Below, piece by piece: positions 1-64,000 of a stretch of 64,000 nt of DNA. Position 1 is the first letter of the stretch, and each line of letters opens with the position of its first letter. This DNA comes from Lactobacillus xujianguonis (lineage in GTDB: Bacteria > Bacillota > Bacilli > Lactobacillales > Lactobacillaceae): assembly GCF_004009905.1 (NCBI RefSeq), contig NZ_ML136872.1, positions 1-64,000 of the forward strand, given 5' to 3'. The notes under the pieces are model-generated. The model was given only the letters and a program-made list of their open reading frames with translations, had not been told where the DNA came from and did no database searches. The position numbers and the translations under genes are program-made.

Positions 1-115
1 ATTATAAAACTAAGCTTACAAAAATTATAGATTTGCAGGCTTATTTGTCATACTTTCGTTTAAAAATAAATCGACACAATTTTAATTAAGTCGTTAAATT
101 ATACAAAATAATAAA

Positions 116-210
116 GCAAAACATACGATGATGCTTGACTTTACGTAGAAAAAAGTGTCAGATCATGAATCCGTCGATTCATGATCCAACACTAGGTTAG
201 TATGTTTTGC
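116..210. repeat. Nested inverted repeat in the left intergenic region
   Basis: Two nested perfect arms are visible: an outer pair GCAAAACATAC (116-126) and GTATGTTTTGC (200-210), and an inner pair GATCATGAATC (161-171) and GATTCATGATC (176-186) with a 4-base loop, flanked by GTGT/ACAC. It lies in the 347 bases left of the transporter gene, which contain no ORF I can support. Neither side has a clear T-run, so it is not a standard terminator. It could be a folded RNA end, a regulatory dyad or a small non-autonomous element. Function unknown. Confidence 0.6.
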
Positions 211-243
211 ATTCTCCATTCCAGAATTATCGTGGTCAGAAAC

Positions 244-322
244 AGAAATAGCCGACTATAGCTACAACATGACTTGAATACTTCGTATTCTAAGTCAGTT
301 GTACGCTATCTCGGCTATTTCT
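244..322. other. Long imperfect hairpin downstream of the APC transporter gene
   Basis: AGAAATAGCCG (244-254) pairs with CGGCTATTTCT (312-322). Inside it ACAAC..GACTT pairs with AAGTCAGTTGT, and GAATAC/GTATTC closes a 3-base loop, so the whole 79 bases fold into one long stem. It starts 25 bases after the stop of the minus-strand transporter and may serve as its 3' end, but only a weak T-rich stretch follows on that strand. Processing signal or mobile-element remnant are alternatives. Confidence 0.55.
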
Positions 323-347
323 CGAGAAGTTTCTTCCCACTCACTTA

Positions 348-1856
348 TTATTCTTCTAAAGCGCGATCTTTGCGGGCTTGTACGTCATAATAGATCCAAG
401 CGACAACTCCAAAGGCAACTGGTCCAATTGCCGTCCAGAATGAAGTCTTGTAGTCACCTGTAAAGAGTGGCTCGATACAAGTAAAGATAATTCCGATCGC
501 AACAACTAGCCAGACCACAATGGTCATACTCCAGATCTTCTTTTTACCATTGATAAAGACAAATGGACGATCCAAATCCTTCTTCATCTTAAAGAATGGA
601 AAGGCACCAATTAAGAACAAGTAAGGTGCAGCTGAAGAGACATTCATCATATCCATTAAGATGGTATAGAACTGACTAGCAGCATCCCCACCAAAGGAAA
701 TAAAGAGAATGATCAAACTAACAATCACCGCTTGGGTCCACATTGAACGCTCAGGCATGCCATGCTTATTCAATTTAACCAAGTTCTTTGGCAATAAGCG
801 CGGATCACAACCTTCAATGAAGGACTTAATTGGTGAATAAACCATCAAGAAGGCAGCTGAAATACCTGATAACACATCAGCCAGTCCAGCAAACCGTGAA
901 AAGGCCGCACCCAGACCGATTGCAGCTGAATGTGACAAACCTAAGCCCTTACCAGTTTCTACCCCTAAATTATTAATCAAAACATATTCAACATTAGCTA
1001 AGTTGACATTTTTACCACCCAATTGACTATGCCAGTTAGCGGCAATCCCACACATTAAAATGTTCAAGACATAAAAGCCAGTCATGGTAATCATGGCAAT
1101 AATCAAAGCCTTGGGGAAGGTCTTCTCTGGTTTATCAACTGAGTCAATTACTCCAGCTGAAGTTTCCAAACCACCATAAGCGAACAAGGCATACACAATG
1201 AAGGATACCACGGCAATTGGTGACTGAAAGGCTGGATTGGGTGAGTGCACTAAGGATTGAGCCGTAATTGGTTCAGCTAATTGACCGTGCTTTAAGAAAA
1301 AGACGATCACTGAGACCAAAGTAAAGCCAATGGTTACTGCTAAAGTAAAAATCCCACCGATGTTGGAAACAGCAGCAATCTTATCAACCCCTTTGGCGGC
1401 AAAAAAAGTAACAATTACTAAGAAAGCTACTTCTAAGATCCCTAATAATTGCGTTGAGCTTAAGAAGCCTAAATGCCAATTTTGGGTCGTATCATGACCA
1501 TAAATCGCCGTTGAAACTGACACCAAGAAGAACTGGGTTGAGGAAACTAGCCAAACTACCCAAGCAGCTAGCCAGATAAAGGTCCCGATAAAGGCTGTCT
1601 TTTCGCTAACTGATCCCTTTAACCAGGAAAAAATCCCACCACGTACACCTTTAAACGCAGCTCCGTATTCAGCAAAAATCAATGCTGAAGGTAAGAAAAA
1701 CAAGAGAGCGGTTAAGATATACCAAATGATACTGGCATACCCCATTTGGTAATAGGCCGTGAGTGAATTACTAAAGCCAAAAATGGCCGAAAAAATCATT
1801 AAGACTAAACTACCTAGTTTAATCTTAACCGAATTACCAGAATTATCTGATTCCAT
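348..1856 (-). CDS. APC-superfamily amino-acid transporter, YjeM/GadC-like
   Basis: A 502-residue integral membrane protein with about twelve hydrophobic segments from residue 12 to 490. The N-terminal segment IFGFSNSLTAYYQMGY and the following GGIFSWLK stretch resemble glutamate/GABA-type antiporters of the APC superfamily, especially the YjeM branch. It should exchange or import an amino acid or amine across the cytoplasmic membrane; the substrate cannot be read from sequence. The ATG is preceded by AAAGGAG on the minus strand. It is monocistronic: the neighbour apt ends in a terminator and this gene has its own promoter (1895-1923). Family assignment is firm, the subfamily name less so. 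Confidence 0.85.
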   Translation of the reverse strand: MESDNSGNSVKIKLGSLVLMIFSAIFGFSNSLTAYYQMGYASIIWYILTALLFFLPSALIFAEYGAAFKGVRGGIFSWLKGSVSEKTAFIGTFIWLAAWVVWLVSSTQFFLVSVSTAIYGHDTTQNWHLGFLSSTQLLGILEVAFLVIVTFFAAKGVDKIAAVSNIGGIFTLAVTIGFTLVSVIVFFLKHGQLAEPITAQSLVHSPNPAFQSPIAVVSFIVYALFAYGGLETSAGVIDSVDKPEKTFPKALIIAMITMTGFYVLNILMCGIAANWHSQLGGKNVNLANVEYVLINNLGVETGKGLGLSHSAAIGLGAAFSRFAGLADVLSGISAAFLMVYSPIKSFIEGCDPRLLPKNLVKLNKHGMPERSMWTQAVIVSLIILFISFGGDAASQFYTILMDMMNVSSAAPYLFLIGAFPFFKMKKDLDRPFVFINGKKKIWSMTIVVWLVVAIGIIFTCIEPLFTGDYKTSFWTAIGPVAFGVVAWIYYDVQARKDRALEE

Positions 1857-1894
1857 ACTTTCAAAAACTCCTTTTTAATCAACAAACATGTTCT

Positions 1895-1923
1895 ATTATG
1901 AACTTTTTTAAAGGAGCATGCAA
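1895..1923 (-). promoter_or_regulatory. Promoter of the APC transporter gene
   Basis: On the minus strand TTGCAT (1918-1923) is followed after 17 bases by CATAAT (1895-1900), a good sigma-A match. It sits 39 bases before the start codon and its -35 box overlaps the U-tract of the apt terminator. A short dyad GTTC-ATAATA-GAAC covers the -10 region. Confidence 0.6.
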
Positions 1924-1950
1924 AAAAGGTTCTGGGAAATTCCCAGAACC
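1922..1950 (-). terminator. Rho-independent terminator after apt
   Basis: Perfect 11-bp stem GGTTCTGGGAA/TTCCCAGAACC (1928-1950) with one unpaired base; on the minus strand six Ts follow (1922-1927). It lies 22 bases after the apt stop codon. Confidence 0.85.
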
Positions 1951-1972
1951 CCTAATTTTTTAATTCAGATAT

Positions 1973-2500
1973 TTAAGCACCGTGATATTTTACAAGACTG
2001 TAAATGTCAACGTCTGGTAACTTTTCGCGACCCTTAAGATCAGGCAATTCAACATAAAAGGCTGCCCCAACTAGCTTACCACCTAAGTTTTCAATCAATT
2101 CCTTAGATGCTCTTAAAGTCCCAGCAGTAGCTAATAAGTCATCACAGACCACTACTCTTTGGCCTGGTTTAATGGCATCCATGTGCATTTCCAAGCTGTT
2201 AGAACCGTATTCTAGGTCGTAAGAAGCACGTTCAACTTCACGAGGCAACTTATGAGGCTTTCTTGCAGGAACAAAACCAATTCCTAGTTCTGCTGCCACT
2301 GGACAACCGACAATAAAGCCACGAGCTTCTGGACCAACAATGACATCCGCATTTCTGCTCTTAGCGTATTCAGCTAGTTCATGAGTTGCAGCACGAAATA
2401 GTTCGCCATCTTGCAAAATAGGTGTAATATCACGGAAAACAATTCCCTTGTTAGGGAAATCTTGAACACTAGCAATGTGTTTACTAAAATCAATTGCCAT
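1973..2500 (-). CDS. apt: Adenine phosphoribosyltransferase
   Basis: Converts adenine and PRPP to AMP plus pyrophosphate in purine salvage, in the cytoplasm. The 175-residue length is typical. The PRPP-binding motif [13 protein letters not shown] is at about residues 116-128, and PEARGF at 57-62 is the conserved adenine-site segment. The ATG has a strong GGAGGT site nine bases upstream. It follows recJ by 81 bases with no clear terminator between, so it may be co-transcribed from the lepA-srtA-recJ unit, and it is closed by a terminator downstream. The recJ-apt order is common in lactobacilli and bacilli. Confidence 0.96.
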
Positions 2501-2581
2501 AAGAAGAAAAAACCTCCATAATTTCTGAGCTGATTAATAATTTCTGCCCTTGACTCGTCTATTTTACCAAAAAACAGAACA

Positions 2582-4861
2582 TTAATCATTTGATTTCATC
2601 AAATTATTAACATAAGTAATCAATTGTTGACTTGGCATATTGCGTAATTGCCGAACAAATTTAATTTGGGAATTAGTGGCCATTAAATATTTAGAAGCAG
2701 TTAAAGGCTTATTTTCCGGATCTTTAACGCCCATTAATTTACCTTGATCTAAAGTCACAAAGTCTAATTCAAAGAAGACTCTTAAAATAAACAACACACT
2801 ATCGTAGTCAAGCCCGAGATAAGGAGCAACTGTCCGGTAATCTTCTGGCTTCAAAGTCGGATGAGCATAAATATACTTCAAAACTTTGGCAAAATAAGAC
2901 TTAGCAGGAATACTTTCAACTGGTAAATTGTCCAGTAAAAACCGTAAATATAATTGTTGGTAATTATTGGCCAAGGCTTGATCTAATTGCATTTGATTCT
3001 TTGGTACATCAAGTAAGACGGCCGTTTCATCACTTGCTTGATAGTCTTCAACTAACGAAATCTTCTTAGGATCGATGCCATAGCTATTTTGCACATATGA
3101 GAGATTGTTTTTATCAAAGAGCAAATAGCGGTCAGCAAAACCCATGACATAATCTTCAGAACGCAGATCAATGATTGAAGTTGGGACTGCTAATTTCGGT
3201 GCAGCAAAATCAATACCATCCATAATCCCTTGCAGCGTGACCTTATTACGAAAAATATTTAAGGACAAGGTGACAAAGAGCTGGTTCACAAACGGTAATA
3301 ATTGATTATTTAAGAAGCCTTTGTTAAAACCTACAATGCTAAGACTACCGCCATTCTTATTAGCGGTAAACTTGACATGATTTTTGGTCTTTCCCATCTT
3401 GAAGAAGTGGGTAATTTGCGGCTCAGTAATACTAAAAATTGGTTGCGGATCACCTGTGCCAAAGGGACCAACTTGCTTAATTTCAGTCATCGTCTCGGCT
3501 GACAGGTTTTGCATCGGTAATTCCATATCAAAATCTTTTGTTTCTAATTCGCCATCAACCTGGAAATTATCTTCAAAAGTCTTTCTTAATAAGTTGATCT
3601 TGTCTTCCGTCATCGATAAACCACAAGCAAAATCATGCCCGCCAAACTTGGTAAAGAGTTCGTCTTTTAACGGGTTTAAGGCATTAAACAAATTAAATCC
3701 ACTAATGGACCGGCCAGAACCCTTGATTTCGCCAGCTTTATTCTTCGTCAAAACAATCGTTGGCTTATGTGTAGCTTCGACCACCTTGTTGGCAACTAAA
3801 CCTAAGACCCCTTCATGAAAACTAGGATCGTAAATCACCAAGGTATTAGCGCGACGCCAACTATTTTCCTTAATTTGCTGCAAGCATTTTTCATAAACTT
3901 CGGTTGTTAATTCCTTGCGCTTTTCATTTAAATCTTCAATCTGATCAGCAATCTTTTGGGCAGCGACATCATCATCACTCAGTAATAATTCAACGGCTAA
4001 ATTGGCATTGGCCAAACGGCCCACGGCATTCAATCGCGGAGCAATGTTAAAACCAACATCAGTTTCATCAATTTGTCCTAAAGTCAGCCCCGCATTTTTA
4101 ATTAACGCCCGTAAGCCCGGACGATCAGTCTGGTTCAGTACTTCTAAGCCCCGCTTAACAATAATGTGCCCTTCACCGGTAACTTTAACCATATCGCCAA
4201 TCGTGCCAATCATCGCCAAGTCAAGTAGTTCTGGCATGGTATCTTGCATAAGGCAGCGACAGATCGTATAAGCTACCCCAGCACCGCAATAGTCATCAAA
4301 GGGATATTTTTGTCCAGGATAATTACAGTGCACGAGCGCTACTGGCTTAGGTACTTCTTCTTGGAAGGTGTGGTGATCGGTTAAAATGACATCCACACCA
4401 TGTTCTTGGGCATACTTAACTTCTTCGACCCCAGTTACCCCATTATCAACGGTAATGATCAATTTTGTACCATCAGCGACAATGTCCTGATATCGCTTGA
4501 GATTCGGACCATAACCATCCTCAAAACGATCGGGAATAAAATAGTGTACGTCCGCGCCTAAAATACTGAGCGTTTCCGTCATAATCGTTGTTGCCGTAAT
4601 GCCATCTGCGTCGTAATCGCCATAGATGGTAATTTTTTCACCATTGTCAATCGCCTGATTGATCTGCTCAACGGCTTTGTCCATATCATGCATTAAAGAA
4701 GGATCAGCTAAATCTTCTTCTGTTGCATTAAACCAGAATTCTAGCTTTTCGTCTGTATTAATTCCTCGCAAAGAAAACAACTTAGCCGCTAATGGACTAA
4801 GTTGATATTTTTCAATTAAAGTTGGATCTAACTCTTCTGCAGTTTTTTCTTTCCACTTCAT
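2582..4861 (-). CDS. recJ: Single-stranded-DNA-specific exonuclease RecJ
   Basis: 5'-3' single-strand exonuclease of recombination and mismatch repair. The 759-residue protein has the DHH phosphoesterase core: GDYDADG (residues 81-87) and TDHH (161-164) supply metal ligands, VDNGVTG lies between them, and the DHHA1 part with GSGRS and FGGHDFACG is near residue 400. The extra C-terminal region after about residue 560 is the Firmicutes-type extension. The start codon overlaps the srtA stop as TAATG, implying translational coupling with srtA and lepA upstream. Confidence 0.95.
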   Translation of the reverse strand: MKWKEKTAEELDPTLIEKYQLSPLAAKLFSLRGINTDEKLEFWFNATEEDLADPSLMHDMDKAVEQINQAIDNGEKITIYGDYDADGITATTIMTETLSILGADVHYFIPDRFEDGYGPNLKRYQDIVADGTKLIITVDNGVTGVEEVKYAQEHGVDVILTDHHTFQEEVPKPVALVHCNYPGQKYPFDDYCGAGVAYTICRCLMQDTMPELLDLAMIGTIGDMVKVTGEGHIIVKRGLEVLNQTDRPGLRALIKNAGLTLGQIDETDVGFNIAPRLNAVGRLANANLAVELLLSDDDVAAQKIADQIEDLNEKRKELTTEVYEKCLQQIKENSWRRANTLVIYDPSFHEGVLGLVANKVVEATHKPTIVLTKNKAGEIKGSGRSISGFNLFNALNPLKDELFTKFGGHDFACGLSMTEDKINLLRKTFEDNFQVDGELETKDFDMELPMQNLSAETMTEIKQVGPFGTGDPQPIFSITEPQITHFFKMGKTKNHVKFTANKNGGSLSIVGFNKGFLNNQLLPFVNQLFVTLSLNIFRNKVTLQGIMDGIDFAAPKLAVPTSIIDLRSEDYVMGFADRYLLFDKNNLSYVQNSYGIDPKKISLVEDYQASDETAVLLDVPKNQMQLDQALANNYQQLYLRFLLDNLPVESIPAKSYFAKVLKYIYAHPTLKPEDYRTVAPYLGLDYDSVLFILRVFFELDFVTLDQGKLMGVKDPENKPLTASKYLMATNSQIKFVRQLRNMPSQQLITYVNNLMKSND

Positions 4862-5550
4862 TATTTAAGATTAAACACCTTTATATTATCTGCTGTTGCT
4901 TTTTCCGTCTTAATTAGTTTACCACGAACAGCCCAGCGATTAGTACCACCGTCAGCACAAGTAATCAAAGTTACGATTGGCTTTTTAGTATTGTTAACGA
5001 GGTAAACGGCATAAGGATTAACAACCTTTTTCATATAAATCTTGTAAACAAAAACCTTTTTCAAGTTAGTTAGGTAAACCAATTGGCCCTTTTTCGTATC
5101 TTCTAATGGAGAGAAGAGAATTCCTTTAGAAGTCATATAGTGACCAGCAAGCGGGTAATTGCCCTTACCCATCTTTTGATCAGGACGCATTGTCCCACCA
5201 CCAGTGGCCATCGCGTCATCTGACATCCCGAGCAAAATCGGCAAATGCATATTGACATCAGGAATGGCCAAGGCCCCAATAACGTGAGCCCCATTTTTGG
5301 TCCGCGATTTAGCTACCTGACCAAAGTCGACTTCTTTGACCTTGCTGAAATTGAACATCCCCTTCTTCTTTTGGTTCTTTTCAATTTCTTTTCTCGTTAA
5401 AGAGGTCATCGCTTGCGTTTGGTTCTGCGTAATCAAATGATTGCGAATCTGTTTATTAAAAATTAAAGCCAATCCGACTAATAACAGAATAACTGCTATT
5501 ACTCGCATCACAATGGTCTTCACATCACGTTTTTTCTTTTGTTCAGCCAT
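4861..5550 (-). CDS. srtA: Class A sortase
   Basis: Membrane-anchored transpeptidase that cleaves LPxTG proteins and links them to peptidoglycan. From the chosen ATG it has 229 residues: a basic N-terminus, one membrane segment (about residues 12-32), then the sortase barrel with LAGHYM (His near 137), TLITC (Cys near 198) and a following Arg in NRWAVRG. An in-frame ATG seven codons upstream lies inside lepA; position 5550 is preferred because AAAGGAAAG precedes it at the right distance. One base separates it from the lepA stop, and its stop overlaps recJ. Confidence 0.93.
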   Translation of the reverse strand: MAEQKKKRDVKTIVMRVIAVILLLVGLALIFNKQIRNHLITQNQTQAMTSLTRKEIEKNQKKKGMFNFSKVKEVDFGQVAKSRTKNGAHVIGALAIPDVNMHLPILLGMSDDAMATGGGTMRPDQKMGKGNYPLAGHYMTSKGILFSPLEDTKKGQLVYLTNLKKVFVYKIYMKKVVNPYAVYLVNNTKKPIVTLITCADGGTNRWAVRGKLIKTEKATADNIKVFNLK

Positions 5551-5551
5551 G

Positions 5552-7390
5552 TTACTTTCCTTTGATGTCATCGTCGTTCATCTTCAAAACGGCCATAAAG
5601 GCATCTTGTGGTACTTCAACCTTACCGACAGCCTTCATCCGTTTCTTACCACGCTTCTGCTTTTCTAGCAATTTAGCCCGCCGGTCAGGGTCACCGGTGT
5701 GAATCTTCCAAGTAACATCTTTACGATATGGCTTAATCGTTGCCCGCGAAATAATCTTAGCGCCGATTGCCCCTTGGATATCAACTTCAAAGTTCTGCCG
5801 TGGAATCAACTTCTTCAGCATTGAAGTCATCTGTCGTGCTCGGTCTTGGGCTTCTGAACGGTGAGCAATAAAGCTCAAAGCATCGATCGGTTCCTTGTTA
5901 AGCAGGATATCAATCTTAACTAAGTCAGTTGCCCGGTAACCAGTAATATCATAGTCAAGGGAAGCATAACCCTTAGTAGAAGACTTCAAGTCATCGAAGA
6001 AGTCAAAAATAATTTCAGCTAATGGCATATTATAGATGACATTCACGCGATACTTATCGAGGTAATCCATGGTTACGAATTCGCCTCGTTTTCTTTGACA
6101 AAGTTCCATTACTGGACCAACGAAGTCATTTGGTACCATGATTTCCGCCTTAACGTAAGGCTCTTCAACTTCTTTATATTCACCTGCACTTGGCAAATCT
6201 GATGGGTTATCAATCACCTTAGTTGAGCCATCGTTCATAATTGCGTGGTAGTCAACACTTGGGGCCGTCATGATTAAATCCAAATCAAATTCTTGTTCAA
6301 GTCGCTCTTGAACTACGTCCATATGCAATAAACCAAGAAAGCCACAACGGAAACCAAAACCTAAAGCAGTTGAAGTTTCAGGTTCAAATTCCAACGCCGC
6401 ATCGTTTAATTGCAATTTTTGTAAGGCTTCCTTTAAATCTTCGTAATCACGGTTATCAACGGGATACATCCCTGAGTAAACCATTGGTGGAATCTGCCGG
6501 TAACCTGGAAGTGGCTCTGCAGTTGGATTTTCAACTGAAGTAATCGTGTCACCTACACGGGTTTCACGAACCGACTTAATGTTAGCCGTGATATAACCTA
6601 CATCCCCGGCAACTAAAATGTTCTTTTTAATTGGATGCGGACTAGAAACACCGACTTCGGTTACTTCATATTCCTTACCGGTGTTCATAATCTTGATCTT
6701 GTCACCTGGTCTGACATAACCATCTTCGATCTTCACTGACATGACTACCCCGCGGTAGTCATCATACTTAGAGTCAAAAATCAAAGCCTTAAGTGGAGCT
6801 GATAAGTCGCCCGTTGGTGCCGGGATGTACTTAACTACCTTTTCCAACATGTCTTCGATTCCTTGACCAGTTTTACCAGAAACTTCGGCTGCTTCAGAAG
6901 CATCTAGTCCTAACATTTCTTCAATTTCTTCCTTGGTCTTAGGAATGTCAGCAGATGGTAAGTCAATCTTATTGATAACTGGCAAAATTTCCAAATCATC
7001 ATCAATTGCCAAATAAGTATTAGCTAAAGTTTGCGCTTGGACACCTTGTGAGGCATCAACGACCATTAATGCTCCTTCACAAGCAGCAAGTGAGCGTGAT
7101 ACTTCATAAGAGAAGTCAACGTGCCCTGGGGTATCAATTAAGTGAAAAATATAATCTTCCCCATCCTTGGCATGATATTTTACTTCGACAGAGTTCATCT
7201 TGATGGTAATTCCACGTTGACGTTCAAGTGGCATATCATCAAGCATTTGATTTTTAAGTTGGCGTTCACTGACAGTATCAGTTAATTCAAGAATTCGGTC
7301 AGCAATCGTCGATTTACCATGGTCAATGTGGGCAACGATGGCAAAGTTACGAATGTGCTTTTGATAATCTTTTAGTTTTTCTAAATCCAT
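5552..7390 (-). CDS. lepA: Elongation factor 4 (LepA) GTPase
   Basis: Ribosome-associated translational GTPase related to EF-G that acts on stalled or mis-translocated ribosomes. The 612-residue product has the P-loop AHIDHGKST near residue 20, the switch/G3 segment DTPGHVD, NKIDLP (G4), then EF-G-like domains and the LepA-specific C-terminal domain ending in a basic tail. A GTG four codons upstream overlaps the AAAGGGTG ribosome binding site, so the ATG at 7390 is the likely start. First gene of the lepA-srtA-recJ(-apt) unit, with a promoter at 7420-7448. Confidence 0.95.
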
Positions 7391-7419
7391 AAAATTTTTC
7401 ACCCTTTACTATCTTAATT

Positions 7420-7448
7420 ATTATAGCAAAGCTCACTAATCTTATAAA
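7420..7448 (-). promoter_or_regulatory. Probable promoter of the lepA unit, overlapping a divergent promoter
   Basis: On the minus strand TATAAT (7420-7425), preceded by TGC as in an extended -10, has TTATAA or TTTATA 16-17 bases upstream. On the plus strand TATAAA (7443-7448) with TTATAG 16 bases before it could drive the toxin-like gene, so the two promoters would overlap and compete. Confidence 0.5.
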
Positions 7449-7506
7449 ACGAATAGGTGCAGAAAAATCGAAAGTATTTTATAGTAAATTGAGTGAGGTT
7501 AATATC

Positions 7507-7818
7507 ATGAAAATCAGGTTTGAAAGTAGTTGTAAGTCTTTTTTTAAAAAGCATCCCCATACGCAAAAATTAGCTGAACAGAAAATCGCTGCTGCAATTG
7601 ATAAAGAAATCAAAACTGGCATGACCAAAGTTAAATTAGCTATCAGAGAGAAAATAAATGGCTTAGCTTGTTATGAGTTCAGACTAAATTTAGGCAAAAT
7701 AGGTTCTGTACGAATTGCTTTTACTTTTCATCAAGAATTAGCTACAATCTATTTCATTACGACCGATTTACAAAAATCTACTTTTAGTAATGAAATTCAA
7801 CACGTTTTTAAAAAATAA
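7507..7818 (+). CDS. RelE/HigB-like toxin-family protein, without visible antitoxin
   Basis: A basic 103-residue protein resembling RelE/HigB-type mRNA interferases: an N-terminal helix pair with many lysines, then a beta-rich half with YEFRLN, VRIAFTF and ATIYFIT. The reading frame also has a TTG at 7489, but the ATG at 7507 has GAGG eight bases upstream and is preferred. No small antitoxin ORF adjoins it on either side: lepA diverges on the left and dnaJ converges on the right. It may be an orphan toxin, a degenerate remnant, or work with a distant antitoxin. Assignment is by overall pattern only. Confidence 0.6.
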   Translation: MKIRFESSCKSFFKKHPHTQKLAEQKIAAAIDKEIKTGMTKVKLAIREKINGLACYEFRLNLGKIGSVRIAFTFHQELATIYFITTDLQKSTFSNEIQHVFKK

Positions 7819-7849
7819 AAATGGCACTGCACTACTGCAATGCCATTTT
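7818..7849. terminator. Bidirectional terminator between the toxin-like gene and dnaJ
   Basis: AAAATGGCACTGCA pairs with TGCAATGCCATTTT around a CTAC loop, one mismatch. A- and T-rich flanks on both sides let it end the plus-strand gene and the minus-strand dnaJ. Confidence 0.75.
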
Positions 7850-7851
7850 CT

Positions 7852-8994
7852 TTAATCTTCGCCACTTAACTTATCTTTAAGTCGTTCAAAGAAGCCCTTG
7901 CCTTGTGGTGTAATTGATTCACCACTAGCCTTGACAAAGTCAACCAAAGCTTCCTTTTGCTTTTCATTAACTTTCTTAGGAATCTTAACTTCAACGGTCG
8001 TGATTTGATCACCATTACCGCCGCCGCGAATATATGGAACCCCTTCACCACGTAAAGTGAATTTCTTATTAGGCTGAGTTCCGGCTGGAATCTTCAATTC
8101 CTTTTCACCGTGCACAGTCTTAACCTTAATTTCGTCACCTAACGTAGCTTGAGCAAAGGAAATTGGAACGGTAGTGTAAATGGTATTACCACGTCTTTCA
8201 AATTCCTTAGAAGGCTTAATGCGGTAACTAATGTACAAGTCACCATAAGGGCCGCCATTCTTACCAGCTTCACCTTGACCTTCATAACGCAATTGTTGGC
8301 CATTATCGATACCGGCTGGAATATCAACTTCAATGGTATTCTTCGCTTCAACCACACCAGCGCCATGACAAGTCTTGCATGGATGTTCAATAATGACACC
8401 TTTACCATGACATTTATCACAAACAGTTTGTCTTTGAATCATCCCAAAGGCTGATTGTTGGGTAACTGTCATATAACCACTACCGTGACACTTGTCACAA
8501 GTGATCGGATGGGTACCTTTTTCAGCACCAGTACCATGACAAGTACCACAAGTTTCATTACGAGTGTAAGAAACTTGCGTCTTCTTACCGTTAATGGCAT
8601 CCATAAAGTCAATTGTTAAAGTGTAATCTAAGTCTTCACCACGTTGCGGTGCAGTAGGATCCACTCGTTGTCTTTGGCCACCAAAGCCTTGACCAAAGAT
8701 ATCACCAAAGATATCGCCGAAATCACCAAAGCCGCCAAAGCCTTGGCCAGCGCCATTAAAGCCACCTTGGCCATTGACACCAGCAGAGCCAAATTGGTCA
8801 TACTGTGCCCGTTTTTGCTTATCATGCAAAACTTCATAAGCTTCGTTAACTTGCTTATATTTTTGCTCAGCCCCAGGCTCATGATTCAAGTCGGGGTGAT
8901 ACTTTTTGGCTAATTTACGGTATGCTGTATTAATTTCTTGCTCACTGGCATTACGATCAACGCCAAGAACTTTATAGTAATCTTCTTGTGCCAA
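7852..8994 (-). CDS. dnaJ: Chaperone DnaJ (Hsp40)
   Basis: Co-chaperone that delivers unfolded proteins to DnaK and stimulates its ATPase. The 380-residue protein is a class I DnaJ: J-domain with HPD at 33-35, Gly/Phe-rich linker (about 72-108), four CxxCxGxG zinc motifs at about 149, 166, 192 and 206, then the two beta-sandwich substrate domains. It is the last gene of hrcA-grpE-dnaK-dnaJ. A hairpin lies in the dnaK-dnaJ gap, which suggests that dnaJ is made at lower level than dnaK. Confidence 0.97.
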
Positions 8995-9016
8995 AACCTA
9001 AACTCCTCACATTTAA

Positions 9017-9050
9017 AAGAAAAGAACTACCCTTAAGCAGTTCTTTTCTT
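9017..9050 (-). terminator. Hairpin between dnaK and dnaJ, partial terminator
   Basis: AAGAAAAGAACT (9017-9028) pairs perfectly with AGTTCTTTTCTT (9039-9050). On the minus strand it is followed by a short T-rich stretch, so it may end part of the transcripts after dnaK or define a processed mRNA end. Confidence 0.65.
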
Positions 9051-9076
9051 AATAGGTTATTTAAATTATAAACCCT

Positions 9077-10927
9077 TTACTTGTCTGGGTCTACTTTGTG
9101 GAAACTACCATCTTGAGCTCCACCATTGTTACCTGGGTTTGGATTACCACCTTGCGGGCCTTGAGGACCTGCTTGACCAGCAGCACCCTGGGCACCACCA
9201 TTTTGTTGGTAAAGCTTAACGGCTAAATCTTGAGCAGCCTTGGATAAGGCATCCTTCTTTTCCTTCATTTCATCCAAGTTGTTGTCCTTTTGAGCCTTCT
9301 TCAAAGCTTCAAGGGCATCTTCAACTGGCTTGCGGTCACTGTCAGAAAGTTGATCCTTAGTGTCCTTCAAAGTCTTGTCAGTAGTGAAGATCAATTGGTC
9401 AACTTCATTTCTAAGGTCTGCTTCTTCCTTACGCTTCTTATCTTCGTCAGCGTGTTCTTCAGCATCCTTTTGCATCCGCTTGATTTCTTCATCTGACAAA
9501 CCGGATGAACTCTTAATGGTAATCTTTTGTTCCTTACCAGTACCCATATCCTTAGCAGATACGTTAACAATACCGTTCTTGTCGATATCAAAGGTAACTT
9601 GAATTTGAGGAACACCACGTGGTGCTGGTGGAATATCAGTTAATTCAAAGCGGCCAAGAGTCTTGTCGTCAGCAGCCATTGGACGTTCACCTTGCAAAAC
9701 GTGAACATCTACAGCTGGTTGGTTATCAGCAGCAGTTGAGAAGATTTGACTCTTTGAAGTTGGGATTGTAGTGTTTCTGTCGATTAACTTAGTGAAGACA
9801 CCACCCATGGTTTCAATACCAAGTGACAATGGAGTAACATCAAGCAAAACGATGTCCTTAACATCACCTGAGATAACCCCACCTTGAATAGCTGCACCTA
9901 AGGCAACAGCTTCGTCAGGGTTAATTGAGTGGTCTGGTTCCTTGCCAGCCCATTCCTTAACAGCCTTTTGAACTGCAGGAATACGAGTTGAACCACCGTT
10001 TAAGATAACTTTATCAATGTCGTTAACAGTTAAACCAGCATCCTTTAAAGCATTGTCAAATGGGATCTTAGTCTTGTCAACTAAGTCACTAGTCAATTCA
10101 TCAAACTTAGCACGAGTAAGGTCTGCTTCAAGGTGTAATGGACCAGCTTCACCAGCTGAGATGAATGGAAGTGAAATGTGGGTTGAAGATACACCTGACA
10201 AGTCCTTCTTAGCCTTTTCAGCAGCATCCTTTAACCGTTGCATTGCCATCTTGTCCTTAGACAAGTCAACACCATTTTCATCCTTAAAGTTCTTGATTAA
10301 CCAATCCATGATCCGGTTATCAAAGTCATCACCACCAAGGTGAGTATCACCGTTAGTTGACAATACTTGGAAGACACCGTCACCTAATTGAAGAACAGAA
10401 ACATCGAAAGTACCACCACCAAGGTCGTAAACTAAGACCTTTTCATCTTGGTCTTTGTTCAAACCGAAGGCTAAAGCTGAAGCAGTTGGTTCGTTAATAA
10501 TTCTCTTAACGTTTAAGCCAGCAATCTTACCAGCATCCTTAGTAGCTTGACGTTGAGCATCGTTAAAGTAAGCAGGTACAGTAATAACTGCATCAGTTAC
10601 TTCTTCACCCAAGTAGTCTTCTGAGAACTTCTTGATGTATTGCAAAATAAAGGCTGAAATTTCTTGTGGAGTGTATTCCTTGTCGCCAACCTTTACTTTG
10701 TAATCAGCTTCACCCATGTGACGCTTGATAGAAACGATCGTGTTAGGGTTAGTAATCGCTTGACGCTTTGCAACGTCACCAACTTGGATATCGCTATCTT
10801 TGAAAGCAACTACTGAAGGAGTAGTCCGGTTTCCTTCTGGGTTAGTAATAATCTTTGGTTCTTTACCTTCAAGAACTGCAACTGCTGAGTTAGTAGTCCC
10901 AAGGTCAATCCCAATAACTTTTGACAT
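9077..10927 (-). CDS. dnaK: Chaperone DnaK (Hsp70)
   Basis: ATP-driven Hsp70 chaperone. The 616-residue protein starts with [13 protein letters not shown] (phosphate-binding loop 1) and shows [12 protein letters not shown] and the [11 protein letters not shown] segment of the nucleotide-binding domain (to about 355), the hydrophobic linker [12 protein letters not shown], the substrate-binding domain, and a Gly/Pro/Gln-rich tail before DPDK. The deletion in the N-terminal lobe typical of Gram-positive DnaK fits the length. It follows grpE by 17 bases in the HrcA-controlled operon. Confidence 0.98.
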
Positions 10928-10944
10928 GTATATTTCTTCCTCTC

Positions 10945-11523
10945 TTATTGTGCAACTACAACCATTGCTGGTCTTAATGTCCGATCTTTATACTGATATC
11001 CTTTTTGCAAAACCTGAACAACGTGATCTTTTTGATCATCATTTTCGGCTGCAACAGTTTGTACAGCTTGATGTAATGTCGGATCAAATTTTACGCCGTC
11101 AGCCTCAATCTCAACAATGCCATGATCCTTCATTGATCTGACAAGTGATTCCAGGGTCATTTCGACACCCTTCTTCAATTGCTTAGAAGCATCATCATCT
11201 GCTTTAACACCTAAGGCCCGTTCCAAATTATCCATTGCTGGCAAAACGTCCTTAGCTAAGCTTTGAGATTCATACTTAATCAGTTGAGCTCGTTCTTTTG
11301 AATAGCGATTTTGCGCATTTTGAATTTCTGCTTCGCTACGCAAATATTTATCTTCAAGCTCCTTATTCTTAGCTTCAAGTTCTTTGATTTGAGCTAAAAG
11401 CTTTTCCTTGTCGTCAACTTCTTTTTTGGGCTTTTCCTCTTTAGTTTCAGGTTTAGCCTTCTTTTTAGGAGCAACGTCTTTTTCATCTAAATTCTTTTCG
11501 CTAGGAAATTCTTCCTTACTCAC
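10945..11523 (-). CDS. grpE: Nucleotide exchange factor GrpE
   Basis: Homodimeric exchange factor that releases ADP from DnaK. It has 192 residues: a charged Lys/Glu-rich N-terminus (1-40), a long coiled coil (about 40-90, heptads such as [19 protein letters not shown]), and the beta-wing head with [19 protein letters not shown] and RPAMVVV near the C-terminus. Located between hrcA and dnaK, it should be induced by heat through HrcA. Confidence 0.97.
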
Positions 11524-11544
11524 GCGGCTAACCTCCTTTTATTT

Positions 11545-12588
11545 TTATTGAAATTTTCCGTAATAATCGAGCAATTTCTTGGCTAGCTCGTTTCTAAAGT
11601 ATTCAAGTAATCCAATCATCTGCGAATATGGCATATTAGTTGGACCAAGTAAGGCAATTGTTCCTTTTCCGTGCTCACCGACATTATAAGTAGCAGTTAA
11701 TAAACTGTAATTCTTCAGCAGTTCATTTGGTAATTCTGAACCTAAACGAACTTGGACTGGAAAATCACTGTCTTTACTTTCGCTATTCAGCAAGCTTGGA
11801 AAGAGATCATTCTTGTCAACTAATTCATAAAGCGACCGTAAATCTTGGACATCCTCTTTAGAACTATTGTTAAGCAAATTAATTTGACCATCAACATACA
11901 TCTGCTCACTAGCGGCATCTTTTAAAACATCTTCCACTAAGCTTAACAATTCACCGGTATGTTCACCACCAATTTGGTAATTAGACAAACCTTGTAATAG
12001 TTGAGGTGTAATTTGCTTTAAGCTCTTACCGACCAACTCATCATTAATCATGCGAACGGCTTTTTCAATTTCATCCCCATGAATATTGTGTGGTAAGGCA
12101 TAAACTTGATTCTGCACATTACCATCATTGGTTACCAGAATCGCCATCACCTGCCGATTAGACAAAGGGACAATTCTAAAACCTGTAACAGTAACATTGT
12201 GGCTCTCCGGTCCTTCCGCAAAAGCAGTATAATTAGTCAAATCTGACAAAATCTTAGCTGCTTCTTGGACTATTTCATTTACCTGGTGGAAAGGACGATC
12301 CAATTGATAACCAATTTGATTATAAATTGAATCTGGCAACTTTAAAGGTTCAACTAAGTTATCTAGATAATAGCGATAACCTTCAGTTGAGGGTACCCGA
12401 CCACTTGAGGAGTGCGTCTTTTCAATCAAGCCTTTTTCTTCCAAGACGGCCATTTCATTTCGAATGGTTGCACTTGAAACTTTAATTGGTAATTGTTTCA
12501 TCACTGTCTTTGAACCAACAGGTTCATGCTCTTGTGTGAAATCTCGAATAATTGTTTTTAAAATTAATTTTTGACGCTCGGTCAACAT
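11545..12588 (-). CDS. hrcA: Heat-shock repressor HrcA
   Basis: Binds CIRCE operators and represses the dnaK operon (and usually groESL). The 347-residue protein has an N-terminal winged helix ([17 protein letters not shown], then [27 protein letters not shown]), a dimerisation GAF-like part, and ends with AKKLLDYYG. The frame extends eight codons upstream to a GTG, but that extension reaches into the operator region; the ATG at 12588 has GAGGG eight bases before it. Two CIRCE boxes upstream show autoregulation. Confidence 0.96.
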
Positions 12589-12605
12589 AAATATCGCCCT
12601 CACTT

Positions 12606-12632
12606 TTAGCACTCGAAATTCTCAGGTGCTAA
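12606..12632 (-). promoter_or_regulatory. CIRCE operator 1 of the hrcA operon
   Basis: TTAGCACTC-N9-AGGTGCTAA compared with the consensus TTAGCACTC-N9-GAGTGCTAA: left arm perfect, two mismatches in the right arm. It lies in the 5' UTR just after the predicted transcription start and 17 bases before the hrcA ATG. Confidence 0.9.
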
Positions 12633-12640
12633 CAAATAAT

Positions 12641-12668
12641 ATTATACTAAAAACTAGCAGAAATACAA
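12641..12668 (-). promoter_or_regulatory. Promoter of hrcA-grpE-dnaK-dnaJ
   Basis: On the minus strand TTGTAT (12663-12668) and a perfect TATAAT (12641-12646), 16 bases apart. It sits exactly between the two CIRCE boxes, the upstream box overlapping the -35 element. Confidence 0.8.
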
Positions 12669-12680
12669 GACGAGTGCTAA
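12654..12680 (-). promoter_or_regulatory. CIRCE operator 2 (degenerate left arm)
   Basis: CTAGCAGAA-N9-GAGTGCTAA: the right arm is a perfect CIRCE half-site, the left arm matches five of nine. It covers the -35 region of the hrcA promoter, 48 bases upstream of CIRCE 1. Confidence 0.7.
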
Positions 12681-12712
12681 TTGTTTTTGAAATTTATGCA
12701 AATTGACCAAAA

Positions 12713-12750
12713 AAAGAGGAACAGTAGCCTTTTCAGCTCTGTTCCTCTTT
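12713..12750 (-). terminator. Terminator after ribF
   Basis: AAAGAGGAACAG (12713-12724) pairs perfectly with CTGTTCCTCTTT (12739-12750); on the minus strand a T-run follows. It starts seven bases after the ribF stop and isolates the hrcA promoter from ribF transcription. Confidence 0.88.
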
Positions 12751-12757
12751 AAAAATT

Positions 12758-13702
12758 CTATTTTTTATCTAATCCTTCAGCGAAATTCTGTTTGATTTCA
12801 GCTTGATCTTTTTGAAGTTGTTCTTTTAACTGTTCCAGACTATCAAACTTAATTTCACCACGCGTATATTTATACCATTTGATCGCAATCGGTTGATCAT
12901 AAATGTCTTCATTAAAATCAAAAATATTTGATTCAATATAGATTTTACGTTCTTGATCAATTGTGACATTATAACCAACACTGGTCATCGAGTTGTACCA
13001 ATGATTGTTAACTTTGGTCTTGGTAGCATAAACACCAACTTTAGGAATGGCCTTTTTATCAGTCCAAACCAAGTTAGCCGTTGGAAAGCCCAATTTATGA
13101 CCATTGCGCTTGCCATGGCCAACCGTTCCACTCATCACATAGTGACTGCCAAGTAGATCATAAACTTCTTCCATTTTACCCTCAGTAATCGCCCGACGAA
13201 TTTCAGTTGAACCAATCTTTTCGCCGTCCACCGTTTGCTTGGCAACTTTCACAATTTCAAAGCGTCCCTTAGCAAAAGCAGGTAAATGATCCATATTAGC
13301 CAAGTCTTTTCGGCCATAAGTATAATCAAAGCCAGCCACAACTGTATTAGCCTGCAGCTTGATAATCACATTATCAACAAATTCTTGCCCAGATATTTGA
13401 CTAAAAGCAGTCGTAAACTTCATCACTACTAAATAATCTACGCCTAACTTTGCCATTTTTGCAGCTTTTTCTTCTAAGGTATCAATATAAATGAAACTCT
13501 TATTTTTGGCATAAACCTCGCTAGGATGGCGATCAAACGTCATCACCATTAATGGTAAGTGTTTTTCATCAGCAAGTTTGCGGGCAGTGGCAATTAAGTG
13601 TCGATGACCTAAATGAACGCCATCGAAAAAGCCTAGGGCTAAAACAACTTGACCCGTAGTAATTTTATTTTTAACTGGATAAGTTAAATGGACAATTTCC
13701 AT
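12758..13702 (-). CDS. ribF: Bifunctional riboflavin kinase/FAD synthetase
   Basis: Makes FMN from riboflavin and ATP, then FAD. The N-terminal adenylyltransferase half has GFFDGVHLGHRHL (HxGH type) and IGSTEIRR; the C-terminal kinase half has GHGKRNGHKLGFPTAN and ends near YDQPIAIKWYKYTR. I place the start at 13702 (314 residues) because GAAGGAAG precedes it. An in-frame ATG at 13726 overlaps the truB stop as ATGA and would add eight residues; both are possible. It follows truB directly, as in many Firmicutes. Confidence 0.93.
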   Translation of the reverse strand: MEIVHLTYPVKNKITTGQVVLALGFFDGVHLGHRHLIATARKLADEKHLPLMVMTFDRHPSEVYAKNKSFIYIDTLEEKAAKMAKLGVDYLVVMKFTTAFSQISGQEFVDNVIIKLQANTVVAGFDYTYGRKDLANMDHLPAFAKGRFEIVKVAKQTVDGEKIGSTEIRRAITEGKMEEVYDLLGSHYVMSGTVGHGKRNGHKLGFPTANLVWTDKKAIPKVGVYATKTKVNNHWYNSMTSVGYNVTIDQERKIYIESNIFDFNEDIYDQPIAIKWYKYTRGEIKFDSLEQLKEQLQKDQAEIKQNFAEGLDKK

Positions 13703-13722
13703 CCTATCTTCCTTCGTTTCAC

Positions 13723-14616
13723 TCATTCATTTGCTAGTAACATTAAATCGGGGCGATATCCATCTTTAGTTTTCTGATAAATCGCCTTAACTTTTCCATT
13801 GTACCGTAATGCTACTTTTTTTGCATCCGTTTTCAGGTCTATTCTGGCACCATTTTTTACTTTTAGCCACTTTCCTGCATTCAAATCAATCATTTCATAG
13901 TCTTTAAAGAAAGCATCAATCGGTTGAATCAAGGCACTGGCTTGGTCGGGATTTGCTTCAATCGTACTTAATTTAACTGCCTGACTTAAGTCAAAACCAG
14001 AACTTGCCGTACGACGTAACTTAGTCATGACAGCGGGAACATTAAGCTTTTCACCCAAGTCATTGACTAATGATCTGACATAGGTCCCTTTACTGCATTT
14101 AATTTCAAAATCAAAGCTTTCTTGTCCTTTTTCTGCATCAAAGCTTGGATCATTGATTAAACGATAATCATAAATGTCAACACTTCTTTTAGGACGTTCA
14201 ACGGGAACTCCTTCCCGTGCATATTCATAAAGGTGTTTGCCATTAACTTTGACGGCTGAATAAATTGGTGGCACTTGTTCAATTTTTCCTTTGAACAAGT
14301 CCATCCCTGCTTGAATTTCCGTTGCAGAAAAAGCCGTAGTTAACTTCTGTTCACGCAAAATTTTGCCATCAGTATCATAAGAATCTGTCGCAAAACCAAA
14401 CAAGCCTTCACCTCGATATGCCTTTGGTCTAGTATGCATCAATTCGATTAGTTTAGTGGCTTGCCCAATGGCAATTGGTAATACCCCAGTTACTTTAGGA
14501 TCTAAGGTGCCAGCGTGACCAATTTTTCTAATATGTAGCGCCTTACGTAGATGATACACAACATCAGCACTGGTCATGCCCTGATCTTTATCAATTACTA
14601 AAATTCCATTTAACAT
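13723..14616 (-). CDS. truB: tRNA pseudouridine(55) synthase TruB
   Basis: Isomerises U55 in the T-loop of tRNAs. 297 residues; the N-terminal [13 protein letters not shown] motif, the catalytic Asp in GHAGTLDP (Asp39), the [18 protein letters not shown] segment and [15 protein letters not shown] are all present, followed by a PUA-like C-terminal domain. A terminator separates it from rbfA upstream. It overlaps or nearly touches ribF. Confidence 0.96.
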
Positions 14617-14636
14617 AAATTATCCCTGTCTATAAC

Positions 14637-14663
14637 AAAAAAGCGCCTTAACAGCGCTTTTTT
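14637..14663 (-). terminator. Terminator after rbfA
   Basis: AAAAAAGCGC (14637-14646) pairs with GCGCTTTTTT (14654-14663) around CTTAACA. The stem reaches the rbfA stop codon and is followed by Ts on the minus strand. It marks the end of the rimP-rbfA operon. Confidence 0.88.
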
Positions 14664-15028
14664 TAATTACCATTTCTTTCAGCGTCTTGCTTCTTAACTT
14701 GAGCAATCAACCGATCAATCTTGCTACCGTATTTAACTGAGTTATCTCGCTTAAAAATTAATTCAGGGACTTTATAAACCGTTAACACTTGTCCTAGCAA
14801 GTGACGGATCATACCCTTAGCTTTTTCAAAACCTGCAGCCACTTCTTCTTCTTTAGCTGCATCTTCAGTTAAAAGACTGTAGTAAATCGTGGCATAAGAT
14901 AAATCATTAGTGCATTCCACCGCTGTGATTGTAACTTCACTTAAACGGGGATCACGAATGTTCTTTTGCAAGATTTTAGTTGTTTCGCGGAGGATTTCTC
15001 CTTCAACACGACCAATTCTGTGTTTCAT
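14663..15028 (-). CDS. rbfA: Ribosome-binding factor A
   Basis: Binds the 30S precursor and helps mature the 16S 5' end, important in the cold. 121 residues with the KH-like fold: HRIGRVEGEILRE at the start, IRDPRLSEVTITAVE and the conserved FKRDNSVKYGSKIDRLI near the C-terminus. It follows infB by about 20 bases with a strong AGGAGG site and closes the operon. Confidence 0.96.
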   Translation of the reverse strand: MKHRIGRVEGEILRETTKILQKNIRDPRLSEVTITAVECTNDLSYATIYYSLLTEDAAKEEEVAAGFEKAKGMIRHLLGQVLTVYKVPELIFKRDNSVKYGSKIDRLIAQVKKQDAERNGN

Positions 15029-15048
15029 GTTTTCCTCCTTAAAAAGGT

Positions 15049-17685
15049 CTACTTAGGTTCAACTTGTTGCATTTCGTAAACTTCGAATTCGTCACCGATC
15101 TTAATATCGTTGTAATCCTTGATGGTCAAACCACAGTCGTTACCTTCTTTAACTTCCTTAACGTCATCCTTGTAACGCTTAAGAGAAGCAATTTCACCGT
15201 CATACTTAACGATGCCGTCACGAATAACTCTAATCTTAGCATCGTTCTTAACTAGACCCTTATCAACGAAGGAACCAGCAATAGTACCAACCTTGGATAC
15301 CTTCCAAGTTTCACGAACAGTAAGGTTACCAATAACTTTTTCTTCGTAAGTTGGTTCAAGCATACCCTTCATAGCTGAAGTTACGTCGTCAATTGCCTTG
15401 TAAATAATACTGTAAAGACGAATATCAACGCCGTCAGTTTCTGCCTGACTCTTAGCAGTAGCAGTTGGACGAACATTGAACCCAATGATAAAGGCATTTG
15501 AAGCACCGGCCAAAGTAACATCTGATTCATTAATGGCACCTACACCAGAGTGAATAATGTTTACGCGAACGCCTTCAACTTCAATCTTTTCAAGTGATTG
15601 TTGCAAAGCTTCAACAGAACCTTGAACATCAGCCTTAAGGACAATGTCAACTTCCTTCATATTTTCCTTCTTCATAGTATCGAAGAGGTTATCAAGAGTT
15701 ACGTGTTGAACATTTTCACGAGACTTTTGCAAAGCTTGTTGAGCTCTAGCTTCACCAACTGAACGAGCAGTCTTTTCGTCTTCAAATTCAACTAACTTAT
15801 CAGCTGATTCTGGGACATCATTTAAACCAGTAATTTCGACAGGCATTGAAGGAGTTGCCTTCTTAACTTGACGACCACGGTCGTTAGTCATAGTACGTAC
15901 CCGGCCAAAAGTATTACCAACAACGATTGGATCACCAACATTCAAAGTACCTTGTTGAACCAAAAGGTCAGCTACTGGACCACGTCCACGTGACAAACGT
16001 GCTTCTACAACCGTACCAATAGCCATTTGAGTAGGATCAGCCTTTAATTCCATTACATCAGCTTGAAGCAAGATCATTTGTAGTAAATCATCAACGTTTT
16101 CACCAGTCTTGGCTGAGATCTTAACGAAGATAGTGTCACCACCATAATCTTCTGGGATCAAACCGTACTTCATTAATTGTTCAGTAACGTGTTGTGGGTT
16201 AGCACCTGGAACATCCATCTTGTTGATGGCAACAATGATTGGCACATTGGCACTCTTGGCGTGGTCAATAGCTTCGATAGTCTGTGGCATAACCCCGTCG
16301 TCAGCAGCAACAACCAAAACAACAATATCAGTAATTTCCGCACCACGGGCACGCATGTTAGAGAAGGCTGCGTGTCCTGGAGTATCAAGGAAAGTAATTA
16401 GGCGATCATCAAGACGAACTTGGTAAGCACCGATCTTCTGGGTGATACCACCAGCTTCATGTGCTGAAACATGAGTATGACGCAAACGGTCAAGTAAAGT
16501 AGTCTTACCGTGGTCAACGTGACCCATGATCGTAACAACAGGTGGACGCTTAACTTGCTTATTAGATTCCTTAGCAGCTTTCATCCGCTTGTCGTAAAGC
16601 TTATCAATATCAGAAATATCTTCATGAACTTTTTGCTTTGCATCAATTCCGTATTCGGCAGCTAATAATTCAATCGTATCCTTATCCAATGATTGGTTTT
16701 GGTTAGTCATAACCCCAAGCATGAATAATTTCTTAACGATTTCTGCTGGTTCACGGTGTAAAAGCTTGCCTAAGTCTTGCGCGTTCATTCCTTCTTCATA
16801 AACTAAAGTTTCTGGTAATGGACGTTCCTTACGCTTAGTTGGTTGCTTCTTTGGTTGTTCATGTTGACGCTTCTTATTCTTGCGACGTTTTCTTTCTTGA
16901 CGATCTGAGTGATCGTTATGAGAATTAGCAAATTGGTTTCTGCCCTTACGTCCTGGCTTACCAGTATTACGGCCATGACCATTGCCGTTACGTCTTTCTT
17001 CCTTAGGCGCTTCATTTAAACTAACTTTAGGAACCACTGGTTCATTATTACGTCTAGGAGTTGAAGCGTTATTCCGATTTTCAGCTGGTTTATTCTTCTT
17101 GAAACGAGCTGGAGATGGTTTTAAGATCTTTGGACCAATTGTCTTCTTTTCCACTTTTTCGGCCTTTGGCTTTTCTTTAACTTGATGACTTTTTACTTCT
17201 TTATTTGGTTGAGTATTCTTCTTAGGATTCTTCAATTGTTCGTGATATTCTTGCTTAACCTTTTGTGTCTGTTTGTTTAAAGTAGTTTCTTCTGCACGTT
17301 GCTTTTGCTTAAATTGCTTGAGCAGGTTACGTGCATTAGTGCTTGATCTACCTTGCTTTTGCGCTTGATCATTATTAGAGTGATCATGACGCCGCTGATT
17401 ATTGCGCTTTTTTGGTTTATTATTTTTCTTATTTTCAGACTTCTTTTCATTCTTGCGAATAGAAGATACTGAAATCTTGATCTTACTACTCTTTTTAGCA
17501 GTATTCTCTTGCTTTTTAACGGGAGCGGAGTTTTGGAAACTACCCTTTAATTTCTTCACCTGTGCATCATCAATTGATGACATATGATTTTTCACATCAA
17601 AGCCAAGGTCCTTTGCTTTTTGAACCACAACTTTGTTATCGATGCCTAATTCTTTTGCGACTTCGTAAATTCGTTCTTTAGCCAT
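15049..17685 (-). CDS. infB: Translation initiation factor IF-2
   Basis: GTPase that places initiator tRNA on the 30S subunit. From the ATG at 17685 it has 878 residues: an N-terminal IF2N domain, a very basic low-complexity region (about 55-290, rich in K/N/Q), a second IF2N-like domain, the G domain with GHVDHGKTT (about 388-396), DTPGHAAF and NKMD, then domains II-IV. An in-frame ATG six codons earlier lies inside ylxQ; the AAGGAG box supports 17685. Confidence 0.96.
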
Positions 17686-17689
17686 CCAA

Positions 17690-18001
17690 TCACACTCCTT
17701 CATTAATATTCTTTGCTAATGCCTTAGCAAAACCTTGATCGGTAATTCCGATGACTTTCCGCTTTTTGCCAATTGCATGTGCTAATTCATCCGCTGTAAA
17801 AAGATCAACTAACTGTACATTAGCCTTGCGGACTGCCCGGTTAACTTTTTCAAGTGAATTTTCATGTAAGTCACTAGCAATAATTACTACTTTTACCTTT
17901 TGCTTAGCTAAACCCATAATTACGGTTTCAGTTCCCGCAATCACTTTGCCAGCTCGCATCGCTAAACCTAATAAATTTAGCGCTTTTTGTTTATTTTGCA
18001 A
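17690..18001 (-). CDS. ylxQ: L7Ae-family ribosomal/RNA-binding protein YlxQ
   Basis: A 103-residue L7Ae/L30e-fold protein, probably a kink-turn RNA binder. Visible: [18 protein letters not shown] at the N-terminus and [16 protein letters not shown], where L7Ae proteins contact RNA. It lies between ylxR and infB as in Bacillus and Lactobacillus, overlapping neither; its TGA stop is four bases before the infB ATG. Exact role in ribosome function is not settled. Confidence 0.9.
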
Positions 18002-18003
18002 AA

Positions 18004-18300
18004 TTATTTATCACCAAATAATTCTTTTCTAGCCTTTTGGTGGTCAACATATGCATAAAGCTCTTCATAAAACGATTCTGGTACTTTTGCACCAAGACTA
18101 CGTTCTAAGACGCCCTTTTCTTTAGCTGCTTCAATTTTAGTTGGATCTAAAGAAACATATGCTCCACGTCCAGGCTTTTTACCGGTTGGATCAACCGCAA
18201 CATTTTTCTCTTTATCAATGACAATACGCACTAATTCTTTTTTAGGTTGCATTGTATTAGTCAAAAGATCCTTCCGCATTGGGATTTTTCTTTTTTTCAA
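18004..18300 (-). CDS. ylxR: YlxR-family RNA-binding protein
   Basis: A basic 98-residue protein of the YlxR (DUF448) family with the signature motif GRGAYVS and the preceding R-x-x-MRKDLL...KKELVRIV arrangement. Members bind RNA or nucleoid targets; in some Firmicutes YlxR influences RNase P or transcription. It is in the conserved place between nusA and ylxQ. Confidence 0.9.
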   Translation of the reverse strand: MKKRKIPMRKDLLTNTMQPKKELVRIVIDKEKNVAVDPTGKKPGRGAYVSLDPTKIEAAKEKGVLERSLGAKVPESFYEELYAYVDHQKARKELFGDK

Positions 18301-18314
18301 AAGATCACCAATCC

Positions 18315-19514
18315 TTACTCTTCAGTATTATCTTCGCCGTTATCAGTATCTGCTGCTTCAGCTTCATCATTAGCTTCTTCTGCAGTAGTGTCTTCAGCAG
18401 TGGTATCTTCAACTGCAGTATCAGTCGTTGATTCATTATCTTCATTGTCATCAGACTTAGCGTCTTCATCAACAAATTCAACTTCTGATTCAGGACGAAT
18501 ATCAATCTTATAGCCAGTCAAACGCGCTGCTAAACGAACGTTTTGGCCTTTCTTCCCGATTGCCAAAGATAATTGATAATCTGGCACAATGACTAAAGCG
18601 CTCTTTTCATCTTCGTCTTCACTAAATTGAACCGCAATAACTTCTGATGGGTTCAATGCATTAGCGATAAAGTCTGATGGATCTTCTTCGTACTTAACGA
18701 TATCGATATTTTCGCCGCCTAATTCGTTAACGACGTTTTGGACACGGGCACCACGTTGACCAACACAAGTACCAACTGGATCAATGTTAGGGTCACTTGA
18801 CTTCACAGCCATCTTAGTTCTGTCACCGGCTTCACGCGCAATTGAAACAATTTCAACAGTGCCATCATAAATTTCTGGTACTTCTTGTTCAAACAACCGC
18901 TTAACCATATCTGGAGCAGTTCTTGAAACAACGATTTGGGCACCCTTAGAATCAGAACCAACGTGAGTTACTAAAACCTTAATTTGATCTTGTGGGTTAT
19001 AGGTTTCATTTGGCATTTGATCACGACGAGGCATAACTGCTTCAACGTTGCCAATTTTAACATAAACAAAACGGTTGTCGCTACGTTCAACTGTACCAGT
19101 AATCAATTCATCTTCATATTGTGAGTATTCGTCAATGATGTGATTTCTTTCAGCTTCACGTAAACGTTGCATGATTACTTGCTTAGCAGTTTGGGCAGCA
19201 ATCCGGCCGAAGTTCTTTGGTGTTACTTCAAAACGAATTTCATCGCCAACTTCATAAGCACGGTTAATTGCTAAAGCATCTTCCAAGCTAACTTCTAAAC
19301 GATCATCTTGAACTTCATCAACAACCGTTTTAACAGCCATTACCTTGAAATTACCTTTGGCAGGATCAAAGTCAACTTCAACATTTTGTGCTTGATTATA
19401 GTTCTTTTTATATGCAGCTACTAAAGCGGCTTTAATTGCGTCAACAATTACATCTTGCTTGATGCCCTTCTTATCTTCTAAGGTAGCAAACGCTTCTAGC
19501 ATTTCTTTAGACAT
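18315..19514 (-). CDS. nusA: Transcription elongation/termination factor NusA
   Basis: Binds RNA polymerase and nascent RNA and controls pausing, termination and antitermination. 399 residues: RNAP-binding N-terminal domain (to about 125), S1 domain (around 135-200, ITGTVERSDNRFVYVKIGN), KH1 and KH2 (VGTCVGQRGARVQ and AIGKKGQNVRLAARL). After about residue 345 comes a strongly acidic tail rich in D, E and T, longer than in B. subtilis NusA and common in lactobacilli. A hairpin in the leader of its operon could be an autoregulatory target. Confidence 0.96.
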   Translation of the reverse strand: MSKEMLEAFATLEDKKGIKQDVIVDAIKAALVAAYKKNYNQAQNVEVDFDPAKGNFKVMAVKTVVDEVQDDRLEVSLEDALAINRAYEVGDEIRFEVTPKNFGRIAAQTAKQVIMQRLREAERNHIIDEYSQYEDELITGTVERSDNRFVYVKIGNVEAVMPRRDQMPNETYNPQDQIKVLVTHVGSDSKGAQIVVSRTAPDMVKRLFEQEVPEIYDGTVEIVSIAREAGDRTKMAVKSSDPNIDPVGTCVGQRGARVQNVVNELGGENIDIVKYEEDPSDFIANALNPSEVIAVQFSEDEDEKSALVIVPDYQLSLAIGKKGQNVRLAARLTGYKIDIRPESEVEFVDEDAKSDDNEDNESTTDTAVEDTTAEDTTAEEANDEAEAADTDNGEDNTEE

Positions 19515-19532
19515 AAGTTTTAATCAGCCTTT

Positions 19533-20012
19533 CTAAAATTCAATTGCAAAACGGACATTTGCAATTAACTTACGGGGAATCGTCAATGTCTTGCGTCTTG
19601 TTTTAATTTTAACTTCTAACTCAATTGCCTCATCATTGTAGGATTTGAGTGTTCCTTCATATATCTTTTGGCCATCGATTTTTTGATAAAGACCAACATG
19701 AATATAATCATCCTTGGCCTTTTCCCAATCTTTAGCCGTCTTAATTGGCCGCTCTGCCCCTGGAGACGAGAGTTCCAAAACATATGGATCAGGTAACGGA
19801 TCAGGATCTAAGGAATCGAGTTTTTCTGAAACTAATTCACTTAAATCAGCGATTTCATTAATATCAATACCGCCGGGTTGATCCTTATCAACGTAGACCC
19901 GTAGATAATTTTGACCCTTTTCTTTTACATATTCAATATCAACGAATTCATCATTACGTTCAGTAATAATGGGTTCGATTTCTGAACGAACAAGATCTGT
20001 AACTTTAGACAA
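19533..20012 (-). CDS. rimP: Ribosome maturation factor RimP
   Basis: Needed for 30S subunit maturation. I take the TTG at 20012 as start (159 residues, MSKVTDLV): it has GGAGGAAA six bases upstream and gives the usual family length. A GTG at 20054 would extend the frame by 14 codons, but these lie inside the leader hairpin. Features are [17 protein letters not shown], the SELVSEKLD segment and [14 protein letters not shown], a RimP hallmark. First gene of rimP-nusA-ylxR-ylxQ-infB-rbfA. Confidence 0.94.
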
Positions 20013-20029
20013 AAACTTTCCTCCGTAAT

Positions 20030-20056
20030 AAAAAGAGTGAGCATTACTGCTCACTC
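20030..20056 (-). promoter_or_regulatory. Terminator-like hairpin in the rimP-nusA leader, candidate attenuator
   Basis: GAGTGAGCA (20035-20043) pairs perfectly with TGCTCACTC (20048-20056), 4-base loop, followed on the minus strand by TTTTTATT and then at once by the rimP ribosome binding site. It lies downstream of the promoter at 20085-20112, so it is in the 5' UTR of the operon and could regulate it. Confidence 0.7.
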
Positions 20057-20084
20057 GAATTTACCTATTCGAACTTCAAGACTT

Positions 20085-20112
20085 AGTATATCATGTTTGC
20101 CGGCTTTTTCAA
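20085..20112 (-). promoter_or_regulatory. Promoter of the rimP-rbfA operon
   Basis: On the minus strand TTGAAA (20107-20112) and TATACT (20085-20090) with a 16-base spacer, placed directly after the polC stop codon. Confidence 0.65.
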
Positions 20113-20123
20113 AATTTTAGTCA

Positions 20124-23100
20124 CTAAAATAATGAAAGTTGATTTTGATCTGGCAAACCTTCTAAGACACCGTTATCTTCGAAGTAATTCATAATTGTTT
20201 GCGATACTTTACCACGCTTAGCTAAATCTTCTTTTGATAAGAATTTTTGCTCAGCACGAGCAGCCACGATCTGCTTAGCAGCGTTATCACCAAGACCTGG
20301 CACAACATTAAATGGTGCCAAAATTGTATGTTGATCCAAAATCTTAAAGTTAGTTGCTTCTGATTGATCAACATCAACCATCTTAATTTTAATACCACGT
20401 TCCAAGCATTCGTTAGCAATTTCCAGAACCGTTAACAAACTCTTGTCCTTAGCGGACGCATCATTACCTTTATCTTGAATTTCTTTCATGGCTGCTTTGA
20501 CAGTGTTTTTGCCGTGACTCATCGCTACCAAGTCGAACAAGTCAGCACGCACTGAGAAGTAAGCAGTGTAGTAGATTTCTGGATAATAAACTTTAAACCA
20601 AGCAATTCTCAAAGCCATCAAAATATAAGCTGTCGCATGGGCCTTCGGGAACATGTACTTGATTTTCAAACATGAAGGAATGTACCAGTCAGGAATATTT
20701 TTATTCTTTTTCAAAACTGCCATGTTTTCATCACTGATTCCGCGACCGTGACGAACTGATTCCATTGTTGAGAAGGCAATTTCAGGTTTAACGCCCCAGT
20801 GAATCAAGTCCATCATGATGTTGTCACGACAACCAATTACATCCTTCAACTTGCAAGTGCCGTTATTAACCAAGTCTTCGGCATTTCCTAACCACACGTC
20901 AGTCCCATGAGACAAACCAGAAATTTGCAGTAATTCAGAGAAAGTGGTTGGCTTTGTTTCTTCAAGCATCCCACGAACAAAACGGGTTCCGAATTCTGGT
21001 ACTCCCAAAGTCCCAGTCTGTGATTGAATTTGGTCAGGGGTTACACCTAAGATTTTTGGACTTGAAAACAGTGACATAACGCCAGGATCATCCGGCGGAA
21101 TCGTCAAAGGATCAACTCCAGATAAATCTTGCAACATTCTGATCATGGTTGGATCATCGTGTCCCAGAATATCAAACTTCAAAATGTTATCGTGAATTGA
21201 GTGGAAGTCAAAGTGAGTGGTTAACCAAGCCGCATTCACATCATCGGCTGGATATTGAACTGGTGTAAAGTCATAAATATCCATATCATTTGGCACCACA
21301 ACAATTCCGGCTGGGTGTTGACCAGTTGTCCGCTTAACTCCTGAAACACCAGCCGCTAAACGATCAAGCTCAGCATTTCTTAACTTCAAATCGCGTTCTT
21401 CGTCAAAGTGCTTGGCATACCCATAAGCAGTCTTATCGGCAACAGTGGCAATAGTTCCGGCCCGATAAGAATTATCAGGGCCAAACATAACCCGAATAAA
21501 GTTATGAGCCACTGGTTGATAGTCACCTGAGAAGTTCAAATCGATATCAGGAACCTTGTCTCCGTGGAAGCCCAAGAAAGTTGCAAACGGAATATCTTGA
21601 CCATCTTTAACTAGCGGCGTACCACATTCTGGACAATCTTTATCAGGCAAGTCAAATCCTGAACCATATTCACCGTTAGTAAAGAACTTAGAATATTTAC
21701 ACTTAGGACAACGGTAGTGTGGTGCCAACGGATTAACTTCTGTAATCCCAGACATAGTCGCAACTAAACTTGATCCCACGGATCCACGGGAACCTACCAA
21801 ATATCCATCTTTATTTGACTTGGCTACTAGTCGTTGTGAAATCAAGTAAATAACCGCATAACCATTAGAAATAATGGAATTAAGCTCCAAGTCAATTCGA
21901 TCCTTAACAATCTTAGGCAAAGGCTTGCCATAAAGCTCATAAGCCTTATTGTAGGTCAGATCTTTCATTTCTTGATCAGCGTTATCAATATGAGGTGGAT
22001 ACAGACCATCCTTAATTGGAGCAATTTCTTCAAGTGAATCAGCAATCTTGTTGGTATTATCAATGACAATTTCCTTGGCAGCATCCTCACCTAAAAAGCT
22101 AAAGGCATCCAACATTTCTTGAGTGCTGTAGAAATGCAAATCTGGTTGTGGCTTATTCCGGTTAGGATTACTCCGTTGAGCGGAAATTAAGATTGTCCGA
22201 TAAATTGCTTCGTGCGGATCAACATAGTGCGCATCACTGGTAGCCACAACCGGCTTACCTAGTTCTTTACCTAACTTATAAATATTAGTCAGAATTTCTT
22301 CTAGTTCATCTTCATCAGCAATCAAATGATCTTCAATTAACTGCGCGTACGTTGCTGGTGGTTGCACTTCAAGGAAATCATAGAATTTTGCCTTTTTGTG
22401 AGCTTCATCATAGCCTTTTTGCATCATGGCAATGAAGACATCCCCTTGCCAGCAGCCTGAACCATATAATAATCCTTTGTGAAGACGGCGTAAGTCAGAT
22501 TTTGGCGTCCGCGGAATGCGGTAAAAATCATCCGTGCTGGCAATCGAAACCAGTTTATACATATTCTTCAGCCCAGCTTGATTCTTAGCTAAGATCGTCA
22601 TATGCATTGGACGAGCACGTTTATAAACTTGCCCATACTTGGCATAATCATTTAACTTGCCCAAATTATCTTCATCGAAGCGATCTTTGAAAGCATCAAG
22701 TAACTTAAACATTAAGTAGCCCGTAGCTTCGGCATCCTGGTTGGCCCGGTGGTGATGTTCCAAAACAACGTCATACTTTTTGGCTAAGGAATCCAAAGTA
22801 TGACGGGTTTGTTCTGGGTGCAAGAGCCGTGATACTTCCAAGGTATCAACCACTGGCTGCTTAATCTCTTCAAGTCCACTGTGGCGCAAAGCTGCGTTAA
22901 CAAAACCGACGTCAAATTGAACGTTATGACCACACAAAGGATCATCGCCATAAAAGTCTTTGAACTGCTTAATCACGACATCTTCATCATCGGCAGCGCC
23001 AACCATTTCATCCGTAATAGAAGTTAAGTTGATTGTTTGATCACTCAATGGATGGTGTGGATTGATGAACTTGTCAAAGCGTTCAATTACTTCCCCATTT

Positions 23101-24425
23101 TTCATCTTAACGGCACCAATTTCAATAATCGTGTCATAAACTGATGATAAACCAGTCGTTTCAACGTCAAAGATAACGAATTCACGGTCTTCATACTTCA
23201 TATCCGCTGGATTAAGCACTAACAAAGCATGATCATCAATCATATTGGCTTCGACACCATATAAGATCTTCACGCCTTCATTTTTACCCGTGCTATAAGC
23301 CTCAGGGAAGGATTGCACATCACCGTGATCTGTAATGGCAATCGCAGTTTGACCAAATTTCTTAGCCGTTTTAATAAAATCAGTTGGTGTATTAGTAGCA
23401 TCCAATTGACTCATATTCGTATGCAGGTGCAATTCAACTCGTTTCTTGTCACCTTCATATTCTTCTTGCCGACCAACATGCTCAACCGTTTCAAAATTAT
23501 AAATGTTGAACACAACATCGTGTTCCCATTGATCATCTGCAGCAGAACCTTGCATCTTAGCCCAAGTACCTGGCTTAATAGCTGCAAGTTCAGCAATTTG
23601 ATCTTTTTGAGAGACAAACTTCTTGAACATGATTGAATCAGAGTAGTCAGTAATTTCACCGGTAAAGACAACTGAGCCAGACTTTAATTCACGTGATTCA
23701 ATGTTAAAAATGTTACCTTCGATAACAACGTTTCTTGTACCATCTTCAACATCATTAATCTGAGTAATTTCAGCATCTTCGGCAATTTTATTGTTGCCAT
23801 AACTCCGTCTTTTAGTTGGATACTGCTTTGGTTGGGGCTTATCAGGGATTGCTTCGTAAGCCTGCTGCATATTCTTCTCATGTTCTTCTTGAAGCTGTTG
23901 CAGACTCAGCAAATTACTTTCTGAGCTGGCTTCATCGACTTCCGTCATGAATTTCAAATTGAAGAAACCATATTTACGCATTTCTTCAGCCAGATCATCC
24001 AATGCCTGTTGCTCAATCATATTGTCAATGACTGCATTATCAACCGGAATGATCCAGCGACCGTTCTTCTTTTCAGGTTTTTGACCTGCTAAAAATTCTC
24101 GGGCTACTGGTTGCAAAACTTGTGAATTCTGCACTACGTAGTGCCAGTAGTCATTTAAATACTGGTCAGAACCGTCAGCTGTACTAACCAACAAATTCGC
24201 ATTTACAAAATCATGAAAACTTTCATGAATTGCCTTATTAAGGGCATTATACGTGTCAAACTTTAAAGGCGTATCAAAAAGAACGTGGATATCCCACTTA
24301 TGTTCTTTAGCGTATACATCCACGTTCTCAATTTTCCCTTTTTGTAAGAGATCATTATCTTCAAACTTATCAGGGAACTTGATTTGCTTTAAAAGTTTTA
24401 AGAATAACTCGTTTTTATCAGTCAC
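20124..24425 (-). CDS. polC: DNA polymerase III PolC-type alpha subunit
   Basis: Main replicative polymerase of low-GC Gram-positives with built-in 3'-5' proofreading. 1433 residues: N-terminal domain, OB fold (about 230-320), PHP domain with HLHTNMS (333-339) and ITDHGD, the exonuclease inserted into it (DVETTG at 420-425, HNVQFDVGF), zinc-binding CPKC...CPEC, the catalytic core with PDIDLNFSGDYQ and the C-terminal helix-hairpin-helix part. It follows proS by five bases and ends the pyrH-polC gene string. Confidence 0.97.
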   Translation of the reverse strand: MTDKNELFLKLLKQIKFPDKFEDNDLLQKGKIENVDVYAKEHKWDIHVLFDTPLKFDTYNALNKAIHESFHDFVNANLLVSTADGSDQYLNDYWHYVVQNSQVLQPVAREFLAGQKPEKKNGRWIIPVDNAVIDNMIEQQALDDLAEEMRKYGFFNLKFMTEVDEASSESNLLSLQQLQEEHEKNMQQAYEAIPDKPQPKQYPTKRRSYGNNKIAEDAEITQINDVEDGTRNVVIEGNIFNIESRELKSGSVVFTGEITDYSDSIMFKKFVSQKDQIAELAAIKPGTWAKMQGSAADDQWEHDVVFNIYNFETVEHVGRQEEYEGDKKRVELHLHTNMSQLDATNTPTDFIKTAKKFGQTAIAITDHGDVQSFPEAYSTGKNEGVKILYGVEANMIDDHALLVLNPADMKYEDREFVIFDVETTGLSSVYDTIIEIGAVKMKNGEVIERFDKFINPHHPLSDQTINLTSITDEMVGAADDEDVVIKQFKDFYGDDPLCGHNVQFDVGFVNAALRHSGLEEIKQPVVDTLEVSRLLHPEQTRHTLDSLAKKYDVVLEHHHRANQDAEATGYLMFKLLDAFKDRFDEDNLGKLNDYAKYGQVYKRARPMHMTILAKNQAGLKNMYKLVSIASTDDFYRIPRTPKSDLRRLHKGLLYGSGCWQGDVFIAMMQKGYDEAHKKAKFYDFLEVQPPATYAQLIEDHLIADEDELEEILTNIYKLGKELGKPVVATSDAHYVDPHEAIYRTILISAQRSNPNRNKPQPDLHFYSTQEMLDAFSFLGEDAAKEIVIDNTNKIADSLEEIAPIKDGLYPPHIDNADQEMKDLTYNKAYELYGKPLPKIVKDRIDLELNSIISNGYAVIYLISQRLVAKSNKDGYLVGSRGSVGSSLVATMSGITEVNPLAPHYRCPKCKYSKFFTNGEYGSGFDLPDKDCPECGTPLVKDGQDIPFATFLGFHGDKVPDIDLNFSGDYQPVAHNFIRVMFGPDNSYRAGTIATVADKTAYGYAKHFDEERDLKLRNAELDRLAAGVSGVKRTTGQHPAGIVVVPNDMDIYDFTPVQYPADDVNAAWLTTHFDFHSIHDNILKFDILGHDDPTMIRMLQDLSGVDPLTIPPDDPGVMSLFSSPKILGVTPDQIQSQTGTLGVPEFGTRFVRGMLEETKPTTFSELLQISGLSHGTDVWLGNAEDLVNNGTCKLKDVIGCRDNIMMDLIHWGVKPEIAFSTMESVRHGRGISDENMAVLKKNKNIPDWYIPSCLKIKYMFPKAHATAYILMALRIAWFKVYYPEIYYTAYFSVRADLFDLVAMSHGKNTVKAAMKEIQDKGNDASAKDKSLLTVLEIANECLERGIKIKMVDVDQSEATNFKILDQHTILAPFNVVPGLGDNAAKQIVAARAEQKFLSKEDLAKRGKVSQTIMNYFEDNGVLEGLPDQNQLSLF

Positions 24426-24430
24426 AAAAA

Positions 24431-26128
24431 TTATCCTAACTCTTTATTTACAAATTCATCTAACTTGTCAACTGAAATTTCAGTTGCTTTTTCGTCTGTT
24501 GGGCGCTTAACTTCAACAATCCCATCAGCTGCTTTACGTCCAATAGTAATTCTAATTGGAGCACCAACTAAATCGGCATCGTTGAACTTAACACCTGGAC
24601 GTTCTTTACGATCGTCATATAAAACATCATACTTAGCTGACAAATCTTTTTCAAGTTTTTCAGCTAAAGCAGTTTGTTCATCATTATTTATCTTCATTTG
24701 AATAATGTGAATTGCAAACGGAGCAATTTCCTTTGGCCAAGCAACACCATGTTCAGTTAAGTGTTGTTCTACTGCAGCTGAAAGCATTCTAGTAACACCG
24801 ATTCCGTATGAACCCATGATAACTGGTTGAGCTTTACCATTTTGATCTAAGAAATCAGCACCCATCGTAGTTGTGTAGTATGTACCAAGCTTGAAAATGT
24901 GACCAACTTCGATTGAAGTAGTGAATTTAAGTGGTAAATGATCAACTGGATCTGGTTCGCCTTCATTGGCAGTTCTAAGATCAGCAAATTCATCAACCTT
25001 AAAGTCACGATCCAAGTTAGCATTTTGGAATTGATAATCAGTTTCATTTGCGCCAACAACCACGTTGTAAAGATTCTTCACAGTTTCATCAGCAACAATC
25101 TTATCAGCCCAATCAGCCTTAACTGGACCAACACCACCCTTTTCACTGCCAGTGATTTCTTTTAATTCTTCTGCAGTTGCTTCGCGAACTTCATCAGCAT
25201 CAAGCACATGACCAAGTTTAACTTCGTTAATTTGCTTATCACCACGAATTAAAACTAAAACTTTTTGATCATCAGCAATGTAAAGAATACTCTTCACAAT
25301 TCTAGTAGTTGGAACATTTAAGAACTTAGCTAATTTTTCAATAGTGTCACAATCTGGAGTGGCAACTTTAGTTAATTCCTTAGCATCTTCTGGTTCTTGC
25401 TTAAAGGTATCGATACTTTTTGCCATTTCAAGGTTAGCTGCATAAGTACCCTTTTCGTTAGTAGCAATGGTATCTTCACCGATTGCAGCCGGAGCTTGGA
25501 ATTCAGTTGAATTCTTACCTCCCATTGTCCCTGAGTCAGCAATAACTGGGTGAACGGTAACACCGGCACGCTTAAAAATGCGCTTATAAGCATTCTTTTG
25601 ATCATCAAATTGCTTGTCTAATTGATCACGGGTTGCGGCAAAGCTGTAGCCATCAAGCATCACAAATTCACGACCACGAAGAAGACCAAACCGAGGACGG
25701 TTTTCATCACGGAACTTAGTTTGAATTTGGTACAAAGCAAGGGGCATTTGCTTATAACTCTTCAAATTCTTGGCAATAATTTCAGTAAAAGTTTCTTCGT
25801 GAGTAGGTCCAAGCAAACTTTCACGACCGTGACGGTCCTTTAACTTGAACATTTCAGCACCGTACTTCTTATAACGGCCTGATTCTTGCCATAAAGTAGC
25901 TGGCAGTAAGTGAGGCATAATCATTTCTGGAACGTTAATCCGATCCATTTCTTGTTCAATAATGTTTTCTGCCTTACGTAAGACGCGATAGCCAAGTGGT
26001 AAGTAGGCATAAACACCAGCAGTAACCTGGCGAATATAACCACCACGAATCATTAGCTTGTGACTTTCAGCTACAGCATCAGCAGGAGCTTCCTTCAATG
26101 TTGGCATGAAGAATTTTGATTGACGCAT
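24431..26128 (-). CDS. proS: Prolyl-tRNA synthetase
   Basis: Charges tRNA-Pro; bacterial-type class II synthetase. From the ATG at 26128 it has 565 residues; the frame runs four codons further to a TTG, but these codons are the GGAGGAAAG ribosome binding site. Motif 2 region FRDENRPRFGLLRGREF, the editing (INS) domain between about residues 230 and 400, motif 3 GSYGIGVTR and the anticodon-binding C-terminal domain are visible. Located between rseP and polC as in B. subtilis. Confidence 0.97.
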   Translation of the reverse strand: MRQSKFFMPTLKEAPADAVAESHKLMIRGGYIRQVTAGVYAYLPLGYRVLRKAENIIEQEMDRINVPEMIMPHLLPATLWQESGRYKKYGAEMFKLKDRHGRESLLGPTHEETFTEIIAKNLKSYKQMPLALYQIQTKFRDENRPRFGLLRGREFVMLDGYSFAATRDQLDKQFDDQKNAYKRIFKRAGVTVHPVIADSGTMGGKNSTEFQAPAAIGEDTIATNEKGTYAANLEMAKSIDTFKQEPEDAKELTKVATPDCDTIEKLAKFLNVPTTRIVKSILYIADDQKVLVLIRGDKQINEVKLGHVLDADEVREATAEELKEITGSEKGGVGPVKADWADKIVADETVKNLYNVVVGANETDYQFQNANLDRDFKVDEFADLRTANEGEPDPVDHLPLKFTTSIEVGHIFKLGTYYTTTMGADFLDQNGKAQPVIMGSYGIGVTRMLSAAVEQHLTEHGVAWPKEIAPFAIHIIQMKINNDEQTALAEKLEKDLSAKYDVLYDDRKERPGVKFNDADLVGAPIRITIGRKAADGIVEVKRPTDEKATEISVDKLDEFVNKELG

Positions 26129-26143
26129 TCTTTCCTCCAAAAA

Positions 26144-27400
26144 CTATTTAATAAAGTAACGATAAATATCATTACCAGTAACTGCAATAATTAATAATAG
26201 TAACAATCCAAAGCCAATTAGCTCAACAATTGCTTCATGATCTTCAGAAATTGGCTTACCGCGAACCAATTCAATTAAATTAAGTAAAAGTTTTCCTCCA
26301 TCAAGTCCAGGAATCGGAATTAAGTTAACAATCCCTAAGTTAATAGAAATCATTCCCAAGAAGGCTAACAGATAACTGAAGCCCATCTGTGAGACTTGAG
26401 AAGTTTGCGAATAAATTCCCACTGGACCAGATAATTTATTCAAACTAAAGTGACTAAATAAATTACCAACTGCTTGGAAAATTAAGCCAGTGGTTGAAAC
26501 AGCAGTATTCCAACCCCGCTTTAACTTAACCCCAGCATTTTCATCGCTCTTTGCTTGAATTCCAATTTGGTAAACCTTTTGCTTTTGAATAACTTTAACT
26601 TTCGGTTTAACGATAACGTCTTTAATCTTACCACTTCTTTGGACTTTCATCGTAAGATCTTTACCCTTACTTTGATCAATGGCAAGTGAGATATCTTGGA
26701 AGCTAGTCATTTTGTGATTATTAATCGCCAAGATCTTGTCTCCTGGCACAATTTGGGCTTGTTTAGCTGGAGAAGCTGGCGTTACTTTGGCAACAGTAGT
26801 TGTTGCTGGACCAGGTACAGTAAAGGTCCAAATTAAAAAGACGACAAAGCCTAAGACAATATTCATAAACGGACCAGCAAAGTTAGTTGCTAACTTCTGC
26901 CAAACCTTGGCTTGTTGAAATTGCGTATCACGCGGTGCAATAATCAACTCTGTTTTATTTTTATCGATAATTGTAGCATCGTGGTTGACATGGTAAGTAA
27001 CTGGCTTGTCCTCTTCCCCATTTTCATAACCACTGATGGTTAAATCGTCAACTAAATCTGCTTTAGTGACTTGAATCGGAATCCCTTCAATTGGCATGTC
27101 AGATTCAGAGGCATCAATTCTAACCACTTCATCTTGATCATTTAATTGAACAATCACTGTCATTCCTGGGTCAAGTTTACTTTCATCATCAGCTCCGGCT
27201 AAACGGACATAACCACCCAGCGGAAGCCAACGAATAGTATAAGTTGTGGGATTTCTTCTAATTTGAAAGAGCTTAGGACCCATTCCAATTGAGAACTCTC
27301 TAACTAAAATACCAGACTTCTTAGCAACGATAAAATGCCCGAATTCATGAACGAATACGAGCAAACCGAATACTACTAAAAAGATTAATATACCCTTCAA
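26144..27400 (-). CDS. rseP: Site-2 intramembrane metalloprotease RseP/Eep
   Basis: Zinc protease that cleaves membrane-embedded substrates such as anti-sigma factors, signal-peptide remnants and, in enterococci, pheromone precursors. 418 residues: HEFGH at 18-22 in the first membrane segment, a PDZ domain (about 200-285, with PGDKILAINN), and LDGG in the third segment providing the third metal ligand. Four membrane segments. Second-to-last in the cdsA-rseP-proS-polC string. It could process the leader peptide of an Rgg-type pheromone, but that is inference. Confidence 0.95.
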   Translation of the reverse strand: MKGILIFLVVFGLLVFVHEFGHFIVAKKSGILVREFSIGMGPKLFQIRRNPTTYTIRWLPLGGYVRLAGADDESKLDPGMTVIVQLNDQDEVVRIDASESDMPIEGIPIQVTKADLVDDLTISGYENGEEDKPVTYHVNHDATIIDKNKTELIIAPRDTQFQQAKVWQKLATNFAGPFMNIVLGFVVFLIWTFTVPGPATTTVAKVTPASPAKQAQIVPGDKILAINNHKMTSFQDISLAIDQSKGKDLTMKVQRSGKIKDVIVKPKVKVIQKQKVYQIGIQAKSDENAGVKLKRGWNTAVSTTGLIFQAVGNLFSHFSLNKLSGPVGIYSQTSQVSQMGFSYLLAFLGMISINLGIVNLIPIPGLDGGKLLLNLIELVRGKPISEDHEAIVELIGFGLLLLLIIAVTGNDIYRYFIK

Positions 27401-27409
27401 TATTATCTC

Positions 27410-28207
27410 CTAGTGTACAATTCCTAAGACAAATGCCATGATTGGTAAAACAAAAAGCATACTATCAAATCTGTCTAGGATACCACCGTGACCTGGTAAA
27501 ATTTTACCAGAATCCTTTACACCGTAGAATCGCTTATAAGCTGATTCCACTAAATCGCCCATTTGACCAACAATTGAAAGGAAGAAGGCCAAAACAATCA
27601 TCATTACTTGTGGTTGCTTCATTGGCACTAAGGCCACATAAATAGCCGTGAAAATTAAAGCACAGATGACTGCACCAATTGAACCTTCCCAAGTCTTGTT
27701 AGGGCTGATTACTGGCCATAACTTATGACGACCTAACTTACGTCCGATCATGTAGGCACCAATATCGGTTGACCAAACTACGACAAAGACGTAGCACAGA
27801 AGTGCTAAACCATTACTGTCACTTCTGATAGCTGCCATGTAGTGGAAGCCAGTACCAATATAAAGTGAAGCTAAGGTATAAACACCAACGTCATCAAAGG
27901 TTGTCTTATTCTTTGATAACACAGTCCAGGTCAACATCAACATAATTAAGGCAAAGTAAGTGCCGAACTTAGTCCAATGCCAAGGCACATTATTAAAGGC
28001 AGCATCAGGTACTGTCCAAGTCAAGGTTGCCAGTAAAGCAAGGACAAAGTCTACAGACACTAAAATTTGTTTCTTCATTAAGAAGATTTCAGCGATTCCA
28101 ACAGCTGCAAAAGCAACTGTTAACCAATCCATCCAAAGTCCGCCTGCAAGGACAATCGGAATAAATAAGATTAAGGCAATAACTGCCGTGATTACTCTTT
28201 GTTTCAT
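27410..28207 (-). CDS. cdsA: Phosphatidate cytidylyltransferase
   Basis: Forms CDP-diacylglycerol from phosphatidic acid and CTP, the branch point of phospholipid synthesis. 265 residues, about seven membrane segments. The family signature SxxKRxxxxKDxGxxxPGHGGxxDRxDS is complete near the C-terminus. It follows uppS by 12 bases. Confidence 0.96.
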   Translation of the reverse strand: MKQRVITAVIALILFIPIVLAGGLWMDWLTVAFAAVGIAEIFLMKKQILVSVDFVLALLATLTWTVPDAAFNNVPWHWTKFGTYFALIMLMLTWTVLSKNKTTFDDVGVYTLASLYIGTGFHYMAAIRSDSNGLALLCYVFVVVWSTDIGAYMIGRKLGRHKLWPVISPNKTWEGSIGAVICALIFTAIYVALVPMKQPQVMMIVLAFFLSIVGQMGDLVESAYKRFYGVKDSGKILPGHGGILDRFDSMLFVLPIMAFVLGIVH

Positions 28208-28219
28208 ATTTCAATCAAT

Positions 28220-28954
28220 CTAACTATCTGATTCATCAACTTTACCAAATCGACGATTGCGTTTTTGGTAATTTTCTACAAATTCTTTTAAATCATTTTC
28301 AGTAAAATCAGGCCAGGCTTTTTTACTAAAGGCAAGTTCTGAATAAGCGATTTGCCATAGTAAGAAATTAGAAATTCTCTGTTCTCCTGAGGTTCTAATT
28401 AAAAGATCTGGATCCTGATAAGGGCCAAGTTTAGCAGTCATTAAATGTTGTGACAATAACTTCTCGTCAATTTGATCACTGCTTAAACTGCCACTTTCAA
28501 TCATGCCGCCTAATTCACGGACAGCAGAAACAATTTCACGCCGTGAACCATAATTAAAGGCAAAATTAAGGACTAAGCCAGTATTATTGGCAGTTTCAGC
28601 CATAGCTCGTTGAACGACGTCGTAGGTCTTGGCTGGTAATTCATCCAAGTAACCCATGATATTAACTTTAACGTTATTTTCCATTAAAGTTGGCATGAAA
28701 TGATCAAAAAAGCGAACTGGTAAATTCATTAAATAAGCTACTTCTTCTTTTGGTCGAGCCCAGTTTTCAGTAGAAAAAGCATATAAAGTTAAAACCTTAA
28801 TTCCTAATTTATCAGCAGCTAAGGTTATTCTTTCAACGTTTTCCATACCTTCACGATGACCAAAAACACGTGGCTTATGTTGCTTACGTGCCCAACGACC
28901 ATTACCATCCATGATAATGGCTAGATGATTTAATTCATTCTTCTTTTTCACCAT
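28220..28954 (-). CDS. uppS: Undecaprenyl pyrophosphate synthase (isoprenyl transferase)
   Basis: Extends farnesyl-PP with eight cis isoprene units, giving the lipid carrier for peptidoglycan and wall polymers. 244 residues with [10 protein letters not shown] at the N-terminus (catalytic Asp), [19 protein letters not shown] and the C-terminal [19 protein letters not shown] motif. Two bases separate it from frr. Confidence 0.97.
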
Positions 28955-28956
28955 TA

Positions 28957-29514
28957 TTAAGCTTGAGTAATTTCCTTACGCTTAGCTTCAGCAAGTTCAT
29001 CAATCTTCTTGGTAGCATCGTCAGTTACCTTTTGCACTTGCTTTTCTAAGTTACGTTGTTCATCCTCAGTAATTTCATCGTCTTTTTCTTGACGCTTAAG
29101 GGCGTTCATCGCGTCACGACGAACATTTCTAACAGCAATCTTAGCTTCTTCAGCTTCCTTACCAACTTGCTTGGCGATTTCTTCTCTTCTTTCACCAGTA
29201 AGTTGAGGGATTACTAGACGAATTACTTTACCATCGTTAGCTGGAGTCAAGCCCAAATTAGAGGCAAGTAAAGCATGTTCAATATCATCCAAACTGTTTA
29301 CATCGTATGGTGTAATCAAAAGAACTCTTGGTTCAGGAATAGTTACACTAGACATTTGAGTCAAAGGAGTTGGTGCACCGTAGTAGTCTACTTTGACGCC
29401 TTCCAATAAACCAGCGTTAGCAACACCAGCACGGATGGAAGCTAAATTCTTTTGGAAAACCTTGATTGATTTTTCCATGTTTTCTTTGGCTTTATTAATT
29501 GTTTCATTATTCAT
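28957..29514 (-). CDS. frr: Ribosome recycling factor
   Basis: Splits post-termination ribosomes together with EF-G. From the ATG at 29514 it has 185 residues, the normal length; AGGTGG precedes it. The start overlaps the last eight bases of pyrH, so the two are translationally coupled. Conserved elements: [46 protein letters not shown] and the coiled-coil C-terminal helix. Confidence 0.97.
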
Positions 29515-30241
29515 TTTTCTTACCACCTTCAATTACAGTACCAATGTTTTCACCTAAAACAACCTTCTTGATGTTGCCTGGAGTATTAACATTGAAAACA
29601 ACCAATGGGATATCAGTATCCATTGACAAGGAACTTGCTGTACGGTCCATCACCTTCAGGTTCTTGGCAATTACATCAAGTTGAGTTAATTCTGAATACT
29701 TAGTTGCTGATGGATCAAGTTTTGGATCAGCTGAGTAAACACCATCAACACCGTTCTTAGCCATTAAAATGACATCGGCGCCAATTTCGGCAGCACGTAA
29801 AGCAGCAGTCGTATCAGTTGAGAAGTATGGGTTACCAGTACCACCACCGAAGATTACTACACGGCCTTTTTCAAGGTGACGAATAGCCTTTCTCCGGATA
29901 TATGGTTCTGCTACTTGACGCATTTCAATTGAAGTTTGCAATCTAGTTGGCACACCAACGTGTTCCAAACCATCTTGCAAAGCCAAACCGTTCATGATCG
30001 TAGCGAGCATTCCCATATAGTCAGCTTGAGCACGTTCCATGCCCAACTTAGCTCCGGTTTCACCGCGCCACATGTTACCGCCACCACAGACGATCCCAAT
30101 TTGAACGCCTAAATCATGCACAGACTTAATTTCTTTTGCTAAGTGTGCAATAACTGTTGGGTTTATGCCTTGGCCTTCATCACCGGCTAAAGCTTCACCA
30201 GAAATTTTCAAAATGATGCGTTTATATTTAACTTGACTCAT
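29507..30241 (-). CDS. pyrH: UMP kinase
   Basis: Phosphorylates UMP to UDP; amino-acid-kinase fold, hexameric, allosterically controlled by GTP/UTP. 244 residues: [14 protein letters not shown] at the N-terminus, [30 protein letters not shown] and MDRTASSL. It follows a terminator and a probable promoter, so the pyrH-frr-uppS-cdsA-rseP-proS-polC string can be transcribed separately from rpsB-tsf. Confidence 0.97.
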
Positions 30242-30269
30242 TAGTGAACCTCCTATAATAGCTTTAATT

Positions 30270-30275
30270 ATTCTA
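30270..30275 (-). promoter_or_regulatory. Possible extended -10 promoter of pyrH
   Basis: On the minus strand TGG-TAGAAT forms an extended -10; no good -35 box is visible. It lies 29 bases upstream of the pyrH ATG, after the tsf terminator. Confidence 0.4.
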
Positions 30276-30340
30276 CCATATAAACTTACATAATGTAGAG
30301 TCTCACAGGGTTACAAATTATATTTTTAGAAAAAATTAGG

Positions 30341-30366
30341 TAAAAAAATAGAGGACTTACGTCCTC
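30341..30366 (-). terminator. Terminator after tsf
   Basis: GAGGAC (30351-30356) pairs with GTCCTC (30361-30366) around TTAC; on the minus strand seven Ts follow within two bases. It lies 16 bases after the tsf stop. Confidence 0.75.
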
Positions 30367-30381
30367 CATTTTTAATAATCA

Positions 30382-31407
30382 TTATTTCATTTGTTCGCGA
30401 ACTTCGGCAGCAAAGTCTTCTTGCTTCTTTTCGATACCTTCACCAACTTCATAACGTTGGAAAGCAACTAACTTAGCGCCCTTTTCTTTCAAGAATTCGC
30501 CAACAGTCTTGCTGTCATCCATGATGTAGTCTTGTGATAAAACAGCAAATTGCTTATCAACTTGAGTGTTATCATCGATGAAACGTTGCATCTTACCTGG
30601 AATAATTCTGTCCCAGATCTTTTCTGGCTTACCTTCTTCTTTAAGTTCAGCCTTGATGTCTTCCTTAGCCTTAGCTAAAACATCATCAGTTAATTGCTTT
30701 TCTGAACCGAATTCGTGGTGTGGCAATGGCTTCTTGTGTACCAAAGCACGACTTTCGTTATCTTGATCAATCTTGTGGTTCATCACAGCTAATTGATCAG
30801 CGATGAATTGGTCGTCCAATTCTTCAGGTGAGATAACCTTAGGCTTCATTGCAGCGATGTGCATTGCTAAGTGCTTAGCTGTAGCAGCGTCAGCACCTTC
30901 TAAGACAGTGATAACACCGATTTGGCCACCATTGTGTTGGTATGCACCAAATTCTTGGTCATCATTCTTTTCTTCCAATGCGAAACGACGCAATACAATC
31001 TTTTCACCGATAGTGGCAGTAGCATTAACAAATGCTTGGTCTAAAGTTGAACCATCGTCCATCTTTAATTCCTTAGCTGCTTCCATATCAGCAGGTTGAC
31101 CTTCAGCAATGGTCTTAGTAGCTGCCTTTACCAAGTTAACGAACTTGTCGTTTGAAGAAACAAAGTCAGTTTCTGAGTTAACTTCAGTAATAGCTGCAAC
31201 ATTACCGTCAACATAAACACCAGTTAAACCTTCAGCTGCAACACGGTCTGCCTTCTTAGCAGCCTTAGCCATACCTTTATCACGAAGGTATTGAACAGCC
31301 TTGTCCATGTCACCGTCAACTTCAACCAATGCCTTCTTAGCGTCCATAACGCCGGCACCGGTACGTTCACGTAATTCTTTAACTAATTTTGCAGTAATTT
31401 GTGCCAT
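30382..31407 (-). CDS. tsf: Elongation factor Ts
   Basis: Guanine nucleotide exchange factor for EF-Tu. The protein has an N-terminal UBA-like domain ([16 protein letters not shown]) and the TDFV motif within [12 protein letters not shown] that contacts EF-Tu, followed by the core and coiled-coil domains. At 341 residues it is longer than B. subtilis EF-Ts (293), as in other lactobacilli. It follows rpsB by 35 bases without a terminator. Confidence 0.97.
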
Positions 31408-31442
31408 TAATATAGACCCTCCTACGGAACTAATAGTAAAAA

Positions 31443-32219
31443 CTAGTCTTCGTCGTGTTCTTCAGCACCAACGATTTCATCCTTACCGTCAGCACCTTCA
31501 GCAAAGTCAACTTCAAGACTTGAATCAGCATCGTCTTTACCTTGCTTGCCTTCGATAATGGCATCAGCCATTGCGCCAGCGATCAAACGGATAGCACGGA
31601 TAGCATCATCGTTTGATGGGATAATTACATCGATTGGGTCTGGATCAGTGTTAGTGTCAACCATAGCAACAACTGGAATACCCAAGATGTTAGCTTCGTG
31701 AACAGCGATCTTTTCCTTCTTAGGATCTACTACGAACAATACGTCTGGAATTCTAGGCATATCTTCGATACCACCTAAGAATCTTTCAAGCTTGTCCATT
31801 TCCTTAGTTAAAAGAGCAACTTCCTTCTTTGGAAGAACATCAAAGGTACCGTCTTGTGACATTTCCTTTAATTGCTTTAATCTCTTAACACGGCTTTGAA
31901 TAGTAGTCCAGTTAGTCAAAGTACCACCTAACCAACGTTGGTTTACGTAGTATTGACCTGCACGGGTTGCTTCTTCAGCAATTGAGTCTTGAGCTTGCTT
32001 CTTAGTACCTACAAACAAGAAGACACCGTCTTCTTGAGCAACGGCCTTCATGAAGTTGTAAGCATCATCTAACATCTTGATAGTCTTTTGCAAGTCAATG
32101 ATGTAGATACCATTTCTTTGAGTAAAAATGTAAGGAGCCATCTTAGGGTTCCAACGACGAGTTTGGTGACCAAAGTGGACACCTGCTTCAAGCAATTGCT
32201 TCATAGTAACAACTGACAT
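31443..32219 (-). CDS. rpsB: 30S ribosomal protein S2
   Basis: Small-subunit protein S2, which also recruits S1-like factors. The start is the ATG at 32219, giving 258 residues, with AGGAGG upstream. The open frame continues 39 codons further, but that part is the structured leader. Conserved: [29 protein letters not shown], and [19 protein letters not shown]. The C-terminus carries an acidic extension rich in D and E. Confidence 0.97.
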
Positions 32220-32338
32220 AAATAAATTCCTCCTAGGTTTTAATCCTCTCAAGCGTTCATTTCGATATCTGACCACTACCCTGGGCACCACGATATCGAT
32301 CGCTCTTGATGTGTTTTCTTTGTATGCACGCAGCATAC
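32220..32338 (-). promoter_or_regulatory. Structured 5' leader of rpsB, candidate S2 autoregulatory RNA
   Basis: From the predicted start to the AGGAGG box the minus strand folds well: GTATGC-TGCGT-GCATAC near the 5' end, then a nested element in which TCAAG-AGCG pairs with CGCTTGA and, inside it, CGATATC pairs with GATATCG enclosing a G-rich interior (GTGGTGCCC..GGGTAGTGG). The element ends 20 bases before the ribosome binding site. Ribosomal-protein operons are often regulated by binding of their own product to such leaders; that role here is inferred. Confidence 0.55.
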
Positions 32339-32344
32339 CTAAAC

Positions 32345-32373
32345 ATCATACAAAAATCACGTTTTAAATGCAA
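32345..32373 (-). promoter_or_regulatory. Promoter of rpsB-tsf
   Basis: TTGCAT (32368-32373) and TATGAT (32345-32350) on the minus strand, 17 bases apart. The -35 box directly follows the stop codon of the methyltransferase gene. Confidence 0.75.
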
Positions 32374-32374
32374 G

Positions 32375-33406
32375 CTAAAATTTTACATTATGTTCGCGCA
32401 AGAATTTTTTCTTCCATGCTCTCGTATGATGCTTAAACCAATATTCACGCTTCAAGGCCAAACGCTTATCATCAAACTTCTCGTGATAAATCATTTTAAC
32501 CGGCCGGCGCGATTTGGTGTATTTTGCTCCTTTACCGCTATTATGCATTTTTAAGCGGTGAGCCAAATCATTGGTAAAACCACCATAAAAACTACCATCA
32601 TTGCAAAGTAAAACATAGAAATAATAATCCCCTGCATTATCATGCTTTGCTTTATCCTCAGGTGTCTCACGCAAAATTCGCTGTAACTCTGGCTGATATG
32701 CTCCCGTTTTGTCATGCACTTCGATTGCATCCTTAATTACCGTTCCATCAAAAGCAGTATGCTTAACTGCCTCGATAATCATTAAATTTGCATCTTCACC
32801 GCGATGAGACACAAAAGGCTGCACCATTTTGACGCTCAAGTCATGCTTCATACAGTAGTAGCAAATTTCTCCTAAACGCTCAGGGCGATGAACCATGAAC
32901 ATTTTGCCTTTCATCTTGAGTAATCGACTTGAAACTTCAATAATTTGTTCTAAATTAATCAAAATCTCGTGGCGAGCAATTGCCTTCTTTTCATCTGGGT
33001 TCACCTCATGACCCTTCGGCACTTTGAAATATGGGGGATTTACCACAACCACGTCATACGAATCTTTGCGTAAAAACTTCGGCGCATTTAAAACATTGTC
33101 TTCATGAACTGTAATCCTGTTTTCCATATGATTGAGGGCAATTGAACGCCGAGCTTGGGAAGCAATTTCTGGCTGAATTTCAACCGCATCATATTTTGCC
33201 CGATTAAAATAAGCCATATACATGGTGGCAGCACAATTCCCTGAACATAATTCCGCCACTTTATTGCGATCATGAATCGCCTTTTTTGCCCAATGGGCCA
33301 GGAATAAAGTATCTGAAGAAAAGCTAAAAGCTGTCTTATCTTGAATTATTTGTAGGCTATCGCTATACATATAATCAATGCGTTCATTTTTACCAAGTTC
33401 AACCAT
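32375..33406 (-). CDS. Fused tRNA1(Val) A37 N6-methyltransferase-like protein and GIY-YIG domain
   Basis: A 343-residue two-domain protein. Residues 1-245 are a class I SAM-dependent methyltransferase of the TrmN6/YabB type, with the N6-adenine motif NPPYF and the SAM-binding stretch VAELCSGN in place of a GxGxG loop. Residues 258-343 are a GIY-YIG nuclease-family domain of the YazA/UPF0213 type, with YYFYVLLCNDGSFYGGFTND, the basic R-LKMHNSGKGAKYTK and an RRP motif. In B. subtilis the two parts are separate neighbouring genes (yabB, yazA); here they are one chain. No ORF break or ribosome site separates them. The role of the GIY-YIG part is unknown. Confidence 0.88.
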   Translation of the reverse strand: MVELGKNERIDYMYSDSLQIIQDKTAFSFSSDTLFLAHWAKKAIHDRNKVAELCSGNCAATMYMAYFNRAKYDAVEIQPEIASQARRSIALNHMENRITVHEDNVLNAPKFLRKDSYDVVVVNPPYFKVPKGHEVNPDEKKAIARHEILINLEQIIEVSSRLLKMKGKMFMVHRPERLGEICYYCMKHDLSVKMVQPFVSHRGEDANLMIIEAVKHTAFDGTVIKDAIEVHDKTGAYQPELQRILRETPEDKAKHDNAGDYYFYVLLCNDGSFYGGFTNDLAHRLKMHNSGKGAKYTKSRRPVKMIYHEKFDDKRLALKREYWFKHHTRAWKKKFLREHNVKF

Positions 33407-33433
33407 AAGATTTTATCCTCTCAAATTCTCTGC

Positions 33434-33439
33434 TATAAT
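33434..33439 (+). promoter_or_regulatory. -10 element of the plsC promoter
   Basis: A perfect TATAAT lies 25 bases before the plsC ATG in the 57-base divergent gap. The -35 region (TTTTAT at 33411-33416) is weak. Confidence 0.5.
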
Positions 33440-33463
33440 ATCTTACAACAATTGGAGGAAATT

Positions 33464-34078
33464 ATGTTTTATCGATTTATACGTCCGATCGTCAGATTCA
33501 TCATTTGGGTCTTGAATGGACACTTACACGTTCATCATAAAGATCGTTTACCAGAAGGAAATTATATTTTAGTTGCACCACACCGTACTTGGTGGGAGCC
33601 TGTCTTGTTTGCCTTAGCTGCCAGCCCAATGGAATTCATGTTTATGGCAAAAATTGAATTATTTAAGAATCCAGTTTTACGTTTTATTTTGAACCATTCA
33701 CATGCCTTTCCAGTGGATCGAAAGCATCCCGGTCCATCAGTGCTAAAAATTCCAGTTAAAGGACTAAAAGAAGGAAAACTTTCATTAATTATTTTCCCTT
33801 CAGGCACACGCCACTCAGCTAAACTAAAAAGTGGTGCCTTAGTGATTGCCAAATTATCAAAAAAGCCACTGGTTCCGGTTGTTTATCAAGGACCATTAAC
33901 CTTTAAGGGATTACTCAAGCGTGAGCCGATGGAAATTTGCTTTGGCGAACCAATTGAAATTGATCGGAAGATGAAAATGACCAAGGAAAATGAAGCTAAG
34001 TATGACCAAATCATGCAAGACGCTTGGAATAAACTTGATCAAGAACAAAATCCAGATTTCCACTACGTTGCTAAATAG
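33464..34078 (+). CDS. plsC: 1-acyl-sn-glycerol-3-phosphate acyltransferase
   Basis: Acylates lysophosphatidic acid to phosphatidic acid, the substrate of CdsA. The protein of 204 residues has an N-terminal membrane segment and the acyltransferase motifs: HRTWWEP (an H-x4-E variant of the usual HX4D), FPVDRK and FPSGTR, where the family usually has FPEGTR. The ATG at 33464 has GGAGG eight bases upstream; a TTG four codons earlier overlaps that site. It is followed after 11 bases by a gene of unknown function. Confidence 0.88.
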   Translation: MFYRFIRPIVRFIIWVLNGHLHVHHKDRLPEGNYILVAPHRTWWEPVLFALAASPMEFMFMAKIELFKNPVLRFILNHSHAFPVDRKHPGPSVLKIPVKGLKEGKLSLIIFPSGTRHSAKLKSGALVIAKLSKKPLVPVVYQGPLTFKGLLKREPMEICFGEPIEIDRKMKMTKENEAKYDQIMQDAWNKLDQEQNPDFHYVAK

Positions 34079-34089
34079 GAGAGAAAACT

Positions 34090-34485
34090 ATGACAGAGCA
34101 AAACAATTCCAAAGAACTCGCAAGTGCACTTGAAGCTGAAAAGCACGAAAGTCCTCAAATGCTTGCAGAGGCACTGCGAGAAGTGATGCTTTATCTTCAT
34201 GATGAGAATAATAATCCTGTTTCACTAAGTATGGAATTATATAATCTTGGAATCAGAGACGAAAAAGTAAAAGATAAATTGCTTTTAAAAACAATTGAAG
34301 TTTATAATCATACTGAAAATCCTGAGAATTTGACTTTAGCTGATTTCACTAAGGAATTTAAAAAGATTCATCCTTTTTTAAATTTTGATCCAATTACTGC
34401 TTACATTTTAAATTGGATCGGACGATGGCAAGCACCAAAGATTTATCCACTAGCACAAGATTTAATGAGTGAGCTTGAAAACTAA
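34090..34485 (+). CDS. Uncharacterised protein downstream of plsC
   Basis: A 131-residue acidic, apparently soluble and helical protein that I do not recognise. It has no signal peptide or membrane segment. The C-terminal part with IHPFLNFDPITAYILNWIGRWQ is the most distinctive. Its ATG is preceded by AGGAG and lies 11 bases after plsC, so it is probably co-transcribed and ends at a strong terminator. Confidence 0.8.
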   Translation: MTEQNNSKELASALEAEKHESPQMLAEALREVMLYLHDENNNPVSLSMELYNLGIRDEKVKDKLLLKTIEVYNHTENPENLTLADFTKEFKKIHPFLNFDPITAYILNWIGRWQAPKIYPLAQDLMSELEN

Positions 34486-34499
34486 TAATTAACCAAAAA

Positions 34500-34526
34500 G
34501 ACCGAGAAAAATCTCGGCCTTTTTTT
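34500..34526. terminator. Bidirectional terminator between the plsC unit and the ABC exporter genes
   Basis: CCGAGA (34502-34507) pairs with TCTCGG (34512-34517) in a longer imperfect stem, followed by seven Ts on the plus strand and an A-run on the left for the minus strand. Confidence 0.8.
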
Positions 34527-36105
34527 ACTTTTCTAAAAATATCTCACGATCAAATAAATCTCGCATTCTTTCGCTAAAATTATGAGCAATAAAAACGATA
34601 GTTGCATCAGTTTGCACTAACTTTTGCAAAATTTTCATCGTTGCTTGCCGATCAATTGCACTAGTTTCCTCATCAATTAAGAGCATTTTGCTACGGTGAA
34701 TTTGTCCACGGGCAAGGACAATCTTCTGCCGTTGACCACCTGAAACATTCAGCTGATCTAAATTGATAACCGTTTCTTTTCCTTTATCAAAACTATTTAA
34801 ATCTTTTTTCAATTCTACTTTAGCTAATGCCTGATCAACTTGTCCTGTTAGGCTTTGATCAAACATGGTGACATTCTCACTAATGCTAGCTGGAAACAAA
34901 ACAGGTTCTTGGGGCAAATAAGTGATTTCATTGAGTTTGGGAGTAATCTCCTCATTTTCTTGATCAAAATAATGAATTTTGCCACTAGAAGGTGTAAGTT
35001 CACCTAACAACAATTTAAATAAAGTCGACTTTCCTGCACCTGAATCACCGGTTAGTAATATTTTTTCACCAGGATTAATTTTAAGATCAGGAAAAGTCAA
35101 TTTCTCACCATTAGCGAAGTTAATTGCAAGTTTGTCGGTAGCAATTCCCCAAGGTGCCTGTCCAGCAGCATTCTTTTTAGGAATAATTTTACTTTTTTCG
35201 GCCATAATCGTTTGCCGCAATGACTGGCTAGAATTAATCCTACCCAAGTTATCAGCAATCCCCTGCAAAGAGCCAAATAAATCCGAACTAAAATTACCGA
35301 TACTAGCCACAAGGCCAAAACTAGCTAGGTTATTGACTACTAAAAAGGCAGTTAATAAAAAGATCAAGGCATCCCCGATGGAATATGCCAATTGATTGAG
35401 ATAATCCAATTCCTGATCAACCTTTTGCTTCTGCACATTAGCCTGCTCTACTCGGTTAGAACTAGCAGTAACGACCGCAAAAAGATGATTAAAGGCTAAG
35501 TATCTTCTGACCTCAGAAAAACCAATTAACCAATCCCCCAAAGTCTTCAAATAGTTTTCATTAGCAGCTGACACCCTTTGGGTAGCCTTTTGCAAAGCTT
35601 TACTCATAACTTTGGGCAATAAAATTTGTACTGCCGCAAAAATCAAACAAGCAACTAATAATGACCACTGAAAAGTAAACAAACTAACCGCTACAACCAA
35701 AATACTTGCTAACATTCCGGCAATCTTTCTGATTGATAGTAAATAATCCTGTGCCAATAAATTGAGATCATTAGTCATTCGACTCTGCACTTTAGCAATT
35801 TTAAGCTCTTGCTGCGTTTCAAAATAGTGATCTGTTAGCTCTTGTCGAATTAAGTGCAAATAGTCTTGAGTATGCCTTTGCCATAGAATATTTGACCATG
35901 TAAGGACTAAGTAAGACACTACCCAGCAAGCTAATTGCCCACCAGTCCAGATAAAGAACCAAGTTAGTTGCTTTTGCCGAACGGCATTGAATTGCCAAGT
36001 CAAAAACAAACTAGCTGACACACCCGCTAAGGCGCCTAAAACTTGGAACGACAAACTAACAATAAAGCGGAACGGATTTAGCTTAAATAATTCTTTTAAG
36101 TTCAT
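34525..36105 (-). CDS. ABC exporter half-transporter, second subunit
   Basis: A 526-residue half-transporter: six membrane segments (1-300) fused to a nucleotide-binding domain with Walker A GDSGAGKST, Q-loop YLPQE, signature NVSGGQRQ, Walker B MLLIDEETSAID and the H-loop IAHNF. Its start overlaps the stop of the upstream paralogue by one base (TAATG), so the two very probably form a heterodimer. The type (ABC-B-like export) covers lipids, peptides and drugs; the substrate is not readable. The attenuator-like leader in front of the pair suggests a role in drug or peptide stress. Confidence 0.9.
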   Translation of the reverse strand: MNLKELFKLNPFRFIVSLSFQVLGALAGVSASLFLTWQFNAVRQKQLTWFFIWTGGQLACWVVSYLVLTWSNILWQRHTQDYLHLIRQELTDHYFETQQELKIAKVQSRMTNDLNLLAQDYLLSIRKIAGMLASILVVAVSLFTFQWSLLVACLIFAAVQILLPKVMSKALQKATQRVSAANENYLKTLGDWLIGFSEVRRYLAFNHLFAVVTASSNRVEQANVQKQKVDQELDYLNQLAYSIGDALIFLLTAFLVVNNLASFGLVASIGNFSSDLFGSLQGIADNLGRINSSQSLRQTIMAEKSKIIPKKNAAGQAPWGIATDKLAINFANGEKLTFPDLKINPGEKILLTGDSGAGKSTLFKLLLGELTPSSGKIHYFDQENEEITPKLNEITYLPQEPVLFPASISENVTMFDQSLTGQVDQALAKVELKKDLNSFDKGKETVINLDQLNVSGGQRQKIVLARGQIHRSKMLLIDEETSAIDRQATMKILQKLVQTDATIVFIAHNFSERMRDLFDREIFLEK

Positions 36106-37688
36106 TATTTTTGTCCTCTCTCCAAGTGAATTTCGCGCGCAAATAAATTTCGCTGTTCTGGCGTCAAGTTATGAGCAACCATCATTACTGTTGCCTGTGA
36201 AAGCACGATTGTTTGCAAAATCTCGGTTGTGGCCGTTTGATCAATTGCGCTGGTTGCTTCATCAAGCAAAAGCCAGGATTTGTTTGCAATTAAAGTCCGC
36301 ATTAAAACCACTTTTTGTCGTTGACCACCTGAAAGGATATTTTTCTCAGGATCAATTTTAGTTAATAAGCCTTGTTGCAATTTATCTTGATCTGATTTAA
36401 AAGCAGTCTCAGTAACTACGTGGGGGACAGCTTTTTCTAAATCAGGCTTAAACATTGTGATATTGTCCTGGATTGTTCCCGGAAACATGATCAAATCCTG
36501 TGCTAAATAATCAACTTGCGCTAAATTCGGCTTGATCAAGCAATTATTTTTATCCAAATAAGTCACTTGCCCGGTCTCCGGAACAAGCTGTCCAAGTATC
36601 ACTTTTAACAAAGTTGATTTACCAGTCCCACTGTCGCCTGTGAGCAATACTTTTTCTCCACGTTTAATTGAAAAATCAGGATAAGTAATCACTTCATTAT
36701 TCTCATATTTCACACTGAGATTTTGCACCCGAATTGTCTCAATTTGGTCAATTCCAACTTTTTTACTTAGTTGAAGTTCACTTTGAAGGGACACTAATTT
36801 ATCTCTGAGCTTTTTGGTTGACCGCAGTTCAGTATAGGTATTAACGTTTTGCGTTACTGTATAAAAAACACCATTGGCAAAATAGCCTGCGGTTAAGATT
36901 GCACCCAAACTCACTTGATGTTGATAGAATAAAAGCCCGGCGATTACTGGGACACCAATTCTGCCCAAAATATCAAATGCGCCACTGACAATTGAGAGAT
37001 AACTCATTAAGCGCTGTTCTTGATATGACTTCTCTTCCAAGTCACGACTAGGTTGTTCGATCTTCAACTTGAGAATGTGTTTCTTCTCAAAACGCCGCAA
37101 TTCATCTAGTCCCTGGAACCAATGCGCAATCGTCTGAAGAAACTTACTATTAGCAGCTGAAACGGCAGCCGTTTTTGCACTAGTATATTTTTCAAAAAAT
37201 TTAGGTACCATAATTGCTAAAGTGGTAATCAGTAATGAATACGCAACTAACAGCCAGTGAAAAGTGAACAAGGTTCCAATCGTTAAAATGACATAGATCG
37301 AATCACAGGCAAAAAAGAATAAACGATCAAAATAGCGTTCTTGCACCATTTGTAAGTCATTTCCAAGATTATTTTCCATCGTCGAAAGTTCTGTGGGCTG
37401 ACTATAATAATGCTTAAGAATTTTTGCTCTAACTTGATGGAACAAGGCTTGCGTCTGTTTAGTAGATTGCACACTAGCCACATTGAAGCTAACGTTACAA
37501 ATCTGCCCGCAAATAAATTGCACTAAGAGCAACAGCAAAAAATAATTAAACTTACCTTGACTGATAGCATTCAGTTGCGGACTGGTTAAATATGTATAAA
37601 CTGTTGTCATGACTTGCGTCAACGTGACTGTCATTAAGACAAAAAGAGCACGCCGAGGATTAGTCTTAAAGTATTCTTTTAAACCCAT
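36105..37688 (-). CDS. ABC exporter half-transporter, first subunit
   Basis: 527 residues with the same layout as its partner: membrane domain (1-300), then Walker A GDSGTGKST, Q-loop YLAQD, signature LSGGQRQ, Walker B WLLLDEATSAID and the H-loop VAHNL. Both subunits carry apparently complete catalytic sites, so this is not an obviously degenerate-site heterodimer. The ATG has AAAAGGAAA upstream. Transcription starts in the long leader to the right (to 38018), which holds a leader peptide and competing hairpins. A third related transporter is at 60531-62138. Confidence 0.9.
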   Translation of the reverse strand: MGLKEYFKTNPRRALFVLMTVTLTQVMTTVYTYLTSPQLNAISQGKFNYFLLLLLVQFICGQICNVSFNVASVQSTKQTQALFHQVRAKILKHYYSQPTELSTMENNLGNDLQMVQERYFDRLFFFACDSIYVILTIGTLFTFHWLLVAYSLLITTLAIMVPKFFEKYTSAKTAAVSAANSKFLQTIAHWFQGLDELRRFEKKHILKLKIEQPSRDLEEKSYQEQRLMSYLSIVSGAFDILGRIGVPVIAGLLFYQHQVSLGAILTAGYFANGVFYTVTQNVNTYTELRSTKKLRDKLVSLQSELQLSKKVGIDQIETIRVQNLSVKYENNEVITYPDFSIKRGEKVLLTGDSGTGKSTLLKVILGQLVPETGQVTYLDKNNCLIKPNLAQVDYLAQDLIMFPGTIQDNITMFKPDLEKAVPHVVTETAFKSDQDKLQQGLLTKIDPEKNILSGGQRQKVVLMRTLIANKSWLLLDEATSAIDQTATTEILQTIVLSQATVMMVAHNLTPEQRNLFAREIHLERGQK

Positions 37689-37756
37689 TATTTTCTTTTT
37701 CCTTTTCTTTGTAGATCTTAATTAGGCGAAAAAATAATCTCTAACTCGATTTGTTG

Positions 37757-37932
37757 CAAAGAAAAAGCACTGTTAATTAGCGTCATCTTCTAATTAGCAG
37801 TGCCACAAATAATGGTTAGTTTCGGTGAGAAGACTAGCCAGAATTCATTTACTGCTAATATCAGATTTAAAAATGGGTACACTAAATAAGCTTAATTAGG
37901 TACTTTCATTTAAACAACAAATCAGATATTAG
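37757..37932 (-). promoter_or_regulatory. Ribosome-mediated attenuator in the ABC exporter leader
   Basis: On the minus strand four segments occur in order. Segment 1, CTAATATCTGATTT (37919-37932), starts inside the last sense codon of the leader peptide. Segment 2, AAATCTGATATTAGCAGT (37851-37868), pairs with segment 1 at 13 of 14 positions. Segment 3, GCACTGCTAATTAG (37790-37803), can pair with ATTAGCAGT of segment 2 over 9 perfect base pairs. Segment 4, CTAATTAACAGTGC (37767-37780), pairs with segment 3 at 13 of 14, with a 9-base loop, followed by TTTTTCTTT (37758-37766). So 1:2 permits the 3:4 terminator, while 2:3 prevents it. The mechanism is inferred from this geometry. Confidence 0.75.
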
Positions 37933-37952
37933 AGATTCAGTAAACGAATCAT
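37929..37952 (-). CDS. Leader peptide of the ABC exporter operon (7 codons)
   Basis: ATG-ATT-CGT-TTA-CTG-AAT-CTC-TAA encodes MIRLLNL. It has a clear ribosome binding site, AAGAGGAA (37961-37968), 8 bases before the ATG. Its last sense codon and stop overlap segment 1 of the attenuator, so a ribosome held on it would mask that segment. Three of seven codons are Leu, one Arg. Short Arg/Leu-rich leaders are known before erm- and ABC-F-type resistance genes; similarity in style is suggestive only. Confidence 0.65.
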   Translation of the reverse strand: MIRLLNL

Positions 37953-37990
37953 ATGGCAAATTCCTCTTATTTCTATTAATTGTTGTTATT

Positions 37991-38018
37991 AGAATATCAT
38001 ATTCTTTTAATTTTGCAA
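37991..38018 (-). promoter_or_regulatory. Promoter of the ABC exporter leader
   Basis: TTGCAA (38013-38018) and TATTCT (37991-37996) on the minus strand, 16 bases apart, giving a leader of about 295 bases before the exporter ATG. The rest of the gap to 38185 is AT-rich and should hold the promoter of the divergent aac(3)-like gene; I see no clear one. Confidence 0.55.
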
Positions 38019-38185
38019 CGCTATGAAGAAAATATTTTTCATGTTACACTACGAATATCATTTAAGACAGAAAGCTGAACAATAAGATGAGTAACAAAAA
38101 AATTAAAATCAATGATTGTCAAAGTAAAGCAAGAGTAATTTCATTCAGACCAAGTCAATAACGTTTTTATAGAAAAGGAAACAAA

Positions 38186-39015
38186 ATGTCTGAAAAACAA
38201 ATTACTACAATTACTAGCAAAAACGACTTTAAGCAAGCCTTAAAGCAATTAGATGTGAAAGAAAGCGATGCGTGCATCGTTCATACTGCTCTTAGCAAGT
38301 TTAACTATGTTCCTGGTGGACCTGAAAGCTTAGTTAGAGCTTTAAAAGAAACACTAGCTCATGGAACCTTGATGATGGTGTCTGAGGTTTCGACAAATTG
38401 TGATCCCGCAACTTGGGAATATCCACCTGTCAGAAAAGACTTAATCCAAGTTGTTCGTGATTCAATGCCACCTTATGATCCCTTAACTTCAGTTACTGAT
38501 GGAATTGGTATCACACCTGAATACTTTCGTAGTTTAACAGGAGTTATCAGAAGTACTCATCCCTACTTGCCGATCGCTATTTGGGGTAAAAATGCAACTG
38601 AAATTGCACACAAACAACCTTTAAACATGCCATACGGGATTGACAGTCCACTAGATTACCTTTATCAACACAACGGAAAAATTATTTTTCTCGGAACTGA
38701 TTACGAAACTTGTACGATATTTCATTACGCCGAGTCTACTATTCTATTAATCGTAAAACTGAAACTTGTTCTGCTGCAACTGGTATTGGTAAAGATGGTA
38801 AAACAACTTGGACTAACTACCAAAACATTGATATGGATTCATATGATGATTTTAATGAACTAGGAGCTGCTTTTGAAAAAGCACATCCTAACGCATGGCA
38901 AGAAACGCAATTAAATCATGGATTAATCAAAGTGATTGACGTTAAACCTCTGGTTCAATTTGCTAGAAAATGGTTTAAAGACAAAGATCAAAAATTTGGT
39001 AATAGTTTAGACTAA
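38186..39015 (+). pseudogene. Frameshifted aminoglycoside N(3)-acetyltransferase-like gene
   Basis: The first frame (38186 to about 38735) carries the AAC(3) pattern: VHTALSKFNYVPGGPESLVRAL, GTLMM, DPATWEYPP, PPYDPLTS, GVIRSTHPYLPIAIWG and GSPLDYLY equivalents, ending with IFHYAES. The rest of the family sequence (RVYYSINRKTETCSA to the stop at 39015) is in another frame. The break is at about 38728-38738, where a few bases seem to be missing. Such proteins acetylate aminoglycosides, but many chromosomal homologues have other substrates. As read, the gene would make a truncated protein with a wrong tail. It diverges from the ABC exporter leader. Confidence 0.85.
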
Positions 39016-39020
39016 TTTAA

Positions 39021-39054
39021 AAGGAAGAGCTGTTTTAAGGCTCTTCCCTTTTTT
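39021..39054. terminator. Terminator between the aac(3)-like gene and mqsA-like gene
   Basis: GGAAGAGC (39023-39030) pairs with GCTCTTCC (39040-39047), followed by CTTTTTT on the plus strand; an A-rich left flank serves the minus strand. Confidence 0.8.
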
Positions 39055-39454
39055 ATAATTCTTTTAAATTATCATCAGCTTTACTTTCAGCAATAAATGC
39101 TTCCATTACCTTAGGATCTTTGATCATGACCTTGAGCAAGCGATTGTTACTCTTGGTCGGTATTTCTCCCACTTCATACAAGGCTACCGTTGACGGACTC
39201 CAACCAATAACCTTCGCAAATTCTTTTTGCGATAGCTGCCATTTTTGCCGTAATTTTTTGATATCTTCCGGGCCAACAAAGTTAAACTTCTTCCGATATT
39301 TATCTTGTGCCATCTTGATAGCTGTATTATCAAGCTCCATGTCAGGAACAACTTCTCCTGTCGCATTATTAATCCGAGCAGGCGCAGTAATTTCAATTTC
39401 AGTTCCTCTGATGTTAAAAGTATTAGTGTAGTTTTTAATTGATGTAGTGGTCAT
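39053..39454 (-). CDS. MqsA-like antitoxin with XRE-type HTH, lacking the zinc domain cysteines
   Basis: 133 residues. The C-terminal half is a HTH domain (LRQKWQLSQKEFAKVIGWSPSTVALYEVG) preceded by the EDIKKLR helix; the N-terminal half has ARINNATGEVVPDMELDNTAIKMAQDKYRKK, the pattern of the YgiT/MqsA family. The CxxC pairs that bind zinc in E. coli MqsA are absent. It should bind its partner toxin and the operator at 39790-39805. AAGGAGG precedes the ATG and overlaps the toxin stop codon, so translation is coupled. Confidence 0.82.
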   Translation of the reverse strand: MTTTSIKNYTNTFNIRGTEIEITAPARINNATGEVVPDMELDNTAIKMAQDKYRKKFNFVGPEDIKKLRQKWQLSQKEFAKVIGWSPSTVALYEVGEIPTKSNNRLLKVMIKDPKVMEAFIAESKADDNLKEL

Positions 39455-39467
39455 GAGAGTGTCCTCC

Positions 39468-39761
39468 TTAATAAATTGATGGATGAAAAGAAATAAATTT
39501 CACACAACTTAGATCCGAAGCGAATTTACATTTGATGTAATAAATAATACCAACATCAGTTTCATAAACCCATAAATACTCATTGGGAAAAGCTCTATCC
39601 TTAGTTACTTTAACAAAGTCATCACTTGTTAATTGTGCTATTACAACTTTTGCCACTTCATTTGAAACGCCTTTGGCATGCGCTACACGCCTATTAACAA
39701 TGACAAATTTATCCTCAGCAACTAATCTCTGTAGGATTTTCAAAGCAAATTCCTGGTTCAC
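39468..39761 (-). CDS. MqsR-like mRNA interferase toxin
   Basis: From the GTG at 39761 (AAGGTG upstream) the protein has 97 residues, the usual MqsR size; the open frame extends further but without a start signal. The helical N-terminal half is followed by TSDDFVKVTKD, LWVYETDVG and IYYIKCKF...VKFISFHPS, matching the order SDFYKS, ..VYRP, .YLKI and IVSFK of MqsR. It would cleave mRNA in a ribosome-independent way. Toxin-first order also matches mqsRA. Identification is by pattern, so moderate. Confidence 0.68.
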   Translation of the reverse strand: MNQEFALKILQRLVAEDKFVIVNRRVAHAKGVSNEVAKVVIAQLTSDDFVKVTKDRAFPNEYLWVYETDVGIIYYIKCKFASDLSCVKFISFHPSIY

Positions 39762-39789
39762 ATTTTTCACCTTAATTATAAAATATTTC

Positions 39790-39805
39790 ACTATGAATTC
39801 ATAGT
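39790..39805. promoter_or_regulatory. Perfect 16-bp palindrome upstream of the toxin-antitoxin pair
   Basis: ACTATGAATTCATAGT is fully self-complementary. It lies 28 bases before the toxin start codon, with TATAAT between. It is a likely operator for the antitoxin HTH. The TATAAT is very close to the ribosome binding site, so the real start of transcription is uncertain. Confidence 0.6.
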
Positions 39806-39906
39806 AAGAATTACCTTTCCATTTATTAAATTCGCAAAAAAAGTATAATTTTCTTTTATAATCTGAAATTTTACGTTTTCTTAAATATTTCCATAGTTTT
39901 AGAATC

Positions 39907-39938
39907 AAAAAAAGAACGTCATTCGACGTTCTTTTTTT
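39907..39938. terminator. Terminator after the SLAP protease gene
   Basis: GAACGTC (39914-39920) pairs with GACGTTC (39925-39931) around ATTC, with seven As on the left and seven Ts on the right, so it works in both directions. Confidence 0.85.
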
Positions 39939-39943
39939 AACAA

Positions 39944-42900
39944 CTATTTCAATTTATCTGTATCTAAAGCAACTTTAGCATTTGCTACCACGGCTTTATT
40001 AGCACGTACATAACGATTCTTACCTACTCGGTAATACTTCTTGCCACGAATCTTAACAATCTTAGCATTGTTCCAAGCCCAGTAATATTTGCCTTTAGTC
40101 AACTTCATACGCTTATTGAGTTTCTTACCTTCACTATTGTATAAACGAGCACGATAGTGAGTAACCTTAATTGCCTTAACTGACTTCAAATTGGTAGCCT
40201 TAATAAATTTGCAGTTAGCTAAACGATAGAATCTCTTACCATTAATCACAAATTCTTGGCCATTATTCCAAACGTAGACAAATTTACCATGCTTAAGAAC
40301 TGAAATCTTGCCATTTTCACTGATGGCATGCCCAGTACTGTCATACAAGTATGAATTATGAACTACTAACTTCTTCAACAAAGTATTAAACAACTTGACA
40401 TAAGCATTGTCGCCGATTTGAACATACTTCTTACCTGCTAAAACAGTAATTTGAGCATTATTCCAAGTTGAAATGACTGAGCCCTTAATTAATAAGTCTC
40501 TCTTGCCATCTGGAGTCACTACGACTTTACCATCCTTATCATAAACAAAGGCATTGTGAGTCAAAGTCAATGGTAAAAGTTGATAATCAGGAGTTTCAGT
40601 AGCAGGTTGAACTGAAGTTGAAGTAGTTTCAAAGTTAGAGATCAATGGACGTTCTGGTTGAATATTGACATGAGGTTCTCTATGCTTGCCTTTTACATCT
40701 TCACCAGTAGTCGATTCAGATTTTCCATTGAAGTTAGGATCATAGTGAATCTTGAATTGCTTAAGGGTAGAGTTATTATATCCATCTAATACTTCAACGG
40801 TTATTATATGATCCGTTGGCCGTCCATTATTATCATCTAGATTAATATCATAATCAATTTGGTAAGAGCCATATGCATTTGCAGGCTTGCCAGATTCAGG
40901 ATAATAAGTGCCGCTGTTATCACTCTTTTGAGTAAAAACATTATTTCCGTCAATTAATACTTGATATCCACTGAGATTGTCGTTGGCAATTCCGGAAAGA
41001 TGAAGAATTGGTTTATTAGTAACTCTTGGCACTGGATTCATTTTAAGGGTTGGACTAATCATATCAGTTCGTACACCAATCACACCTCTTACTGTTTTTC
41101 TATCATTTGTAGTATACACGTATTCAATATTCTTAAAACCAGTTTGAGGAGCAACGAACTTGAATGAGAATTTGCCATCTTTATCAAACGAAACATTTTT
41201 TTCTTTTGCGGTTTCTGAACCAATACTACTAAAGATACTCAAAGATTCAACCTTTTCAGGGTTAACTGAACCAGTTACTGTAAATTCATGCGTCTTTGGA
41301 TTATAAATATTCGCTTCATCATCTTTATTAAAGTACGAATCTCCATTGTTAACAAAGTTATCAAACTGAATATCTGGTTTCTCCGGTTCTTCAGACCCGT
41401 CAGTTGAAATCAGCCTAAAGATTATATTCTTTCCATCCTTATCTGAAGTAAAATCAATTTCATCTTTATTTGCATCGACACTAACTGCATAAGTCCCATT
41501 CGTTACTTTAACTAATTTGCCATCATAATAGAAGTCGTGAGTTGCACCACCTCTAATGGTAAAAGTATCTGAATCTGCATCATAATCATCCGTATCCGTA
41601 CTGAAACTATCATGATCTAAAGTATTCCAAACACTAATTGCTTTATGACCTGGCACACTTGCAACATCAATTGTTTTATCAGTTGCATTATCAGCTACAT
41701 CGGCAATAGCAATCGTCATTTTGTTTTTAGCTGCTGATAGAGCATTATACTGATCTTCATTTAAATGAATTGCAAAATGACCTTGAGTTTGATCAGCATT
41801 ATCAAAGCCACTTTGATCTTCATCATCTAGCTTCACATCAAATTCATGATCGTTAATAGTTAAAGTTGCATGTGAGTACTTTGTAAAGCCAACCCCTGTA
41901 TCAGAATATTTTCCAGATAAAGTATGTGTTTCTGGATTATATGTCATCTTATCAACAACTGGTGCGGTTGTATCAATTATAATTGGCATTTCATGTGTTT
42001 GAACCTTATTGTCTCCATTACCATAAAGAGTAGCAGTGAAGCGATAAGTGTATTCACCATCAGGAGCATTTTCATATACACCAGTTTTAGAATTATAAAT
42101 TTTACCATTCCAACCAAATCTGCTATCTTTGTTTGGACTGATTATCCCCTTACTATCTTGAGAGTTAAAACTCTTTGATAAATCTGGTACATTTACAATT
42201 TCTTGGACGACTTCTCCCTTATCATTAAGGACATCAATTCTTAAGCTTTTAATATTTTGTTTCAAATATACTACTGGGTAGAAGGTATCATTATCATCGT
42301 CTGGTGAAAAAGCAACTTTACCTGTTTCATATTCGTAATAAATTTGATCCCAATTATAATTTCCTTTATCGTCGGGAACAAGTTCCTTTTTCAAAGAATC
42401 CTCATCAGCTATTCCTAGCGGAGCACCATCTATTCTTACATCACTAAATACACCTGTTTCTTCATCTCGTTGCTCAGTATAGCTTCCTCCAAAATCATCA
42501 AAATCATGAGCTTGATCTACATCACTTAAATTATGAAAAGTAAGCGTGAACTTAGTTGTGTTGCCAATTTCTCTTAAACTAAGAGAACTAGTGCCATCTC
42601 CAGTTGTAATGTAAACTGGTGAAGAAGTTGCTGCACCAGCATTTATCCCACCTGCACCTTGACGTCTTGGTGAGACAATTGCATCTCCATCCATTTGAGG
42701 GGGTTGCAGTGTTCATAATTAATCCTTTGACTGGTTGCACTAAAGCTGCACCTTTTAATTCAGGATTAGTTCTCTTTAAGCGTTCAATAACTAAGGCAGC
42801 AACTCCAAAAGTAAATGGCGTAGCCATTGAGGTCCCGTCACTTCGAAAATAGCCATCTTTACCATTGACAGTAGAAATAACGTCAACTCCAGGTGCAGCG

Positions 42901-44176
42901 ACATCTGGTTTTAAAGTATAGTCCGGAAGCGGACCCCATGAGGTAAAATCAGCGAGGCCACTACCTTCATCCGTGCGAGAATTTTCGGCTGCAACTGTTG
43001 TTGCATTTTTTGCAACTCCTGGATCATCAAATGTTCCAGAATTTATTGGTTCATAAGTACCATTATTTATACCAAATCCCTTATCTTGTACAGAAGCTGA
43101 ATGACCATCATTTGAAGCAGCGACAGCCACAAAGACTCCGTGTTCAGTTGCATACTCAATTGCAGCTTGTGTTGCACGATTTAAATCCTGATTTACAAGT
43201 TACCACCTAAAGAAATTGAAATGACGTCTGCACCTACTTTAACAGCATCATAAATTGCAGTTGCAATTTCAGCACCTGTCTTTTTTTCAGATTTTCTTAA
43301 AAAGATCAATTGGGCCTGAAGTGCAACACCCTTTACATACCAATCGTGATCGGAATCAGGATGACCATCAGCTACAATGGTACCTGACACATGTTGTCCA
43401 TGAGGTATATCATCTTTTTCAGGATGTTCTTTCATATCACTATCATCGTTTGTCACAACATTATGAACGTATGGAATTTTAGAACTTACATAACGTCCAT
43501 GACCTAATTTCTCAATGATCTTTTTCATCTCTTCTTCAGAGAATTTAGGATCAATAGAAGCTGCTGCAAAGTCTTGATGGTCAACGTCTACTCCAGTATC
43601 GATAACAGCCACTGCAATATGTTCTCCGTGATAACCATTATCCCCAGCTTCAAATACATTGCCTTTAGCGAGATCAGGTGTATTTACCGGACGATCATTT
43701 TCACTATTGTAATCAACATTTTCACTATCTGTTTGCTCATCCGTACGTTGTTCAATTTTTGGAACGTTATCTTCATCTTGATCATCATCGTCTTTTGAAG
43801 AAACATCTTGTACTTTATCAGAAACAACTTTAGAAGAAGAATTTACTTGATCATTAGTATCATTTGTTTTTCCAGCTGTTTGAATTTCCTGACCAGCAGC
43901 ATCCTTAGCATCTGACTTCTGCTGATCTTGTTGCTTTGATTCTACTTGTTCAGTTTGAACATTAGAATCAACATCTGCAGCTTGTACTTTTCCATTAGGA
44001 GTAAATAGAACCACAGAACCAGAAGCCATAGCAATCGCTGCCGCAACAGCTAACTTGTTCTTCATTCTCTGGGAGGCGTTATGCCCCTTCTTACCACTTT
44101 CTAATTCCAATCTCTTCTTAGCAGAAAAAACATAAGAATAATTTGCTGGATTATAGTCATATTTTTCTCTCATCAT
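39944..44176 (-). pseudogene. Cell-envelope subtilisin-like protease (lactocepin/PrtH type) with SLAP domain, two frameshifts
   Basis: One ancestral gene of about 1410 codons in three frames. Segment 1 (44176-43193): a signal region (KLAVAAAIAMASGSVVLF), acidic propeptide, then catalytic AVIDTG (Asp193) and HGQHVSG (His259), ending after ISISLGGNL. Segment 2 (about 43190-42700): VAVAASNDGH, the catalytic GTSMATP, then GLIMNTATP. Segment 3 (to 39944): A- and B-type beta domains and, in the last 230 residues, three repeats with WNNA/WNNG and a basic YYRVGKNRYV-like end, the SLAP module that binds the cell wall. A missing base near 43196 and an extra C in a run of five (42699-42703) break it. 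Such proteases release casein peptides outside the cell; none of the three parts would be active alone. Confidence 0.88.
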
Positions 44177-44488
44177 TTTCCTCCAAATATATTTTTATTT
44201 TTTGACATTCATAATTCTATCATATTCAAGTTGGAAAATGATTTGTATATTTGGCCAAGTCATATGCTGCTATCTGTATATTATATGGCTTTAAAAGCTT
44301 AAGATTCTGTCAATTTTTAGTTTTTACTTATACTAATAGTATTTTAATTATATATATTATAAGCATTTATTTTTAGCTCTTATTATATATTTTTTGATAT
44401 TTAGTGATCGGTATTTTTATTGTAAAAATCATGTAATCCAAGATTAACTGCTATCAATGTTAAAATAAAAATTATAGGAGGCCACATC
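44177..44488. other. AT-rich divergent intergenic region
   Basis: 312 bases between the protease and the secreted protein gene, very AT-rich. It must hold two divergent promoters. GGAGG at 44180-44184 (minus) and ATAGGAGG before 44489 (plus) are the ribosome binding sites. I see no ORF, no strong hairpin and no convincing promoter pair. Confidence 0.5.
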
Positions 44489-45916
44489 ATGAACGCTAAA
44501 AACATTTTGCTTGGGCTGACCGCTACCGCAGCATTTCTTGGATTTAGTGCCAATCAAGCTCAAGCCGCAACCAAATCACTACCAACTAAAGGTAGTCATT
44601 ACATTCAAAAAGGCAATACTTATAAATTACACTTAAAAGTCCCTGGTAAAGTAACTTTGAATACCAAGGCCAAATATACAATCACTAACAGCCAAAACTG
44701 GAAATGCATCCCTTACCGCAATTCCAGCAAGAGCAGTCACAGTTTCTATTTAAGAGCTGGGAACTACAACTTAACCACCACGAGTAAAAAGTCTCAGGTC
44801 AAAACTAGTTTCACCAGTCTCTCCAAATTGAAGAAATCGCTGGATACTTTTCCAATCAGTAAAACTGAAGATCCCGCTCAAAATCCACCACAAGTCAAGA
44901 TGGGACAAGCAGTTAACGGTTTTCTCGATTTATTCAAAACCTACCCATATGGTAAAACTCACGTCTACCAATTCACATTGACGCAACCACAAAAAGTTGA
45001 TCTCACTTTCTCATCAATGCCAATTTATGACGTTAGTCAAGGCGCTACTACGACAATCAACCTTACGCCAGTGACGGATTACGACTATAAGTTAGATGAG
45101 TTTACTGTTAACGACCATGCGACAAATAAAAAGCACGCTTGGACCTTAACCAAAGGAACTTATAAGATGACAGTTACTGGTTTGCGTGGTCGTTTCAACT
45201 TTAAAATGACTAGCAAGATCATCAATGGTGCCCTAGCTCCCACTAGTATCACTGGTTTAACTCCAACTAGCAAGGGCCTAAAGATTAGTTATGGCAAGGC
45301 CGATAAGGCGACTGGTTACGAGATTTATGTCAAAGATCTGCATAGTAAAAATCTCGGTGAAACTGAGCCGGTGGGAATTAACCAAGATAAGGGCAGTTAT
45401 CCGAAGACTCTGAGTCAAGTTATTCCAAGCAAGTTCTTAATTAACGGTAACACTTACGAAATCGCTGTCCGTAGCGTTAATACTAATGATGGTCCAACTT
45501 TCAGTGGTGTTTCTGCTCCAATTAAATATACTTACTACCTTCCTAGTAGCAAGAGGAAAATCAAGCTAAAGAAACCTAGTTTAAAGGTCAGCTGCTTAAT
45601 TGACCCTAGTCAGAACACGCCTTACATAAATTTAACGTGGAAAAAGGCTAAATCAGTAAACAGCTATGAAGTTGCCTACCGTGTCAAAGGTTCTAAGTCA
45701 TGGCATACTTTCTTTACTAAGAATAAGACCAGTGAAAAAATTACGAGTCCAACCGATCCAAATAGTCCATTTTATTTTGTCCAAGGCAAGAGCTTCGAAG
45801 TGAGAATTCGTGCTTTGCACAGTGATCAGAAGAGCGCTTGGTCGAAGGTACATAAAGTAAATACCAACTGTTCAATAGAAGATAAAACAAAGCTCATTAC
45901 TATCTACACAAACTGA
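44489..45916 (+). CDS. Secreted protein with fibronectin type III-like repeats
   Basis: 475 residues with a classical signal peptide (residues 1-27: NAKNILLGLTATAAFLGF, cleavage near AQAA). The mature protein is rich in Ser, Thr and Lys. The N-terminal part (30-240) is beta-rich and unrecognised. The rest contains two Fn3-like units: one near PTSITGLTPTSKGLKISYGKADKATGYEIYV and one near INLTWKKAKSVNSYEVAYRVKGSKSW. No LPxTG, SLAP or transmembrane anchor is visible. It is a single gene closed by a strong terminator. Role unknown, perhaps surface adhesion or wall binding. Confidence 0.8.
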   Translation: MNAKNILLGLTATAAFLGFSANQAQAATKSLPTKGSHYIQKGNTYKLHLKVPGKVTLNTKAKYTITNSQNWKCIPYRNSSKSSHSFYLRAGNYNLTTTSKKSQVKTSFTSLSKLKKSLDTFPISKTEDPAQNPPQVKMGQAVNGFLDLFKTYPYGKTHVYQFTLTQPQKVDLTFSSMPIYDVSQGATTTINLTPVTDYDYKLDEFTVNDHATNKKHAWTLTKGTYKMTVTGLRGRFNFKMTSKIINGALAPTSITGLTPTSKGLKISYGKADKATGYEIYVKDLHSKNLGETEPVGINQDKGSYPKTLSQVIPSKFLINGNTYEIAVRSVNTNDGPTFSGVSAPIKYTYYLPSSKRKIKLKKPSLKVSCLIDPSQNTPYINLTWKKAKSVNSYEVAYRVKGSKSWHTFFTKNKTSEKITSPTDPNSPFYFVQGKSFEVRIRALHSDQKSAWSKVHKVNTNCSIEDKTKLITIYTN

Positions 45917-45933
45917 TAGTAATGAGCTTTTTA
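45889..45933. terminator. Strong bidirectional terminator between the secreted protein and ABC-F genes
   Basis: AAAGCTCATTACTATC (45889-45904) pairs perfectly with GATAGTAATGAGCTTT (45915-45930), 10-base loop; Ts follow on the plus strand, and an AAAACAAA flank serves the minus strand. The stem includes the stop codon of the secreted protein gene. Confidence 0.9.
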
Positions 45934-45934
45934 T

Positions 45935-47455
45935 TTACTCTTCAAAAGTATTCAACTTGTTCCTTTTCTCAGCTACTTGCTTAATAAAATACTGATCATG
46001 TTCAATTAACAACATCGCTGGCCTCGTCTTCTTCAGTAATTTAATCAGCTGATCTTGATTAAAAACATCTAAATAGTTAGCTGGCTCATCTCATAAGTAC
46101 AAATCTGCTGGCTCTACTAACGACTTAGCCAAAGCCACTCGCTTTTGCTGGCCCATACTCATTTCTTCAATCGGCGTATTAAAGCTAGCTCGTGGAAAAC
46201 CCATCTTCTTGAGATTATTAAGTAAGTCTTCATAAGAGATTCTTTGCTTGATAGCAAAACTTTTCAAATCACCAGTATATTCGGTGAAATCCTGTGGTAA
46301 ATATGAAATCGCCAGTCCGTTGCTCAAGACAAATTTACCCTTGTAACTAGTATTCTTACCTTTACCTAGTAACAATTTTAAGAAAGTGGACTTACCCGAA
46401 CCATTTTTACCTTCTAACGAAACAACACCGTGGTTCTTAATAACCAGGTTTAAATCTCGGAATAGTTTTTTATCACCAATTTGTAAATCCAAATGCTGCG
46501 TCTCTAATATAGTCTGATGATAATTAGGTTGAAAATTCATGCTCAATTCTGGCACTTCTTCAATGTTAGTCATCAAGCCCTGCTTAGCTTGAATATTCTT
46601 TTCTAAGCGATGTTCAATATTCTTAGCTCGTCTCATGTCGTTAGCAGCAATCTTGGTTACATCAAAGCTTAAAGGATGAAAAGCGCGATGATTTGCCTTT
46701 CCTTTATATTTTCTTCCCGTATTCTTCGTACTCTCTGAGCGCTCAGCAAACATTAAATTCTTTAGTAAAGAATCATTAAGTCGTCTAACTTCACCCTTTA
46801 ATTTTAGATTCTTCTCGCGATTAAAGTTATCTCTCTTATTCTTAGTATCTTCATAAGCAGCGAAATTGCCTTGATACAAATGAATTTCAGTATTTTCAAT
46901 CGCTAAAATATGATCAGTGACTTGATTTAAAAAATCACGATCATGACTAACTACGATATAGCCCTGACCATGTTTAGCTAAATACCGGCTAATTTCTCGC
47001 CGACTATCTTGATCAAGATGGTTCGTTGGTTCATCAATCAAAGGAAACGAATCCCTATCTGTAAAAGACAGAGCCAATAAAATTTTGGTTTGTTCTCCTC
47101 CACTTAAGGTTTCGAACGGTTGCCACAGAATATTAGGATCAACTCCCATTACGTTGAGTTCACGCTCTAATTCCCATTGTTCAAAATCAACCTGTTGCTG
47201 CAGTTCATACAAGGTGAGGCTTGACGTATCCCGAATCGTAAGTGGATAGTAGGAAAAATCAAGTGATGTTTGAATCTCGCCAATCCCTTTTAGTTTTCCG
47301 CGAAGAAGATTAAGAAAAGTGGTCTTACCACGTCCATTGCGGCCCACCAAACCTAACTTCCATGAACTGTCTAAGTTCAAGTTTAAATTACCGAAGATAT
47401 TTTCACTACTATCTTCATATCTGAATGACAAGTTTGAAATTCTAATGTTGCTCAT
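45935..47455 (-). pseudogene. ABC-F ribosome-protection ATPase (Lsa/Vga-like) with in-frame TGA
   Basis: The full frame would be 506 codons: two ABC domains without membrane parts. Domain 1 has GRNGRGKTT, LSGGEQTK and LIDEPTNHLD; the linker is basic; domain 2 has GKNGSGKST, MSMGQQKR and ADLYL-stop-DEPANYLDV. The stop at 46091-46093 (TGA) replaces the Trp (TGG) expected just before the second Walker B DEP. The 51 codons after it remain open and conserved. Antibiotic-resistance ABC-F proteins remove lincosamides, streptogramins or pleuromutilins from the ribosome. The ATG at 47455 has GAGG seven bases upstream. One transition inactivates it; otherwise the gene looks fresh. Confidence 0.85.
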
Positions 47456-47468
47456 TAAATCGCCTCGC

Positions 47469-47609
47469 AAAAAAAGAGCCCACACTTTTGACAAGTGCAG
47501 ACTCTCCCTCGATATTTGCGCATAATAAAAGAAGGTATTTGCCGCTACTAATCTTGCCAAAAGTGCATAGTCTCTCCGTCTAAAATCTGGAATAACTATT
47601 CAACTATGC
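47469..47609 (-). promoter_or_regulatory. Attenuator-type leader of the ABC-F gene
   Basis: On the minus strand a terminator forms from AGAGTCTGCACTT (47493-47505) and AAGTGTGGGCTCT (47475-47487), all 13 positions paired with three G-U, followed by seven Ts (47469-47475). An upstream segment, GCACTTTTGGCA (47555-47566), can pair with TGTCAAAAGTGT (47482-47493), which covers the loop and 3' arm, and would block the terminator. Further upstream GCATAGT (about 47603-47609) can pair with ACTATGC at the start of the leader peptide. The leader peptide itself contains the antiterminator strand, so the direction of control is not obvious. Confidence 0.65.
47548..47568 (-). CDS. Leader peptide of the ABC-F gene (6 codons)
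   Basis: ATG-CAC-TTT-TGG-CAA-GAT-TAG encodes MHFWQD, with GGAG five bases before the ATG. It overlaps the antiterminator strand 47555-47566. Short ORFs with transcriptional attenuators are known before ABC-F resistance genes such as vmlR; this one is predicted only from position and ribosome binding site. Confidence 0.5.
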   Translation of the reverse strand: MHFWQD

Positions 47610-47745
47610 TTGAGTTTGCAAGGTTAAAGACGCAACAGCGATCCTTCTTTCTAAAAATGAATTTCAATTGATGAAATTAGAATAACATGAAAGAATATAA
47701 ATTACAATCTTTTTGGGTATTTTAATTTAAATTTTAATTTAAAGC

Positions 47746-47772
47746 AAAAAAGACATCCTTCTCGGGAATGCC
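47746..47772 (-). terminator. Terminator after the Ham1-like gene
   Basis: On the minus strand GGCATTCC (47765-47772) pairs imperfectly with GGATGTC (47752-47758), followed by six Ts. The flanks up to 47800 and down to 47610 hold no ORF. Confidence 0.6.
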
Positions 47773-47801
47773 TTCTTCAAAAACGCGATTTTCAAAGTTG
47801 T

Positions 47802-48425
47802 CTATCTAGTAATCATTTCGATTTTTTCTTGTGAACGCCACCAGTCTGGCATATCACTTAATAACTTAGAAAGAACCTCACTGCGGTGAGAAACAATATT
47901 TCTTTCATCAGTGTTCATTTCACCTAAAGTCTTGCCCAATTCGGAAACTACAAATAATTGGTCATAACCGTAATTACTTGAGCCAAATGGATATTTGGCA
48001 ATCATCCCACTAATGCGACCAGCACTTACAATATCGTTACTCTCTTGACCAGGCCAAGTGAAGATGAAGGTTGTGTAGTAACTAGCTGTTCTGTGTTCAC
48101 TGTCAACACCACCAAGAGCAGCTAACAATCTGGCACGATCGTCTTGACCATTGTGATGATATGGCAAGATACCTTGTGAGTTCAGTAAGTAATCAACGCT
48201 CAAGCCAGAACTTTCAGATAAAGTTGGTAAGCCTGTAAACTCAGATAAACGGTGGGCGGTCTTTCTCGCATTATTCAAAAAAGTAGCTTCTGAATAAGCC
48301 TTCATTGGTGCGTAATTAACCTCACCCAATCCTAGAACCTTGATTTCAAGACCTAAATCATCAATCGCTGCTTGTAAATCTTCGATTTTGTTATTGTCAT
48401 AGGTTGTATATAATAATTGCTTCAT
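47802..48425 (-). CDS. Ham1/RdgB-like nucleoside triphosphate pyrophosphatase
   Basis: 207 residues in the Ham1 pattern: LYTTYDNNKIEDLQAAI (family start LATxNxxK), YSEATFLNNARKTAHRLSEFTGLPTLSESSGLSVDYL, PFGSSNYGYDQLFV and NIVSHRSEV. Family members hydrolyse ITP, dITP and XTP. The usual ADDSG is SESSG here and the F-x-GYDP motif is YGYDQ, so the active site is divergent and the substrate may differ. It is a second, divergent copy if a canonical RdgB is elsewhere. The ATG at 48425 is preferred over one at 48446 because GGGAG lies before it. A perfect dyad is 31 bases upstream. Confidence 0.78.
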   Translation of the reverse strand: MKQLLYTTYDNNKIEDLQAAIDDLGLEIKVLGLGEVNYAPMKAYSEATFLNNARKTAHRLSEFTGLPTLSESSGLSVDYLLNSQGILPYHHNGQDDRARLLAALGGVDSEHRTASYYTTFIFTWPGQESNDIVSAGRISGMIAKYPFGSSNYGYDQLFVVSELGKTLGEMNTDERNIVSHRSEVLSKLLSDMPDWWRSQEKIEMITR

Positions 48426-48455
48426 TGTTTCTCCCATAGAATTCATTTCACGCGG

Positions 48456-48485
48456 TGCATTATAAATTAGACCAATTATAATGCA
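48456..48485. promoter_or_regulatory. 30-bp dyad upstream of the Ham1-like gene
   Basis: TGCATTATAA (48456-48465) and TTATAATGCA (48476-48485) are perfect inverted arms, 10 bases apart. Each contains a TATAAT-like core. It may be an operator or a pair of facing promoters. The rest of the gap to 48690 is AT-rich without ORF. Confidence 0.5.
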
Positions 48486-48690
48486 TCCGTTTTCAAGCTG
48501 ATATGCTTATTGTGCATCATTTGTGAAAAGATGTCAACAGTTACCATCTTGTTTTTCTTGAAACCACGTATTAAATAACGTTTATCGCAATTTTAACACT
48601 TCTGTAAAAATATAATTTGTGAAATTAATCACGGCAAAAGTATTATCTTTTGCCATCAGCTTTAACCTAGACCAATTTTGCTTTTTGAGT

Positions 48691-48725
48691 AAAAAAAGAC
48701 TGCAAAAGTATCTAACTTCTGCAGT
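48691..48725 (-). terminator. Terminator downstream of fic
   Basis: On the minus strand ACTGCAGAAGT (48715-48725) pairs with ACTTTTGCAGT (48699-48709), one G-U, followed by seven Ts. Confidence 0.85.
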
Positions 48726-48806
48726 TTAAGCTAATTTCGTGTTAGTTTTTTTATCAAGTCGGAATTGATTTTGGCGCAATCACTTGCGAGTACTTTAACA
48801 AGCAAA

Positions 48807-49622
48807 TTAAGAAAAATCGACATCATTCAATCTTGTTTGTTTTTCTGCAATTCTTCTTTCTTCCTCAATTCTCTTTAGTAATTGAAGCCGATCTTTTAGC
48901 TCATAGAGTTCATAATCTGCAACTAACTTTAAAAAATCTTCATTATGATTTTCTACTTGAGCTAACCGCAATGCCTCCATATATGCACTACGACTATCTT
49001 TATCCGGTTGAATATTAATAATTAAATAGCCATGCTTAATTAATTCAAAATTCATTAACAAGCGAGCAGTACGCCCATTACCATCACGAAAAGGATGAAT
49101 TGTCACGAACTTCAAATGCAATAATGCGGCAATTTTAACGGGATGTTCCTGTCCTTCTACTGAATGATACCATTTCAATAATCCTTGCATTTTACTTTTA
49201 ATTTCAGTCGGTTTAGCATAATGAACTTCTGGAACCCCATTTGGCCATACTTCAATTTGGCGATATTGTCCTGCAGCTTCACGCTTTACTGGATCATCTG
49301 AATATGTAACCAACCGATTAATATCTCGAATAGCTGTTTCATCCAAAGGAATTTTTCCTGTCGCCAATTCTTGCACATAATCATATGCTCGACTTAAGTC
49401 AAGCGCAGCTAAATGATCAGCAAATGGTTTTCCATGCACAGTTAAACCGGTTTCTAATAGTGCTGCTGTCTCATACTTCGTAAGTGAACTACCCTCGATG
49501 GCATTAGAGGACCAAACATGATCAATTTTCTTTTCTTTTTCGATTGCTGTAACTTCTTCTTGGGTTAGAGGTCTATATCGATTTATTTCTTCTTTTAAAT
49601 CTGTTAGTTGTGAATATTTCAT
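48807..49622 (-). CDS. Fic-domain protein, class II (N-terminal inhibitory motif)
   Basis: 271 residues from the ATG at 49622. The Fic motif HPFRDGNGRTAR supplies the catalytic His and the phosphate-binding loop for AMP transfer to hydroxyl side chains of target proteins. The N-terminal SNAIEG fits the inhibitory S/TxxxE-G/N motif placed in cis, so the protein should be auto-inhibited until the helix moves. Target unknown. It stands alone between terminators, with no Phd/antitoxin partner. The upstream 11 codons of the open frame lack a better start signal. Confidence 0.9.
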   Translation of the reverse strand: MKYSQLTDLKEEINRYRPLTQEEVTAIEKEKKIDHVWSSNAIEGSSLTKYETAALLETGLTVHGKPFADHLAALDLSRAYDYVQELATGKIPLDETAIRDINRLVTYSDDPVKREAAGQYRQIEVWPNGVPEVHYAKPTEIKSKMQGLLKWYHSVEGQEHPVKIAALLHLKFVTIHPFRDGNGRTARLLMNFELIKHGYLIINIQPDKDSRSAYMEALRLAQVENHNEDFLKLVADYELYELKDRLQLLKRIEEERRIAEKQTRLNDVDFS

Positions 49623-49706
49623 TATGCTCCACTCCACTTTAATATCTATAGACATATTTTAAACCAGATATGATCAATTATATACAATTAAACACCATGG
49701 TTTTGC

Positions 49707-49712
49707 TATAAT
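49707..49712 (+). promoter_or_regulatory. Promoter of the Mef-like MFS leader
   Basis: Extended -10 TGC-TATAAT, no clear -35. A predicted start near 49719 would give a leader of about 215 bases before the MFS gene. Confidence 0.5.
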
Positions 49713-49746
49713 AAGTCTATCTCAAAAAAAGAAGGTGCAATTCTAA

Positions 49747-49872
49747 ATGACAACTGATCATTTAGGTTTAAGCTTACGGCTTAACTTTTTCTTACAAGCC
49801 GTTAAGCGCTACTTGAGGCTCTACCCCCAACTTTTTCTGAAAGTTTGGGGTTTGTTAACTACAACTGAATAG
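49747..49872 (+). CDS. Leader ORF (41 codons) before the Mef-like MFS gene
   Basis: An ATG with GAAGGTG nine bases upstream opens a frame of 41 codons to TAG at 49872. The peptide starts MTTDHLGLSLRLNFFLQ and is Leu- and Arg-rich with two LRL segments. Hairpins lie inside it: GCTTACGGCTT (49772-49782) with AAGCCGTTAAGC (49796-49807), and CCCCAACTTT (49825-49834) with AAAGTTTGGGG (49840-49850) followed by TTTGTT. CTGAAAGT (49837-49844) can pair instead with ACTTTCAG (49887-49894), excluding the second hairpin. This suggests translation-dependent control of the downstream exporter. Confidence 0.5.
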   Translation: MTTDHLGLSLRLNFFLQAVKRYLRLYPQLFLKVWGLLTTTE

Positions 49873-49935
49873 ATAACTTTTCCCTGACTTTCAGAAATGC
49901 TAATTAATAGTATTTAAAGAAAAGGAAAAGGGAAA

Positions 49936-51159
49936 ATGTTCAAAAGATTTCATTGCAAAAATTTTAATGTCCTAGATCTATTAACAGGGCGAGTAGCTAC
50001 CAACATTGCTGATTCACTCTTTTACATGACCATTTTATGGTTCTTCAAGAGTAAATTTCACTCGCCAACAATCGTGTCATTGATTTTCATCGCAGATTCA
50101 ACGATTGACACGCTGGCTTTTGCTTTTGGGCCAGTGATTGACCGGATTAAGATTAAACAGCTGCTTCAAAAGGTTAACATAGCACAAACTCTTCTTAGTC
50201 TAATCTGTATTTGGCTGTTTCAATTCAAAAATTGTCAAACAATTGCCATTGTAGCTTTAACTGGAATTTATGTTTTTTCTACAATTGGCTCGACATTGAT
50301 CTACCCTGCTGAAAGCAAAATTTTACCAGTAATTGTAACTAAAAATAAACTACCGAAAATTAATGGGCTGTTTCAGATGACCTATCAAAGTTTAGATTTA
50401 TTCTTAGATGCTTTAGCCACCTTACTAATTACTCTTTATTCTTTCAGTGCAACGATGGCTATTTCTGCGTTATGTTTTGCTTTAGCAATCATTTTTTATC
50501 GGCAGTTACATCTACCAAAAATAGAAAATACCAATCACGCTGATAGAAATCTTTTAAAAAACTATCTCTTTGATTTAAAAGAGGGCTGGCAAACTTTGCA
50601 ACATGAAGAGCAAATCTTTGCTTTAATTTTACCTTTCGCAATCACCAATCTTTTCTATGGGATTGCTGCAGTGGGTTTACCATATTTTACCAGTAAGTAT
50701 ATTAGTCACACTGCTTTTGGGTATGGTAGCTTAGAACTGATTTCTTCAATCGGTGGCCTAATTGCGAGTATCGTGATTCAGCGATTACATTTCAAGCAAA
50801 AAAAGCTTCCAAACTTAGTTACACTTTGCTTATTTCTAGCAGGAGCATCAATTATTTTTGAAGTTCTAACTGCTAAGTATTTTTTATTACTGATTCTAAT
50901 CTTTGCTTTTAGCAGCAGCTTTTGGATTGGCTTGATGAACATTAATTTCGAAATTCTAGTCCAGGAAAGTTTTGCACCTAAAATTCTAGGCAGAATTGCT
51001 ACAATCAACAGCAGCATTATTAATTGCATGATTCCGATTGGTTCTGCTTTGGGTGGCATAATTGTGCAGCATTTAGGTGCTAATTTTGCAATCATGTCAC
51101 AAGGAATGGCTGAAGTAATTACGGCTATCTTCTATCTGATTATTTTTGCAAAATTTTAA
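49936..51159 (+). CDS. MFS exporter, macrolide-efflux (Mef)-like
   Basis: 407 residues with about eleven or twelve hydrophobic segments. The MFS motif A equivalent FGPVIDRIKIKQLL lies near residue 60, and TGRVATNIADSLFYMTILWFF at the N-terminus is typical of the Mef/drug:H+ antiporter-3 family. It should expel a drug or other small hydrophobic compound with proton exchange. Its ATG has AAGGAAAAGGG upstream. The leader ORF and hairpins in front, the family, and the neighbouring ABC-F gene point to a ribosome-targeting antibiotic as inducer or substrate, which is inference. Confidence 0.83.
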   Translation: MFKRFHCKNFNVLDLLTGRVATNIADSLFYMTILWFFKSKFHSPTIVSLIFIADSTIDTLAFAFGPVIDRIKIKQLLQKVNIAQTLLSLICIWLFQFKNCQTIAIVALTGIYVFSTIGSTLIYPAESKILPVIVTKNKLPKINGLFQMTYQSLDLFLDALATLLITLYSFSATMAISALCFALAIIFYRQLHLPKIENTNHADRNLLKNYLFDLKEGWQTLQHEEQIFALILPFAITNLFYGIAAVGLPYFTSKYISHTAFGYGSLELISSIGGLIASIVIQRLHFKQKKLPNLVTLCLFLAGASIIFEVLTAKYFLLLILIFAFSSSFWIGLMNINFEILVQESFAPKILGRIATINSSIINCMIPIGSALGGIIVQHLGANFAIMSQGMAEVITAIFYLIIFAKF

Positions 51160-51168
51160 TTAAAAAAT

Positions 51169-51216
51169 AAAGGTTGATCTCATACGTGTATTTACACGAT
51201 AGATCAACCTTTTTCT
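51169..51216. terminator. Bidirectional terminator after the MFS gene
   Basis: AAAGGTTGATCT (51169-51180) pairs perfectly with AGATCAACCTTT (51201-51212); CGTGTATTTACACG forms an inner hairpin. Ts follow on the right, As lie on the left for the minus strand gene. Confidence 0.9.
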
Positions 51217-51505
51217 ATAGCAAAAACAAATAAGAAATCGCATTAAGCAGCATCCCTGCAAATGCCCACAATACACAAGATTTGGCTTCTGCCTTATTAT
51301 GTTTTCCTAGCTCAAACCACAGAGCGATAATAAATCCCAGCAAAGGAAAGAAAAATGCACAGATTTTAGCCCAAACTTGCCCATTACTTTGGTCAACTTG
51401 GCGATTGTTCTCATCGGGATATTTACGATAACGGAATTGGTTGAAGAAGTAAACAATAAATCCCGCTGCAATTAATGCAATAATGATAATTAGCCACTCA
51501 CGCAT
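51215..51505 (-). CDS. Small membrane protein
   Basis: 96 residues with one N-terminal membrane segment (residues 4-20), a polar stretch rich in N, Q, D and R, and two C-terminal segments around 47-63 and 78-95. The ATG is preceded by AGGAGCGATC. I do not recognise the family; it resembles small cytoplasmic-membrane proteins of unknown role. Convergent with the MFS gene and sharing its terminator. Confidence 0.65.
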   Translation of the reverse strand: MREWLIIIIALIAAGFIVYFFNQFRYRKYPDENNRQVDQSNGQVWAKICAFFFPLLGFIIALWFELGKHNKAEAKSCVLWAFAGMLLNAISYLFLL

Positions 51506-51630
51506 GAAGATCGCTCCTACTATTTTGAAGATTCTCTATTTTAGACAGTTTAATTTTTGATCGTCCTATCCAACATAGCGGAAATCACAGCTTTTTGCAA
51601 CATTAACACTTACATATTAGTTTCAGACTT

Positions 51631-51760
51631 TATAATTTTGACGATTTCAGTTACAATTAATTCCATAAAAGACCAGCTTCTAATGTGTTTTTGTTCTTAA
51701 CATCAGACTACTGGTCTTTTTGTTTTGGAGTCAAGTCCTAAAATGGATTTGACTCTTTTT
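51631..51760 (+). ncRNA. Possible small RNA locus with two tandem terminators
   Basis: In the gene-free stretch 51506-51786 the plus strand has CTTACA-N16-TATAAT (51609-51636), then a hairpin AAAAGACCAG/CTGGTCTTTT (51667-51676 with 51711-51720) followed by TGTTTT, then a second hairpin GAGTCAAGTCC/GGATTTGACTC (51728-51738 with 51745-51755) followed by TTTTT. No plus-strand gene explains them: the previous one is already terminated at 51216. A short transcript of about 80-120 bases, or the leader remnant of a lost gene, is possible. Confidence 0.4.
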
Positions 51761-51786
51761 AATTTGTAACTAAGCGTCACCGCAAA

Positions 51787-52280
51787 CTATTTTACACTTA
51801 GGAAATTTTCATATTTAAAGTTGTAATCAAAATAATTAATAATTGTTCCAATCGCTGTACCATGTCCACCAATAATAACAGTCTTGCCTAGATTGTGTCT
51901 TTTATAACCTTTATTAAGGCTTGCATATTCCTCTGCTGAGTTTCTGCTAATGATTCACCATTTACTAATTTATAATTAAAATTCTCCCACTGCTTTTTAC
52001 AAAACTCATGAAAATTAGGAATCCAATTATCGCCTATTTTACGTTCTCTAAAATCACTTATTATTTCCAATGAAAGGTTTTTGTTTATAACAATTGGTTC
52101 AATAGTGTCAATTGCTCTTTTAAATGGACTAGAATATGCAGTATCTACCTGCTTATCTTCAAAATAATTAACTAACTGTTTCCTACTTTTTAATCCTTCT
52201 TTTGTTAGAGGTCTTTTTAAATCATCGTGAATAGATAGATCAGGCTGAGCATGTCTGATAAAATAAATAACTGTTTTCAT
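51787..52280 (-). pseudogene. Frameshifted histidine-phosphatase (phosphoglycerate-mutase-like) gene
   Basis: Frame 1 (52280-51888) starts YFIRHAQPDLS, the RHxx catalytic motif, and has SSPFKRAIDT and FRERKIGD. It stops with TAG at 51888. The next frame continues without gap as GKTVIIGGHGTAIGTIINYF, which holds the second catalytic His, to a TAG at 51787. Adding one base near 51898 (GAC-CAC-AAT-CTA) restores one chain of about 164 residues. Substrates in the family range from phosphosugars to nucleotides. It overlaps the kinase upstream by four bases (ATGA). Confidence 0.83.
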
Positions 52281-52774
52281 TTTTTCTTTCTTTCGTCATC
52301 CATCACAACTTCAAGTTCATCTTCCAAACTCATCTCACTCGTGAATTTCTTTTCCGGAATAAAACCAATGTAATCCTTTTCTAGCCACCATGAACACATT
52401 TTTTCTTCACCAAATGAGGCGATATGCCGTTCCTGATGTCTTTTCATCGTTTCTTCAAAAGGAATATCAAAATAATAAGCATTAATTCTGTCTCCAAATA
52501 ATTCTTTTGCTCTTTCAAATACGGGTAAATACCATTTAGCATTCAAAATGCCTTCTAAAATAACGTAATCACAATCTTCGTGGCCATATTCAAGCAAATT
52601 AATTAATAAAGGGATAGATGGATTAGTAGCTCCATCTTTTGCATTAAGCATTTCTCTTCTGACGGTATCCTGAGGGATGAGTAAGGTGTTTTTGCCTAAT
52701 CGCTTTTGAATCCTTTTAGACAGAGTGGTCTTACCACTTCCTGAATTACCTCTAAGAATGATTAAATTAGACAT
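52277..52774 (-). CDS. P-loop kinase-like protein (zeta-toxin/uridine-kinase fold)
   Basis: 165 residues. Walker A is GNSGSGKTT at residues 9-17; LIPQDTVRREML and CDYVILEGIL correspond to the acceptor-binding and Walker B segments; R-HQERH near 115 may be the lid. The arrangement is that of small-molecule or nucleoside kinases. It is followed at once by the broken phosphatase, with a 4-base overlap. Substrate unknown; the location in a nucleoside-related string makes a nucleoside or nucleotide plausible. Confidence 0.75.
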   Translation of the reverse strand: MSNLIILRGNSGSGKTTLSKRIQKRLGKNTLLIPQDTVRREMLNAKDGATNPSIPLLINLLEYGHEDCDYVILEGILNAKWYLPVFERAKELFGDRINAYYFDIPFEETMKRHQERHIASFGEEKMCSWWLEKDYIGFIPEKKFTSEMSLEDELEVVMDDERKKK

Positions 52775-52823
52775 AGCGTTAACTCCTTAATTAATAGCAT
52801 TTTTTGATACTATTATTTTCTCA

Positions 52824-53421
52824 TTACTTATAGACACAGCAATTAGCTTTATTTATAAATCGTTGTCCATTAGTCAATTCCCATTCGTGAAAACAGGCAT
52901 CTCCAGAGGTAAATTTAACATTTGAATTCATAGGTAATTTTAGAAAAGATTCATACAATCTCATGATCATTCCACCATGAGAGACAATAGCTATTGTACT
53001 TTTAGAATCATTCTCTGTTATAACTTTAGATAAAAATGATTCCGCCCGCATTCTAAAATGCAATTCGGTCTCCTGTTCATAATTCGAGGTATGAATAGGT
53101 GTCGGAACATTAGGATACTTAGTGTAAGCTTCATTATATGGTATATGGTAACTTTGCTCTAAGACCATTGTTAAATTCCTTAAGTTCAGCGATTTTATTC
53201 AAAGAAAGATGTGTATTTGCCGCTAAATACTCAGCGGTTTGAATTGCCCGATTTAAAGTACTGACATAAATTTTGTCAAAAATATAGTTTTCAGCGAGAT
53301 AATTGCAAGTGGTCCGAGCCTGCTTACGACCTAACTCCGTTAGATTATAATTTGCCCAACCTTCACACACTTTCAAAATATCCGCTTCACTTTGACCATG
53401 ACGTAGCAGTATTAATTTCAT
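52824..53421 (-). pseudogene. Histidine phosphatase gene broken by a 7-bp tandem duplication
   Basis: Frame 1 (53421-53134) begins LILLRHGQSEAD and contains STLNRAIQTAEYL and ELKEFNNGL. Frame 2 continues YNEAYTKYPN, FRMRAESFL and IAIVSHGGMIMRLYE with the second catalytic His. At the joint the plus strand reads TATATGG twice in tandem (53135-53141, 53142-53148). Removing one copy gives one open frame of about 197 codons. The duplication could arise or revert by slippage. Function as a phosphatase of the phosphoglycerate-mutase family; substrate unknown. Confidence 0.87.
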
Positions 53422-53532
53422 TCATATCACCTTTATCTCAACATCCCTAAACTAAATATTTTTTCATTCTGATCGTTAATTCAAAATGAAAGTTACAGGA
53501 ACTAGTAAGCTCCTTTTATATTCCTTAATTTA

Positions 53533-54258
53533 CTAATTAACTGTGTCCTCGACAGTTGCATCCCTATCAAATTCATATTCAAATCCACAGATAGTCACTA
53601 TCGGAACCATATTGCCTCTTTGTCCCATCAATAATCCGGCAGATGCAGCCAGCATATCACAGATAGTTTCAACATTAATTTTTCCGTTACTCTGTGTTTT
53701 TCGAAGACCATTTAATCCATAAAGGCCAACGGCAATCTGTGTTGCACCTTTCTTATCGATTCGGCCATCACTGTCTGTAATAACTATGGCAACTCTCTTC
53801 CCCATTTTTTCATAAATCTTTTCTGCTATTTGCTTTGCAATTTCATCACAATTATTAGGTAAAACAATAGCCATATCTTCGCCTATCTTATCAACTCCTG
53901 CACTTGTTAAAAATAGACCATTAGTCAGCCATCCGCCAATGAAATTAGGAGAGATTTGTAATCTTTTTCCACTTAAATCTTCAGTTTGATTAATAATCAA
54001 TTGAATGATGCGTGGATCTTTGCGAGGAACCTCATGATGAATTTTTAAAGCCAGTCCCGATGGTTTAATCGTATTAAGATCAACGAATAATCCCTGCGAC
54101 TTAGATATTATTTTTGAAGCAATACACAAAATATCGCCATCTTTTAAATTCGCACATTCTTTTTTACAAAATTTCATTATTACTTCCGCAAGATCACATT
54201 TTTTAGAAATTTGTGGGAAATTTAACCAGGGATAGATTGAAATCGTATTTTGGAACAT
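53533..54258 (-). CDS. CofE-like (coenzyme F420:L-glutamate ligase family) protein
   Basis: 241 residues resembling the F420-0:gamma-glutamyl ligase family: KDGDILCIASKIISKSQG near the N-terminus, LTSAGVDKIGEDMAIVLP in the middle and VITDSDGRIDKKGATQIAVGLYGLNGL, the metal/phosphate-binding region. The family adds glutamate to a phospho-lactate side chain using GTP. Lactobacilli are not known to make F420, so another acidic acceptor is likely. It is among nucleoside-related genes on the same strand. Confidence 0.75.
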   Translation of the reverse strand: MFQNTISIYPWLNFPQISKKCDLAEVIMKFCKKECANLKDGDILCIASKIISKSQGLFVDLNTIKPSGLALKIHHEVPRKDPRIIQLIINQTEDLSGKRLQISPNFIGGWLTNGLFLTSAGVDKIGEDMAIVLPNNCDEIAKQIAEKIYEKMGKRVAIVITDSDGRIDKKGATQIAVGLYGLNGLRKTQSNGKINVETICDMLAASAGLLMGQRGNMVPIVTICGFEYEFDRDATVEDTVN

Positions 54259-54273
54259 ACAGTATGCACTTTC

Positions 54274-54543
54274 TTAAATATACTGTGTTGATCGCTGTTG
54301 AAAATTTTCATCAAAATCGATCACCGTGATTTGATAATCGGTAATTTTATTAGGATCTTCTTCATATCCGTAACCTGCATTAAATTGAGCTGCCATATGA
54401 CCAAGTAAATTTAGAACTTCCATAAAATCTTGAAAATTATAAACATAAAGTGTATAACCACTTTGACATTCTTCAATTTCACCATTATAAGGTTTACCAA
54501 AAGCATCAGACATTTTTGGCTTAAAGAAGCTATACCATTTCAA
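54274..54543 (-). CDS. Uncharacterised small protein
   Basis: 89 residues, aromatic and acidic, with no membrane segment or known motif that I recognise. It lies 15 bases before the CofE-like gene in the same direction, so it may be co-transcribed. Its ribosome binding site is poor (no GGAGG within 12 bases of the ATG), so the true start is uncertain. Confidence 0.45.
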   Translation of the reverse strand: MKWYSFFKPKMSDAFGKPYNGEIEECQSGYTLYVYNFQDFMEVLNLLGHMAAQFNAGYGYEEDPNKITDYQITVIDFDENFQQRSTQYI

Positions 54544-54579
54544 AAATCTTTTTTCTTCTCAGCATTCATTATTTATCAC

Positions 54580-55340
54580 TTAAATCCTACTTATAATCTC
54601 CGACCCAATATTCAAACTTGCACCATATGAACTTCTCCCCCAGCCACGACGATCATAGTTATTCATATCTGCTAAAGAATCACCAGTAAATAAAATCTGA
54701 GCAAAATCAATATTTCTGAATTGTGCACATGCTGCTAATGCCGCACACTCCATCTCAACAGTAGCTGCTCCTAATTCTTTAAACTGGCTGACCTTTTTTG
54801 AAGTCTCTCTAAAAAAGCCATCTGTGGTCCAAGTAACTATTTCATCATAGTTATAACCTAATTGTTTTATTTCAGCTTCAACGACCGACAAAAATTTTGA
54901 CTTCAAATCTACAAAATTACCCGATTCCTTATAGTGGAAAGACATCCCTTCATCACGAATGGCTTTAACCGGAACGAACATGGCATTTCAGGTAGTTTCT
55001 TTAATGCACCGGCATTACCAAATGCCAATACTCTTTTAACACCATAGGCAATTAACCAATCAAGTAGCTTAACAGCGGCAGGTGCTCCCAATGGAGCTTG
55101 ACATAAGGTCAATTTTTGATTATTAATTTCCACCTCATAAACTTGAGGTCTAAAAGAAATAGTTTTAAATTTACCTAGAACTTTATGAGGATGTCGTTTC
55201 AAAAAAGAATTAACCTCATCTTCTGGAACAAAAGCATATAAAAGTCTCGAGTGAAATTTATAAGGTAATTTTTCGAAAGTTGGTTCAAGCACTGCATGTT
55301 GGTCATTATCGAATTCTAAAATAAATGGTTTTTCACTCAT
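54580..55340 (-). pseudogene. Nucleoside phosphorylase paralogue C, frameshifted
   Basis: Third copy of the protein family described at 56030 and 57483. It begins SEKPFILEFDNDQHAVLEP and reads through FGNAGALKKLPE, then loses frame at 54986-54988, where the parallel copies have GAAAATGCC and this one GAAATGCC (one A missing). The second frame resumes with MFVPVKAIRDEGMSF and keeps VEMECAALAACAQF to the end. Restoring the A gives a full-length chain of 253 residues. Otherwise well conserved, so the loss looks recent. Confidence 0.88.
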
Positions 55341-55354
55341 CTCTATCCCTCCAA

Positions 55355-55987
55355 CTATTCATTTTTCAAATAAACTTTTATATCGTTTTTACTATCTAAC
55401 AGTAGTTTCTGACTGTATTTTTTATCTTTTGAAGATTCTTTGATTTTTTGCCACAAAATGGCGGCTACTTTCATTCGAGAGATATATTCTTTGCTTAATG
55501 GATCAGCATTAAAATCCTTAACAAAATTATTCCATTGATAAGTCGACTCCTCATTTGCTTTAAACTTATTCGGATTTTCATATGCATCAATTAAGTCCTT
55601 AATAGTTGCATTTCCGTTTTGTGTTCTTTCAATTTCTCTCATTTTAATTCCCATTGCTTTATTAAATGAGAATTTTTCAACATTATAATACTTACAAAAG
55701 AAGTTTCTTGCTTCTTTATTTAATCTAAATCCACTTGATAAAATTCTTGTTTCCGGAGTGATATCTTTAGCACACAAATTTACATTTTTACGTCTTTTAC
55801 GATTAGGTTTAATTTCAGAAATATTTTTTCCAGATAGGTACTGACAAATGTATTGAGTTAATTCATATTTCGTGCCATAAGTTGGCAATCCAAGATTATG
55901 ACAAATCATTTGTAAGTCGGTCTTATACCAATATTTTTCTTTAAATTCTTCGATAGATGAATTTCTATTAAAACCATCTTTTTCCAT
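55355..55987 (-). CDS. SAP-domain protein
   Basis: From the ATG at 55987 about 210 residues. The N-terminal DLQMICHNLGLPTYGTKYEL is a SAP-type helix-turn-helix motif, often DNA- or RNA-binding. A basic KPNRKRRK stretch follows, then a helical C-terminal part with GFRLNKEARNFFCKYYNVEKFSFNKAM, as in uncharacterised SAP-containing proteins of Firmicutes. Function unknown. It is inserted between two nucleoside phosphorylase paralogues. A TTG at 56014 is a weaker start, with its Shine-Dalgarno too close. Confidence 0.7.
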   Translation of the reverse strand: MEKDGFNRNSSIEEFKEKYWYKTDLQMICHNLGLPTYGTKYELTQYICQYLSGKNISEIKPNRKRRKNVNLCAKDITPETRILSSGFRLNKEARNFFCKYYNVEKFSFNKAMGIKMREIERTQNGNATIKDLIDAYENPNKFKANEESTYQWNNFVKDFNADPLSKEYISRMKVAAILWQKIKESSKDKKYSQKLLLDSKNDIKVYLKNE

Positions 55988-56029
55988 GAAACTAGTCTTT
56001 CTCTTAACAGGCAACTTCCTAATTTATTG

Positions 56030-56791
56030 CTAAATCTTACTTAAAATCTGCGAACAAACATCTAACCCTACAGCATGCGATTCATGTCCCCAACTGCGAT
56101 AATCATAATTTTCAATATTAGCTAGTGAATCTGCAGTAAACAGTATTTGTGCAAACTCAACTTTTCTAAATTGAGCACACGCCGCTATTGCTGCACACTC
56201 CATCTCAACCGTCGTAGTTCCTAATTTTCGAAATTGATTAACTTTTTTAGATGTTTCTCTGAAGAAACCATCTGTCGTCCAAGTAGTTATTTCATCATAG
56301 TCCAATTTCATATCCATAATTACTTTTTCAATTTCATTAAGATAATCAGATCTCATATCGATGAACTGTCCTGGTTCCTTATAGTAAAAGGAGGTACCTT
56401 CACCTCTAATTGCTTTCACAGGCAAAAACATAGCATTTTCCGGTAACTCTTTAATAGCACCTGCGTTTTCAAAGGCTAAAACTTGCTTTACCCCATAAGT
56501 AATTAGCCAATCAAGCAACATCGTAGCAGCTGCCGCTCCTAAAGGAGCTTGACATAAAGTCATCTTTTCATGATTAATTTCTATTTCATAAATATTAGGT
56601 TGAAAAGATATTGTGTCATATTTGCCCAATACCTTATGAGGTACAGACTTTAAGAAATTCTCGATATCAGAAGCTGGAACAAACGCATATAGTAATTTTG
56701 AATGAAATTTAAAAGGTAAATGCTCAACTTCTGGCTCAAGCACTGCATGTTGGTCATTATCAAAATCTAAAATAAAAGGTTTCTCACTCAT
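56030..56791 (-). CDS. Nucleoside phosphorylase-family protein, paralogue B
   Basis: 253 residues. The pattern is that of the PNP/UDP (nucleoside phosphorylase) superfamily: a Gly/Ala-rich phosphate-site region VLAFENAGAIKELP (paralogues have FGNAGA), PVKAIRGEGTSFYY, and TTVEMECAAIAACAQF, the nucleoside-binding VEMEC motif, followed by ILFTADSL. It should cleave a nucleoside or related N-glycoside by phosphorolysis or hydrolysis. The FGNAGA to FENAGA change is in an otherwise invariant loop and may lower activity. Ribosome site GGAGGAATAGCG is shared in form with the other copies. Confidence 0.82.
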   Translation of the reverse strand: MSEKPFILDFDNDQHAVLEPEVEHLPFKFHSKLLYAFVPASDIENFLKSVPHKVLGKYDTISFQPNIYEIEINHEKMTLCQAPLGAAAATMLLDWLITYGVKQVLAFENAGAIKELPENAMFLPVKAIRGEGTSFYYKEPGQFIDMRSDYLNEIEKVIMDMKLDYDEITTWTTDGFFRETSKKVNQFRKLGTTTVEMECAAIAACAQFRKVEFAQILFTADSLANIENYDYRSWGHESHAVGLDVCSQILSKI

Positions 56792-56856
56792 CGCTATTCC
56801 TCCAAATTATAACTACCATTTTAGCTGCTCGGAATAACTCTTCTCCGTATTTATGA

Positions 56857-57480
56857 CTAATCACACTCGACTTGAAAACTAGGATCTTTATATGCCTCAA
56901 AACAAGCCTTAATTTCATCTAATGAATTTCTATCTGTACTCAAATTCTTTGGTAATTGATCATAAGCAAAATACTTACGAGTTGTAGTCTCAATATTCTT
57001 CTTGAATTCACCACCGAGCGGTTTGCAAAGAAAGAAAACGTGAATGACATTGTATGGGTAAATGGCTTCGCTATGCTTATTTTGATCATAGATGCCAATA
57101 ATTCTTTCAACCTCAATATCAAGACCTGATTCTTCTTTGGCTTCCTTAATACAGTTTTCTTTCACAGCCATATTAACTTCACACCAACCACCTGGAAGAG
57201 ACCAACTACCATCATTTTCTTGAACTAATAAAATTTTATCATCCTTAAAAATGGCAGCTCGTGTCCCAAGCTTGGGAGTTTGATAACCAATTTCATTGCA
57301 AAATAAATCCTTCACTTTTTGCAAAGGTAAATCTGATTTATACGCCATCATTTCTGCAGAAATATCACGAATTTCTTGATAACGTTCTAAGTCAAAATCA
57401 TCTTTGCCATAAATTAATCCAGCTTGTGCCAAGCTTTGCAATCTTTTCGCCCATTCAATTAATAAATCTTTATCTTCCAC
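56857..57480 (-). CDS. Nudix hydrolase with N-terminal extension
   Basis: 207 residues. Residues 1-65 are the helical Nudix N-terminal domain found in Firmicutes ADP-ribose/NDP-sugar-type hydrolases; the Nudix fold follows with ILLVQENDGSWSLPGGWCEVNMAV and the catalytic KEAKEESGL (metal-binding Glu residues present). In the Nudix box GX5EX7REUXEEXGU the first Glu position reads Met and Arg reads Lys, so it departs from the consensus. It starts two bases after the phosphorylase gene upstream and is probably in the same transcript. Confidence 0.85.
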   Translation of the reverse strand: MEDKDLLIEWAKRLQSLAQAGLIYGKDDFDLERYQEIRDISAEMMAYKSDLPLQKVKDLFCNEIGYQTPKLGTRAAIFKDDKILLVQENDGSWSLPGGWCEVNMAVKENCIKEAKEESGLDIEVERIIGIYDQNKHSEAIYPYNVIHVFFLCKPLGGEFKKNIETTTRKYFAYDQLPKNLSTDRNSLDEIKACFEAYKDPSFQVECD

Positions 57481-57482
57481 AG

Positions 57483-58244
57483 TTACACCCTACTTAAAAT
57501 CTGTGAACAAATCTTCAATCCAGCAGTGTGAGAATCACTGCCCCAATCACGTTCGTCATAATTATCAATGTCTGCAAGAGTATCTGCAGTGAATAGAATT
57601 TGTGCAAAATCTATCTTTCTGAATTGCGCACAAGCAGCCATTCCGGCACATTCCATTTCAACTGTCGCCGCACCAAGTTCACGGAATTGCTTAACTCTAT
57701 CAGGAGTTTCTCTGAAGAAGCCATCAGTTGTCCAAGTAGTTATTTCATCGTAGTCTAATTTCATATCTGTAATTATTTTTTCGATTTCATTAAGATATTC
57801 GGACTTCATATCAATGAATTGTCCTGGCTCTTGATAGTAAAAAGAAGTGCCCTCGCCTCTAATAGCCTTGACTGGTAAAACCATCTCATTTTCGGGTAAA
57901 TCGATTAAAGCACCTGCATTGCCAAAAGCCAATACTTGTCTTACCCCATAAGCAATTAGCCAATCTAATAATTGGGTTGCTGCAGGAGCTCCAAGTGGAG
58001 CCTGACATAAGGTCAATTTTTCTCCATTAATCTCGATTTCATAAATATTAGGTTGAAAAGAAACAGAATCAAAGCTACCTAAAATCTTATGTGGAACTTG
58101 TTTTAAAAAGTTATCGATATCTTCCTTTGGTACAAATGCATACACTAATTTTTCATGAAACTTAAAAGGCAATTGATCATGATTTGGTTCTAAAACTGCA
58201 TGCTCATTACTGTCAAATTCTAAAATAAACGGTTTCTCATTCAT
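57483..58244 (-). CDS. Nucleoside phosphorylase-family protein, paralogue A
   Basis: 253 residues, closest to the family consensus among the three copies: KPFILEFDSNEHAVLEP, VLAFGNAGALIDLPE, VLPVKAIRGEGTSFYY, ITTWTTDGFFRET and ATVEMECAGMAACAQF. Acts presumably on nucleosides in the cytoplasm. It lies 15 bases downstream of the cytidine-deaminase-like gene and directly before the Nudix gene, which suggests a salvage or detoxification module: deaminate, split the glycosidic bond, hydrolyse phosphorylated by-products. Confidence 0.85.
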   Translation of the reverse strand: MNEKPFILEFDSNEHAVLEPNHDQLPFKFHEKLVYAFVPKEDIDNFLKQVPHKILGSFDSVSFQPNIYEIEINGEKLTLCQAPLGAPAATQLLDWLIAYGVRQVLAFGNAGALIDLPENEMVLPVKAIRGEGTSFYYQEPGQFIDMKSEYLNEIEKIITDMKLDYDEITTWTTDGFFRETPDRVKQFRELGAATVEMECAGMAACAQFRKIDFAQILFTADTLADIDNYDERDWGSDSHTAGLKICSQILSRV

Positions 58245-58259
58245 CTCTATCCCTCCAAG

Positions 58260-58679
58260 TTATAACCACCATTCTGGGGTTAACTCACCTAATGTCAATA
58301 CTTTATTGCTCTCATAGTCCATCATCACTTCAACATTTTGATAATCTTTTTCCATCATCTGAACCATGAATTCGCGGCAGGCACCACATGGCGCACCATT
58401 TTTACCATCAGACATAAGCGCCAATACACGTGAGATTTTAGTTTCACCATTAGTAATCATATTAAAAAGCGCATTTCTTTCAGCACATACGCCTAAAGTA
58501 CAGGCTGTGTCAACACACACTCCGGTATAAATCTTTCCCGATTTTGACAAAACTGCAGCGGCAACACCACCGGCTTCCATATGATCGGATATTTCATGGA
58601 AACCCTGTACTTTTTTGGCCGCTTGGAACATCTTCTGCCAAGTAGAGTCAGGAGCTAATCTATTTTTAACGTCTTTCAT
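58260..58679 (-). CDS. Cytidine-deaminase-like protein
   Basis: 139 residues with the zinc-deaminase core: CAERNAL (catalytic Glu) and PCGACREF. The HAE of the CDA/dCMP type is CAE here, as in CDA and blasticidin-S deaminases. The sequence is less like classical CDA outside these motifs, so cytidine is a likely but unproven substrate. The start overlaps the upstream membrane protein by 14 bases. First of the nucleoside genes on this strand after the membrane protein. Confidence 0.85.
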   Translation of the reverse strand: MKDVKNRLAPDSTWQKMFQAAKKVQGFHEISDHMEAGGVAAAVLSKSGKIYTGVCVDTACTLGVCAERNALFNMITNGETKISRVLALMSDGKNGAPCGACREFMVQMMEKDYQNVEVMMDYESNKVLTLGELTPEWWL

Positions 58680-58938
58680 TCTCTTCTCCTTTAGTAAAAA
58701 ATGCTTTAACCATTACATAAATTGCAATCCAAATAGCTAAACTTAGTAACCAGAACCAGGAATTATTGGTCATCGTCAATGAGATTCCATTGTTTACCGT
58801 CAAGTTCATTTTTATACCAAAAATTAGCTCAATAGTATGCAATCGCACGTGCGTCCACAAAAAAAAAACAAAATACAGCATAATGCAAGTGCACCAAATT
58901 CCTACTGCTTTAAAAATATTTTTTACAATTGTATTCAT
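58666..58938 (-). CDS. Small membrane protein upstream of the deaminase-like gene
   Basis: 90 residues: two membrane segments (about 8-28 and 60-80) with an extracytoplasmic loop of mixed polarity between, and a charged C-terminus (KGEENERR). Not recognised. The 14-base overlap with the deaminase gene and the five-base gap after the GNAT gene point to one transcript. Confidence 0.6.
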   Translation of the reverse strand: MNTIVKNIFKAVGIWCTCIMLYFVFFLWTHVRLHTIELIFGIKMNLTVNNGISLTMTNNSWFWLLSLAIWIAIYVMVKAFFTKGEENERR

Positions 58939-58943
58939 CTTAA

Positions 58944-59399
58944 TTATTCCAATTCCATTGTGTCCTCAGAAAAGACGACTGGAAATTCATCAGACCATTT
59001 CTCAGTCCTTGTTTCGATTACCTTAAAGCCAAATTTCTGATACAAATTCTTGGCTCGTTCATTATCAGTAAACACGTCTAATCTTACTGGTCGTGGCAGC
59101 TTCGCCAATGCGGTCTTCATCAATGCAGAACCAGTACCTTTTCCTTGCATCCCTGGCAAAACATACAAGAAATCTAAACGGCGTCGTCCTAGACCGACAA
59201 ATCCAACTACTTGCTCATCTTTTTCAGCAACGTAAATATCACAGGACAAAAAATACTTGAGATATGGTGCATCCTTCAACGCAATAAAAACTTCTTCCAA
59301 GCCTTCTGCTTTAAGCTCTTGCAATCGCCCTTGATCCATAACTTGTGCTAATTGCTCAAAATCTGTGGATTGATATCTTCTAATAGTTACTTTTACCAA
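58944..59399 (-). CDS. GNAT-family N-acetyltransferase
   Basis: 151 residues with the GNAT fold: VVGFVGLGRRRLDFLYVLPGMQGKGTGSALM contains the acetyl-CoA site (Q-x-x-G-x-G/A), and NLYQKFGFKVI is the C-terminal motif. Substrate unknown. It is the first gene of the minus-strand run ending near 51.8 kb and has a divergent neighbour at 59498. Confidence 0.9.
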   Translation of the reverse strand: MVKVTIRRYQSTDFEQLAQVMDQGRLQELKAEGLEEVFIALKDAPYLKYFLSCDIYVAEKDEQVVGFVGLGRRRLDFLYVLPGMQGKGTGSALMKTALAKLPRPVRLDVFTDNERAKNLYQKFGFKVIETRTEKWSDEFPVVFSEDTMELE

Positions 59400-59497
59400 T
59401 CGGATGCACCTCTTTTTTAATAAGTTTTATATTGTTTTCTAATTTTATCATATATAATTTTAAATAAAAGACCTTTTAAAAGAAAATGTGACTTACT

Positions 59498-60208
59498 ATG
59501 AAATTAAAAAAGATTAATCCTGATACTTACGAATTATTTGAAAATAGCCATTCAATCGGTACTATTTCCACATACCGTAATCTTTTCCATGACACATGCA
59601 GCTATTTAAAATTCAATCTAACTAAAATTCCAACATCTTCTCCTTTTACAGAAATTAGGCATCAAGAACAAAAACCTCTTCAGGTAATGATTGAATCTCA
59701 GCAATCAGAAATAGTAAATTTTCTGACTAAAAGCGGCTTTCAATGCAAACGACGCTGCTATGAAGCTGAAGTTAGTTCGACTGAGCTAAAGCATCCCTTA
59801 AGAGCAGAACTACCAATACTTCCTTTTGCAAAATGCGATCCTATTTATCAAGCCTGCTATCATTTTCTATATCAATATTATAAAGACGCTCATGAGCAGA
59901 TTTCTCCTTTGACAGTTACTGAAACAGAATTCACTGCTGAAGTTCCCACCCAAACTGGTTATTATTGTTTGAATGAACAAGGTCAACTTTCCCATGTTGC
60001 TTTCACTGAAAAGAACGAAATCGCTTATCTGTGTTCGACCAATCTGCATACTTGCTCTGCTTTCATTGATAGCTTACTAGCTGAAATTTTCAAAAATTAT
60101 TCAACTACTTTCTTTGAAGCAGATGACACCGATTGGGCCGCTAGTATGTTGCTTGATAAGTTCAAATATTCTAAAACAGAAAGTTTTAATACTTATATTT
60201 ATAATTGA
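59498..60208 (+). CDS. Uncharacterised protein, possibly GNAT-like
   Basis: 236 residues, no signal peptide. The N-terminal half (IGTISTYRNLFHDTCSYLKFNL, EIVNFLTKSGFQCKRRCYE) resembles the first part of acetyltransferases that contain two GNAT-like halves, but no acetyl-CoA loop is clear. I cannot assign a function. Weak ribosome binding site; AT-rich divergent promoter region 59400-59497. Confidence 0.55.
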   Translation: MKLKKINPDTYELFENSHSIGTISTYRNLFHDTCSYLKFNLTKIPTSSPFTEIRHQEQKPLQVMIESQQSEIVNFLTKSGFQCKRRCYEAEVSSTELKHPLRAELPILPFAKCDPIYQACYHFLYQYYKDAHEQISPLTVTETEFTAEVPTQTGYYCLNEQGQLSHVAFTEKNEIAYLCSTNLHTCSAFIDSLLAEIFKNYSTTFFEADDTDWAASMLLDKFKYSKTESFNTYIYN

Positions 60209-60255
60209 AAGTTGAATTCAAAGAACCTAAAATAAAACTGAAACGGAGGTCAATT

Positions 60256-60489
60256 ATGGAAAAAGTTGAACCAATGGACATCTTACGTGCTCCTTCACCA
60301 GAAGAAGTAACTATTGCAAAAATTGGTAAATGGATCAAAGATTCATACTACGATGAAAATCATCAAGTCAATGTAGTTTTTAAGAAAGATACTCCCAAAG
60401 AAGTCTTCCGTTCATTTAAAAAGAATACAATTCTTTTTAAAGCCATTACTGATGCAGACGTCAACGAAAAGTATCAAATTGAAAAATAG
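60256..60489 (+). CDS. Small charged protein of unknown function
   Basis: 77 residues from the ATG at 60256, which has GGAGGT seven bases upstream. A longer frame starts at 60205 without such a site. It is highly charged, with no membrane segment. Not recognised. Probably in one transcript with the gene upstream. Confidence 0.65.
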   Translation: MEKVEPMDILRAPSPEEVTIAKIGKWIKDSYYDENHQVNVVFKKDTPKEVFRSFKKNTILFKAITDADVNEKYQIEK

Positions 60490-60501
60490 TGTTTAAACAG
60501 C

Positions 60502-60530
60502 AATAGCCGCAGCATTACGCTACGGCTATT
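60502..60530. terminator. Terminator between the small protein and ABC transporter genes
   Basis: AATAGCCGCAGC (60502-60513) pairs with GCTACGGCTATT (60519-60530), one G-U or mismatch; T-rich on the right. The AATAGCCG stem recalls the hairpin at 244-322, but the rest differs. Confidence 0.65.
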
Positions 60531-62138
60531 TTAAATTTCAATCACTTGATCAAAACTAACTTTATTTTCATCATGCAACTGGTGACTAACAAAGATAACT
60601 GTGAGGTCTTTCAGGCTTAAAAAGCTATTCTCAACTTGCAAAGCACTTGCTTTATCTAAATTGCTAGTACTTTCGTCTAATAATATTACTTGTCGATTTC
60701 TTAACAACCCTCTCGCTAATGCTAACCGTTGTTTCTGTCCTCCTGAAAGGTTAGTGCCATTCTCACCTACCATTGTATTTAAACCTTTAGGTAACTTTTC
60801 TATAAAAGTCCATAAATCAGCTTTAGTCAGAGCTATTTTGATTTGCTTATCAGAAAAATCCTCTCCTAAACACAAATTATAACGGATACTATCATTGAAC
60901 AAATATGGCGTTTGGTCGATATACAAAATAATTCTTCTTAAAGTATCATAACTTAGTTCTTTTTCCTCAATTTGATTAAGCTTTAAGCTACCGGAATAGT
61001 TTCTTAATTGACCAGATAAAATCTTCATAAAGGTAGTCTTGCCACTTCCGGATTCACCATGGATTGCTACTTTTTCTTTTGCGTTAATTACAAAATTAAG
61101 AGGATGTTTAAAAACAGGTAAATGATCAAATTGTGTCTGTAAATTACTTACTTTAAGCAGGTTAAAGCTTTCATTTCTAATATTTTTTCCAACTTTTTTT
61201 GGCTCTACAGTGTCATTTAACTGATATTTTTTAAAAATTGGCTCTAAGGCAGTCATTTCAGACCAAATTGGTGCAATCACTGCTAATGAGTTAAATACGT
61301 TATAAGATAAATTACCAGACGAAGCAATCACGCCAATAGAAATAATATGTCTAAGAGCTAGGAAACCTGTCCATGCCTGAATACCCACTTGTCCAAGAAT
61401 ATTAGAAAAACCAGCAATATTATTGGCCACAGTTTGATATTTGACCTGTCCAACTTTTTTCTGAATAACAACTTGAACCGCATTAATAATTCTATTCTCG
61501 AGTTGTTGCTCTACGCCAAAAATGGCAAATGTTCTAAAACCACCTAACGCATCATTGATCACATTAAGCAATTTTTCATTAGCTTTAGTAGTTGAAAAAC
61601 TAGCTTTTGCTAGCTGTTTGCGAATTACTTGCGGAAAAACCACCGTTAACAATGAAACAAATAAAACCAATGGTATAAAAGTCCACGAAAATTGGATTAA
61701 CGCAATCAAAGAAAATAAAGGATCTGTAATAATTTGAATTGCTTCTAATATATTTCCAAAACCGTCATTTTCAATAGTTGTCATGTCATTAGTCAACCAA
61801 GACGCGTAAACTCCTGTATCCTGTGCTTGATATTGTTCAATCGTTCTGCTTGCTAAATGTCTAACGATCTCTTGTCTTAAATCTCGACTCAAATACTGCA
61901 CTGTTTTTTCTCGAATGATTTGCAAAATAATCAAAAAGACTGACAGCACCGCAAAAATTGCGACGTCATATATAACCCATTGGAAAAATGGTAGCATTTT
62001 TAAGGCAATTAAATTATTAAAGATTTGAACATTAATTAAGGCATGCACTACACGTAACGCTGACGTAATGATCGTTAAAACCACTACTTGACTAACTAAC
62101 AATGGTTCATACTTCAAATATCTAAATAAATACTTCAT
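60531..62138 (-). CDS. ABC exporter half-transporter linked to an Rgg regulator
   Basis: 535 residues from the ATG at 62138 (GAGGTGAG upstream; the frame extends 29 codons further without a start signal). Six membrane segments (1-310), then the ATPase with Walker A GESGSGKTT, signature LSGGQKQR, Walker B VILLDESTSNLD and the H-loop VSHQL. It is related in size and layout to the pair at 34525-37688, but stands alone. It directly follows an Rgg-type regulator, and direct repeats lie between them, so it may be its target. Substrate unknown: peptide, lipid or drug. Confidence 0.88.
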   Translation of the reverse strand: MKYLFRYLKYEPLLVSQVVVLTIITSALRVVHALINVQIFNNLIALKMLPFFQWVIYDVAIFAVLSVFLIILQIIREKTVQYLSRDLRQEIVRHLASRTIEQYQAQDTGVYASWLTNDMTTIENDGFGNILEAIQIITDPLFSLIALIQFSWTFIPLVLFVSLLTVVFPQVIRKQLAKASFSTTKANEKLLNVINDALGGFRTFAIFGVEQQLENRIINAVQVVIQKKVGQVKYQTVANNIAGFSNILGQVGIQAWTGFLALRHIISIGVIASSGNLSYNVFNSLAVIAPIWSEMTALEPIFKKYQLNDTVEPKKVGKNIRNESFNLLKVSNLQTQFDHLPVFKHPLNFVINAKEKVAIHGESGSGKTTFMKILSGQLRNYSGSLKLNQIEEKELSYDTLRRIILYIDQTPYLFNDSIRYNLCLGEDFSDKQIKIALTKADLWTFIEKLPKGLNTMVGENGTNLSGGQKQRLALARGLLRNRQVILLDESTSNLDKASALQVENSFLSLKDLTVIFVSHQLHDENKVSFDQVIEI

Positions 62139-62190
62139 TGTTCTCACCTCGTCATTCATTATTTGACAAAGTAAGTAAAAATAATTTAAT

Positions 62191-62219
62191 TTGTCGTATT
62201 TGAAGGTGAATTGTCGTAT
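62191..62219. promoter_or_regulatory. Direct repeats TTGTCGTAT between rgg and the ABC exporter gene
   Basis: TTGTCGTAT occurs at 62191-62199 and 62211-62219, a period of exactly 20 bases, about two helical turns. They lie 53 bases before the exporter ATG. A dimeric regulator could bind both on one DNA face. A promoter is not clear. Confidence 0.55.
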
Positions 62220-62226
62220 ACGCAAA

Positions 62227-63033
62227 TTATAATTTGGGTAATGTATTTACGAAATCATGCCAGCCGGCATTATCTAGGACTTCAAAGATCTTTTTAGCTG
62301 ATTCACGATCTTTTGCAAAAATGGCTTGATAATAGTTAGTCAAAAGCTTAATTAATAGAAGTGAGTTTTTGATAGGCAGCTTCTTCAAGTATCTAATAAT
62401 CCGCTCAGTTAATTCAGGGTGATTAAACTCATAACAAAGATCAAGAAAGTTAATACAGATTGCTCCTATCGTTTCTTGTAAAGCACTGCTCATCCCTTGA
62501 GGATCAGAATATTTAGCCAGAATACTGTTCACTAAAAAGCTAACCTCATCAATGTTATAAACCCGTATCGTTTCGCGAAAAATCTGCAAAGAATTTTTAT
62601 CCCATCCATTATTTTGAAAAACAAACTGTTTCAGTTTTTCTTTTAAATCAGTAGGAATTGCATCTGTCTTTTTCAAATAAACTTCATTTAGGTGCAATTG
62701 CAGTTGTAAATATTTTTTCTGACGGGATTCAGGTAAAGCATCAATTTTTCTTTCAAGATTATAAAAAGAAGCCCCATCTTTCTGTTGTAAAGCTCGATCG
62801 ATTTCGTGCAAAATGTTTTCGTCAGGACGATTACTATTCTGAAACTCGGCAAAGAATCGCTCATAATTAATGTTATTAGCAGCCAAAATATGCAATAATT
62901 CGTCAGCACCAATATTATGGATGCCACGTTCAACTTTGGAATAAAACGATACTGAAACTACTCCAGCCGCCATTTCTGTTTGTGTTAAACCTAAGGATAT
63001 TCGAATTTCTTTGAGAGCTTGTCCAATCGTCAT
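62227..63033 (-). CDS. Rgg/GadR/MutR-family transcriptional regulator
   Basis: 268 residues. N-terminal XRE HTH (IGQALKEIRISLGLTQTEMAAGVVSVSFYSKVERG) followed by the helical repeat region typical of Rgg, which usually binds a short hydrophobic peptide pheromone. It lies directly upstream of an ABC exporter gene on the same strand. I found no pheromone-like ORF adjacent. GAGGAG lies before its ATG. It probably controls the exporter. Confidence 0.88.
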   Translation of the reverse strand: MTIGQALKEIRISLGLTQTEMAAGVVSVSFYSKVERGIHNIGADELLHILAANNINYERFFAEFQNSNRPDENILHEIDRALQQKDGASFYNLERKIDALPESRQKKYLQLQLHLNEVYLKKTDAIPTDLKEKLKQFVFQNNGWDKNSLQIFRETIRVYNIDEVSFLVNSILAKYSDPQGMSSALQETIGAICINFLDLCYEFNHPELTERIIRYLKKLPIKNSLLLIKLLTNYYQAIFAKDRESAKKIFEVLDNAGWHDFVNTLPKL

Positions 63034-63109
63034 TTTCTTTTTCTCCTCGCATTATTTTTTACTTTACCTAAAACCATTCCCACAATCAAGCTGCTATAAT
63101 ACTAATATC

Positions 63110-63350
63110 ATGAAAAAGATTTTCTTATTAAGATCTTTGTTGGCAGCCCTAAACTTAACCGCCTGTCAGCAAAAATTCGCTCAACCAAGATCAAACAATG
63201 CTAGTAGGTCAACCACCTCACAGCATAAACATCCTACAAGCCAAGCTCAAGTTGCACCCAAAATTACTACTCATAAAAAGTATAAAGGCTTCAAGTTAGC
63301 TACTATACCTGTGCAATATCAGGGCACTTGGTATCGCGGCGACCCTTATA
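63110..63350 (+). pseudogene. 5' fragment of a lipoprotein gene, cut at a recombination joint
   Basis: ATG at 63110 opens a lipoprotein signal (KKIFLLRSLLAALNLTAC, lipobox LTAC with the lipid-bearing Cys), then a Ser/Thr/Gln-rich linker and YQGTWYRGDPYKS, a motif of secreted lactobacillar proteins. After about 63350 the frame runs into antisense pepO sequence to a stop at 63439, so the natural C-terminus is lost. A TATAAT at 63095-63100 is only nine bases from the ATG, and there is no ribosome binding site, so expression is doubtful or leaderless. Confidence 0.7.
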
Positions 63351-63773
63351 AAAGTTGTACGGAAATTCAAAAACTACCCCATCTTCAGATTCACTCAAAG
63401 CTTGTAAGTCTGAAAAACTCTTTAAGTTGGTCAACGTAGCAAGATCTTTTTGAATTGGTTTAGCACCATCGGAATTACGTTTGGCAAAATCTTTAGCCAT
63501 CTTGTATAATTCAACGGCTTTTTTAAGATTTGGAATGTCGGGAATTTTATTTTTGCCTGAAATAAATTTATCCAAATCTGTCATCATGCGCTTTTCAATT
63601 CGCATGTCAATTTCAGTATTAACTCCAATTTCAGTCCGGTCTGCAGGAATGACTGCATCCTTTTGCCATTCAGAGTTAACAGCTAAATATAAGTTGTCTT
63701 GTGGGCGGGCATTAACATCTGGCTTAGTTAAATCACCAACACCGCCACGTACTTTTTGGTTAAAATGGATCAT
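63350..63773 (-). pseudogene. pepO: 5' remnant of endopeptidase gene pepO
   Basis: Frame from the ATG at 63773 (GAGGA upstream) for about 140 codons: GGVGDLTKPDVNARPQDNLYLAVNSEWQ, IPADRT, ...KKAVELYKMAKDFAKRN, the N-terminal part of M13-type oligopeptidase PepO. The family has about 645 residues, with the zinc motif HExxH in the missing C-terminal part. The frame ends in lipoprotein sequence at about 63350 and stops at 63303. Inactive as it stands. Confidence 0.82.
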
Positions 63774-63838
63774 CGAATCCGTCCTCTCTTTACTTTTTTG
63801 TTAAGCCTATTTTAATGCTAAATGAATTTTGGCAAAAG

Positions 63839-63867
63839 AAAAAGTTGTAGAAAAACTACAACTTTTT
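63839..63867. terminator. Bidirectional terminator between the pepO remnant and the FAD oxidase gene
   Basis: AAAAAGTTGTAG (63839-63850) pairs perfectly with CTACAACTTTTT (63856-63867). Confidence 0.85.
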
Positions 63868-63890
63868 GCTTTTTAATTTGAATTTACAGT

Positions 63891-64000
63891 CTATTCAGCT
63901 GGGAAAATCTTGTCAGGGTTAATGACATAATTTGGATCAAAGACGCGCTTAATCTTTCTCAAAATATCAGTGTAATCCTTGCCATAATAACTTTCGAACC
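63891..64000 (-). CDS. C-terminus of an FAD-binding oxidoreductase (partial)
   Basis: The last 36 codons of a minus-strand gene that enters from beyond the window. The end FDPNYVINPDKIFPAE before TAG is characteristic of FAD-linked oxidases of the glycolate oxidase/D-lactate dehydrogenase (GlcD) family. Only the C-terminal domain is present, so the substrate is unknown. Confidence 0.72.
   Translation of the reverse strand, partial: FESYYGKDYTDILRKIKRVFDPNYVINPDKIFPAE

Follow-up and report, generated by a model that had tools for sequence, protein, structure and literature searches.

The two-gene ABC exporter operon in the window, the whole 64,000-nucleotide stretch of Lactobacillus xujianguonis DNA that was analysed, is preceded by a conserved attenuator that contains a seven-codon open reading frame (ORF) encoding the peptide MIRLLNL. 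It is highly likely that the attenuator is operated by the ribosome, and it is most likely induced by antibiotics. We give a probability of about 75% to the complete reading, a ribosome-mediated transcription attenuator induced by ribosome-targeting antibiotics. The elements of the leader, their conservation, the covariation of pairings 1:2 and 3:4, and the predicted switch are observed in sequence and computation. In the proposed mechanism, RNA polymerase would transcribe the leader, possibly with a pause at a TTNTTT site. If a ribosome finishes MIRLLNL and leaves, or never loads, segment 1, composed of leader codons 2–5 and the stop region, would capture segment 2. This would leave segment 3 available to segment 4, and transcription would end at the U tract. 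A ribosome held at about codon 3 or later would cover segment 1, and segment 2 could pair with segments 3a and 3 over about 16 bp, as judged by eye. The antiterminator formed in this way would block the terminator, and the exporter pair, which presumably exports drugs, would be transcribed.

The leader is located on the minus strand between positions 38018 and 37758 (Table 1). The first-pass annotation described a promoter, a seven-codon ORF, four segments with their pairings, and a U tract, all of which are present, and its reading of them as a four-segment attenuator before an ABC exporter pair is supported. Segment 1 pairs with segment 2 at 13 of 14 positions (37932–37919 with 37868–37855), segment 2 with segment 3 at 9 of 9 (37859–37851 with 37801–37793), and segment 3 with segment 4 at 13 of 14 (37803–37790 with 37780–37767). 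The leader thus has the parts of a ribosome-mediated attenuator: a translatable short ORF with a Shine-Dalgarno sequence at the 5′ end of the transcript, mutually exclusive pairings 1:2, 2:3, and 3:4, an overlap of the ORF with segment 1, and an intrinsic terminator formed by 3:4, with full-length folds that are less clear in 4 of 14 orthologous leaders.

Two parts of the structure had been overlooked. Leader codons 2–5 (37950–37938) pair with segment 2 (37854–37842) at 13 of 13 positions, counting G-U pairs. Because GATTCGTTTACTG, together with the last base of the ATG, forms this 13-bp helix with segment 2b, the ORF itself, beyond the stop region, serves as segment 1. In addition, the antiterminator continues through segment 3a (37812–37805), which has a pairing probability of 0.73–0.99 when the leader is masked. 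In most relatives, this extension beyond the 9 bp joins ATTTGTT to AACGAAT (by eye), and TTATTTGT of segment 3a is present in all 14 orthologous leaders. The leader codons and segments 3a and 3 have similar sequences (ATTCGTTTACTG; ATTTGTTGCACTG in most relatives) and are rivals for one partner.

Table 1. Features of the exporter operon and its leader
Feature	Positions	Strand	Basis
ABC exporter gene 1, 527 aa, ABC_membrane + ABC_tran	36105..37688	-	Pfam domains above cut-offs
ABC exporter gene 2, 526 aa, ABC_membrane + ABC_tran	34525..36105	-	Pfam domains above cut-offs
Promoter: -35 TTGCAA (38018-38013), 16-nt spacer, TG-extended -10 TATTCT (37996-37991)	37991..38018	-	Sequence
Shine-Dalgarno AAGAGGAA of leader ORF	37961..37968	-	Sequence
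Leader ORF MIRLLNL + stop: ATG ATT CGT TTA CTG AAT CTC TAA	37929..37952	-	ORF kept in 14/14 leaders
Segment 1a (leader codons 2-5 + last ATG base); partner 2b; resembles segment 3	37938..37950	-	13-bp helix
Segment 1b, overlapping leader stop codon; partner 2a	37919..37932	-	13/14 pairing
TTATTTAGTGT: candidate NusG-type pause motif TTNTTT, between segments 1 and 2	37879..37889	-	Sequence; putative function by likeness to vmlR
Segment 2 (2a + 2b); partner is leader (off) or segment 3 (on)	37842..37868	-	Pairing, computed folds
Hairpin between segments 2 and 3	37813..37840	-	Arms in sequence; orthologs by eye
Segment 3a TTATTTGTGG: antiterminator extension with 2b; holds second TTNTTT	37803..37812	-	Conservation, masked folds
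Segment 3	37790..37803	-	2:3 9/9 and 3:4 13/14
Segment 4, terminator 3′ arm	37767..37780	-	3:4 pairing
U tract	37758..37766	-	Sequence

The window promoter matches 8 of 12 hexamer positions and is therefore missing from the list of a consensus promoter scan with a threshold of 9. A TATNNT -10 element is present in 13 of 13 aligned leaders and a TTG-starting -35 element in 12 of them, the exception being the leader from genome G421; a G-rich Shine-Dalgarno sequence is found in the 14 orthologous leaders (all by eye). Each of the 14 leaders carries TTNTTT at two corresponding positions, one between segments 1 and 2 and one immediately upstream of segment 3, and the total number of such strings per leader ranges from three to seven. 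Complementarity of 37811–37805 to the stretch just past the U tract (37755–37749) is also conserved and could act in read-through RNA only. A long-range helix of 37924–37915 with 37756–37748, likewise possible in read-through RNA only, is 91% paired, which is reached by 93 of 2000 shuffles and is not clearly beyond them.

Among the best 60 of 538 and of 548 PDB sequence matches of the two exporter proteins, most are exporters of the ABCB and ABCC types. The 25 best NCBIfam models for each protein all stay below their cut-offs. A search of the genome contigs with gene 1 identified five distant proteins. In 60 related genomes, at least seven loci beyond the window are 57–61% identical to gene 1; the others, among the matches listed, have at most 39% identity, or 40% over a part of the protein. 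The 23 other exporter loci at up to 39% identity (L013–L035) have no such leader by eye and are absent among 123 nhmmer matches at E up to 10. The gene upstream of the leader is of HAD type (by eye) in eight of the orthologous loci, a divergent acetyltransferase-like gene in three, the window included, and another gene in two, and one contig is too short. The differing neighbourhoods indicate that the leader is linked to the exporter rather than to the adjacent gene. The divergent gene in the window belongs to the aminoglycoside 3-N-acetyltransferase family (PF02522) and is split over two frames on the plus strand (38186–38863 and 38710–39015); genes that look similar by eye, with longer open frames, occupy the corresponding position in G013 and G468.

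The pairings proposed in the first-pass annotation are conserved in relatives, and the lack of conservation that it named as refuting its reading is thus not observed. A BLASTN search of 75 genomes of the genus with a leader as query identified 14 full-length orthologous leaders. They come from 13 genomes, one of which, G024, is 57% complete and contributes two. Two 32-nt matches (L097 and L098) were found in the same search. Among 397 genomes of the family, representing 40 genera, long BLASTN matches to the leader are present in seven genomes, all of the same genus, and short matches in 31 further genomes.

Double changes that keep the pairing provide covariation for 1:2 and 3:4, whereas 2:3 is conserved but too invariant to covary. 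The 1b:2a helix, with an 8-bp core, is 97.3% paired in the 14 leaders and has three double-change positions; the paired percentage is reached by 0 of 2000 shuffles and the double-change count by 120. The first 8 bp of 3:4 are 99.1% paired with two double-change positions, for which the corresponding numbers are 4 and 385 of 2000. The support for these two helices is therefore provided by the percentage paired and the covariation score, not by the number of double-change positions. The 1a:2b helix has 97.8% of cells paired and one double-change position, values reached by 277 and 1755 of 2000 shuffles of its 3′ letters. Helix 2:3 is 96.8% paired, with no double-change position against the commonest pair, and is matched by 1704 and 2000 of 2000 shuffles, respectively. 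Both 1a:2b and 2:3 are thus conserved but too invariant for proof, and are not beyond shuffles. When the set is reduced to 10 representatives, the paired percentage is reached by 2000 shuffles for 1a:2b, 0 for 1b:2a, 1635 for 2:3, and 18 for 3:4, each out of 2000; relatedness among leaders inflates such covariation tests. RNAalifold, with no structure supplied, recovered 1:2 and 3:4; of 45 pairs, 6 are double-change pairs. The hairpin between segments 2 and 3 was left out of the pairing counts, since the MAFFT alignment is poor at that place.

The peptide MIRLLNL is encoded by 13 of the 14 leaders, and the four distinct nucleotide variants among these are all synonymous. The probability that four changes are all synonymous by chance is 0.003 when 15 of 63 possible changes are synonymous, or 0.02 when transitions are considered (8 of 21). 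Leader codons 2–5 are also constrained by pairing, and the conserved peptide is therefore support for peptide-specific stalling but not proof of it. To our knowledge, MIRLLNL contains no known drug-arrest motif. The leader of G421 has a second ATG directly before the ORF and in frame with it. The remaining leader, from G020, departs from the others and encodes MIRLRKF. It is the one leader with an Arg-Leu-Arg motif of macrolide-sensing leaders, which is absent in the other 13; RLR is a motif named for macrolide-resistance leaders (PMC6310831). The first exporter gene of G020 (L074, G020:C43:28256-29827) has a stop at codon 44. This early stop is confined to gene 1, as the stop counted in the second exporter gene is the gene end. 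Given the early stop and the poorly folding off state of the RNA, described below, the G020 leader may be decaying.

The switch was computed by folding the 14 leaders either unmasked or with a ribosome-sized mask on the leader, as full-length RNAs or as RNAs ending at segment 3. In the unmasked full-length RNAs, the probability of 1:2 is at least 0.91 and that of the terminator at least 0.92 in 13 of 14 leaders; in the exception, G020, the values are 0.21 and 0.24. Unmasked RNAs ending at segment 3 form 1:2 with a probability of at least 0.85 in 13 of 14 cases, and in G336 the probability of 2:3 is 0.51 versus 0.39 for 1:2. With the mask at codon 4, 2:3 has a probability of at least 0.64 in all 14 RNAs ending at segment 3. 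When the mask is placed at codon 7, equilibrium folding of the full-length RNAs favours 2:3 over 3:4 in 10 of 14 leaders. The leaders G027, G336, G448, and G024a stay terminated under this mask, and the outcome there would therefore have to be kinetic. A mask at the start codon leaves the terminator dominant in 13 of 14 full-length RNAs, and in RNAs ending at segment 3 the probability of 2:3 is already 0.45–0.95. These predicted folds suggest that drugs holding ribosomes at the start codon may be less effective on the MIRLLNL leader.

A leader of similar build is also found in 11 genomes of the genus, where it precedes a Vga/Lmo0919-like ABC-F gene. BLASTN matches cover the promoter–Shine-Dalgarno part of the exporter leader in six genomes (80–82% over 50 nt, E 2e-5 to 5e-4); in two further genomes, they cover the terminator part (76% over 70–71 query positions, E 2.5e-4 and 8e-4). 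All eight leaders matched in this way are positioned before an ABC-F gene, and three more were found through a protein search. The leader peptide is MEN in eight of the 11 and MKN in three. The leaders have 1:2 pairing at 11–12 of 12 positions, 2:3 at 8–10 of 11, and 3:4 at 12–16 of 17, followed by a U tract. For one ABC-F protein, the closest solved chains are a lincosamide-streptogramin A resistance protein and Lmo0919, and for two proteins the nearest NCBIfam models are those for general ribosomal protection and Vga, with scores under the cut-offs. In folding without a mask, the terminator has a probability of at least 0.89 in 11 of 11 ABC-F leaders. A start-codon mask makes 2:3 exceed 3:4 in 7 of 11 full-length RNAs, and among the RNAs ending at segment 3, no more than 4 of 11 have a 2:3 probability of 0.5 or higher. 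As modelled, the switch is less clean before the ABC-F genes than before the exporter.

Common descent of the exporter and ABC-F leaders is likely, although not proven. The 11 ABC-F leaders have E values of 1.6e-5 to 7.6e-3 in an nhmmer search in which the palindromes of the exporter leaders themselves give antisense matches with E values down to 2.8e-4, and the nhmmer support taken alone is weak and marginal. The homology leans also on the BLASTN matches of the promoter–Shine-Dalgarno and terminator parts, and on the architecture. A pattern drawn from the terminators, which misses the window leader and other leaders with variant letters, has matches in 6 of the 397 family genomes, four before the exporter pair, two before ABC-F genes, and nothing elsewhere; the reversed control pattern has no matches in these genomes. 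Other ABC-F genes of the genus that were looked at have different upstream regions. In a second ABC-F group (L135–L138, L129, L131, and L132), a short upstream ORF encodes MSRQVNNQ, MLRQVNNQ, or MSRDVNNQ (by eye), which suggests further leader-peptide control. Of the 75 genomes, 13 contain the exporter leader and 26 a Vga-like ABC-F protein (E ≤ 1e-40), and both are present only in G443; the hypergeometric P value of 0.02 for this overlap of one ignores phylogeny, and no conclusion is based on it.

The first-pass annotation named an antibiotic, or a shortage of Leu, Arg, or Asn, as the inducer. The presence of a similarly built leader before a Vga-like ABC-F gene favours ribosome-targeting drugs over amino-acid shortage as the signal. 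In an amino-acid-starvation attenuator, the ribosome would wait for charged Leu or Arg tRNA, and the pair would export a metabolite or a peptide. The order of the four segments is that of classical amino-acid attenuators, and three of the seven leader codons specify Leu and one Arg. However, MIRLLNL has no run of one amino acid, the downstream product is an exporter and not a biosynthetic enzyme, and the MEN and MKN leaders share with MIRLLNL, besides Met, only Asn. The diverged G020 leader has a single Leu, although the first exporter gene there is interrupted. Together, these features make starvation an unlikely signal.

It is rather improbable that the attenuator senses a ligand or a protein in the manner of a riboswitch, with the short ORF being incidental. 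Such a mechanism was proposed for predicted ABC-leaders in PMC2965389, which suggests an aptamer or a protein factor, and it would account for the stretch of about 37890–37874 between segments 1 and 2, which is strongly conserved and unpaired in the consensus structure; however, the TTNTTT motif is located within this stretch. Furthermore, the seven-codon ORF is kept in 14 of 14 leaders with only synonymous variants outside G020, and, because segment 1 is inside the ORF, translation must disturb it. The window has no match to an Rfam covariance model at gathering score, and the five matches to the leader region below that score (E 0.72–3.6) are at chance level. An ordinary intrinsic terminator with chance hairpins and no regulation is highly improbable: the AT-rich DNA is rich in inverted repeats (24 pairs, each 8 nt or longer), but the terminator lies between the operon promoter and the first gene, the mutually exclusive pairings are conserved in 14 leaders, and none of 3000 dinucleotide-preserving shuffles of 37757–37990 reproduces the complete layout, in which 1:2 pairs at 13/14 or better, 2:3 at 9/9 in between, and 3:4 at 13/14 or better with T's following. 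A terminator of the window's quality alone occurs in 2 of 3000 dinucleotide shuffles, and the fold of the 302-nt leader has a z-score of -4.19.

If it is induced by ribosome-targeting antibiotics, the ribosome-operated attenuator would be a conserved antibiotic sensor in lactobacilli that is absent from Rfam, and it would report at the RNA level which ribosome drugs these bacteria encounter. It would also link inducible drug export and ribosome protection by one regulatory design. We tentatively propose, as a possibility that we hold at somewhat below even odds, that a single genus has joined one attenuator module to two defences that are unrelated but directed at one drug class, the ABC exporter pair and the Vga-like ABC-F gene for ribosome protection. 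In this proposal, the length of the leader would set the signal, with three codons reporting on initiation and seven on early elongation, and the leader codons would act as a decoy copy of the antiterminator partner. The natural seven- and three-codon leaders of the same layout would make the relation of leader length to the sensed drug directly testable.

The first-pass annotation knew of no attenuator before such an exporter pair in lactobacilli, which needs correction. The ABC exporter pair bmrCD of Bacillus subtilis is described as being preceded by an attenuator that depends on translation and is induced by drugs (PMC4191407), and a terminator survey from 2010 predicted an ABC-leader in L. 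gasseri and L. johnsonii, where it precedes a multidrug export operon (PMC2965389). A literature search, with most subscription papers outside its reach, gave no description of the window element as a leader-peptide system and no paper containing the string MIRLLNL. What is new here is the similarly built MEN/MKN leader before a Vga/Lmo0919-like ABC-F gene; the kind is already known from bmrB-bmrCD and vmlR. The ABC-leader of the 2010 survey resembles the window leader in being a predicted attenuator of a multidrug export operon in the same genus, and the section of that paper on it describes no leader peptide (PMC2965389). Compared by description, the two may or may not be the same element.

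The window leader is similar to bmrB in its translated leader, the choice between terminator and antiterminator, the two-gene ABC exporter downstream, which does not imply orthology, and the ribosome as the putative sensor (PMC4191407). The BmrB ORF has 53 codons for amino acids and contains the terminator (PMC4191407), whereas the window leader has seven codons, its stop ends at 37929, and the terminator is located at 37803–37767. Unlike in bmrB, the terminator stem starts about 125 nt past the stop, and the leader codons compete with segment 3. The lincomycin-induced rli80-hflXr leader of Listeria monocytogenes also has an anti-antiterminator that overlaps a short ORF, an antiterminator, and a terminator, but its ORF encodes 14 amino acids with an RLR motif and the target is a homolog of a ribosome-splitting factor (PMC6310831). 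In the vmlR leader of B. subtilis, which is induced by lincomycin, a short upstream ORF (MIN) is positioned in the anti-antiterminator stem, with an alternative antiterminator, a terminator, and a TTATTT motif that is a NusG-dependent pause, the loss of which causes leaky expression and lower induction (PMC9226507). The window leader shares this organization, including a TTNTTT-type motif recognized by sequence, and differs in having seven codons instead of three and an exporter pair instead of an ABC-F target (PMC9226507). The closest counterparts of vmlR are the MEN/MKN leaders of sister species, which combine a three-codon upstream ORF with an ABC-F target in 11 genomes.
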